A stretch of 40,581 nucleotides of DNA. Origin: Acidobacteriota bacterium. GTDB lineage: Bacteria > Acidobacteriota > Terriglobia > Bryobacterales > Bryobacteraceae. A program made the translations under genes and the position numbers. The notes under the pieces were generated by a model. The model worked only from the letters and a program-made list of their open reading frames with translations, ran no database searches and was not told the origin of the DNA. Below, piece after piece: positions 1-40,581 of this stretch (position 1 is the stretch's first letter; each line of letters starts with the position of its first letter). Location: the NCBI GenBank assembly GCA_025354525.1, contig JANXMS010000123.1:1-40581 (forward strand), read 5' to 3'.

Positions 1-597
1 CCAATCAGTATGATCTCGCTGGCGGCGTAGTCCGTCCGCCAGGCGGCTGCCGAACAGGACGTGGGTGCCGTTCTCGACCAACGACACGAAGCGAATCTGC
101 GGATATGCACTCTTGCCCTTGCCCGATCCGGGCCGCCCGAACGCTTCGTCATTGCCCTTCTCATCGGCCACATCCAGTGTGCTGCCATCCAGGCTTACCA
201 GACGCCATTGGCGATTCGTAGCCGCTACCGCAATCGGCTTAAGTACTTCATCGTGTAACTGCCGAAGTGGCTCCCAGCCCAGTCTGGTCCGCGCCTGCGA
301 GATCCCGGAACTGCCGGTCACTTTGATGGCAGCCGGGCCAGCCAGCCATTGGATTCCTTCCAACAGACAACGTGTACAATGCCAGCGCGATGACCTAGTA
401 GACGGTCACATGGCCCGGCAGATCGCGCTGGCGCACGCTCTTTCTCTTGGTTGCAGCCAGCGCCGCGCGAATTTGTTCCAAGGGGAATGTCTTCGCCACC
501 ACACCAAAACGATGTAATCCGTGATTCGACTTCCGGCGGGCAACTTGGCAACGGTTCGTAACATTCTCCAGCCCTCTTGTTTCAAACGAAATAGCAT
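1..597 (-). pseudogene. IS4-type transposase, 5' part, decayed
   Basis: Reading leftwards from about 597, the pieces of an IS4-family transposase N-terminal domain appear in three frames. The start reads TVAKLPAGSRITDY in one frame. A frame change near 505-515 leads to GVVAKTFPLEQIRAALAATK and GHVTVY. An in-frame TAG near 395 and a deletion follow. The remainder (AAIKVTGSSGISQARTRLGW, then RQWRLVSLDGSTLDVADEKG, a DDE-type 'DGS' segment) lies in another frame and runs off the left edge. At least two frameshifts or deletions and one stop make it non-functional. It begins immediately after the cbiQ stop, where the ATPase gene of the nickel transporter would be expected. I could not define terminal inverted repeats. 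Confidence 0.8.
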
Positions 598-628
598 TAA
601 AATGTTTGTTAAGTGACGAGTAGTGCAT

Positions 629-1318
629 CTAGGGCCGCCAAAGCAAGGGTACCGTCACGAGCAAGAGCGATCCGGCAAACATCCAATCGCGCTTTTCGAA
701 GGCACTGCCTGACCCGTCCGCCATCGAACCGTCGAAGCCGCGCGCCGCCATACACGCCGCTACCCGTTCCGCCCGATCCCAACTCCGCAAGAACAACGCC
801 GCGAACCGCGAACCCCACGCCGCCTCGCCCGCACTACGACCGCTGCGGCTCAACCTTGCGCGCGCCATCCGCGCCCATTCGTCTTCGAGCAATTGGGCAT
901 AACGGTAGGTGAACGAGGCCGTCACGACGAGAACGGCGGGGAACCGTAACCGCTGCAATCCGGTCACGAGGTCCGGCACGGAGGTGCTGGCGATGAGTAT
1001 TCCTAATACCAACACGGAGCCGTACGCCTTGCCCAGCACGAGCAACGACGGCGCGTAGTCTGGCGCGCGCTCAAAGGCCAGGAATGCCGCCATCATCGCC
1101 GCAAACGGGGTCACCAACGCACATCGTTGCAGCGCCCACTTCAGCGACAACCGGCTGACTAGAAGCACACCCGCGATCAGCCCCAGTTGAATCCCGAGCA
1201 CCACCACGCTGGGAGCGGCCGACACCGCCAGCGCCGCGCCCATCAAGCCGACGATCTTGGCCCGGCTATCGACTGGCACCCAACTGCAGTCTTCGACGAT
1301 CAGCAGTCGACCGCTCAT
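629..1318 (-). CDS. cbiQ: Ni/Co ECF transporter transmembrane protein CbiQ/NikQ
   Basis: This is the T (energy-coupling transmembrane) component of a group I ECF transporter, linking the metal-binding CbiM protein to cytoplasmic ATPases. After VDSRAKIVGLMGAAL come several hydrophobic segments. The cytoplasmic coupling region is recognisable as LQRLRFPAVLVVTASFTYRY, then RARLSRSG and ERVAACMAARGFDG (the A-R-G motif that docks on the ATPase). The length of about 229 aa is normal. I chose the ATG at 1318 because it overlaps the preceding small frame's TGA as ATGA; an in-frame ATG at 1342 also exists. The original start was probably at 1652, overlapping nikL. The intervening DNA is a tandem repeat carrying extra copies of the start region. 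No cbiO/nikO ATPase gene follows in this window. Confidence 0.88.
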   Translation of the reverse strand: MSGRLLIVEDCSWVPVDSRAKIVGLMGAALAVSAAPSVVVLGIQLGLIAGVLLVSRLSLKWALQRCALVTPFAAMMAAFLAFERAPDYAPSLLVLGKAYGSVLVLGILIASTSVPDLVTGLQRLRFPAVLVVTASFTYRYAQLLEDEWARMARARLSRSGRSAGEAAWGSRFAALFLRSWDRAERVAACMAARGFDGSMADGSGSAFEKRDWMFAGSLLLVTVPLLWRP

Positions 1319-1479
1319 TGCCCCACCCGTATTCGCTGCCAAGGTTGCAACGTCGTCATAGCCTGGAATTGCCGACCTTCCGAAAGGGCCGCCTCTGCAA
1401 TGCTTGGCGCGTCGATCTTGGCCCGGCTATCGACTGGCACCCAACGGCAGCCTTCGGCGATCAGCAATCGACCGCTCAT
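1315..1479 (-). CDS. Mini-ORF 2 within the cbiQ-start repeat
   Basis: This 54-codon frame starts with MSGRLLIAEGCRWVPVDSRA and ends with LQPWQRIRVGQ. Its ATG overlaps the stop of mini-ORF 1 as ATGA, and its own stop overlaps the ATG of cbiQ at 1318 in the same way. It is either a by-product of the 161-bp duplication that keeps ribosomes coupled to cbiQ, or a translated small protein. No known family was recognised, and the N-terminus simply copies the cbiQ start. Confidence 0.35.
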   Translation of the reverse strand: MSGRLLIAEGCRWVPVDSRAKIDAPSIAEAALSEGRQFQAMTTLQPWQRIRVGQ

Positions 1480-1652
1480 TGCCCCACCCGTATTCGCTGC
1501 CAAGGTTGCAACGTCGTCAGAGCCTGGAATTGCCGACCTTCCGAAAGAGCCGCCCCTGGAAGGGTTGCCGCGTCGATCCTGGCGAAGAGCTTGGCCCGGT
1601 GATCGAGCGAACTCATCGAGCGTCCTGTGTTCCGTGGTCGCCGACCGCTCAT
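1476..1652 (-). CDS. Mini-ORF 1, truncated ancestral start of cbiQ
   Basis: This 58-codon frame begins at an ATG that overlaps the nikL stop as ATGA, as expected for the ancestral cbiQ start. It reads MSGRRPRNTGRSMSSLDHRA, and the LDHRAKL piece matches the usual start of CbiQ/EcfT proteins. It then diverges into the repeat tail (EGRQFQALTTLQPWQRIRVG) and stops by overlapping the next ATG. I read it as the original 5' end of cbiQ cut off by the tandem duplication. It may still be translated. Confidence 0.4.
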   Translation of the reverse strand: MSGRRPRNTGRSMSSLDHRAKLFARIDAATLPGAALSEGRQFQALTTLQPWQRIRVGQ

Positions 1653-2071
1653 AGCTGCCCGCGCACACGCCACCAAAGGCATAGTCCCGTCAGCCCGAGC
1701 AGTAGAGACGCGCCGGTCAGCGCCTTCTGCCAAACCGGCTGCTCTGCCGCGGTCGGCCTGCCGTAGGCCGACCCGCTCCACGGAACCGTCAATTCCAATC
1801 GGTGGCCCATCTCATCATCCACCACCACTCGCCAATCCCCGGTTCCTTCGGGCACGAAGGCGAAGCGGCCGCGCGCGTCGGTTCGGCCGGTTTGATACTC
1901 CGCATCAGGCTTGCCAGGTGCCCGAACCGAAACCTGGCAGAACGCAGCAGGCTCGCTGCCGCCGTAGATCGCTGTTAGAATCACGGCCCCGCCTTCCTGG
2001 CGCTGCCCTACGCTTAGGTCATGCGCAAGCAACGCTCCGGCCAGCAGCAGCCCGGCGAACGCTAGTCTCAC
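1649..2071 (-). CDS. NikL-like auxiliary protein of nickel ECF transporter
   Basis: The 140-aa protein has an N-terminal signal peptide (MRLAFAGLLLAGALLAHDLS), an extracytoplasmic beta-sandwich resembling the carboxypeptidase regulatory fold (TDARGRFAFVPEGTGDWRV), and a single C-terminal membrane helix (ALTGASLLLGLTGLCLWW) ending in basic residues. This layout fits NikL, the small membrane-anchored accessory subunit that replaces NikN in some nickel ECF transporters. It overlaps cbiM upstream by ATGA and the first cbiQ start downstream by ATGA. The NikL name rests mainly on topology and context. Confidence 0.72.
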   Translation of the reverse strand: MRLAFAGLLLAGALLAHDLSVGQRQEGGAVILTAIYGGSEPAAFCQVSVRAPGKPDAEYQTGRTDARGRFAFVPEGTGDWRVVVDDEMGHRLELTVPWSGSAYGRPTAAEQPVWQKALTGASLLLGLTGLCLWWRVRGQL

Positions 2072-2649
2072 CGGCTCTCCAGCAGCGCCGGTTTCGCGTG
2101 GCGGAAGAAGCTGATAACCGAAACCGTCAGCGCCGCTTCAACGCCCGCGACTGCGAGATAAATACCCGCAATGGCCGCAAACCCTTTGCCATAGCCCACT
2201 GCCTGGAACTCCGCAACCAGCAGCAGAGCTGGCAAGATGGCCCCCAGGAAGCCCGCCAGAGCACCGCGAATCGAGTCCGGCAGCGCAGAGGCTTTCCAGA
2301 CGAACGCAGCCACCAGCGCACCCACGCCCATGTTCAAGGCGTTCACGCCGAGCGAGAGCAGGCCGCCGTGTTGGAAAAGCAGGGCTTGAAACAGCAGCGT
2401 CGTGAAAATCACGGGAAACGATCGACCGCCGAGCAGAATGCCAGTCAACCCGAAAAGCCCCAGGTGCACCGACGTTCCCAGCAGAGGGAAGTGGATCATC
2501 GAGACCACGAAACAAGTGGCCGACATCATCCCCATTCGCGCCACTTCCCACGGCTCCACCCGTCGCCCGAGCCACACCACCGCTCCCAATGCCACAGCGT
2601 GCCCAGCGGCACACCATGCGGTCGGCAGAATTCCATCAGCGATATGCAT
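2068..2649 (-). CDS. cbiM: Ni/Co ECF substrate-binding membrane protein CbiM/NikM
   Basis: The protein starts with MHIADGILP, the hallmark CbiM/NikM N-terminus, in which the backbone and His2 form the buried metal site. Further metal-site context is seen in MIHFPLLGTSVHLGLFG (two histidines) and NALNMGVGA. About six hydrophobic segments fit the S-component fold, and 193 aa is usual for a stand-alone CbiM. It follows nikK after a 4-bp gap and overlaps nikL by ATGA. The nickel rather than cobalt preference is inferred from the adjacent nikR and the NikK/NikL-type partners. Confidence 0.93.
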   Translation of the reverse strand: MHIADGILPTAWCAAGHAVALGAVVWLGRRVEPWEVARMGMMSATCFVVSMIHFPLLGTSVHLGLFGLTGILLGGRSFPVIFTTLLFQALLFQHGGLLSLGVNALNMGVGALVAAFVWKASALPDSIRGALAGFLGAILPALLLVAEFQAVGYGKGFAAIAGIYLAVAGVEAALTVSVISFFRHAKPALLESR

Positions 2650-2653
2650 CGGC

Positions 2654-3373
2654 TTACCAGTTCAGGTAGAGCGCAGTCTCGTAGTTGTCGGTGTCGTAGT
2701 TGGCACCCTTAGCCGCTGCCACACGCTGTTCGGCCAAGACGACGAACGCCCCCGCGGCTCCGACCGGAATTGCATAAGTGATCTTACCGTCCGCTCCTGT
2801 GTTTCCGAGTAGTACCTCTTTCTTGCCGGCCCAAGAAATCGCCACCTCACCGCCCGGGCAGGGCTTTCCGTTGCGCAACAAGGTGATCGTAATTGACTTT
2901 TCAGTGCGCTGCGGCACCAGTTCGTAATCGATCCCGACTGCTTTTGCGTCCATCTTAGACCCGGCGGTAAAGGCATAAGCGACCGCCGTGCGCACCGTGC
3001 GGAACGCCTGCGTTGCGTCGGGGTTTTTGTCCCGGCCGCCGTCCTTCACGCCCTTCGGGGTGCGACTCCGGGCCCCCCGTTCCTGGCTGAATACCAATCG
3101 ATGTTGCCCGGCCTCTTTTACGGCGTACTCCGCCCCTAGCCACAAGCCGTTCTTCTCCACCGTCAGTGGGACTCGGGTGCCCGACGGCGTTAACACATAA
3201 GCCTTCAAATCGTCGAGCGGCAGCGCCGATTCACTCGTCCCCAACGCGTGCCCGGTGCCGAACTGAACCTTGGTCGTTGCGCCTACTTCGAGCGTTGGAC
3301 TCATCGGCGCGATCCACGAAAAATGGGCCACCGCCGCCCCGGCCAATACCAAGCTCAAACCTACCGTTTTCAT
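2654..3373 (-). CDS. NikK-like periplasmic DUF4198 protein
   Basis: The 239-aa exported protein has a signal peptide (MKTVGLSLVLAGAAVAHFSW) with the new N-terminus near AHFSW, an N-terminal histidine typical of the DUF4198/NikK metal-binding family. The rest is a beta-rich DUF4198 domain ending in GNTGADGKITYAIP. NikK proteins are thought to present Ni(II) to the ECF transporter from the periplasm. The start ATG has a good ribosome site (CAGGAGA). It follows nikR by 83 bp, and that gap holds two palindromes listed separately. Confidence 0.8.
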   Translation of the reverse strand: MKTVGLSLVLAGAAVAHFSWIAPMSPTLEVGATTKVQFGTGHALGTSESALPLDDLKAYVLTPSGTRVPLTVEKNGLWLGAEYAVKEAGQHRLVFSQERGARSRTPKGVKDGGRDKNPDATQAFRTVRTAVAYAFTAGSKMDAKAVGIDYELVPQRTEKSITITLLRNGKPCPGGEVAISWAGKKEVLLGNTGADGKITYAIPVGAAGAFVVLAEQRVAAAKGANYDTDNYETALYLNW

Positions 3374-3391
3374 TGGGTCTCCTGCGGAATT

Positions 3392-3410
3392 CTGATCGTA
3401 GCACGATCAG
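3392..3410. promoter_or_regulatory. Perfect 8-bp palindrome upstream of nikK
   Basis: CTGATCGT-AGC-ACGATCAG forms a perfect inverted repeat with a 3-bp centre in the nikR-nikK gap, about 19 bases before the nikK ATG. There is no U-run on either side, so an operator or RNA hairpin near the ribosome site is more likely than an intrinsic terminator. It could be a NikR-type site controlling an internal promoter. Confidence 0.5.
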
Positions 3411-3416
3411 GCAATT

Positions 3417-3434
3417 CGTATGCTGAGGGATACG
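3417..3434. promoter_or_regulatory. Short inverted repeat CGTAT/ATACG in nikR-nikK gap
   Basis: CGTAT-GCTGAGGG-ATACG is a 5-bp inverted repeat with an 8-bp spacer. It contains GTAT/ATAC half-sites reminiscent of the proteobacterial NikR operator (GTATGA/TCATAC), but the half-site spacing is much shorter than in that operator. It lies next to the larger palindrome at 3392-3410. Confidence 0.3.
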
Positions 3435-3456
3435 TTGCCGCTGGCCAATCGGATGG

Positions 3457-3885
3457 CTACTTTTTCGGCTTTTGGCCGATCTCGGCCGCGGTCACCGCCA
3501 ACTGGCCGTGTTGAATGCCTTTGATACTGACGAGCAGGTCCGCCAATTGGTGCACCACCTTCGATTTTCCTCGCAAAATCAGCACTTCCAGGCAGTTGTG
3601 ATGGTCCAGATGCACGTGAAGCGTCGAGACGACCACCCCGTGGTGATCATGCTGCAGGTTGGTGATCTTTTCGGTGAGATTGCGTTGGTGATGGTCGTAG
3701 ACCAGCGTTAAGGTTCCCACCACCTCCTTATTCGGCTGCTCGGATTCAGCGCGGACCAATCGATCTCGGATCAAGTCCCGAAATGCCTCTGACCGGTTCT
3801 CGTAACCCTGTTTTTCGATAAGGCCGTCGAACGATGCGAGCAAATCGGCATCAATCGCCACCCCAATCCGCGCAAGCTGACTCAT
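3457..3885 (-). CDS. nikR: Nickel-responsive transcriptional regulator NikR
   Basis: The 142-aa protein has an N-terminal ribbon-helix-helix DNA-binding domain (RIGVAIDADLLASFDGLIEK, RSEAFRDLIRDRL) and a C-terminal ACT-type nickel domain. With the 11/2/6 residue spacing known from E. coli NikR, the square-planar Ni site maps to His79, His90, His92 and Cys98 (LHVHLDHHNCLEV). All four ligands are present. It represses or tunes nickel uptake and is the first gene of the nickel ECF operon. A 34-bp palindrome lies directly upstream (3892-3925). Confidence 0.96.
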   Translation of the reverse strand: MSQLARIGVAIDADLLASFDGLIEKQGYENRSEAFRDLIRDRLVRAESEQPNKEVVGTLTLVYDHHQRNLTEKITNLQHDHHGVVVSTLHVHLDHHNCLEVLILRGKSKVVHQLADLLVSIKGIQHGQLAVTAAEIGQKPKK

Positions 3886-3891
3886 AACTTT

Positions 3892-3925
3892 CTATTCTCC
3901 CACCGCTTTTGAGGTGAGAGAATAG
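3892..3925. promoter_or_regulatory. Candidate NikR operator between nikR and divergent gene
   Basis: CTATTCTCCCACC-N8-GGTGAGAGAATAG is an inverted repeat with 13-bp arms and one mismatch. It fills most of the 49-bp gap between the divergent starts of nikR (3885) and the beta-propeller gene (3935). Its size and position over the nikR promoter suit a dimeric or tetrameric repressor site, so autoregulation by NikR is the simplest reading. The right arm also overlaps the likely ribosome site (AGGGG) of the plus-strand gene. Confidence 0.6.
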
Positions 3926-3934
3926 GGGTCGATT

Positions 3935-5299
3935 ATGCAACGCCGCTCGCTGCTTCTTTCCGCGCTCCCCCTGCTCGCCGCGCCTCGGCAAAAGCTGACG
4001 CCTCTGTCGCCGCAAGCCAAGACCGAAGACTGGCCGGGCTTCCTCGGCCCGCGGCACAACGGCACGTCTCTGGAGACGCGTTTACGCCCGCGCTTCCCGG
4101 CGGCTGGCCCTCCGCTTGTCTGGGAGATGCCGAAGGGCACCGGCTACAGCTCGCCGGCCATCGTCGGCGATCGCCTGGTGTTCCTGCATCGCCAGGGGCC
4201 GCAAGAGATTGTTGAATGCCTGCACCCAGAGACCGGCGATCGCCAATGGCAGTTCGCCTACCCGACCGCGTTTGAAGACCGTTACGGCTATAACAACGGC
4301 CCGCGGTCGAGCCCGGTGATCGCTGACGGCCGCGTGTTCGTCGTCGGAGCCGAAGGCAAGTTGCACTGCCTGGAACTGGCCTCAGGCAAGGTGCTTTGGC
4401 GCCACGATCTTCTTCAAGAGTTCAAAGTACCGCAAGATTTTTTCGGCGTCGCTTCCACGCCGCTCGCCCTCGACGGTCGTTTAATCGTAATCGTCGGCGC
4501 GCCCGGCGGGCCCACCGTGGTCGCCTTCGATCAGAAGACCGGGAAGCAGCTTTGGGGGGCCGGTAAAGAATGGGGCGGCGGGTACGCCTCGCCCATTCCG
4601 GCCATCGTCCACGGCCAATCCCGCGTGTTCGCCTTCGCCGGCGGCGAGAGCCGACCGCCGACCGGCGGCCTCATCTGCCTGAACCCGGCCACCGGCGCAA
4701 TTGATTTCACTTATCCGTGGCGGAGCAAGAGTTATGAGTCGGTCAACGCCTCCTGCCCGGTCATCTTCGGCAACCAAGTCTTCATCTCGGCCAGTTACAA
4801 AACCGGCGGAGCAATGCTCGAAATCACTCCGGACTTCAAACCGAAACTGATGTGGACGAGTCCGGAGTTCGGGCTCCACTTCAATACCCCGATCCATCAG
4901 GACGGCTACCTATACGGCTTCGATGGGCGAAACGAACCCGATGCCTCGCTGGCCTGTGTCGAGGCCAAAACGGGCAAGGTGGTCTGGCGGACGAACCCGG
5001 AGTGGATGGAAAAATTCACGGTGGGCGATCAATCCCGCGAGCAACAAATGAGCACGTATCGCGGGAGTCTACTCCGCGTCGACGGACGTTTCTTAGTACT
5101 GGGCGAGCTCGGCCACTTACTGTGGATGGACCTGACTCCGAGCGGTCACAAAGAACTTTCGCGCTCTTGGCTTTTTGCGGCCCGAGAGACGTGGTCGCTG
5201 CCGGTGCTCTCTCGCGGCCTGCTTTACGTCGTGCAACACAGCCGGGACGCCATCAAAGGCTCGACGCCTCGGCTGCTCTGCTACGACTTGCGCGGCTAG
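3935..5299 (+). CDS. Exported PQQ-type beta-propeller protein (BamB-like fold)
   Basis: The 454-aa protein has a twin-arginine-like or Sec signal (MQRRSLLLSALPLLAAP) followed by repeated blades such as YSSPAIVGDRLVFLH, SSPVIADGRVFVVGAEGKLH and CLELASGKVLWRHDL, the 'G-x-L-x-C/A-L-x-x-x-T/S-G-K-x-x-W' pattern of PQQ/pyrrolo-quinoline repeats. Such quinone-free propellers are abundant in Acidobacteria and Planctomycetes. No PQQ-dehydrogenase active site was seen, so an enzymatic role is not claimed. It is divergent from nikR and ends against the converging GH5 gene, overlapping by 4 bases. Confidence 0.85.
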   Translation: MQRRSLLLSALPLLAAPRQKLTPLSPQAKTEDWPGFLGPRHNGTSLETRLRPRFPAAGPPLVWEMPKGTGYSSPAIVGDRLVFLHRQGPQEIVECLHPETGDRQWQFAYPTAFEDRYGYNNGPRSSPVIADGRVFVVGAEGKLHCLELASGKVLWRHDLLQEFKVPQDFFGVASTPLALDGRLIVIVGAPGGPTVVAFDQKTGKQLWGAGKEWGGGYASPIPAIVHGQSRVFAFAGGESRPPTGGLICLNPATGAIDFTYPWRSKSYESVNASCPVIFGNQVFISASYKTGGAMLEITPDFKPKLMWTSPEFGLHFNTPIHQDGYLYGFDGRNEPDASLACVEAKTGKVVWRTNPEWMEKFTVGDQSREQQMSTYRGSLLRVDGRFLVLGELGHLLWMDLTPSGHKELSRSWLFAARETWSLPVLSRGLLYVVQHSRDAIKGSTPRLLCYDLRG

Positions 5300-6402
5300 C
5301 GGGCGGTCGTTTTGCGAATGAACTCGACTTCCTCCGGCTTGTACGGCGAACCGTCGGGCCGAAAGATTTCGTGGAACCAGATCGCCGGTTCGCGGTCGGT
5401 GTAGGCCCGTTTCCAGGAATCCCACGGTAGGTGGGTCTGCGTCTTCCCTTGCACCAGGCCCCAATTGATCATAGCCACGCCCTCGGCCTTGCCGATTGGC
5501 AGCGACCCTTCGAAGGTGCTGCCATTGCCGCGCGCCATGTACTCCGTGCAGAGAATCGGGCGATTGTAGCGCCGAAGCGAATCGATGCGCGCTTTCAGCT
5601 TGGCGGGCGCGTCGTAGTTGTGGAACGAGATCACGTCAGACTGGTTCAACTGGATTCGCTCGATGGCCGTCAGCTTGTCGTCACTGGTCCAGTCGCCCTT
5701 CCAAACGCCACTCGTCAACGGCTGTGTTGGCCGCTCGTCGCGGGCCCAGGCGAAGGCCTGCGGCAGCAAGCGTTCGACGTGCTTTAACTTATCCAGCGGC
5801 TCTACTTTCTTATAGCTTGAGTCGTTCCAATTGTCTGGTTCATTCCAGATGTCCCACGCCAAAACCCGACGATCCCGGTTGAACGCGCCGACCACGCCGC
5901 GCACGTACGCTTCGAGCTTGGGCGTGTCGGAGACCTTTTGCAGGGATACCGCACCGGGGCTTTGCAGCCAACCGGAGTTATGCACGCCCTTCTGCGGCGC
6001 ACGCTGCCGACCGACCTGCGGATACGGGTCCCAGCAGGAATCGAACAGGACAAAAATCGGTTTGATCCGGTGTTTCTCGGCCAGTTCCAGCAGGGTGTCC
6101 ATGCGGCGCAGCAAGCCCTTTTTATCTTCCTGCCACAACAAATGGTGCAAGTAGATCCGCATGGTGTTCATGCCGATCGCTTGGGCCCAGCCAAACTCCT
6201 GATCGATCTGACCTGGGTTGAACGTGTCGCCCTGCCACATCTCCAATTGGTTGATGGCAGACGCCGGGGTGTAGTTGGCCCCCACCAGCCACGCCGACTT
6301 GGCATACCACTTTTTGGCTTTTTCTTCGCTCCACGGCTTCTTGGCGAGCAACGAGGCGGCCGCCAAGACGAGCAGCAGAGATACACGAATCAAGTTTCTC
6401 AT
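5296..6402 (-). CDS. Secreted GH5-like (TIM-barrel) glycoside hydrolase
   Basis: A signal peptide (NLIRVSLLLVLAAASLLAKK) precedes a (beta/alpha)8 hydrolase of clan GH-A. The acid/base glutamate lies in VLAWDIWNEPDNWN (about residue 188) and the likely nucleophile in RPILCTEYMARG (about residue 287); MNTMRIYLHHLLWQ fits the beta-2 strand. The substrate is unknown; beta-mannan, xylan or cellulose-type glycans are possible. The ATG at 6402 overlaps the sulfatase stop (TGATG), so the two are translationally coupled. A GTG three bases upstream is an alternative start. Confidence 0.8.
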   Translation of the reverse strand: MRNLIRVSLLLVLAAASLLAKKPWSEEKAKKWYAKSAWLVGANYTPASAINQLEMWQGDTFNPGQIDQEFGWAQAIGMNTMRIYLHHLLWQEDKKGLLRRMDTLLELAEKHRIKPIFVLFDSCWDPYPQVGRQRAPQKGVHNSGWLQSPGAVSLQKVSDTPKLEAYVRGVVGAFNRDRRVLAWDIWNEPDNWNDSSYKKVEPLDKLKHVERLLPQAFAWARDERPTQPLTSGVWKGDWTSDDKLTAIERIQLNQSDVISFHNYDAPAKLKARIDSLRRYNRPILCTEYMARGNGSTFEGSLPIGKAEGVAMINWGLVQGKTQTHLPWDSWKRAYTDREPAIWFHEIFRPDGSPYKPEEVEFIRKTTAR

Positions 6403-7766
6403 CACTTCCGATTGTACGAATTTGCCCGGGCTCCCTGCCAGCCCTTTGCAAATTGAGCCCGCAGCTTCGCCGTGACGGCCGTCTTGGCAAGGTTCGTAAA
6501 CTCCCCCGCGTCAGTCTGGTGGTCATAGACCTCCTCGCCGCCGCCCTCGCCTTCCCAGACCGTATAGCGGTAGCGCGCGGTCCGCATCGACCGGCCGGTG
6601 ATCCGTTTTTCAAATTGGATCTGCGTGAACGCGGCCTGTTTGAATGCCCGCTTCGGATTGCGCAGGACGGGCGTAAGGCTCTCTCCTTCAAGCCCCGCCG
6701 GGGCCACTTTGCCGCAGAGTTCGGTGACCGTGGGATAGACATCGACGAACTCGGTCAACGCCGAAGTCGCCTGCCCGTTGCCTGCCATCCCCGGGGCGGA
6801 AAGCAGAAAAGGAACCCGGGCTACCTCTTCAAACAGATTCATCTTTTGCCAATGGGAGTGTTCGCCCAGGCTCCATCCGTGATCGCCCATGAACAGCACC
6901 ACCGTGTTATCGCGGAGGCCGAGGCGCTCGAGCGCGCTGAGCACGCGGCCGACTTGTTCGTCCATGTACGAAGTGGAGGCGTAATAACCACGGCGGGCCT
7001 CGCGTTGCTCCGCTTCGGTCATCCCCATGTTGTTCCAGATGGGCGGGCGAACGCCAAGATGGGCGCGCGGCACGTCGTCGAGATCTCCGGGCCGCTGTTC
7101 GGCGAGTGGGATGGCGTTTGCCGGGTACAGATCAAAAAAGCGCCCCGGAGCCACCCACGGCAGATGCGGTCGCAGCATGCCGACGCCCAGAAAGAACGGA
7201 TCCGCCCGATGCTTTTCGAGCAACGCGATGGCAGCATCGGCCCCGGTCGTATCAGCCTGATCCTTGTCGTTGGCCGTGATCACCCCAGGCATCTTCGTCG
7301 CCAACTTTTCACCCGGGCTCCGTTGTTCCAGCCCCGGCGGGCTGAACGAATGGTGCCACGACGCGTCGTCCTGATACTTGTTCGTGCCCACCTCTCCCGG
7401 CACGTTCATATGGAACAATTTGCCGACCCGTCCGGAAAAATGTCCCGTGTTTTTGAATAGCTGCGGCAGCGTCACCGCGTTCGGCAAGTGACCGCGAAAG
7501 TCGACGTTGTTTTCGAGCACCTGGGTCGAGTCCGGGCGCATTCCCGTGAGCAGCGAAGCGCGGCTCGGGCCGCAGAGCGGGAACTGGCAATACATCCGGT
7601 CGAAACGAACGCCGCGGCGGGCTAAGGCGTCAATGTGAGGCGTTTTGGCCAATGGATGACCGTAGCAACCCAACGCGTTGTTCAAGTCGTCGGCCATTAG
7701 GAATAGGACGTTTTTCGGCTTTTGTTGGGCGGCAAGTCCAAGCAGCAGCGATCGGCGGGTCAGCAT
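6402..7766 (-). CDS. Secreted arylsulfatase-family sulfatase (iduronate-2-sulfatase-like)
   Basis: The 454-aa enzyme has a short signal (MLTRRSLLLGLAAQ), metal-binding Asp pair (LFLMADDLNN, D26/D27), and the formylglycine motif CGPSRASLLTG with Cys65, the cysteine type that needs the aerobic FGE maturase. GDHGWSLGEHSHWQK supplies further active-site residues. The MADDLN/CYGHP start resembles iduronate-2-sulfatase/choline-sulfatase subfamilies. It probably removes sulfate esters from a polysaccharide outside the cytoplasm. It is coupled to the GH5 gene and follows the DUF1624 gene, suggesting joint breakdown of a sulfated glycan. Confidence 0.9.
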   Translation of the reverse strand: MLTRRSLLLGLAAQQKPKNVLFLMADDLNNALGCYGHPLAKTPHIDALARRGVRFDRMYCQFPLCGPSRASLLTGMRPDSTQVLENNVDFRGHLPNAVTLPQLFKNTGHFSGRVGKLFHMNVPGEVGTNKYQDDASWHHSFSPPGLEQRSPGEKLATKMPGVITANDKDQADTTGADAAIALLEKHRADPFFLGVGMLRPHLPWVAPGRFFDLYPANAIPLAEQRPGDLDDVPRAHLGVRPPIWNNMGMTEAEQREARRGYYASTSYMDEQVGRVLSALERLGLRDNTVVLFMGDHGWSLGEHSHWQKMNLFEEVARVPFLLSAPGMAGNGQATSALTEFVDVYPTVTELCGKVAPAGLEGESLTPVLRNPKRAFKQAAFTQIQFEKRITGRSMRTARYRYTVWEGEGGGEEVYDHQTDAGEFTNLAKTAVTAKLRAQFAKGWQGARANSYNRK

Positions 7767-7787
7767 CGAGACACTCTATCACGGCCC

Positions 7788-8993
7788 TTACAAGTAACTC
7801 AGCCACCAACTTCGGTTGCGTTCTTTGTACCGGGCGAACCAGAGGCAGACGGGATACAGGCCGACCACCACGCCGACCCAGATGGCGTAGACGGTGAGGA
7901 GGTTGTAGCCGTAGGCCGCGGGGAACGCTGCCGCGTTGCCGCCCATCGCGGGCGAGGCTTGCAGGGTGAACGCCGCCTGGCCATACTTGACCAGGGCGAG
8001 CGGATAAGTGAGTAGGTGGGTGACGTAGAAGTGGACCAGGAAAAAGAATAGAGGAACGCGACCGAAGACGATGAGAGGGTTCGGGAGAGTCCGTTCGCGA
8101 CGGTCGAGGCACGAGAACAGCATCAGGGCGGGGCCGAGGGTCATCAGCAGATAGAGGAGCGACGGCGGGTACTTGTTGGTACGCAGGAAGGAGAGCAAAC
8201 CCGTCGTCCACGGCGAGGGATCGCCGTAGACATTCAGGAGGCGCAAGGCGATGAAAGCGGCGGTCGCCGCGAGGCCGAGTCGCAGCGTGATGCGTTGGCG
8301 CACGGCGGGTTCGTTTTTCAGGATGGTGCCGAAGCAAAAGCCAAGCGCCATCACGGCGAACCACGGAATGAGAGGGTAGGCCGTGATAAATGTGATGTCG
8401 GCGAGCGGGAAAACGGCAAGGCGGTGGAGCACGTTCCAAAGCACGCTTTGCGGCCTCCAGACATCGGCGAGGTTATGCAGGGCAATGGTGGAGAGGCTGA
8501 TGACGGTGAGCAGGCGAATCGGCAAATGGATCAGTGCGGCGAGGACGATCATCGACAGCCCGAGGGCCCAAAGGACGCTGAGGAATATAGGTCCCGAGAG
8601 GAGATTGAAGCTAATCGCAAAGCGAAACGCTGTGACTTCGAGCAACGCCAGCCATAGGCCTCGCTTCCAAAGGAAGCTGGAAAGTTGACCCTTCGTGTGG
8701 CCTCGCTCAAGCCAGAGAAACGCGGCCGCGCCGGTCGTGAACATGAAAACCGGAGCGCAGATATGGGTGATCCACCGGGTAAAGAAGAGTAGCGGTGTAG
8801 TTTTCGATAGGTCTTCGGGGGAGAAGGTCATCGCTCCGTTGTGAAAGAACTCGCGGGTGTGGTCGAGAGCCATGACGATCATGATGAGACCACGAAGGGC
8901 GTCGAGGGAGGAGAGGCGCGCCACGGGAGCAAGGATATCATAGGGGTCTAAGATGACTCTTGAGGGTGTAAATTCAACGGTGTAATCGGTCAT
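7788..8993 (-). CDS. DUF1624 membrane protein, HGSNAT-like acyltransferase
   Basis: The start of the conserved domain reads RLSSLDALRGLIMIVMALDH, the signature of DUF1624 and heparan-alpha-glucosaminide N-acetyltransferase-like proteins, with the conserved D-x-x-R-G and D-H. Roughly ten hydrophobic segments follow. I chose the ATG at 8993 (MTDYTVEFTPSRVILD) because the open frame upstream to 9128 does not look conserved. It sits 21 bp upstream of the sulfatase on the same strand. In animals HGSNAT and iduronate-2-sulfatase both act on heparan sulfate, which makes the neighbourhood suggestive, but the bacterial substrate is unknown. Confidence 0.82.
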   Translation of the reverse strand: MTDYTVEFTPSRVILDPYDILAPVARLSSLDALRGLIMIVMALDHTREFFHNGAMTFSPEDLSKTTPLLFFTRWITHICAPVFMFTTGAAAFLWLERGHTKGQLSSFLWKRGLWLALLEVTAFRFAISFNLLSGPIFLSVLWALGLSMIVLAALIHLPIRLLTVISLSTIALHNLADVWRPQSVLWNVLHRLAVFPLADITFITAYPLIPWFAVMALGFCFGTILKNEPAVRQRITLRLGLAATAAFIALRLLNVYGDPSPWTTGLLSFLRTNKYPPSLLYLLMTLGPALMLFSCLDRRERTLPNPLIVFGRVPLFFFLVHFYVTHLLTYPLALVKYGQAAFTLQASPAMGGNAAAFPAAYGYNLLTVYAIWVGVVVGLYPVCLWFARYKERNRSWWLSYL

Positions 8994-9664
8994 CGCCTGG
9001 AGGCGCAATCCACCGTCGTCGCGCTTCGTCCCGACGCTGCTTCGAAACGGTACCGTGTTGCCGATCATCGCCCTCCACCCTGATGCTGATCGTGTCTTCT
9101 GGCACCGAGTGACCCATCCGGAACTCACTGAACACGCTGGCCCTGCGCGGCTACAACGCGTGGATTACTCCCGCATCGATTTGAAATGGAAAGGCTTCTC
9201 GTTGGCCCTATGCCTGGAACTGGAAGCCAAAGTGAACGCAGTTCTGGAAGACGCTTATCCCCTTCACGCCCGCTAGCTGCCCGAAGCGGAGTTTCGCCAG
9301 CGGCCAGATCTACTGCGGACGCTGGAAGTCTCGCCGCCGGTCGCCATCGAGACCTTCGACGAAGAGGCCCGCGGGGGCATGCAGGTGCCGACTACAGCCG
9401 ACGTCGGCCGGTTCTCCCTCTATCGAACGGAGGTACTTGATGGCGGGTTTCGGGATCATCCGCCTCCAGATTTGGACCGGTTTCCTGGCGTTTTGGGAAT
9501 TTGTGCCGCGGAGGGCCCCTCGGAATCATGCCACAGGCGTCGCGCGACGCTACGAAAACCATTGATTTTATTGAGCCGGAGGCTGCTAATCAATTGCGAA
9601 CCGAGAATAAAGGGTGCATCAGGAAGCGGCTTTATGTGCGGCTGGATGTTACCCTACTAGAGTC
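8994..9664. other. Gene-poor gap with degraded coding-like sequence
   Basis: No convincing gene was found in these 671 bases. A plus-strand frame (9055-9276) ends at a TAG and reads on as LPEAEFRQRPDLLRTLEVSP past the stop, which looks like an eroded protein gene with a nonsense codon, but I do not recognise the family. A 7-bp inverted repeat ATTGATT/AATCAAT spans 9561-9594. The region must hold the promoters for the DUF1624 gene (minus) and DUF2237 gene (plus). Confidence 0.4.
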
Positions 9665-10027
9665 ATGACCAAGAACGTTTTAGGCACCGCACTCCAGACC
9701 TGCTGCACCGACCCGCTGACCGGCTTTTACCGCGACGGTAAGTGCAACACCGGCCCGGAGGATTTGGGTAAACACACGGTGTGCGCCATCGTCACCGCCG
9801 AATTTTTGCAGCATCAGGTTTTGATTGGGAACGACTTGGTTACGCCCCGTCCAGAATACGGCTTTCCTGGCTTGAAGCCCGGCAACGGCTGGTGCGTCTG
9901 CATTGAGCGTTGGAAGGAGTCCTACGACGCCGGCATCATCTCCCCGGTTCGCCTGGAAGCGACGCATGAAAAGGCTCTGGAAGTGGTGACGCTCGAAATG
10001 CTGCTAAAAGGAACCCGCCTCAACTAG
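9665..10027 (+). CDS. DUF2237 family protein
   Basis: This 120-aa cytosolic protein carries the full family pattern: CCTDPLTGFYRDGKC, TGPEDLGKHTVCAIVTAEFL, GNDLVTPRPEYGFPGLKPG and WCVCIERWKE. Three cysteines near the start (CC and C at about 15-25) and the WCVC pair are conserved in the family. The function is unknown. I start at ATG 9665 (MTKNVLGTALQTCC); an upstream in-frame ATG at 9614 adds a non-conserved leader. The ribosome site is weak. Its 3' end overlaps the converging GT9 gene by 24 bp. Confidence 0.9.
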   Translation: MTKNVLGTALQTCCTDPLTGFYRDGKCNTGPEDLGKHTVCAIVTAEFLQHQVLIGNDLVTPRPEYGFPGLKPGNGWCVCIERWKESYDAGIISPVRLEATHEKALEVVTLEMLLKGTRLN

Positions 10028-11134
10028 GGCAGCCAATCCCGGCTCGGCCCACGGCTGCCAGCGCTGCATGAACTTTCGATTCGGTGCCCCAGCGAAGATG
10101 GTAATTTGCTTCACCGCGCACGCTGCCGCCACGTGTTGCCCGGCGCTGTCGTAGCCGATGTAAAGCTGGCTGGCTCGAATCGCTTCGGCAAAGGGGGCAA
10201 ATGCGCCCTGCCACGTGAACAGCGCTCCGCGGCAGCGCTGCTCCAGCGCCTCCACCCGAGCCGTCTCCTCGCCCCCCGCGCCCTTATCCAGCATCACGCT
10301 ATGCCCTTGGTCGAGCAAACCTTGGATCAGCCGGAACTCGAATTCGCCGCCGATGCGCTTGGCTGGGTTTTCGCCGACGCCAAGGGAAATCGTCACATCC
10401 GTCCGGGGCACCCATCCAGTTGCGGGAGGCGCGATAAATGGCTTCGTTTCGCAGTGTAAGGTTTCGCGCAAAAAGGCACAGGCCAAGGCCGCCATCGGTT
10501 CGTCGGAGTCGCTGCGATACGACCGGGAAGGGAAGTGCAAGTACCGCTCCGGCGGGCCGAACGGCAACAGGCCGAGTTGCGACAACCGGCTGTCGGCGTC
10601 CATGACTAACGTCCCAGGGCGGTCCAACTTCGCAGCCAATTCAAGGCCCACCGCCACCCGCTCGCGGAGCAGGGAAGTGCGGCCATAGTGCAGCGGCAGA
10701 TGCCCGACGCGGTCTTCGAAAAGCTCGTAATTTTTGCCGTTCCCCGCAAACAAAACTTCGGCATCCGGATAGAGCATCAACGCCGCCGCCAGGAACGGAC
10801 TTACGACCGCCACATCGGCCCCGAGCGTCACCCGCGAGAGAACCACCACCCGATTCGGCTTCACCGTCGGTGTGCTCAACGCCCGGTAGCGTTGCATCAA
10901 CGCATCGGCCCGCAGCTCCGGTGCCACCCGTTCCAGCAGCCGTGCAAACGTGTCGACGTAGGCCTCGGCCAAGCGCGGTTCGAACGAATCCGACAGCGGC
11001 TCAATCAACTCCCGGAACAGCGCCCGGGTGCCTGTTTCACTCTCGGCTTCTGCCGCCAAAGCATCAAGCATTGCGTCCGGAACCCTCTGGCTCCGGGCGC
11101 AATACTCTAAAGCCTCAAGCGGAGTACTTGCCAA
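10004..11134 (-). CDS. GT-B glycosyltransferase, family 9 (heptosyltransferase-like)
   Basis: The 376-aa protein has an alpha-helical N-terminus of about 90 residues, then a two-domain GT-B fold. The C-terminal half carries the family 9 sugar-nucleotide-binding signature [20 protein letters not shown], with D-S-A-G-x-H and A-A-A, and TIFAGAPN. The N-terminal half ([20 protein letters not shown]) corresponds to the acceptor domain. Related enzymes add heptose or other sugars to lipopolysaccharide. The frame opens with TTG (11134) inside the 3' end of mtnP; an in-frame ATG at 11071 is an alternative. Donor and acceptor are unknown. Confidence 0.7.
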
Positions 11135-11975
11135 TCAGTAGCTCCAACTTTTTCTTGGTCGCCTCGGGCCACACGGTCCGGTCGGTGATGATCGCATGAG
11201 CCAACGCCGAGTGGCACTTGCAAACGATCTTTTCGGGCATCGCCGCCACCGCCGCCGCCACCAACTTCGCTGCGTTCTCAGCGTTCTGGTGCAGCACTTT
11301 GATGATTTGGTCCACAGTCACCGCGTCGTGCTCTTCATGCCAACAGTCATAGTCGGTCACCATCGCGACCGTCGTGTAGCAAATCTCGGCTTCCCGGGCT
11401 AACTTCGCTTCCTGCAGGTTCGTCATGCCGATGACATCCATGCCCCAGGACCGGTAGACGTTGCTTTCCGCTCGCGTTGAAAACGCCGGGCCTTCCATAC
11501 AAAGGTACGTCCCGCCTAACTTGGCCGTAATTCCAGCATCATAAGCCGCTTCATGGACAACCTTTGCGAGTTCACCGCAGACCGGATCCGCAAAAGAGAT
11601 GTGGGCAACAATGCCTTCCCCAAAAAAAGTTGACGCCCGCCCACTCGTCCGGTCAAAAAACTGGTCGGGAATCACGAACTCAGTCGGGTGATGCTCGTGT
11701 TTCATCGAACCCACGGCGCTCAGCGAGATGATGTGTTCGACGCCCAACTGCTTCATCCCCATGATGTTGGCGCGGTAGTTCAGTTCCGATGGCGTCAGCC
11801 GGTGGCCCCGGCCGTGCCGCGGAAGAAACGCGACATCCCGCCCTCCCAGTTTGCCCACGATATAGGCATCCGACGGGGCACCGAACGGCGTCTCCAGAGT
11901 AACTTCCTGCTTCTCGGTGAAGCCGGGCATGTTATACAGCCCGCTCCCCCCAATGATTCCAATCTGTGCGTGCAA
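11115..11975 (-). CDS. mtnP: S-methyl-5'-thioadenosine phosphorylase
   Basis: This 286-aa PNP/UDP phosphorylase family member converts methylthioadenosine plus phosphate to adenine and methylthioribose-1-phosphate in methionine salvage. Motifs include [35 protein letters not shown] (phosphate and ribose contacts), [17 protein letters not shown] and [20 protein letters not shown], with DYDCWH supplying the base-binding aspartates expected of MTAP. The start is TTG at 11975, preceded by GGGAG. It lies 19 bp after the oxidoreductase gene and overlaps the GT9 gene by 20 bp. No other methionine salvage gene is present here. Confidence 0.95.
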
Positions 11976-11994
11976 TTCTTGCTCCCGAACCTAA

Positions 11995-13185
11995 CTAAAC
12001 GATCTCTTCTCGTACTGGGTCCCAACGCATCGTCCGGCCCTCGCGATAGCTCTCCACCGCCATCCGGCAAGCAATCGAAATGCGGAAACCTAACTCCACC
12101 GGGCACGCCGGCTCCGCCACACCGCGTACGGCATCGAAGAAGTTCTGCATATGCGCGTTCGGCGTGGTCTTGGTCAACCCCATCATCTCTTTTCCCTGCG
12201 GTTTATTCACCTTTTCGGGCATATACCGGATCTGCTGCGCGCGCCGAATGGTACCGTCGGTCCCCAGAACATCTTCGGCAAAGCCACGCTGCCCGTTGCC
12301 GAAGCTGGAGATCCAACTGAAAATCAGATCCTCGGGATGCTCCATGCTGACGGTCATGGTGTCCGGCACTTCGCGCCCGTCCTTCCACAGGTAGATGCCG
12401 CCAGTCATCGTCACCGCTTTCGGGATCTGCAAGTTCAGCACCTTGTACCAGATCGAAAGCTGATGACACATATTTTCGTAAACGTTGCCGCCCGAATAAT
12501 CCCAATAAAAGCGCCAGTTGGCGTACCGATTCGCGTCAAAATCGCGCTTCGGCCCTTCACCCTGAAACTGGTTCCAAAGGATGTTCTCCGGCGTCATGTC
12601 AGGGTACACCGGGCGTGACCACTGCGGCTTGCCGGCCGGCGTATTGCGGAACATGTCGGCGGCGATCATCATCACCTTGCCGATCGCATTCTGCCCCATC
12701 CACGTCCGAGCATCTTCCACCATTCCGGTCGAAACGTGCTGGTGGCCGACGGTCACTGCCAACTTCTTGTGTTTCTGATGGGCCGCCCGCATGCGTTTGG
12801 CGTGGTCCACGGTAAACGCCATCGTTTTTTCTTGATAAACGTGTTTACCAGCGTCGAGCGCGGCGGTGAAGTGTTCGCAATGTAGATGTTGCGGCGTAGC
12901 GATCAACACGGCGTCGATGCTCTTATCTTCGAGCATGTAGCGGTAGTCGAGATAGGTTTTGGCACCCGGCACAAGCTGCTTTCCCGCTTCCAGGCGTGCC
13001 GTATAGATGTCTGAAAACGCCGTCATTTCGACGTTCGGCACCGCCATCGCGGCATGCACGATCTCCATCCCGCGAGCCCCGGCACCGATGATGCCCACCC
13101 GAACCCGGTCATTGGCTCCAAGTACGGACACCCCGCTCGCTAGCCCCGTCGCCACCTTGCTGATAAAATTACGTCGCGAATCCAT
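11995..13185 (-). CDS. Exported Gfo/Idh/MocA-family oxidoreductase
   Basis: The 396-aa protein begins with a Tat-like signal (MDSRRNFISKVATGLASG). A Rossmann fold follows (RVGIIGAGARGMEIVHAAMA), with AVLIATPQHLHCEHFTAALD and the family EK motif in HVYQEKTMAF, where the lysine is the usual catalytic residue. The C-terminal domain contains GGNVYENMCHQLSIWYKVL with the conserved histidine. The family oxidises or reduces sugars and cyclitols with bound NAD(P). Exported members are very common in Acidobacteria and Planctomycetes. It overlaps the AroE-like gene by 17 bp. Confidence 0.9.
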   Translation of the reverse strand: MDSRRNFISKVATGLASGVSVLGANDRVRVGIIGAGARGMEIVHAAMAVPNVEMTAFSDIYTARLEAGKQLVPGAKTYLDYRYMLEDKSIDAVLIATPQHLHCEHFTAALDAGKHVYQEKTMAFTVDHAKRMRAAHQKHKKLAVTVGHQHVSTGMVEDARTWMGQNAIGKVMMIAADMFRNTPAGKPQWSRPVYPDMTPENILWNQFQGEGPKRDFDANRYANWRFYWDYSGGNVYENMCHQLSIWYKVLNLQIPKAVTMTGGIYLWKDGREVPDTMTVSMEHPEDLIFSWISSFGNGQRGFAEDVLGTDGTIRRAQQIRYMPEKVNKPQGKEMMGLTKTTPNAHMQNFFDAVRGVAEPACPVELGFRISIACRMAVESYREGRTMRWDPVREEIV

Positions 13186-14032
13186 TGCTCTCCGATTTTA
13201 CCATCGCCGCGAGCAGCGTTCGCTTCATCACCACTTCGTCGGCCTTCGCCCCCGTCCACATCTCAAATCCAATGACGCCCTGGTAGACGAGCATCGTCAA
13301 CCCGTCCAGCGTCCGCAGCCCCCGCGCCTGTGCCGCCGCCAAAAACTTCGTCACTGGTGGATTGAACACCGCATCGGCAACCAGGCATCGCGCCCGGCTC
13401 AGGTCGACATCCGGCATCCAGTTCACATTGGGATACAGCCCTAGCGACGTCGCGTTCACGAGCAGATCCGTTCCGGGACGAACCTCGTAGGCCACCCGCC
13501 ACGGCACAAACCGAATCGGCCCGTGCTGCTTCAAATCGTCCACCATCGGTGCCGCCCGTTCGCTCGACCGGTTCACCACGACGAGGTCATCCACTCCAGC
13601 CAGCAGCAGTTCCGTAGCGATCGCCCGCGCCGCGCCGCCCGCCCCCAGCAGCACGACTCGCTTGCCCTTCGGGTCCATCCCTCCGTCCTGGGTCAGTCCT
13701 CGGAAGAACCCACGACCATCGGTGTTCTCCCCAATCAGCCGATTCCCCTCGCGGCGGACGGTATTGACCGCGCCGATGATCCGCGCCTCCCGTGACAACT
13801 CATCGAGAAACGGAATCACCGCGACTTTATGCGGGATCGTGCAATTGAAGCCCCGCCAGCCCATCGCCCGAGCCCCACGCACGGCATCGCCCAAACCTTC
13901 CGGGGCCACTTCAATCGTGAGGTACCGCCAGTTCAACCCGGCTGCTGCAAACGCCGCTTCCTGCATCACTCCGGTCGGATTTTCCGTCACCGGCTGGCCG
14001 AAACAGGCCACCAACTCTGCTTTGAAGTTCAT
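13169..14032 (-). CDS. Shikimate dehydrogenase-like protein with atypical substrate site
   Basis: The 287-aa protein has the AroE two-domain fold: FNCTIPHKV with catalytic Lys69, IIGAVNTV, GENTDGRGFFRGL with Asp105, the nucleotide loop VVLLGAGGAARAIATELL, then NRSSERA (a basic NADP-type position), LLVNATSLGLYPN and VYQGVIGFEMWTG. The usual N-terminal H-S-x-S-P motif, whose serines bind the shikimate carboxylate, is replaced by FGQPVTENPTGVMQEA. It is therefore a shikimate dehydrogenase-like oxidoreductase whose substrate may differ. Its location between a secreted protein and a Gfo/Idh/MocA gene, not with other aro genes, leaves both options open. Confidence 0.85.
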   Translation of the reverse strand: MNFKAELVACFGQPVTENPTGVMQEAAFAAAGLNWRYLTIEVAPEGLGDAVRGARAMGWRGFNCTIPHKVAVIPFLDELSREARIIGAVNTVRREGNRLIGENTDGRGFFRGLTQDGGMDPKGKRVVLLGAGGAARAIATELLLAGVDDLVVVNRSSERAAPMVDDLKQHGPIRFVPWRVAYEVRPGTDLLVNATSLGLYPNVNWMPDVDLSRARCLVADAVFNPPVTKFLAAAQARGLRTLDGLTMLVYQGVIGFEMWTGAKADEVVMKRTLLAAMVKSESNGFAT

Positions 14033-15093
14033 GGCTTAACCGGCGCCGTCTCCTTCGTCGCGGTCTCCGGCAACGGTTCCGGCGTATCGAAGGTGATCGT
14101 CGAATCGGTCCCGAACTTGCGATACATCCGGAACTCCACTTCGTTTTTCACCAGGTTCTTACCTTCGCGCATCCGTACCTCGGCCTTCAGCGGAAGCATG
14201 AACCCTTTCCCGTTGATGTCGGTCATGTCGTAGTCCAGAATGGTTTGCGCCTCTTGCACCGGGAAGTCCGCCGGGATATCGGCGTCCAGCGTCAGGCGAG
14301 TCACCATCAGCGTATCGCGTTCGACGAAGACTAAACCCCGGTAACCCGGAGTAACTTGCTGCTTGTCCTGATAGTTGATCGTCCAGTTCGAGTTCGGCTG
14401 CGCAACATAATACTGGAACACATGGTTGCGTTTTCCCCGCAGGGTCGCCCAACGAAGCCACTCGAACCGCGCCATGGTGTCCGGCTCAAACAGCTGCTTC
14501 ATCATCGACCCGAATTCGCCCGATGAAGTCGCCCCACCCAAACGCTGCATCGGCGTATCCACGCTGCGTCCGTTAACGCTCACCACCTTGTAATCTTCTT
14601 TCTGCTCAAAGTAACTCAGCCGCGCATTGATGACGTCGAGCTGTCCGAAAAAACCCAACCCTGAAGGATCAATGTAACGCCGAGTAACTTGCATACACAG
14701 AAAGTCCGGCAGACCTTTTGAGTAACCCATGGCGTACGCTCGGGCCTCCCCGATCACCCGCTTCTGCTCTTCGGCTTCCGGCGGCGGAATGGAAACCGGG
14801 GTTGGCTTGGCGGAGCCCACCGGCGTCGCTGCCGGCAACTCCTTGGTCGCCAGCATCAGGTCCCGCAACACCTCCACTGTCATCGGCCCTACGCCCATCG
14901 CGATGAAATCTTCGAACTGACGCGGCGACAACTTATTGGTCAGCTTCGTCTTCTTCAGATACGCCGCGACGGTCTTGTCCGGTTGGTGCAGTTCCACCGA
15001 CGATTTCAAAAAACCTCGCAACTGTTCCACCGAAAGACGCGTTTGCGCGGCCAAGCCAAGCGCCAGGAAAAACACAAGTAACCGCATAATCAT
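14029..15093 (-). CDS. Exported protein of unknown function
   Basis: The 354-aa protein has a signal peptide (MIMRLLVFFLALGLAAQTRL), an alpha-helical first part containing KLSPRQFEDFIAMGVGPMTV, a proline-rich linker (PTPVSIPPPEAEEQ, about residues 95-112), and a C-terminal beta-rich domain from about 115. The second part (EQKEDYKVVSVNGRSV, GLVFVERDTLMVTRLTLDAD, DYDMTDINGKGFMLPLKAEV) resembles the beta-barrel half of lipoprotein-sorting or LolA-like periplasmic proteins, but the link is weak. It overlaps genes on both sides by 4 bp and ends in a low-complexity P/E/T tail. Confidence 0.6.
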   Translation of the reverse strand: MIMRLLVFFLALGLAAQTRLSVEQLRGFLKSSVELHQPDKTVAAYLKKTKLTNKLSPRQFEDFIAMGVGPMTVEVLRDLMLATKELPAATPVGSAKPTPVSIPPPEAEEQKRVIGEARAYAMGYSKGLPDFLCMQVTRRYIDPSGLGFFGQLDVINARLSYFEQKEDYKVVSVNGRSVDTPMQRLGGATSSGEFGSMMKQLFEPDTMARFEWLRWATLRGKRNHVFQYYVAQPNSNWTINYQDKQQVTPGYRGLVFVERDTLMVTRLTLDADIPADFPVQEAQTILDYDMTDINGKGFMLPLKAEVRMREGKNLVKNEVEFRMYRKFGTDSTITFDTPEPLPETATKETAPVKP

Positions 15094-16160
15094 TTCTGAC
15101 GTTTCTTCCCGCCCTTCTGTTGCGAAATCGTTGGGGCCACCGTTTCGTCTATCGCCGCCTGCGCCAAAGGTGCCATGATCCGGTACCCCGCCGAATTCGG
15201 GTGCAGTCCGTCATCGGCGAATTCGGCTTTCAAAAAGCCCCCTGAATCCACCATCGCGTCGTAGTAGTTTAGGTAGGTGAATCCACGCTTTTTTGCCAAC
15301 GCCGCCATCCAGCTATTCAGCTCTCGAATCACGGCCGGCGGTCGGCCTTTCGTCATCTCAAACCGGGGATTCACGGCCATGTGATGATCACTCACCGGAA
15401 GAATGCTCGCCAGAATCACCTTGATCTTGTGGAACTCGCACAGGTCGGTAATCATCGTCAGATTGTTCTGAATCGTCGCCACGGCCACGCCGCGAGCGAT
15501 GTCATTCGTTCCTGCCAGAAGCAACATCGCCTGCGGACGGTGAGCGATCACATCGGCCTGCATCCTCCCCAGCATCTCGCCGGTGATCTGGCCGCTAATC
15601 CCCCGATTTACGTAGTCCCGCTCGGGAAAATATTCATTCAGCCGCCAACCGTCAGTAATCGAATCGCCATAGAAGAGCACCCGCGCCTTGCCCGCCAACG
15701 GCCCGGCCTGGGTTCGATTCGCCTCGCCGTAGCGCCGCAGATTATCGCGGTCCGCACCGCGCAGTTGCGCCTCAGTCGTCTCGATCAGCGCCTGGAAATG
15801 GCTTTCCAAACGGCTCACGGCGTCCCGAAGTTCGGCGAATTGTTTGCGCCCTTCTTCTGGGAACGGGTACGGTTTGCGAACCCCGTCCGCCAGCGCCAAA
15901 TAACCCTTAGCGTCGGTCAGCAGCGCCTGCGTCACGCTTAGCGAGAGCCGGTTTACGACGCGCGCGCTCTTGAAATCTTCCCTCAAATTCTCCAGGATCG
16001 GCGTCGCCGCGCGCACGAGTCCCGGCGCTGTCAATGACGTTGCTTCCGTCAGTTGCACGATCCGTTCCGCCAGCGCCAATCCATCGGGCGAACTCAACTG
16101 CGCCCGGTTCTGTCCAAACGCCGCCGTGGTTAAGCACAGCAGCAAACCAATCCATTTCAT
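15090..16160 (-). CDS. Secreted SGNH/GDSL-type esterase
   Basis: After a signal peptide (MKWIGLLLCLTTAAFGQN) comes a helical region of about 130 residues, then an SGNH hydrolase: block I VLFYGDSITDGW with nucleophile Ser167, block II NRGISGQITGEML (Gly), block III LLLAGTNDIARG (Asn), block V DDGLHPNSAGYRIMAP with catalytic Asp and His. The closest textbook relatives are PAF-acetylhydrolase-like and carbohydrate-esterase SGNH enzymes; the substrate is unknown. The C-terminus is lysine-rich (GGKKRQK). It is coupled by ATGA overlaps to both neighbours. Confidence 0.88.
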   Translation of the reverse strand: MKWIGLLLCLTTAAFGQNRAQLSSPDGLALAERIVQLTEATSLTAPGLVRAATPILENLREDFKSARVVNRLSLSVTQALLTDAKGYLALADGVRKPYPFPEEGRKQFAELRDAVSRLESHFQALIETTEAQLRGADRDNLRRYGEANRTQAGPLAGKARVLFYGDSITDGWRLNEYFPERDYVNRGISGQITGEMLGRMQADVIAHRPQAMLLLAGTNDIARGVAVATIQNNLTMITDLCEFHKIKVILASILPVSDHHMAVNPRFEMTKGRPPAVIRELNSWMAALAKKRGFTYLNYYDAMVDSGGFLKAEFADDGLHPNSAGYRIMAPLAQAAIDETVAPTISQQKGGKKRQK

Positions 16161-16873
16161 GGCTCTACTTTATCTAATTGCAGCGTCACTGTACCGATGT
16201 GGAACTTCATCTTGACCTGAATCTGCACCGGCAGCCGACGGGGATCGTCGGAGATCCACACAAACAGCCGCGCTTCGCGCTTGTAGATCACGTCGTTGAA
16301 CAGAAACGCCTCATATCGAGTAGTCGTGAACTGGCCAGCCGGCGTCCGGATGTTTTCCTTCTCCTGTGCTTGAATGCGCGCCTGCACGAACTTCTTACCG
16401 TCGCTCACGGGCAGAATAAAATCTTGGCCCAGCTCCACCGTCTGCTTCCGAAGCACGGTCAGAGCACCCAGTATGTCGTGTACGCACGCCGAAACTTCCA
16501 GCTCTTTCTCAAGCGCTATGGTGCCTTTCAGCAAATCCTTCTCTACGTACCGCGATCGCGTCCCCTTCCAAACCACGGTTGACTCCCGCCGCTTATCCCC
16601 CTCCTCCGCCTGCAGCTTCGAGGACTGCGCACAAAGTTTTTCATTCAAAGTCACGGTGTAGTTGTCGTTGACTTTGAACAGCCTCGACACCAAACCCGCC
16701 GAATGCAAGTGCATCTGTAGAAAGGTTCCGGTCGGCGTCGTGTTCGTCGTCACCACAGCCGTGCCCGCGTTCACCATCCGCCATTCCACCTTGAAGCTCA
16801 GCTTTTCGGCAGGCAGCGTCGTCTGCGCCGCCGTCGGCACGCAAACCATCGCGAATACAAAAAGGAGCTTCAT
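16157..16873 (-). CDS. DUF3108 domain periplasmic protein
   Basis: The 238-aa protein has a signal peptide (MKLLFVFAMVCVPTAAQTTL) and a DUF3108 beta-strand domain: EKLSFKVEWRMVNAGTAVV, SRLFKVNDNYTV, DILGALTVLRKQTVELGQDF, and a C-terminal LFVWISDDPRRLPVQIQVKM, which is the most typical block of the family. The function is unknown; members are envelope proteins. It is the first gene of the minus-strand run that continues to 10004, with its promoter in the 42-bp gap shared with the divergent gene at 16916. Confidence 0.85.
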   Translation of the reverse strand: MKLLFVFAMVCVPTAAQTTLPAEKLSFKVEWRMVNAGTAVVTTNTTPTGTFLQMHLHSAGLVSRLFKVNDNYTVTLNEKLCAQSSKLQAEEGDKRRESTVVWKGTRSRYVEKDLLKGTIALEKELEVSACVHDILGALTVLRKQTVELGQDFILPVSDGKKFVQARIQAQEKENIRTPAGQFTTTRYEAFLFNDVIYKREARLFVWISDDPRRLPVQIQVKMKFHIGTVTLQLDKVEP

Positions 16874-16915
16874 GGAACACCTGAGTTTGGCAAATCCACG
16901 TGCTACGCTGCAAGC

Positions 16916-17629
16916 TTGGCCCTTCGTATTGTCCTATCCATTCTTCTGGCCGTGGTCGGCTGGTTGTACTGGGACGCCCGAATTCCAGGCCTTCCGCTCA
17001 CCTCCTGGCAGGTGGATCGCTTCCTTGACCCCTCTCAGCCGCCGCATCGAATTTGGCGGGCGCTAGGCCAAATCTCCGTTTCTCATCTCGCCCTGCCCGC
17101 CCTCCGCGGCTATCCGGACCCCGCCGTTCGCGCCGTCGTCGCTCGCTGGACGCCCGCCCCAAGTCAACTCGAGGACACTTCGCCTTGGGTTCGCCTCAAC
17201 GCCGCCCTCGCCTTAGAAAGAAACGAACCCATTGCAGCGCGGTCCGTTTTGCTCGCCTCCCTGCACCCCGTCACTCTCTTTGCCTCCGAAGCGGGCCAAA
17301 TGCAGTGGCGCTTGGCCGAAGGCGCTCGGGTCGATATCAACGATGAACTTGGCACCTACAACGGCATACCGCTCGGGGCCCTGTGGCCCGGTCGCTTGCG
17401 CAAACGATATGCTGAAACCGGCGGGACGCTGAAGCCCGGGCAGCGTATCGCTGATATCGCGTTGGCCGATTCCTGGCAGACCGCCGTGCTCGAAGCCCTA
17501 GGCCGGATCGGGCTACCCGTTGACTTCGACGCGCTCCACGTGTTCGAAAGCGAAAAATACCCAACTGCCGTGCAACGCGCCGCCACCGCAGCCATCCAAC
17601 AGATTCAGAGCCGTCCTCGAAAAAACTAA
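16916..17629 (+). CDS. Membrane-anchored protein with HEAT-like helices, unknown function
   Basis: The 237-aa frame opens with TTG (no in-frame ATG nearby) and one N-terminal hydrophobic helix (LRIVLSILLAVVGWLYW) that could anchor it outside the cytoplasm. The remainder is helical, with short degenerate repeats such as SHLALPALRGYPDPAVRAVV and SPWVRLNAALALERNEP that look like HEAT/armadillo units. I do not recognise a named family. It overlaps the esterase gene by one base (TAATG), so the two are probably co-translated. Confidence 0.55.
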   Translation: MALRIVLSILLAVVGWLYWDARIPGLPLTSWQVDRFLDPSQPPHRIWRALGQISVSHLALPALRGYPDPAVRAVVARWTPAPSQLEDTSPWVRLNAALALERNEPIAARSVLLASLHPVTLFASEAGQMQWRLAEGARVDINDELGTYNGIPLGALWPGRLRKRYAETGGTLKPGQRIADIALADSWQTAVLEALGRIGLPVDFDALHVFESEKYPTAVQRAATAAIQQIQSRPRKN

Positions 17630-19080
17630 TGAAAAGCCTATTCCTCTTCCTTGCCCCTCTGTTGCTTTCCGGTGCCGCCATTGAAGTCACTCTGGATCCG
17701 TCCCTCGCTCCGAATGGCGCATCCGGCCGCCTCATCATTCTGATGAAGAAGGGCAAGCCGCAAGGCGATACCATCCGAACTGGCTTCATCCCAGGGGAAA
17801 CCTGGATGGCCGCCAAGGAGCTTGAGCACTTGGCACCCGGGGCGACTGTCACCGTTGATGGAGACGATATCGCGTTCCCGAAGCCGTTTTCCCAGGCACC
17901 AGCCGGAGAGTGGCACTACATGGCGATTCTTGATCGGGGCCATAACTACGCCCGTGCCGGAGCGGCCCCTGGCGACTTAATCAGTGTGGTCACCATGGAG
18001 CCCAAGCTCACGCTCACTAAAGTGATCCCGGAGCGCCCGGCCTTAGTGGAAACCCAAAGCCTAAAGGTGGTGGACTTCGTAAGTCCGCAGTTGAGCCGTT
18101 TCTTCGGTCGGCCGATCCGGATGCAGGCCGGCGTCGTGCTACCTGAAAACTTCGCCAAGCCCGGCCTTCGCTTCCCGACCGTCTATCACGTCCACGGTTT
18201 CGGTGGCGATCACTCGGCGGCCTGGCGCGCTAAGCCCGCAAGTAAATTCAACGCCGTTCACGTGTATCTCAACGCCGCTGCCCCCGGTGGTCACCACGTC
18301 TTCGCCGATTCGGCCAACAACGGCCCCTGGGGAGCTGCGCTCACGCAGGATCTCATCCCCCACCTCGAGAAAAAATACAAATTAATCCCCCGGCCCTACG
18401 CCCGCTTCCTCACCGGCCATTCCTCCGGCGGCTGGTCTACGTTGTGGTTGCAGGTCGCCTATCCGAAGTTCTTCGGCGGCACTTGGCCCACGGCTCCGGA
18501 CTCGGTGGATTTCAAGAGTTTCACTGGCATTGATATTACTCCGGGATCCAACCAGAATGCGTACTTGACCAAGGACGGCCAACCGCTGTCGCTCGTTCGA
18601 ATGAACGGAAAAGAAATCGTTACTTTTAAGGATTTCGCCCTCCAGGAGCGGGTCAGCGGCGACCACGGCGGTCAATTGGCGTCCTTTGAATGGGTGTTTA
18701 GCCCGAAAGGAGACGACGGTAGGCCGATGCCGTTGTTTAACCGGGTGACGGGCGCGATTGACCCAGCTATCGCGGAATATTGGCGCAAATACGATATCAG
18801 TTACCAGGTGCAAACCCGTTGGGCTGAGTTGGGCCCGCTCCTGCGCGGCAAGATCCGCTTGGTGATCGGCGATCAGGACACTTTTCACTTAGAAGAAGCC
18901 GCGAAGAGTTTTTGTAACTTCATGAAGTCGAAAGGTGCCGAAGACGCCTGTGAAATCGTCCCCGAACGGGATCATATGAACCTGTTCAAAGCGAACGAAA
19001 CCTACCCCGACGGGCTTATGAAGCGCATTGAAGACGAAATGGCACGCCAATTTGTGAATAATCGCCCGAAGCCCCAATAA
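17629..19080 (+). CDS. Secreted alpha/beta-hydrolase esterase
   Basis: The 483-aa protein has a signal peptide ([20 protein letters not shown]), an N-terminal beta domain of about 140 residues, and an esterase-D/feruloyl-esterase-like hydrolase. [19 protein letters not shown] carries the oxyanion region, [14 protein letters not shown] the nucleophile (Ser265), [13 protein letters not shown] the acid and PERDHMNLF the histidine. The large insertion between nucleophile and acid (about 270-400) resembles secreted esterases fused to lid domains. The substrate is unknown; acyl esters on plant or microbial glycans are possible. Confidence 0.82.
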
Positions 19081-19111
19081 GGCGGGTTGTGATAGCATCG
19101 GGCTCAGAACT

Positions 19112-20293
19112 ATGCATCCCCGTCTCTGGGCTCTCCTATCTGCTGTTTCTCTCCTCTTCGTTGCGTACTCCCAAGTCCCCAACGAAGCACGCGGCCAGCG
19201 GTCGCTGGCCGCCGAAAAAACCGGCCTGGCCGAACCGTTTCGCGGCGTGACGACGAACGGCACCGTCCAACCCGGGCTCTTCGCCCTGCGTTCCACCAAG
19301 GTCTCGACCGAACCCGCCCGCCGGGCCGCCGTTGCCTTCCTGGCTACCCTCACCCCGGCCCAGCGCCAGAAAACGACCTTTCCCGTCGACGACATCGAGT
19401 GGCGCAAATGGATGAACCAGGATTTCTATGTCCGCCAGGGAATGAAGTTCAAAGACATGTCCGACCCACAGCGGGAAGCCGTCTTTGGCCTGCTCAAAGC
19501 CTCCCTCAGCGCTAAGGGCCTGCAACTCTCCCGCGACATCATGCACTTGAACGAAACGCTGGGCGAACTTAACAACAACGACTTCGTCCAGTACGGCGAA
19601 GGCGAATATTGGGTCACCCTGATGGGCGAACCCTCAAAAGACAAGCCCTGGGGCTGGCAACTCGACGGCCACCACCTCATCATCAACTATTTCGTCCTCG
19701 GTGACCAAGTCGTGATGACTCCGACCTTCCTCGGCTCCGAGCCCGTCATCGCCACCTCCGGCAAGTACAAAGGAACCACGATTCTGCAGGATGAACAATC
19801 CTTGGGCCTTCGTCTCGTGCAATCCTTCACTCCCGACCAACAGAAGAAGGTCGTTCTCGAATCGAACAAAACCAAGAACTACAATCTGGGCGAAGCGTTC
19901 AAAGACAATCTGGTTCTCGATTACGCTGGCCTGCCCGGCTCCGCGATGACCGCCGCGCAAAAACAGCACTTACTCAACTTAGTCAGCTCCTACGTCGGAA
20001 ACATGGACCCCGGCCACGCGAAAATCAAAATGGACGAGGTCCGCAAGCATCTCGATGCCACCCACTTCGCCTGGATCGGCGGTACCGAAGAGAAGAGCGT
20101 TTACTACTATCGCGTCCACAGTCCGGTGATACTGATCGAATTCGACCATCAAAACCCCATCGGCCTTCGCCATCTGTCCAAAGCGCCTGGCCTGCCGGAT
20201 CACGAACACATCCATACCGTCATGCGAACGCCAAACGGCAATGATTACGGCAAAGACTTACTCCGACAGCACTATCTGAAGCACCCGCACTAA
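19112..20293 (+). CDS. DUF3500 domain exported protein
   Basis: The 393-aa protein has a signal peptide ([20 protein letters not shown]) and a DUF3500 domain: [86 protein letters not shown], and the C-terminal [12 protein letters not shown] and [20 protein letters not shown]. These histidine-rich blocks are characteristic, but no activity is established. It ends converging on the VWFA pseudogene with a 4-bp overlap. Confidence 0.9.
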
Positions 20294-21061
20294 TCAATCC
20301 GTGCGAAGTACCCGGTCTTGTATCGTAACTCCAGCCCGGCCTTCTTGCAGCGAATTTGAATCTTCCGGAACGTGGCATCGCCCTTCCCGGCGGAGGAAGC
20401 GTAAGCCAAGTCGTACGAGGATCGCAAAACCTCGACGATTTGGCGGAACGCATCCCGCAGCGATTTCGCCTCTCCCGCGTCGAACCCTAACCCGCCGGTC
20501 TCTTCGGCTAGCCGTTCCATCACACCCCGCCCGTAGTTGTTGCGGCCGTTCCATACGCCCTTCCGCACTTCGGTGTAGCGAAGGCAGAAGACCGTGCTGC
20601 CCGTGCGCTGGGCGGCTTCAATCGTCTCCAATCGTGGTGGGCGCTCGCGTTGTCTTCTCCGTCTCAGAAGTCCAGCAGCGCCCGCCGTCCGTCGGCCTTA
20701 GCCAGAAGCTCCTCGGCCCCATAGTAAATCGCGTCGTAAAAGGCGGTGCCTAACTGTCGTTGCTCGACGGGTCCGACGCGGGCTAAGGTAGTCTTACTCT
20801 TCCGGTCCTGATACTCCTTCAAGTTGTTCGTGATCTGGTCGATCCAATTGGTCGGAGCCGATTCTAACCGCAGATTGTTCCCGAAGCACAGCAGAAAGGC
20901 CTAATCGCGGGTTTGCAGCGTCGTCTTTAGAAAGTCTTCCAGGTTCCTCCGATGCGCTTTTAGATTGTCCCTCTGGCTACGTCCTTGGTTTAGGCTTTGA
21001 CCAGGTTTACCTCCACCCGGATCTGGAGCAGCAGGAGTCGAAACAATTCTCGTCTGAGCAT
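20290..21061 (-). pseudogene. VWFA-related secreted protein, degenerate
   Basis: The minus strand shows pieces of an acidobacterial VWFA-related protein in several frames. An N-terminal MLRRELFRLLLLQIRVEVNL is cut by a stop near 20993. Next come AHRRNLEDFLKTTLQTRD, a stop, then AFLLCFGNNLRLESAPTNWI and AFYDAIYYGAEELLAKADGR. ALLDF is followed by TGA and then DGEDNAS, where a residue is normally found. The C-terminal GYFARID part is in a third frame (20290-20631). The first VWA strand with its MIDAS motif is missing. An intact relative is at 31998-33002. Confidence 0.85.
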
Positions 21062-21064
21062 AAG

Positions 21065-21099
21065 AAAAAAGGGCCGAAGCCGAAGCCCCAGCCCTTTTC
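21065..21099 (-). terminator. Intrinsic terminator after the TonB-receptor gene
   Basis: AAAAGGGC (21067-21074) and GCCCTTTT (21091-21098) form an 8-bp stem around a GC-rich loop with TTCG-type turns, and the minus-strand product ends in a U-run (TTTTTT) after the stem. It starts five bases past the stop of the 21104-25118 gene. The arms are symmetrical, so it could work in both directions. Confidence 0.8.
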
Positions 21100-21103
21100 T
21101 AGC

Positions 21104-24100
21104 TTACAGGAACGGGTCGGTTAGAACTCGTACCGCAATGCCAACTGCACGACCCGGGGGCGTCATCGCACTTTGGAACTGGCCGAAGGTGGTCGGCGTA
21201 GTGAGCGACAAGCTGGGGTTAAAGAAATTCACGTTATTCAACGCGTTGAAGGCCTCCACCCGGAACTGCAGGCTGTGCCCTTCGATAGGTAGGAAGAACC
21301 GCTTCGCCAAGTTAATGTCGAAGTTCTTCATGCCCGCCAGACGAAGGATGGCTCGGGTCCCGGTCGAGTCCGGATACTGACCAACGTAGCTGCTTACCGC
21401 GCTGGTGTTCCGATAGATCGAAGGCACACCTTTCTGGTCATAGCCAACGCCGCTTTCCGGCGCGGATCCGCCCGGCTTGATCCGCGCAATCGAGCTGGTG
21501 AGATAGTTTGTGGGACAGTAGCCGCCATTGGTGATGGTCGTCGGCAGGCCCGAGCGATAGCGCATCAACATCGAAAACTCCCATCCACCGATGATGTTGT
21601 TGACGACGCCGCTTACGCCGCTGCCGAACTTCTTGTTCTTTCCGAAAGGCAGTTGATACAAGCCGTTCAGGTTGATCTGATGCCGAGCGTCAAAGTCCGA
21701 GCTACCCCGGAATGCCTTGGCATTAAAGCTGTCCTGCACAATAGCGCCACCGTTACCAGCGCCCGATTCCGGAGCCGAAGACAGGTCCAGCGAATGCGAC
21801 AACGTGTATTTGAAGTCAAAGCTGAAACCGGCTGAAAGCGCCCGGCGAAGCGTCAACGTCCCGCCGTGGAACGACGAGTTGCCAACGTTCATCCAGGTCC
21901 GGTTACCCGCGTTTTGCAACGGGACGAACGTGTTGCACCCCAGGGCCGAAATGCAGTTCGGAAATTGCGTGCTGCGCTCGCGATCCATCTGGTTCAAGGC
22001 GTCCAGGTCCGACCCGTCATTCTGGTCGTAGAGGGCGTTGAAGTAGTTCGCGGTGGCGTTGCCGGGCTGATAGAGGCCCGCTAAGCCCGGGAACATGTTC
22101 TCAAAGAACGGGACCGAACCGACAAGAGACGGGTTGGCTTTCACCTGAGCGGGCGTCACGCCCTTCAAAAACAAGTCATAGAGTGCGCCGGAGGCCTGCG
22201 CCCACGTCTGACCAGATTTCTGGTCCTTGAACTGAGTCAAGGGCTGGAAAGTGTCGAGCTGCAGCAGTTGTTCGTGCGCCATACGGCCCACATAGCCGAC
22301 TTCGACGGTCAGCTTGCCCGGCAGTTGCCGCGCGAAGCTGGCGTTGAGCAAATAGGCATAAGGCGTCCGCAGGTTCGACGCGATACCCACTTGGCTGTTA
22401 AAGCCACCGACAATGGCGGGCGGTTGATACGGGAAGTTTGCGTTCGGAGCTACAGGAAGCGTCGGCAACCGACCGCCGGTGTAGCGCGCCGCCGTCGAGG
22501 AGTCTGTGTTCGTCGGCTGGGTGACCTGGGTCGCCAAACCCGGCGAACCAGTGCGGTCGAACTCGGTGACCAGGTCCGAACCGAAGCGATCATAAGCGAT
22601 GCCCACGCCGACGCGGACCACGCTGCCGGTCCCCAGCAACTTGCCGAACACACCGTCTTTTTTATCCGGGTTATAGGCGATCGCTACACGCGGTGCCCAG
22701 TTGTTCTTGTCCGGAGCATACCAACTGGCCTTGCCGTTAACGGGTCCGTTCAAGTCATAGGTCAGCAAAGCGCTCGGCAGCACCCGTCCGGGGATGCCGA
22801 ACTGCGAGGCACCGACGCGCTCAGCCCAATACTGCTGCATCGATACCGTGGTCGCCACCTGTGTGCCGCCCGTTTCATAAGGGACGCCAAAGTAGGAGTA
22901 GCGAATTCCGGCCGTGATGGTCAGGTCCTTCCGTGCCCGCCACGTGTCCTGAATGTAGAACTCGTACTCTTTATTGTTAAATCCGCGAGCAGCCGGAGCG
23001 CCGAACGGAATCGCCTGGCCGTCACGTTCGAACTGGTAGGTCGCGCTGTACTGATTCACGAGGCCATACGCCGTTCCGAAGGCACGCACGAGGTTGGCGG
23101 TGTCATTGAGATTCAGGTTCGCGATTCCCGTCCTCGCCCGCACAAAGTCGGTTATTCGAGGAATCAAGTCGCCGCCCAACCCGCGCAGCGTATTGCGGCT
23201 GAACGAGTAGGTGGGGAAGGAGTTGATAAAGTTCGAACGGTCGTTCGTGATGAAGCGGAAGTTGATGCCGCCCTGGATCGTGTGTTTCTGCTTCGTCCAG
23301 ATCAGGTCGTTGATCACGTTCGTTGTTGGCGCGAGGCGAATGAAGCCGCGAGCGTTATTGGCGAAGTTCTGCTGGGTGCTGAGGCCGTCGAAACCCAATG
23401 AAGCGCCGGTCGATCCGGCCTGCTCCAGGGCGATGCGTGTGAACCCCAAGGTGAACGTGTTTATCACCGACGGGGTAATCACCGATGTTAACAGCGCCGA
23501 AATCCCCTTCGAGTTGTTCAGCAGTTTGGCTGCCGAAGGCTGGCCAGGGAATTGAGCGACCTGCTGGTCTACTCGGTTATCGGCCATCGTGCCGCGCACA
23601 GCAAGAGTGTTCTTCGACTGTTTGTCGAGTATGAAATCCATCTTGCCGACGGTCGCGTTATCCTGCTGCTTAAACGGAGCGTTGAAACGGAGGCCGGTAA
23701 AGTTCAGGCCGGAGTCGGCTCCCAATCGGGGGTCGTTGCCGGACGGATAGACGCTCAGGAACTGGCGCATCGTATCCGAGAAGCCCAGTCCCAGCGGGTC
23801 AATCGCCCGCAGGTCGGCTTGGCTCAGGTCGTAGGTCTGGCCATTGCTGCCAGCGATCCTGATCGAGCCGGTCTTCAGGTTTTCAGTCGGCACGGTACGG
23901 GTCACACCCCGGGCGCTGGCGTCAATGCGACGCTCGAAGTTGCCGAAAAAGAAGACGCGATCTTTAACGATCCGTCCTCCGACCGAGCCACCGAACTGAT
24001 TCCGGACTAACGCTTCGCGTTTCACTCCGGCGCGATTGAAGAACCAATTGTTCGCCGTCAACGAAGTGTTCCGATTGAATTCGTAAGCCGAACCATGGAA

Positions 24101-25118
24101 TTGATTCGAGCCCGACTTCGTCACTAGGGTCACCTGACCGCCCGAAGAGCGGCCCTGATTGGCGTTGGTGCCGCCAACGGTCACGCGAAACTCCGCGACC
24201 GAATCCAGCGGTACCGGTAACGCTGCGTTGAACCCGGCGTCGCGGGCCGCAGTCGTCGCGGAGCCCGAGTTGGAGCCATTGCCGGGCCCGTTGCCCGACA
24301 CGCCACTGGTCTGGTTATCGTTCCCGTCGACGCCATCAAGCGTCACATTGTTCTGGTCACGGCGCGCGCCAAGCACCTCGCCTGTCTGCGTCACACCGGC
24401 CTGCAAGCTAGAGCGATACCCGCCTTAAGGGAGGCGTTCTGGAAACCCGAATTACCGGCCCCGTATTGGGCGGACTGCAAACTACGTTTGTCCCAGCTCA
24501 GGGCGCCGTCAATGCATGCGCTTGTCGTCGATCTCGCCGAGTCTCTATCCCTCTTCCTCTCTCCCGACATTGCTCCGGATCTCTTCAGACGTCGCGGCTT
24601 TGCCCTCTGTTAAGTCAAGACTTTCTATAAGCAGCTCGACGACGTTGCGGGTCGCCAGGGGGAGTTGGCGAATCTGAGTCTCATTAAAGGCGTTGCCGAT
24701 GGTGGCATCGACCGTATTCAGCGCAGGCGCATCTTCGGTCACGTTGATCGTTTCGGAAGTCTGGCCGATTTCAAGGCGGATGTCGAGCGTCGCCGGAGTG
24801 CTTACGATCAGGCGAACGCTGCTGCTCAAGTTCACTGAAAAGCCTGGCTTCTCCGCTTTCACGTTGTAAAGGCCAGGGGCCATTTGCTGGAATTGATAGT
24901 TCCCTTGGGTGTCAGTCAGGGCTTTCCTGCTGGCACCGGTGTCTTTCGACGTCATCGTGACGGCGGCAGCGGGGATTGCTCCCCGTGATCGAGCCCCGCA
25001 GCGACGTCAGCGCTTGGGCGAAAAGGTTGGCCGTCAGCAGAGAGCTGACCGCTAGGCTAAGAAGCAGTTTTGGTAGTAAGGAGACAGGTCTCAAAGCGTT
25101 GCCCTCGAAAGGCGCCAT
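21104..25118 (-). pseudogene. TonB-dependent carboxypeptidase-regulatory outer-membrane receptor, disrupted
   Basis: The family has a signal peptide, an N-terminal carboxypeptidase regulatory-like domain, a plug and a 22-strand barrel. The signal (LLSLAVSSLLTANLFAQ) and first strand (SLRGSIT) are in one frame. A short deletion near 24975 shifts frame before GAIPAAAVTMTSKDTGA. The regulatory domain (KALTDTQGNYQFQQMAPGLY) and plug start (RQLPLATRNVVELL) end at a 219-bp insert with stop codons. The gene then resumes at SLQAGVTQTGEVLGARRDQN and runs openly for 1,100 codons (21104-24406) to the barrel end (GIAVRVLTDPFL). The long open barrel suggests recent inactivation. Confidence 0.85.
24410..24628. 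mobile_element. 219-bp insert in the TonB-receptor gene
   Basis: The receptor codons for VELL and SLQAG, normally adjacent, are separated by 219 bases. Bases about 24484-24624 of this insert are nearly identical, in inverted orientation, to 40440-40581 at the right edge of the window. It contains several stops in the receptor frame. On the plus strand it holds a short frame starting MHALVVDLAESLSLFLSPDI, interrupted by TAA; the other copy has TAC there. No terminal inverted repeats or clear target duplication were found, so a MITE-like element, gene fragment or recombination scar are all possible. Confidence 0.65.
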
Positions 25119-25423
25119 TGGGGGCGGGCGCGCACACTGTGGTGAGTTGAGACTCTAGCGGGGAGTGGGGACAGTGACTCTGGCTGGAGAGTCGTTCTCA
25201 GTGGCACAACACTGTACCAGCAGAACGCCGGGGAGCTTGCGTTCGAAACAAATAGAACCCCTAATCGTAGATCCAGTGTCGAAAAACCTACAGAACCGTG
25301 TCAATTTAAAGAATGGTGGCTGGCTATAAAGAATCTCTATCGAACGAAGGGCGGGCGACGCGTCGGCGCGGCTTTACCCGGCGGGTCGAAACGTGGCATC
25401 CTAAAAGTGAAGGAGCTTACTGC
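25119..25423. promoter_or_regulatory. Upstream region of the metal-handling operon
   Basis: These 305 bases hold no convincing gene. They separate the start of the broken TonB gene (minus) from DUF3299 (plus) and should carry the operon promoter. AT-rich stretches (TCAATTTAAAGAAT, CTATAAAG) lie about 95-110 bases before the DUF3299 start. A GTTCGAAACAA element at about 25231-25241 recurs just after the last gene of the operon (28861-28871). I could not identify a confident -35/-10 pair or a Zur box. Confidence 0.4.
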
Positions 25424-25945
25424 ATGAAGTTTGTTCATGGATTGATGATCGCCCTCATGCTCTCGATGGTGGCCTACGTGGTCAATCGGGATATGATGCG
25501 CCCGGACTTCCAGTCAGCGGCGGTCGCTAGGTCTAGCCCTTCGGCTGGATTTGTCCAGGCCGCCTACGCCGAAGAGGCCGCTACCAAAATGGATTGGCGG
25601 ATGCTCCGAGAGCTGAACTACCGCACCGGCAAGATCACCCCGGCATTGAAAGCGCTCGACGGCAAAATGGTCCGGATCCCCGGATACATGGTGCCCCTCG
25701 AAGACGAAGCCGAGATCGTCAACGAATTTTTGCTGGTTCCGTACGTCGGTGCCTGTATTCACACCCCGCCGCCGCCGCCGAACCAGATCGTCCAGGTGAA
25801 AATGACGAGCGCCAAGAAAGTCAAAATGAGCTTCTGGGATCCGATCTGGATTGAAGGAAAGCTGCAAATTCAGACGATAAAGAGTCCCTACGGCGACGTA
25901 GGCTTCCAACTCTCCGGCGTTACAATCGAACCTTACAAGGACTAG
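25424..25945 (+). CDS. DUF3299 periplasmic protein (ZrgD-like)
   Basis: The 173-aa protein has an N-terminal membrane or signal segment (MKFVHGLMIALMLSMVAYVV) and a DUF3299 domain with ALDGKMVRIPGYMVPLED, FLLVPYVGACIHTPPPPPNQ and FWDPIWIEGKLQ. The C-x-H in the third block is the typical conserved pair. I chose the ATG at 25424 because AAGGAG lies at the right distance and the longer frame upstream is not conserved. DUF3299 genes often sit with DUF2796 and an ABC exporter-type pair in zinc-responsive operons. Confidence 0.88.
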   Translation: MKFVHGLMIALMLSMVAYVVNRDMMRPDFQSAAVARSSPSAGFVQAAYAEEAATKMDWRMLRELNYRTGKITPALKALDGKMVRIPGYMVPLEDEAEIVNEFLLVPYVGACIHTPPPPPNQIVQVKMTSAKKVKMSFWDPIWIEGKLQIQTIKSPYGDVGFQLSGVTIEPYKD

Positions 25946-25951
25946 TTCCCG

Positions 25952-26455
25952 ATGCTTCGTGTCGCTCTGTTGTCTCTTCTTGCGTTACCCCTTTGCAGCC
26001 AACAGCGCAGCCACAAAGCGCATGAACACGGTCATGCGAAATTAAATATTGCCTTCGAAACCACCACCGGCGCTCCCGTCGGATCGGTGGAGCTCGAATC
26101 CCCCGCCGAGAGCATTATCGGCTTTGAGTATGCCGCCAAAACCCCCGCTGACAAAGCGAAGCAGGAAAAAGCTCTCGCCACCCTGAAGGCGCGGTTCGGC
26201 GAGATGGTCGTGCTCCCGGTCGGGTGCAAAATGACCCCCGCCAAAGTCGAGGTCCACCTGGACGGCCAACATGCCGAGGTCCATGCGGAGTTCAACGTGA
26301 GATGCGCTGGACCCATCGCCGGAAAGTCTATCTCCTTCGGCTTTTCGAAAGTGTTTCCGAAAATCGATGAGGTTGAGGTGCAGCTTCTCGCTGGCTCTCA
26401 ACAAGCGAAATTGGAAGTCCAGAAAGATAAGGGAAGCCTTCAAATCGCCAAATGA
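25952..26455 (+). CDS. DUF2796 / ZrgA-like zinc-binding periplasmic protein
   Basis: The 167-aa protein has a signal peptide (MLRVALLSLLALPLCSQQ) followed at once by a histidine-rich patch, SHKAHEHGHAKLNI, the DUF2796 hallmark that in ZrgA proteins is linked to zinc binding. The rest is two beta-rich repeats (VGSVELESPAESIIGFEYAA; AEVHAEFNVRCAGP). A predicted role is to hold zinc in the periplasm for the ABC permease encoded downstream. It lies 6 bp after DUF3299 and overlaps the ATPase by 4 bp. Confidence 0.9.
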   Translation: MLRVALLSLLALPLCSQQRSHKAHEHGHAKLNIAFETTTGAPVGSVELESPAESIIGFEYAAKTPADKAKQEKALATLKARFGEMVVLPVGCKMTPAKVEVHLDGQHAEVHAEFNVRCAGPIAGKSISFGFSKVFPKIDEVEVQLLAGSQQAKLEVQKDKGSLQIAK

Positions 26456-27135
26456 GCGCCCCTGCGATCGCTCTTCGAGATGTGCGTTTCTCTTACCGGT
26501 CGGGCCCTGAAATCCTCGACATTCCGGAGTTGACGATCGCGCGCGGCGAAAGAGTGTTCCTCTTTGGGCCAAGCGGCAGCGGCAAAACGACGCTTCTCGG
26601 AATTCTAGCCGGAATTCTCACCGGCTTCACAGGGTCGGTGGAAGTGCTGGGCCGAGACGTCAGCAAAATGAGCGGCAGCGAGCGCGACGCGTTCCGCGGC
26701 ACCCATCTCGGCTATATCTTCCAACTCTTCAATCTCATTCCCTACCTCACCGTCGAAGAGAACATCACGCTGCCCGGTCGTCTCCATCCAGCCCGCGCCA
26801 AGAATATCGCCGAGGCCCGCGCCGTGGCCAAACGGCTCGGCATCGAACACCTCCTCGGACGCGCTGTCACCCAACTCAGCGTCGGCCAACAACAACGGGT
26901 TGCCGCCGCCCGCGCTTTGCTCGGTGCCCCCGAACTCCTCATCGCCGACGAACCCACCTCATCGCTGGATTTCGATCACCGCGAGCGCTTCCTCGAACTG
27001 CTTTTCGAAAACTGTGCGCTATCGAACTCGACCCTCCTGTTCGTCAGCCACGACCGTAGCCTCGCCACTAAGTTCGACCGCCAACTGTCTCTGCTCGATT
27101 TCAACCGAGCTCACCGCACGGAGGCCGCTGTTTAA
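26452..27135 (+). CDS. ABC transporter ATPase, MacB/LolD type
   Basis: The 227-aa ATPase has Walker A GPSGSGKT (39-46), Q-loop region IFQLFNLIPYLT, signature LSVGQQQ (142-148; LSGGQ variant with V), Walker B LLIADE (162-167), D-loop SSLD, and H-loop FVSHD. The subfamily powers FtsX-like permeases that work on periplasmic or lipoprotein substrates rather than classic solute import. It overlaps DUF2796 as ATGA and precedes its permease by 2 bp. Confidence 0.93.
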   Translation: MSAPAIALRDVRFSYRSGPEILDIPELTIARGERVFLFGPSGSGKTTLLGILAGILTGFTGSVEVLGRDVSKMSGSERDAFRGTHLGYIFQLFNLIPYLTVEENITLPGRLHPARAKNIAEARAVAKRLGIEHLLGRAVTQLSVGQQQRVAAARALLGAPELLIADEPTSSLDFDHRERFLELLFENCALSNSTLLFVSHDRSLATKFDRQLSLLDFNRAHRTEAAV

Positions 27136-27137
27136 CC

Positions 27138-28409
27138 ATGGTTCTCCTCTCCCTCGCCTGGAAATCGCTCCGCAATCGCCTCCTCACCACCTCGCTCACC
27201 GTCCTTTCAATCGGCCTCAGCATGGCGCTCCTGCTCGGTGTTGAAAACGTCCGCGTCGGTGCCCGTGAAAGTTTCGCCAACACCATCTCCCAAACTGACC
27301 TCATCGTGGGTGCTCGCGGCGGCTCCCTCCAACTCCTCCTCTATAGCGTCTTCCGCATCGGCCAAGCCACCAACAACGTCTCCTACGAGTCCTACCTCCA
27401 CTGGAAAAATCACCCAGCCGTATCGTGGACCATCCCGTACTCGCTCGGCGACTCCCACCGCGGCTTCCGCGTCGTCGGAACCACCGAAGACTTCTATCAG
27501 CACCTTCGCTTCCGCCGAGATCGTCAGATCCAGTTCGCCGCCGGCCGTTCCCCAAAAGACGTTTTCGATCTCGTTCTCGGTGCCGATGTCGCACAATCCC
27601 TCGGCTATAAACTCGGCGAAAAAGTCGTCATCTCGCACGGCATCGCCGCTGGTCGCGGCATCGCTGACAACGACCACAAAGACAAACCCTTCACCGTAAC
27701 CGGCATCCTCGCCAAAACCTCCACCCCTGTCGACCGTTCGCTTTACATCCAACTCGAAGGCATCACCGCCGTCCATATTGACTGGGCCGATGGAGCCCCG
27801 CCCATGCCCGGCGAAGAGACCCCGGCCGCCAAAATCACCAAAGAAAACATGAAGGTGGAGCAGATCACCTCCTTCCTCCTCCGCTGCAAAACCCGCATGG
27901 CCACCCTGCAATTGCAACGCGAGATCAACACCTACCCCGAAGAACCGATGCAGGCCATCATCCCCGGAGTTACTCTCCAGGAGCTTTGGCGAACCATCGG
28001 CTATGCCGAAGACGCCCTCCAAGTCGTGACCATATTCGTGATTCTGGTCGGCCTTCTCGGCATGCTCGTCTCGCTCTACACCTCCTTGAATGAACGTCGC
28101 CGCGAAATGGCGATCCTACGAGCAATTGGAGCCGGACCGGGCAAAATCATCGCTCTCCTCGTCCTCGAAAGCGGACTGCTTTCGCTCGCCGGCTGCCTCC
28201 TCGGCGTCGTCATGATCTACGGACTCAGCGTCATTTTCCAACCTATCGTCGAACAACAGTTCGGGCTCTATGTCCCCGTACAGCCGCCAACTGCAACCGG
28301 TTGGATCTATCTCGGCAGCGTCGTGGTGGCTGGGCTTTTGATCGGCTTCGTCCCCGCCTGGAAAGCCTACCGGAATGCCCTCGCTGACGGGCTCAGCGTG
28401 CGCGTTTAA
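27138..28409 (+). CDS. ABC permease, FtsX/MacB type
   Basis: The 423-aa protein has a first membrane helix (LLTTSLTVLSIGLSMALLLG), a large periplasmic domain of about 260 residues (QTDLIVGARGGSLQLLLYSV), then three C-terminal helices separated by the family's coupling segment LNERRREMAILRAIGAGPGK, and AYRNALADGLSVRV at the end. The QTDLIVGARGGSLQ block is common in permeases of DUF2796/DUF3299 loci. It pairs with the preceding ATPase. Whether the system imports zinc or remodels a zinc-loaded envelope protein is unsettled. Confidence 0.92.
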   Translation: MVLLSLAWKSLRNRLLTTSLTVLSIGLSMALLLGVENVRVGARESFANTISQTDLIVGARGGSLQLLLYSVFRIGQATNNVSYESYLHWKNHPAVSWTIPYSLGDSHRGFRVVGTTEDFYQHLRFRRDRQIQFAAGRSPKDVFDLVLGADVAQSLGYKLGEKVVISHGIAAGRGIADNDHKDKPFTVTGILAKTSTPVDRSLYIQLEGITAVHIDWADGAPPMPGEETPAAKITKENMKVEQITSFLLRCKTRMATLQLQREINTYPEEPMQAIIPGVTLQELWRTIGYAEDALQVVTIFVILVGLLGMLVSLYTSLNERRREMAILRAIGAGPGKIIALLVLESGLLSLAGCLLGVVMIYGLSVIFQPIVEQQFGLYVPVQPPTATGWIYLGSVVVAGLLIGFVPAWKAYRNALADGLSVRV

Positions 28410-28450
28410 ACCAAAAACCCCTCTTGTATCGAAACTGAGAATGGTTTATC

Positions 28451-28861
28451 ATGGTCAAAGAGTTCATGGCAAACGCTTCTCACCGTCTGAGTCTGGATCG
28501 CTACGGAATGGCACTCTCCATCGGGTGCGCCATCCATTGCGCGGTTCTGCCATTGGCGCTCTCGGCGATGACCACGGTCGGCCTCGCCTGGGTCGCCTCT
28601 CCCGAACTGGAATGGAGCATTCTCATCTGCACCTTCCTGATCGGTTCCACTCGCTTGGTCCAGAGTTATCGCCAACACCACCAACCGGAATGCCTCGCAC
28701 TTTTCCTCGCAGGTCTTGTATCCTTCATCTGCGCGAAAAGCGGCTTCTTCAGCTTTGACTATTTCGAAGCGGTGTTCATGTCCGTTGGCGGACTTCTCGT
28801 CGCCACCGCCCATTTCCGCAACCTCCGCTTAGCAAAATCGACCTGTTGCGCGATCGCCTAG
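28451..28861 (+). CDS. MerC-domain membrane protein
   Basis: This 136-aa protein has four predicted membrane helices and the MerC motif GCAIHCAVLPLALSA, where the two cysteines in the first helix can bind thiophilic metal. A C-terminal CC pair (KSTCCAIA) adds two more. MerC carries Hg(II) in resistance operons, but here it ends a DUF2796/ABC operon, so zinc or another divalent metal is the likelier ligand. ATG at 28451 is used; a second in-frame ATG at 28466 is possible. Confidence 0.85.
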   Translation: MVKEFMANASHRLSLDRYGMALSIGCAIHCAVLPLALSAMTTVGLAWVASPELEWSILICTFLIGSTRLVQSYRQHHQPECLALFLAGLVSFICAKSGFFSFDYFEAVFMSVGGLLVATAHFRNLRLAKSTCCAIA

Positions 28862-28864
28862 TTC

Positions 28865-28890
28865 GAAACAATGCTTTAGTGTTTTGTTTC
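28865..28890. promoter_or_regulatory. Inverted repeat after the MerC gene
   Basis: GAAACAA-N12-TTGTTTC forms a perfect 7-bp inverted repeat four bases after the MerC stop and about 58 bases before the PHP gene. It lacks a U-run and a GC-rich stem, so it is a poor intrinsic terminator and may be an operator. The left arm sits in GTTCGAAACAA, which also occurs upstream of the operon near 25231. Confidence 0.4.
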
Positions 28891-28948
28891 ACACAGAATT
28901 GACTGTCCTCTCGCGACATTGCAACGGAACATCGCCACACTGGTGGTC

Positions 28949-30088
28949 ATGGATACCCAAGGTTTGCATTTCCTCTGGCGGAACCGACGCGCTGCCGAAT
29001 CGTTCCGTACTGGTGTCTCGCTGCACAGCCATACCCTCTATTCAGAAGAGAATATGGCCTTCCTGCCTCGCTACGCCCACCGCATTCCGGGCGTAAGCCA
29101 ATCCATCAGAAAGCACGAGGCAACCTATCGGCGCTACTATGGCCACGACATCGACTACTCCCGCTCTTGGTGGACTCCGCCGCTTCCCGCCGTCGATGCC
29201 GAAACCGTCGAAACCAAGCAGATCAATGATCTAGTCCAACTCCCGGCCTTAGTCTCGCTCACCGATCACGACTCCATTGCAGCGGCGTTAAATCTCCATG
29301 TCCTGGACTCCCATTCCGTCGCTCCCCTATCCGTCGAATGGACCGTTCCATTCGGAGCCTCCTTCTTCCACCTCGGCATCCACCACCTCCCGTTCGATTC
29401 CGCCACCACCTGGATGGAAACCCTCCTCGCCTGGACCGCCTCCCCTGACCTGGTTCGCTTTTCCGAATTGATGGTCGCCCTCCATGCCATCGATCAAGTT
29501 CTCATTGTCTTCAACCACCCACTTTGGGACGAAGATCTGAAGGGCCAAGACGTCCATCGTGAAGGCGTCCGTGGTTTTCTTGACCGCTACGGCTCCTGGA
29601 TCCACGCGCTTGAACTCAACGGCCTCCGGCCCTGGTCGGAGAACCGCGACGTCGTGGCGCTTGGGCAGGAACGCCACATTCCCATCATCTCGGGAGGTGA
29701 CCGCCACGGTCGCGAACCAAATGCCAACATCAACCTCTCCCATGCCACCACCTTCAGCGAGTTTGTCGCCGAAGTCCGTCGCGACAAGTTCTCGCAGGTG
29801 CTCTTTCTTCCGCAGTACAACGCCAGTCTCAAACTCCGTTGCCTCGAAACGATGACCGATATTCTCCGCGACTATCCCGAATACCCCGGTCGCGTGTTGT
29901 GGAGCGACCGCATCTTCTTCCGACAGCACGACGGCCACGTGGCCACGCTCTCTTCGCTGTGGAAAGGGGCCGGGCCCGGACTCGTTCGAAACTTCGTCGC
30001 GCTCCTTCGTATCCTAGAGTCTAAGCGCGTGCGAAGCACCCTTCGCCTGATCGCCACAACTGCCCATGCGGATAGCCTTCTTTACTGA
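28949..30088 (+). CDS. PHP-domain metal-dependent phosphoesterase-like protein
   Basis: The 379-aa protein carries the PHP motifs: VSLHSHTLYSEE (H-x-H), SLTDHDSIAAAL (T-D-H-D), a histidine in VFNHPLWDED, and ISGGDRHGREPNANI near the end of the metal site. PHP domains hydrolyse phosphoesters with two or three metal ions; the substrate here is unknown. Inserts around 60-100 (RRYYGHDIDYSRSWW) are unusual for short PHP proteins. I use ATG at 28949 rather than an upstream TTG at 28919. It overlaps the following GT4 gene by 23 bp, implying a joint role. Confidence 0.82.
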   Translation: MDTQGLHFLWRNRRAAESFRTGVSLHSHTLYSEENMAFLPRYAHRIPGVSQSIRKHEATYRRYYGHDIDYSRSWWTPPLPAVDAETVETKQINDLVQLPALVSLTDHDSIAAALNLHVLDSHSVAPLSVEWTVPFGASFFHLGIHHLPFDSATTWMETLLAWTASPDLVRFSELMVALHAIDQVLIVFNHPLWDEDLKGQDVHREGVRGFLDRYGSWIHALELNGLRPWSENRDVVALGQERHIPIISGGDRHGREPNANINLSHATTFSEFVAEVRRDKFSQVLFLPQYNASLKLRCLETMTDILRDYPEYPGRVLWSDRIFFRQHDGHVATLSSLWKGAGPGLVRNFVALLRILESKRVRSTLRLIATTAHADSLLY

Positions 30089-31259
30089 TTCTTTCCACGA
30101 AGTCAACGGCGTAGCTCATACGAGTCGCATGCTATCGGCCACGGCCCAGCGCTTAGGCGTTCCCTTCCTAGTCGTCTGCGCCGGTCCCCCAGACCCAGCC
30201 TCCGGTCGTCTCCAGTTGCCCCGTGGTCGAACCTCTTTCGCCGTCGAGCGAGATTTGTTCTACGATCCGTTGTACTACCGCCACCGAGCCGCCGCCGAAG
30301 CCCGGATCCGCGAATTCTCTCCCGACGTGATCCACATCACCGGTCCTAGCGACGTCGGTACCATCGGCGTGGTCCTGGCCAAAACACTGCAGATCCCGCT
30401 CGTCGCCAGTTGGCACACCAACCTTCATGAATACGCTGCCGAGCGCCTCCCTCGCTTTGTCCCACGCAAAGTCCGCCAAGGAGTCGCAGCAGCTTCGCTC
30501 AAAGCGCTCGGCGCGTTCTACCGCTTAGCCGACGTCGTCATGGCCCCTAACCCCGAACTCCTCGAACTCGTCGAGAAGGCCTCCGGCCGCCCCGGTTTTC
30601 TCATGCGGCGCGGCGTCGATACCGTCCTCTTCGATCCTGCGAAACGAACCCATCCCGGTCGGCCTTTGCGCATTGGCACCGTCGGCCGCCTCTCGGTCGA
30701 GAAAAACATCCATTTTCTGACCACCATCGAGCGCCATCTGCTCGCTCATGGGGTCACGGATTTCAAAATCCGAATTATCGGCGACGGCGCAGAACACGAG
30801 AAGTTGGCCCGGGATCTTCGCCACGCGGAGTTTACCGGCGTGCTCAGTGGCGAGGCGCTCTCCCGCGCCTACGCCGATTTCGACTTGTTCGTCTTTCCGT
30901 CGCGCACCGATACCTTTGGCAACGTCGTCCTCGAGGCCCTCGCTTCCGGCGTGCCAGCGGTGGTCACGGCCTCCGGCGGCCCGAAATTCATCGTCCGCGA
31001 CGGCGAAACTGGGTTCGTCGCCCCCGATGATAATTCGTTCCTCGCAAACACCCTGGCCCTAGCCCTCGACGCCGACCTACGCCGAACGATGGCTGTCAAA
31101 GCCCGCCTCGCCGCCATCGGCACCACTTGGGAAAACGTTTTGGCCGAAATTGAAGTCGCCTATCGCGCGGTTACTCTTCGCCGGGGAGCACGGCCACGAA
31201 CTCCCCTCGCACCAGGAATTCATCCGGCTCGAGTTCCCATGGCTCGAACTCAGGATTAA
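30066..31259 (+). CDS. GT4 glycosyltransferase
   Basis: The 397-aa GT-B enzyme has an N-terminal acceptor domain (RIAFFTDSFHEVNGVAHTSR, DVIHITGPSDVG, VASWHTNLHEYA) and a donor domain (RIGTVGRLSVEKN, IIGDGAEHEKL, FTGVLSGEALSRAYADFDLF, then FPSRTDTFGNVVLEALASG with the E-x7-E-type signature). The layout matches mannosyl- or glucosyltransferases acting on lipids, such as GDP-mannose-dependent alpha-mannosyltransferases. Its translation overlaps the PHP gene. The last 30 residues are proline/arginine-rich and overlap the converging S24-like gene by 89 bp, so the C-terminal extension is probably non-essential. Confidence 0.88.
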   Translation: MRIAFFTDSFHEVNGVAHTSRMLSATAQRLGVPFLVVCAGPPDPASGRLQLPRGRTSFAVERDLFYDPLYYRHRAAAEARIREFSPDVIHITGPSDVGTIGVVLAKTLQIPLVASWHTNLHEYAAERLPRFVPRKVRQGVAAASLKALGAFYRLADVVMAPNPELLELVEKASGRPGFLMRRGVDTVLFDPAKRTHPGRPLRIGTVGRLSVEKNIHFLTTIERHLLAHGVTDFKIRIIGDGAEHEKLARDLRHAEFTGVLSGEALSRAYADFDLFVFPSRTDTFGNVVLEALASGVPAVVTASGGPKFIVRDGETGFVAPDDNSFLANTLALALDADLRRTMAVKARLAAIGTTWENVLAEIEVAYRAVTLRRGARPRTPLAPGIHPARVPMARTQD

Positions 31260-31959
31260 GCGGGGTCATCCGAACCAGCTTGTGCTCCCAGCCTTCCTCG
31301 TTCGTCGCCCGCTTCTCGCTCGAATAGACTTTCACCGTCAACTCGCTCACCCCGCTCGCAATCCGCTCGACTAACAGGATCTTCCCTTGGCGGCTTCCGC
31401 CCCTCGGCTCGCGGAAAATGCAGCGGCTACCGTCCGGAATCAACGGCTCCATCGATCGACCCTCCACCGTCACAATGAACATTCCCTTAGCAACCGGCAC
31501 CCCTTCGGGCACCTCTACCCACTTCTCCAGCTCTGGCGTCTGTTCCTCACTCAGGCCCCCAGCCGCGGCCCGGGCGTTATACAGGGGCAGATGCGTGCGA
31601 TACTCCATCACGGTAGGTGCTACTCGTTCCCGATAGAGTCGGCTGAGCCGGGCAGGGAAGTTGGCTACCCGCGTTTTCTCTCGCTCCGTGATCCGCACGG
31701 TATGGGATAGATGATCTTCCAGGAATTCGAACACCCGTTTCCCGCCCCACTCCCGGCTTTTGGACGCGATGTCGTCCTCGAGCAACGACAGCACGTCGGC
31801 CTCCCCGGCCGCAAACGATTCCCAATCCCTGCGCAAACGCAGATGCAAAACGTCCCCTTCGACGTCCAACAGCAATACCCCCGCCACTTCTTTCACCCGC
31901 CCCGGAAGCGCCACCTCTAGGTAAGCAAACTCAGCCTCCCGTGCAGAAACTACCTCCAT
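31171..31959 (-). CDS. S24/LexA-like peptidase-fold protein without recognisable HTH
   Basis: The 262-aa protein has a C-terminal S24 fold. EGRSMEPLIPDGSRCIFREP contains the S-M pair of the LexA/UmuD active site, GKILLVE the strand after it, and ELTVKVYSSEK a lysine at the expected general-base position. The N-terminal 130 residues (VALPGRVKEVAGVLLLDVEG, DWESFAAGEADVLSLLEDDI) are not a helix-turn-helix I recognise, and no A/C-G cleavage site stands out. It may be a regulator, a self-cleaving switch or a structural relative. GAGGGA precedes the ATG at 31959. Confidence 0.72.
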   Translation of the reverse strand: MEVVSAREAEFAYLEVALPGRVKEVAGVLLLDVEGDVLHLRLRRDWESFAAGEADVLSLLEDDIASKSREWGGKRVFEFLEDHLSHTVRITEREKTRVANFPARLSRLYRERVAPTVMEYRTHLPLYNARAAAGGLSEEQTPELEKWVEVPEGVPVAKGMFIVTVEGRSMEPLIPDGSRCIFREPRGGSRQGKILLVERIASGVSELTVKVYSSEKRATNEEGWEHKLVRMTPLNPEFEPWELEPDEFLVRGEFVAVLPGEE

Positions 31960-31997
31960 CGTCCCTCTTCCCCCATACCGCCCTTATCGTCCACTCT

Positions 31998-33002
31998 CTA
32001 CTTTTTCTTAACACTCACATCCGGCCCATACGGATAATAACCCTTCCGTGACCGCACTTTCACATTCGGCAGCGACACTTCCACCCGCAGATTCCGAAAC
32101 ACCCGTCCGGCATCTTGCGCCTGCGGCGTAAACCGAAGTAGATACTGCGTAGTCACTTCGCCGGTCGTATTGGCCACCGCCCGAAACATCCCCCGCGCAA
32201 TTTCGGAGGCATAGCCGCCCGTGCCCACCTTCAACGCGTAATTCCCTTCATCCGAAGGCGTCGAGAGATATCCCGAAACATCTTTGTAAAGCCCCTGCAA
32301 CGGGTACTCCACACGTCCACCGGTCTCTTCCGTCAATTGCGTCAAAACCTTCTCGCCTTCGTTGTTGAACCCGAACGCCACCGTCGAAACACCATAAATC
32401 GTCACCAGGTTCCGCTGCGCAATCTCGAGCACTTCGTTCAACGTCTTCTTGCTCGCGTTGTCGTGACCGTCGCCGATCACCACAATTACGCGCCGTGGCT
32501 CCAGCGGTTCGCCCTTCACGAGACTCCGCGAAGTGCAGGCCATATAAATTGCATCGTATAGCGCCGCTCCGCCACCCGGCTTCAACTTCCGCAGCTTTTC
32601 GACAATCTTCTGCGAATCCGACGTCGTATTTACCGCGAGCTCAGCTTCATTCGAATACGTGATCAGGTAGCCGCTATAGCGAGGGTCGTCCGGCAACAAT
32701 GCCAACGCCAACTCAATCGCTGACTCCTGATAATTCTTCCAATGCAATCGGCTCGTATTCGACAGATCGAGCAAAAAGCCAACCACCACCGGTTGGCTTC
32801 GCTCGCGACTGAAATAAGTCAGGTCTTGCAGTTTCCCTTCGTCATAAATCTTGAAGTCTTTTCTTTCGAGATTCGAAACGAACTTGCCATTGGCATCCGT
32901 CACCGTCACCGGGACAATCACTTCCGTTGCAGATACGGAAAGCACCGGATCTTGCGCAAGTGCAAACGCGGCAAATAGGCTGTTCAGAAGCAAACTACGC
33001 AT
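31998..33002 (-). CDS. VWFA-related acidobacterial secreted protein
   Basis: After a signal peptide (MRSLLLNSLFAAFALAQ) comes an N-terminal beta domain with VIVPVTVTDANGKFVSNLER and DFKIYDEGKLQ, then a VWA domain: FLLDLSNTSR (MIDAS D-x-S-x-S/T variant), GGAALYDAIYMACTS (MIDAS threonine position replaced by A/L) and VIVVIGDGHDNAS (MIDAS Asp). The family (TIGR03436 type) is expanded in Acidobacteria; the role is probably cell-surface protein interaction. I use ATG at 33002 instead of an in-frame TTG at 33011. It follows the M48 protease by 25 bp. Confidence 0.9.
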   Translation of the reverse strand: MRSLLLNSLFAAFALAQDPVLSVSATEVIVPVTVTDANGKFVSNLERKDFKIYDEGKLQDLTYFSRERSQPVVVGFLLDLSNTSRLHWKNYQESAIELALALLPDDPRYSGYLITYSNEAELAVNTTSDSQKIVEKLRKLKPGGGAALYDAIYMACTSRSLVKGEPLEPRRVIVVIGDGHDNASKKTLNEVLEIAQRNLVTIYGVSTVAFGFNNEGEKVLTQLTEETGGRVEYPLQGLYKDVSGYLSTPSDEGNYALKVGTGGYASEIARGMFRAVANTTGEVTTQYLLRFTPQAQDAGRVFRNLRVEVSLPNVKVRSRKGYYPYGPDVSVKKK

Positions 33003-33027
33003 AGGGTCCAATGATATCGCGGTATTG

Positions 33028-34110
33028 CTAGTTTCCGGAAGTCGGACGACGTTTCAGCTTCGGCCGCTCGTCCTCATCCGTCTTCGGCGTCTTCCCATCT
33101 TCGTCCGGATCCACCGGCCCCGTCGTCGAACCGGGGGCCCGGCGCAACTGCGGACGGTTCAGATCTTGAGTGTCCACCTTCCGTCGATTGCTCATCGCCA
33201 TTAGGCGGCTCTTGACGTCGTTAAACTCGGACGTCGTCACGACGTACTCGGGCTTGGCCTCAAGCAACTCCTGAATGTTCTTCTGCGAAGTCGTTATCCG
33301 GTCGTCCGTCGGCGGATGCGAGGCGAACACCTTCGACAGCGTGCCCGGCTTCTTCTTCTCCATCGATTGCAACTTCTCGAAAAAGTCGACGAACGACGAC
33401 GGATCGTAGCCAGCCTTGTACATATACTGCAAGCCCAACATGTCCGCTTCCCGCTCAAACCCGCGCGAAAATTGCATGAAACCCATCGGAATCGCAATGC
33501 TCGCCGCCTGGCGTATGCCGTAACCAGCCCATCCGCCCATAAAAATCAGGGGAATGGTCGCCATATTGGCAATCTGACCGCGTGTGGCCTGCCGCGTCCC
33601 GTGCCGACCAGCAATATGCGCAATCTCATGCGCCATTACACCCGCCAACTCAGACTCGCTCTCGGCCTTCATGATCAACCCGGAGTTGACAAAGAAAAAT
33701 CCGCCCGGCAACGCAAATGCGTTCACCTCTTCCGAATCAATCACCTTGATCGTCACCGGAACTTTCGTGTCCGAATTGCGAACAAGATTCTGCCCCACCC
33801 GGTTCACATACTCCGAAATAACCGGATCGTCGATGATCTTCGCCTGTCGCTCAATCTCTTGCGCGTAGCCTTTCCCCATCGCGATCTCTTTTTCGATCGA
33901 GTAAAAATTTACACCCTTGCCAGCGTCGCGCTCCCCAATCGCCTCGACGTCCTTTTTGCTCCCCTTCTTGATCTTGGAGTCCGCCTTGTCCTTACCCGGT
34001 TCCACCACCGGCGCTTTTGCTTTCGCTTCCGGCGGTTTGGCATCCTGCCCGAACGCAGTGCCGATTAAAATCGCAGCAGTCGTGATCGAATAAATTCCTA
34101 GACGTCGCAT
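33028..34110 (-). CDS. Exported M48-family zinc metalloprotease (BepA/LoiP-like)
   Basis: The 360-aa protein (ATG at 34110, preceded by AGGAAGG) has a signal (GIYSITTAAILIGTAFGQ), a lysine-rich low-complexity linker (about 20-55), then an M48 domain. Here NAFALPGGFFFVNSGLI precedes GVMAHEIAHIAGRH (zinc-binding HExxH) and FSRGFEREADMLGLQYMYKA (third ligand Glu). SHPPTDDRI is also typical. Such proteases degrade or assist misfolded outer-membrane proteins. The C-terminus after about 300 is a charged tail (PDEDGKTPKTDEDERPKLK). No TPR region follows, unlike BepA. Confidence 0.92.
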   Translation of the reverse strand: MRRLGIYSITTAAILIGTAFGQDAKPPEAKAKAPVVEPGKDKADSKIKKGSKKDVEAIGERDAGKGVNFYSIEKEIAMGKGYAQEIERQAKIIDDPVISEYVNRVGQNLVRNSDTKVPVTIKVIDSEEVNAFALPGGFFFVNSGLIMKAESESELAGVMAHEIAHIAGRHGTRQATRGQIANMATIPLIFMGGWAGYGIRQAASIAIPMGFMQFSRGFEREADMLGLQYMYKAGYDPSSFVDFFEKLQSMEKKKPGTLSKVFASHPPTDDRITTSQKNIQELLEAKPEYVVTTSEFNDVKSRLMAMSNRRKVDTQDLNRPQLRRAPGSTTGPVDPDEDGKTPKTDEDERPKLKRRPTSGN

Positions 34111-34167
34111 GAAGGCCTTCCTAGAACTGTCCTCAGTATACACTCGTGCTGACGCATACTAAGGAGG

Positions 34168-35283
34168 ATGGGTTTCGAAATTTGGGAGCAATACCGCGAT
34201 GAGTTCCCGGTCGCTCAAAAACTGGTTTACCTGAATCATGCCGCCGTCAGTCCGCTCTGCCGGCGCTCCGCCGACGCCATGCGCTGGCTGGCCACCGACG
34301 CCGAACAGTGGGGCTCTCACCACTACCCCCAATGGATGGCCTGCTATGACGGCCTCCGCTCTGCCAGTGCGCAGATGATCAACGCCGTCCCCGGCGAAAT
34401 CGCCATCGTCAAAAACACCTCCGAAGGCATCGCGACAATTGCTCTCGGTCTTGACTGGCGCTCCGGCGACCGCATCGTCGCGTTCCACGGTGAATTCCCC
34501 GCCAACCAATACCCCTGGCAAAAACTTGCCGCCAAAGGCGTCTCCATCGACTGGCTCGAACCCTCCGACCCCCTCGAAAAAATCGAGGCTGCCGCCCGAG
34601 GCGCCCGGCTCCTCGCCATCAGCTTCGTCCAGTTCCTCTCCGGCTACCGCGCCGACCTCGCCGCCATCGGCGAAATCTGCGCCCGCCACGGCGTCTTCTT
34701 CTTCGTTGATGCCATCCAGGGCCTCGGCGTCTTCCCGCTCGACGTCCGCGCCATGCGGATCCACGCCCTCGCCGCCGACGGCCACAAGTGGCTCACCGGC
34801 CCCGAAGGCTGCGGCATTCTCTACATCCAGCACGATCGCCAGGACGAAATTGAACCCGTTGAGTTCGGCTGGACCAACGCCGCGAGCTATGCCGATTACG
34901 GCAAACGCGACATGACCCTCCGTGCCGATGCCGGTCGTTATGAACCCGGAACGCTCAATACCATCGGCTGCTATGGCCTCCGTGCCTCGTTCGAATTCTT
35001 AAACGAAGTCGGAGTCGCCCGCATCGCCGAAGCCGTCCTGGCTCGAACTGCGGAAGTGGCCGCCGGGGCCCTCGCCAAAGGCTATGAACTCATGGCCCCC
35101 CGGTCCTCCGAAAACGGCTCGGGCATCGTCAGTCTCCGCCGCGGCCAAGACGACGTGCGCATGACCCATGCCCGCCTCCGCGACGCCGGCTTCGTTACCG
35201 CCCCTCGCGCCGGCTGGCTCCGCGTCTCCCCCCACTTTTACCTCTCCCCCACCGATATCGGGACCTTCGTCGACCTGCTATAG
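34168..35283 (+). CDS. Class V aminotransferase / cysteine desulfurase-like PLP enzyme
   Basis: The 371-aa fold-type I PLP enzyme starts in the usual way (FPVAQKLVYLNHAAVSPLCR). It has NTSEGIATIA for phosphate binding, FVQFLSGYRADLAAIGEICA, VDAIQGLGVFPLD (Asp and Gln to the PLP ring) and the Schiff-base lysine in AADGHKWLTGPEGCGILY, plus YEPGTLNTIG. It is closest in style to isopenicillin-N epimerase/selenocysteine lyase-like members, and the substrate is not predictable. The sequence AAGGAGG directly abuts the ATG at 34168 with no spacer, so initiation may be unusual or slightly downstream. It overlaps the converging GT2 gene by 46 bp. Confidence 0.88.
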   Translation: MGFEIWEQYRDEFPVAQKLVYLNHAAVSPLCRRSADAMRWLATDAEQWGSHHYPQWMACYDGLRSASAQMINAVPGEIAIVKNTSEGIATIALGLDWRSGDRIVAFHGEFPANQYPWQKLAAKGVSIDWLEPSDPLEKIEAAARGARLLAISFVQFLSGYRADLAAIGEICARHGVFFFVDAIQGLGVFPLDVRAMRIHALAADGHKWLTGPEGCGILYIQHDRQDEIEPVEFGWTNAASYADYGKRDMTLRADAGRYEPGTLNTIGCYGLRASFEFLNEVGVARIAEAVLARTAEVAAGALAKGYELMAPRSSENGSGIVSLRRGQDDVRMTHARLRDAGFVTAPRAGWLRVSPHFYLSPTDIGTFVDLL

Positions 35284-36026
35284 GCGCTCACCCCACCCGG
35301 CAACGGACGGATCGGCTCCCACACCCGCCGCACGAACATCCGCGGCAACAGGCGCAGAGCCTCGAACGCGATGGACCAATTCAGCTTCGATTCCCCGTGA
35401 ATGCGTCCCCGATACACGTTCGGCAACTCCAAAAACGTCGCCCCGGACCGCCTCGCCTGCGCCAAGCTTTCATACAAGAACGCAAACCCACCGGCCTGAA
35501 TCGAAACGAGCTCCATTTGGATCAACAGTTCACGCGACCAACAACGGTAGCCGCTGGTCGTATCCCGCACCGGCACCCCCGTGCACACCTGCACCAGCGT
35601 GCTCGCTAAGCGACTAATCAGCAGCCGATGCCATGGCCAGTTCTCCACCAATGCGCTTCCCGAGCAGTATCGGGAACCAATCACCAAATCAGCCCGCTCC
35701 AAACCAGCCAGCAGCTTCGGCAGAATCGTCGCGTCGTGCGATAAATCCGCATCCATCGTAATCACCACGTCCGCCCCATTCCCTAGCGCCATCCGTAAGC
35801 CGTCCCGCATCGAGTGGCCATATCCCCGACTCCCCGTCCGCGCCAGGACGATCACCCCTGGTATCTCCCGAGCTACCTCCGCCGTTCCATCCGGACTGCC
35901 GTCGTCCACAATCAAAATCTGCTTCACCTCGGGAAACTCCCGGCGAATCACTGCGGTTAACGGTCGCATGTTGTCCCGTTCACAATACGTCGGAACGACA
36001 ATCCAAATGTTTCGATCAGTAGCCAC
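35238..36026 (-). CDS. GT2 polyprenol-phosphate mannose synthase-like glycosyltransferase
   Basis: The 262-aa cytoplasmic GT-A enzyme has WIVVPTYCERDNMRPLTAVI, ILIVDDGSPDGTAEVA, the metal-binding DxD region VVITMDADLSHDA, DLVIGSRYCSGS, and RDTTSGYRCWSRELL, all typical of DPM1-type synthases that move a sugar from a nucleotide to polyprenyl phosphate. It lacks C-terminal membrane helices, as in the short DPM1 class. The start is GTG (36026). The last residues overlap the aminotransferase gene on the other strand. Confidence 0.9.
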   Translation of the reverse strand: MATDRNIWIVVPTYCERDNMRPLTAVIRREFPEVKQILIVDDGSPDGTAEVAREIPGVIVLARTGSRGYGHSMRDGLRMALGNGADVVITMDADLSHDATILPKLLAGLERADLVIGSRYCSGSALVENWPWHRLLISRLASTLVQVCTGVPVRDTTSGYRCWSRELLIQMELVSIQAGGFAFLYESLAQARRSGATFLELPNVYRGRIHGESKLNWSIAFEALRLLPRMFVRRVWEPIRPLPGGVSAYSRSTKVPISVGER

Positions 36027-36057
36027 TTACCTAACCTAACTCGCCGATGCCCATTCT

Positions 36058-36894
36058 TCAAGAGTTCCGCAGCGTGGCCGAGTTCCAGAACGTTGCCGCA
36101 AGAATGATCGCTCCCCCTACTAAAGCGTACGGGCTGGGAACCTCTCCGTGGAAGAAACCCGTCCACACCGGGTTCAACGCCGGCTCCAGTAAAAGCAGCG
36201 CCGAGGCCGTAAATGCAGGCACTTGGGCCAATCCCCGCGTCAGGCACCAATACGCCAATCCAATTTGAATACACCCCAAATAAAGTACGGCCAACCAGTC
36301 GACAGCCTCTAGTACTTTTACCGGCCAAGCCATCGGCAGCGCCGCCGCAAACGCCATCAAATTCCCCACCGCCACCGCCCCCAACGACGATCCGCCCGCT
36401 CTCGCCGCTCCCCGCAAACACGCTACCGTTATCCCCCAACCCAATCCAGACAACGCTCCGTACCAGTTCCCCTGCGCCGGGTCCGGGGCCGTTCCACTCG
36501 CCACCGCCGGGTCCAAATAGAAAAACACCATTCCCACCGCCACCGCCGCCCCCAACCACCAGTCCGCCCGCCGCAATCGCTCCTTCAGTAATACCGGCCC
36601 CAACACCAGCAAATACAACGGCCCCGTCGCTTGCAGATAAATCGCATTCGCCCCCGTCGTCAGCTTCGTCGCCACCACAAAACTCACGAGCGTAACCGCA
36701 TAAGCCACCCCCGCCAACCCCGTCCGCCATGTCCATCCCCTTCGGCTCTCCGGCAGGATCGCGAGCAAAATCAACCCCGCCACCAAAGACCGCAGACTCG
36801 CCACCTGCCAACTCGTCATCGTCGTCGCCTTAATCACAACCCCACCCGTCGAAAACAACAGCGCCGCCGCCAACAGATAAATTCGTCCAGACAT
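36058..36894 (-). CDS. EamA/DMT-family membrane transporter
   Basis: The 278-aa protein is almost wholly hydrophobic, with about ten helices in two EamA repeats: the first from IYLLAAALLFSTGGVVIKAT to ATGPLYLLVLGPVLLKERLR, the second ending LLLLEPALNPVWTGFFHGEV (the conserved E-P and F-x-G-E pattern). DMT exporters move amino acids, nucleosides or other metabolites; the cargo is unknown. I start at ATG 36894 (MSGRIYLLAAALLF) because the longer frame back to 37056 runs into the opposite-strand kinase gene and is not membrane-like. It is divergent from the kinase operon with a 43-bp gap. Confidence 0.9.
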   Translation of the reverse strand: MSGRIYLLAAALLFSTGGVVIKATTMTSWQVASLRSLVAGLILLAILPESRRGWTWRTGLAGVAYAVTLVSFVVATKLTTGANAIYLQATGPLYLLVLGPVLLKERLRRADWWLGAAVAVGMVFFYLDPAVASGTAPDPAQGNWYGALSGLGWGITVACLRGAARAGGSSLGAVAVGNLMAFAAALPMAWPVKVLEAVDWLAVLYLGCIQIGLAYWCLTRGLAQVPAFTASALLLLEPALNPVWTGFFHGEVPSPYALVGGAIILAATFWNSATLRNS

Positions 36895-36937
36895 CGTTGA
36901 CCTAGGATATGACACCATAATTCTGCTACCTTCCTTC

Positions 36938-37948
36938 ATGGTCGACACCGCCCCCATCCGCCCCGGAGAAGAACTTCCCCTCGCCGCCCTCGCCGACTGG
37001 CTCCAGGTGCCGAAGGTCACTGTCTGCCAGTTCCCCAACGGCCACTCCAATCTCACCTATCTCCTCACCGCCGGCCCCGACGAATATGTCCTCCGCCGCG
37101 CCCCCCTCGGCCCGATTCCGCCCAAAGCCCACGACATGGCCCGCGAGTTTCGTCTCCTCACCGCCGTCCATCCCCACTTCCCGCCCGCCCCACGGCCCAT
37201 TCGCCTCTGCGAGGATCCCGGGCTCCTCGGCAGCCCCTTCTTCCTCATGGAACGCCGCCGCGGCATCGTCATCCGTTCCGCCCTGCCCCCAACTTGGGCC
37301 AACCAATGCCCCGCCATCAGCCAGGCCTTCCTCGACTGTCTCGTCCAACTCCACTCCGTCCCCCTAGCCGACCCCGCCCTGCTCGCCCTCGGCAAACCCG
37401 CCGGCTTTGTCGAACGCCAAGTCCGCGGCTGGTCCGACCGCTGGTATCGCGCCCGCACCGCCGACCTCCCTGCCATGGACTTGGTCGTCGCCTATCTCCA
37501 AAACAACCTCCCCCCCGAAGCCGCCCCCGCCCTCGTTCACAACGATTTCAAACTCGATAACCTAATGCTCCATCCCCACCACCCCTCCCGCGTCGAAGCC
37601 GTCCTCGACTGGGAGATGACCACCCTCGGCGATCCGCTCACCGACCTCGGCCTCGCCCTGTGTTACTGGGACCTCCCCGACGCCGATCTCGCCGCCGGCC
37701 CCGTCCCCTGCGTCACCCGCGGCCCCGGCTGGCTCACCCGAGCCGAACTCGCCGCCGCCTGGTCAGCCCGTACTGGCCGCAGCCTCGCCGCCCTCCCCTA
37801 TCACGAAATCCTCGGCATCTTCAAACTCGCCGTCATCGTCCAACAGATCTACGCCCGTTGGTTCCACGGCCAAACGAAGGATGTCCGCTTCGCCAACTTC
37901 GACGAGCGCGTCGCTTCCCTCGTCCGCGCCGCCCACTCCCGACTATGA
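36938..37948 (+). CDS. APH-type phosphotransferase, ACAD10/11-associated kinase
   Basis: The 336-aa protein-kinase-fold phosphotransferase has [12 protein letters not shown] (nucleotide loop), EYVLRRAP (lysine position replaced by R-R), the catalytic loop [13 protein letters not shown] (Asp203, Asn208) and metal-binding [20 protein letters not shown] (Asp224). This closely resembles the kinase half of human ACAD10/ACAD11 and bacterial LvaA-type enzymes, which phosphorylate a hydroxyacyl-CoA. It overlaps the phosphatase gene as ATGA and lies in the same operon as an ACAD10/11-type dehydrogenase. The hydroxyacyl-CoA substrate is inferred from context. Confidence 0.9.
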
Positions 37949-38631
37949 GCACGCTCACCTTCATCCGCCACGGCCAAGCCGGCTCCCGCGGCGTCTACGA
38001 CGTCCTCTCCCCCCTCGGCCAGCAGCAAGCTTCCCGTCTCGGAGAATATCTCGCCGCCCAAACTTTCACCCCCGACGTCTTTGTCACCGGAGCCCTCAAC
38101 CGCCAACAGCAAACCGCCGCCCTCCTCCACGCCGCGTGCCCCACCTTCCCGGCCCCGGCTGTTCTCCCCCTCTGGAACGAGTTCGACCTAACAAGCGTTT
38201 ACAACGGCATCGCTCCCCAACTCGCCGCCGAAGATCCCGTTTTTGCCAAATCCTTCACCGCCCTCGAACTCGCTACCGCCGATCCCACCTCCCCCGTCCA
38301 CCGCCGCTGGACCCCGGCCGACGTCGCCGTCATCCGCGCCTGGGTCGAAGACCGCTATCAGTTCCCCGGGGAAAGCTGGGCCCACTTCTCCGCCCGCATC
38401 CGCCAAGCCCTCGCCGAACTTCCTGCCGGCAATATCCTCATCTCCACCTCCGCCACCCCCATCGGCCTCTGTGTCGCCTTCGCCCTCGACGCGCCCCATC
38501 CCCTACGCCTCGCCGGAGCCCTTTACAACGCCTCCGTAACCACCTTGCGCTTTCACTCCGGAGACCTCCATCTCCAAGCCTTCAACAGCACTCCCCATCT
38601 TCCAGACCCCACTTGGCGGACCCATCGATGA
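37945..38631 (+). CDS. Histidine phosphatase-family protein, atypical second active-site block
   Basis: The 228-aa protein opens with the RHG signature ([13 protein letters not shown]; nucleophile His9), followed by [17 protein letters not shown] and [16 protein letters not shown], as in phosphoglycerate-mutase-like phosphatases. The mid-domain acid is in PLWNEFDLT. The C-terminal block that normally reads T/S-H-G-G has [16 protein letters not shown], so the second catalytic histidine is absent. It sits between the APH-type kinase and the acyl-CoA dehydrogenase, with ATGA overlaps on both sides, so a role with phosphorylated acyl-CoA intermediates is likely. The activity could be lost or altered. 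Confidence 0.85.
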
Positions 38632-39806
38632 ACTTCTCCTACACCCCCAACTCCCTCGTTTGGCAGTCTCGCCTCCAGTCGTTCATGGACGAAAAAGTTT
38701 ATCCCATCGAGGCCCACTACACTCCAGACCTCCTCGACGACTTGAAGGTCAAAGCCCGCGCCGCCGGCCTCTGGAACCTCTTTCTCCCGCACAACTCGCA
38801 CGGCGCCGGCCTGTCCAATCTCGAATACGCCCCCCTCTGCGAAATCATGGGCCGGGTCCCATTTGCCCCCGAAATCTTTAACTGCAACGCCCCCGACACC
38901 GGTAACATGGAGGTCCTCTCCCGCTACGGCACCCCCGCCCAGCAAGACAAGTGGCTCACGCCGCTCCTCGCCGGAGAAATCCGTTCGGTCTTCTGCATGA
39001 CCGAACCCGATGTCGCCTCCTCTGACGCCACCAACATCGCCGCCACCATCGAACGCGACGGCGACCACTACATCCTCAACGGCCGCAAATGGTGGAGCAC
39101 CGGGGCCGGCGACCCCCACGTCAGAATCATCATTTTTATGGGGAAATCGGACCCCACCGCCCCCCGTCACCAACAGCAGTCGATGGTCCTCGTGCCCTTT
39201 GATGCCCCCGGCGTCAAGCTCGAACGCCTCCTCACCGTCTACGGTTACGACCACCATCCCCACGGCCACGGCGAGATCACCTTCACGAACGTTCGGGTGC
39301 CCGCCTCGAACCTCCTCCTCGGCGAAGGCCGTGGATTCGAAATCGCGCAAGGCCGCCTCGGCCCCGGCCGTATTCATCACTGCATGCGGCTGATCGGCGT
39401 CGCCGAACGCGCCCTCGAACTCCTCTGCCGCCGCGTCTCCTCGCGGGTCGCTTTCGGTCGAAAACTCTCGGAAATGGGCTCCATTCGAGTCGATATCGCT
39501 CAGTCCCGCATCGAGATTGAACAAGCCCGCCTGCTCACCCTCAAGGCCGCTTACATGATGGACACCGTCGGTAACAAAGCCGCTCGCACCGAAATCGCCG
39601 CCATCAAGGTAGTGGCACCGAATCTGGCTCTCCGCGTCCTCGACCGCGCCATCCAGGCTCACGGCGCCGCCGGCGTCGGCCCCGATTTTCCCCTCGCCGC
39701 CTGGTGGGCGAACGCCCGAACTCTTCGTCTAGCCGACGGCCCCGACGAAGTTCACCTTGAAAGCATCGCCAAATGGGAGCTAGCGGCGTCCGCGACGCGG
39801 TCGTAG
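38628..39806 (+). CDS. Acyl-CoA dehydrogenase, ACAD10/11 type
   Basis: The 392-aa flavoprotein carries [20 protein letters not shown] and [17 protein letters not shown] (flavin/substrate region) and [20 protein letters not shown], which are distinctive of the ACAD10/ACAD11 group rather than ordinary fatty-acid dehydrogenases. [15 protein letters not shown] and [20 protein letters not shown] complete the fold. Members of this group act on 4-phosphorylated or otherwise modified acyl-CoAs after an APH-type kinase. The start at 38628 overlaps the phosphatase stop as ATGA; a longer open frame upstream is an artefact of the GC-rich phosphatase gene. Confidence 0.92.
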
Positions 39807-40034
39807 TCCGTTGTCCAACGGTCCGTGTCCAATCAACAGCTGAAAGTACAGCGGAGCGTACAGCAGATCAAGCGCGGCCTCTCGATCAATGTCGGCCCGG
39901 GATTCCCTGCGTTGGATCGCTTCAGACACATAGGGTCGCCCCTCTTCTCGACTGCCCAGGATGAAGTGGTTCCGAAACGATTTTGAAAGCTCCGTCTCGC
40001 CCCGCGCCGCCCTCGTCCATCGCAGAAATGGCAC
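39780..40034 (-). pseudogene. TetR-family regulator, C-terminal fragment
   Basis: The segment SVPFLRWTRAARGETELSKS, then DREAALDLLYAPLYFQLLIG and GHGPLD, matches the C-terminal ligand domain of TetR/AcrR regulators. No N-terminal helix-turn-helix is found upstream on the same strand; the frame continues into sequence without similarity and then into the repeat at 40440-40581. It converges on the acyl-CoA dehydrogenase gene with a 27-bp overlap and could be the remnant of the operon's regulator. Confidence 0.6.
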
Positions 40035-40439
40035 AGAGGGCGAGGCCGTTTTGTGGCGAGACTCCAGCGATCCACCTGTTCGGCGGAAGGGAAATCTGAA
40101 CGGGAACGGGAGAGCTCTCGTGCGTTTGCGCCACCGAGATCCTGACTACGGCACCGTCCACGCCCCGCGACGTCCCCTCGGCTGCGTTGCGACGGGTGTA
40201 GCGAGGTCTGTCATAGATAAAACGATTTGGGAAGCGGTGTGGACGATCATACGCCCGGCAAGCCAGTGACAGTTCCGGTGAAGGTGTCGATCATCAACTC
40301 GTGGGCTTCAGTTGATGCTTCGCGGTTGAAGAGCATTTCGACTCTGGTGACGGAATAGGGGCTTCCGGCGTGCGAACAGATCGTGGGAAAAGATCGAGCG
40401 CCTGGCGACTCGACGTAAGAGCGATCGGACGGTTCTATA
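40035..40439. other. Region without recognised gene
   Basis: These 405 bases lie between the TetR fragment and the terminal repeat. Short minus-strand frames exist (for example one ending EMLFNREASTEAHELMIDTF and a stop near 40247), but I recognise no family, and no start/ribosome-site pair stands out. The sequence is probably an eroded gene. Confidence 0.4.
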
Positions 40440-40581
40440 TCAAGTCTTGACGTAACAGAGGGCAAATCCGCGACGTCTGAAGAGATCCGGAGCAATGTCG
40501 GGAGAGAGGAAGGGGGAGAGAGCCTCGGCGAGATCGACGACAAGCGCATGCATTGACGGGGCCTTGAGCTGGGACAAACGT
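40440..40581. repeat. Inverted copy of the TonB-gene insert, cut by window edge
   Basis: Read on the minus strand from 40581, this copies 24484-24624 with only about ten base differences over 141 bases; shared blocks include GTCAATGCATGCGCTTGTCG and CTCTCTCCCGACATTGCTCC. Its minus-strand frame (MHALVVDLAEALSPFLSPDI ... GFALCYVKT) is open where the 24-kb copy has a TAA, so this copy is closer to the ancestral form. The element may continue past the right edge. Confidence 0.8.

Follow-up and report, generated by a model that had tools for sequence, protein, structure and literature searches.

The acidobacterial locus described here encodes a predicted 4-hydroxyacyl-CoA kinase (APH), a histidine-phosphatase-fold protein (HP) and an acyl-CoA dehydrogenase (ACAD) in three overlapping genes, and its HP belongs to a subfamily in which an invariant serine stands in place of the second catalytic histidine. 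We tentatively propose, at slightly less than even likelihood, that HP is a regulatory or slow phospho-acyl-sensing partner of the kinase in a split ACAD11/Lva-type module. The kinase-HP-ACAD arrangement itself is real, conserved, and has been published once, as an unexplained neighbour. What looks new is the breadth of the kinase-HP link and of its 4-bp coupling, the invariant serine, clusters bearing two HP genes, and the exclusion between HP and DUF6285.

In the window (the whole 40,581-nucleotide stretch of DNA that was analysed), all three genes lie on the + strand. The APH kinase gene spans 36938-37948 (336 aa; Pfam PF01636, 159.5 bits), the HP gene 37945-38631 (228 aa; His_Phos_1 PF00300, 61.6 bits; branch 1 of the histidine phosphatase fold, HP1 type, with Ser169), and the ACAD gene, of ACAD10/11-LvaC type, 38628-39806 (392 aa; Pfam Acyl-CoA_dh_N, _M, _1 and _2). 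The original prediction of a histidine-phosphatase gene joined to a kinase and a dehydrogenase by 4-bp ATGA overlaps on both sides was confirmed: the kinase stop overlaps the HP start at 37945-37948 (+), and the HP stop overlaps the ACAD start at 38628-38631 (+). The choice of HP start codon matches that of its homologues (MSxLxxxRHGQ), and both ATGA joints are also present in the four genus-mates read (L117-L120). Upstream of the trio, on the opposite strand, lies an EamA transporter gene, and 775 bp with short frames are left in the window 3' of ACAD; the host genome amounts to 7.3 Mb in 633 contigs. A scan for terminators and promoters gave nothing above shuffled controls.

Among solved structures, the top relatives of the kinase are 9o56 (named an aminoglycoside phosphotransferase, 301.6 bits) and ACAD11 (8v3v and 8v3u, 157.7 and 154.1 bits). 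Its loop HNDFKLDN aligns with HGDFKLDN of ACAD11 (8v3v/8v3u), and the D and N of this loop are taken to be the catalytic D220 and N225 of PMC12440821. Of the 52 kinase frames in the fetched loci that have E below 1e-90, 51 show the HxDFKxDN pattern, and the window APH is predicted to be a 4-hydroxyacyl-CoA kinase of the LvaA or ACAD10-11 kinase-domain type. The ACAD is nearest to 4hr3 (485.2 bits) and ACAD11 (457.3 bits), with ordinary ACADs far behind (135.5 bits at most). According to excerpts of PMC12440821, an HCMR motif is specific to ACAD10/11 and essential for activity, and R626, R631, H634, R637 and the catalytic D753 are named in ACAD11; these are mouse ACAD11 numbers, and their placement within the motif was counted in this analysis. 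Placed in this way, all five residues are found in the window ACAD, in which a 17-residue stretch and LADGPDEVH match 8v3u. A 14-residue segment and LADGPDEVH are those of ACAD11 8v3u except for one Q/A-side residue that is not among the named positions, and a stretch of 13 residues is also common to ACAD11. The R....R..HCMR pattern is present in all 52 ACAD frames with E below 1e-90 in the fetched loci and DGPDEVH in 45 of them, the other seven being those of L008, L126, L129, L171, L176, L178 and L180.

Because kinase and ACAD carry the published ACAD10/11 and LvaA/LvaC residues, a 4-hydroxyacyl-CoA route is the natural reading of the locus. These signature residues count for a split module and support the earlier assignment of the outer genes as a split ACAD10/11- or Lva-type kinase and dehydrogenase. 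Judged from the residues, there is good support for a split route of ACAD11 type for 4-hydroxyacyl-CoA, the window ACAD is predicted to convert 4-phosphoacyl-CoA to 2-enoyl-CoA, and the trio very probably turns 4-hydroxy fatty acids into ordinary fatty-acid fuel.

Across 150 genomes of the order, HP was found in 97, a kinase orthologue in 60 and ACAD in 75. A further 16 genomes gave a weaker kinase match only; kinase matches were sorted by hand into orthologues (60 places) and weaker ones (17). Both HP and kinase are present in 59 genomes. The APH-HP gene order, on whose conservation the original prediction depended, proved to be anything but rare: HP lies within 300 bp of the kinase on the same strand at 49 of the 60 kinase places, downstream in 47 and upstream in 2. 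One of these 49 adjoining HP genes is a fragment at a contig end. ACAD is directly next in 29 places and comes after one extra gene in 5, this gene being an enoyl-CoA hydratase in L050 (by Pfam) and in L044, L053 and L121 (by likeness to L050), and a class II aldolase in L066. Counted by genus, kinase and HP are adjacent in 21 of 27 and the whole trio occurs in 11 of 27. Seven fragment rows were left out (two each from G132 C78, G126 C837 and G109 C135, and one from G080), and 13 short loci were set aside for longer stretches of the same places.

Measured from the real stop to the likely start at loci throughout the order, 41 of 47 kinase-HP joints show an overlap of exactly 4 bp; a single joint has 19 bp of overlap, and at the remaining five the genes are separated by 4-41 bp. 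The start codon best fitting MSxLxxxRHG was chosen by script, so that single cases may be off. Such a widespread overlap leans towards a link with the kinase. We considered whether the 4-bp overlap was peculiar to the genus of the window, and rejected this once the joints were remeasured across the order. A chance neighbourhood of the three genes was also rejected, given kinase-HP adjacency in most genera and the shared overlap. In a wider sample of the home phylum HP is rare, with 6 of 199 genomes positive, that of the window included. The sampled profile searches, which include this one and those in Pseudomonadota, scored some of the first-look candidates (e.g. 14, 9 or 6 per genome), so that absences in them are soft.

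The association recurs in other phyla. HP was found in 47 of 299 Pseudomonadota genomes, 43 of which also hold an LvaC-type ACAD, while 41 more genomes have ACAD without HP. A kinase subtype represented in the Ideonella cluster, and defined by a query taken from an HP cluster, is accompanied by HP in 21 of 21 genomes, within 1.5 kb in 16; the 8 Pseudomonadota genomes whose sole kinase match is a more distant one have no HP (matches here were again split by hand, into 21 of the subtype and 11 weaker ones). There are 49 Pseudomonadota HP places, 30 of which came with loci and were classified: within about 1.5 kb of HP, 14 have a kinase, 3 have ACAD only and 13 have neither. In 20 longer stretches, 3 of them from places that came without a locus, a kinase lies within about 6 kb in 12 and none does in 8. 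One Pseudomonadota clade has the order HP-SCP2-APH-SDR. HP matches were also found in 45 plasmid records, 13 of them from Deinococcus, and 11 of these 13 list a phosphotransferase gene overlapping the HP match. Plasmid regions of Deinococcus, Pseudoalteromonas and Ideonella read ACAD-SDR-APH-HP (4 of the 45 records were opened), and the region in Azoarcus pAZKH reads ACAD-SDR-APH-DUF6285-HP. In a spirochaete MAG, HP adjoins ACAD and the kinase is about 2 kb away. The adjacency and overlap seen in the order, their recurrence in other phyla, the frequency of ACAD in HP genomes and the constant presence of HP with the kinase subtype all count for HP as a partner of the kinase.

HP genes are also found away from this neighbourhood. 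In the stretches examined, neither kinase nor ACAD accompanies 24 of 70 HP1 genes (a few of them at contig ends) or 21 of 35 HP2 genes of the order (some at contig ends). The HP1 type, to which the window belongs (TSAT), is an acidobacterial group on a long branch whose node is poorly supported in the tree, and orphan genes are scattered through it; the HP2 type (TSGG) is common to the order and other phyla. At the thresholds used, 38 of the 97 HP genomes are without a kinase orthologue and 28 without ACAD. There are single-contig genomes among them: G039 and G049 have HP and gave no kinase or ACAD match at these thresholds. The function of HP must therefore also work away from the kinase/ACAD operon, and both the orphan genes (24/70 HP1 genes and 13/30 Pseudomonadota loci) and the genomes without kinase or ACAD count against HP as a dedicated kinase partner. 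They would fit a separate and broader role in the metabolism of acyl-CoA or lipids, such as the binding or trimming of another phosphorylated CoA-like molecule, with HP merely often co-transcribed with kinase and dehydrogenase. The orphans keep the same residues in many genomes, HP adjoins SCP2 in Pseudomonadota, and eight genomes hold both types as APH-HP1-ACAD-HP2, with a second HP copy after ACAD. Yet we regard this explanation as unlikely, for it sits badly with the 21/21 genomes of the HP-linked kinase subtype, with ACAD in 43/47 HP genomes and with a kinase overlap of exactly 4 bp at 41/47 joints.

The window HP has the branch-1 histidine phosphatase fold and the RHG nucleophile motif. 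Its AF2 model (pLDDT 96.3) is a plain branch-1 fold, with PGAM5 as first structural match (Z 23.2, rmsd 2.2 over 163 residues), and in NCBIfam no family reached its cut-off for HP. R8, H9, R53 and E79 (the nucleophile His, both Arg and the acid Glu) are kept in 156 of 156 HP sequences covering them. Position 169, in turn, is Ser in 157 of 157 aligned sequences, at least three of which are one gene fetched twice (L002/L040, L009/L151 and L007/L152), which leaves fewer independent sequences, and the HP profile was built from Ser-bearing members. These rows come from Acidobacteriota, Pseudomonadota, one Deinococcus and one spirochaete. In the HP subfamily profile alignment, Ser169 aligns with the second catalytic His of the solved structures 6e4b, 6nru, 9mmh and 4ij5; this His is present in the aligned E. 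coli and Shigella CobC, riboflavin-pathway phosphatase (HFP) and phosphoserine phosphatase (PSP). As a control, three other PF00300 proteins of the host genome keep His there (SHGH, AHAG and GHEP, read by eye, one of them aligned with in-frame stops), and single-sequence searches gave no HP gene with His at 169 among the genes read. In short, PGAM5, CobC, PhoE, PSP1 and RosC/HFP share with HP the fold, the RHG motif, the second Arg, the acid Glu and the C-terminal N..xHL, but differ from it in the second catalytic His of competent branch-1 members, for which every HP compared, that of the window included, has Ser.

Local decay in one lineage was rejected as the origin of Ser169, which is found in all rows from several phyla. 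We also rejected C-terminal His218 as a substitute for the lost His: it is kept in 155 of 157 HP sequences, and the His of N..xHL is also found in the canonical phosphatases aligned. Going by these residues, HP should bind phosphate and may form phospho-His, without the residue used by canonical members, and whether it has any phosphatase action is doubtful. The invariant Ser169, together with the His kept by the controls from the same genome, counts for a partner of the kinase, while the strict keeping of R8, H9, R53 and E79, needless for a pure scaffold, counts against it.

The same four residues could instead belong to a phosphatase that is active, though perhaps slow, and serves for repair or as a safety valve, acting on 4-phosphoacyl-CoA or on wrongly phosphorylated CoA esters. 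Such an enzyme would free CoA and phosphate when ACAD is saturated, and His9, Arg8, Arg53 and Glu79 with Ser169 would still allow a phospho-histidine mechanism. We see in this a genuine if minor possibility. The nucleophile, both arginines and the acid are invariant, the branch-1 fold is complete and closely matched by active phosphatases, and the coupling of a phosphatase to a kinase suggests a corrective function. Nonetheless, the second His is absent from every HP compared and present in the CobC, HFP and PSP structures and in the same-genome controls, and a hydrolase beside the kinase would waste ATP. Of the earlier proposal that the phosphatase handles a phosphorylated acyl-CoA, what stood is a conserved neighbour translationally coupled to the kinase; the phosphatase action itself became doubtful with the fixed Ser.

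DUF6285, which we take to be the LvaB family, offers a further view on the role of HP. Of 299 Pseudomonadota genomes, 25 have a DUF6285 match over cut-off; of 150 genomes of the order none does, 3 weak matches there lying below cut-off. There was no match in the genome of the window, and a DUF6285 search against solved structures gave nothing useful. Of the 84 ACAD-positive Pseudomonadota genomes, 3 have both HP and DUF6285, 40 have HP only, 18 have DUF6285 only and 23 have neither, so that the two tend to exclude each other (Fisher p 1e-4, with ancestry ignored). This would be odd if one helped the kinase and the other undid its work, a further point against an active phosphatase, and a protein that replaces a kinase helper is more readily pictured as working with the kinase than as a phosphatase. 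A replacement of LvaB by HP everywhere was rejected: Azoarcus pAZKH has DUF6285 and HP side by side, so that the two are not strict substitutes, and the 23 ACAD genomes with neither point the same way.

The original prediction held that a phosphatase-like partner lies outside the described ACAD10/11 and Lva schemes, but such partners are already described in excerpts of PMC6692424 and PMC11342911. In the former (2019), a histidine phosphatase gene, PCLA_07f0393, lies between LvaA and LvaC homologues in Pseudomonas citronellolis LA18T, and removal of phosphate from 4-phosphovaleryl-CoA (4-PV-CoA) is suggested for it as a guess; this is the role that an active HP phosphatase would have. According to the same excerpts, LvaB of P. 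putida binds LvaA and both are needed for the kinase step, and the P. citronellolis region has no lvaB homologue and a histidine phosphatase beside lvaA instead. If DUF6285 is the LvaB family, its exclusion with HP fits this report. As there described, the P. citronellolis levulinate cluster resembles the window in that LvaA and LvaC homologues flank a gene of the histidine phosphatase family and that lvaB is missing from the region, but it includes SDR, regulator, transporter and CoA ligase genes, as opposed to a three-gene unit with 4-bp overlaps; PCLA_07f0393 is likened to HP here by gene order and family name. The P. putida KT2440 lva pathway, in excerpts of PMC6692424 and PMC12440821, likewise uses two separate proteins on 4-hydroxyacyl-CoA, the kinase LvaA and the ACAD LvaC, but has LvaB where the window has HP. 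Its operon also has LvaD (SDR) and LvaE (CoA ligase) genes, none of which was seen alongside the window trio: SDR and CoA ligase references gave no match in the window, which ends 775 bp past ACAD. Genus-mates L117-L120 have an SDR-like frame downstream, encoded on the other strand, and gave no ligase match.

Mammalian ACAD10 and ACAD11, in excerpts of PMC11342911 and PMC12440821, share the kinase and ACAD families and the signature residues with the window, but their domains are fused in one chain and not encoded by separate genes. A further resemblance of ACAD10 to the window is a degenerate domain of phosphatase fold linked to its kinase. This is a HAD domain, of another fold than the histidine phosphatases, and ACAD11 has no such domain; by contrast, HP is a separate gene with the histidine phosphatase fold, and any likeness between HP and the ACAD10 HAD domain would be one of convergence of role, not membership. 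In the excerpts of PMC11342911 the HAD domain lacks part of its motif, shows negligible phosphatase activity and restrains the kinase, the reason for which is left to future studies; in those of PMC12440821 it falls outside the evaluation. This restraint of the kinase by the HAD domain, together with the HP/DUF6285 exclusion, counts for HP as a kinase partner. In the open-licence literature we found no description of the Ser change or of conservation across phyla, which is weak evidence of absence.

Taken as a regulatory or phospho-acyl-sensing partner, HP would find its place in the following scheme. Going by its family residues, the APH kinase would phosphorylate the 4-hydroxyl of 4-hydroxyacyl-CoA, and ACAD, by the same token, would eliminate the phosphate to yield 2-enoyl-CoA for beta-oxidation. 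HP would be a phosphatase-fold partner of the kinase with its phosphate pocket and nucleophilic His intact. Since an invariant Ser replaces the second catalytic His, it would most likely be a slow or non-hydrolysing regulatory subunit, binding the 4-phosphoacyl group or becoming transiently phosphorylated, and would adjust or restrain the kinase to prevent a build-up of phospho-acyl-CoA. On this view HP would correspond to P. putida LvaB and, through convergence, to the degenerate HAD domain found in ACAD10.

The 4-hydroxy acids derived from levulinate and from lipid peroxidation, as well as those that are polymer monomers, reach beta-oxidation through a phosphorylated CoA ester, and the trio bears on how cells stop this ester from piling up. 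A small stand-alone bacterial HP with a fixed His-to-Ser change, co-translated with its kinase, makes this question approachable in vitro with three proteins, and HP is a part as yet unused by metabolic engineers of levulinate pathways. A broader claim, which we hold to be rather doubtful, is that the Ser-bearing HP subfamily, widespread in bacteria, is a regulatory phospho-acyl-sensing partner of the 4-hydroxyacyl-CoA kinase that replaces LvaB, and that animals arrived independently at the same design through the ACAD10 HAD domain. If true, a kinase with a dead-phosphatase brake would be a general solution of the 4-hydroxyacyl-CoA pathway.

The gene order kinase-HP1-dehydrogenase-HP2 was found in eight genomes of the home order (L110-L116 and L059), in which the predicted ACAD10/11-LvaC type dehydrogenase (ACAD) is flanked by two differing histidine-phosphatase-fold genes, HP1, the type present in the window, and HP2, the TSGG type. 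In genome G132, an HP-like remnant carrying a stop codon lies directly after ACAD (contig C78, 71901-72533), and its sequence looks as if it were a decaying HP2 copy. The genome of the window also holds another histidine phosphatase (L184; contig C111, 3084-3593), whose alignment contains two in-frame stops, TGA and TAG, and which may be either a decayed gene or a frame artefact.

HP also occurs in other gene contexts. In one Pseudomonadota clade (L163, L164, and L166) a small gene directly follows HP: in L163 it is an SCP2 (sterol or acyl-CoA carrier) by Pfam, followed by a kinase and a short-chain dehydrogenase (SDR) gene, and those of L164 and L166 resemble it. No kinase match was found within the examined stretch of L164-L166, and the kinase is present elsewhere in these genomes. 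Among loci titled Rhodobacteraceae or relatives (L003-L007, L009-L013, and L173), HP has no kinase or ACAD match nearby and keeps the same Ser (Ser169 in the window) at the place of the second catalytic His. In L004, the genes next after HP resemble, by eye, lysine-type dehydrogenases.

Upstream of the operon, an EamA transporter gene (36058-36894, - strand) is divergently oriented, and the stretch of one genus-mate (L118) contains a gene similar to it by eye. Downstream of ACAD, four genus-mates (L117-L120) carry an SDR-like frame on the opposite strand; the window stops short of the matching place. A class II aldolase gene separates HP from ACAD in a single genome (L066, 2197-2973), a possible hint as to the substrate.
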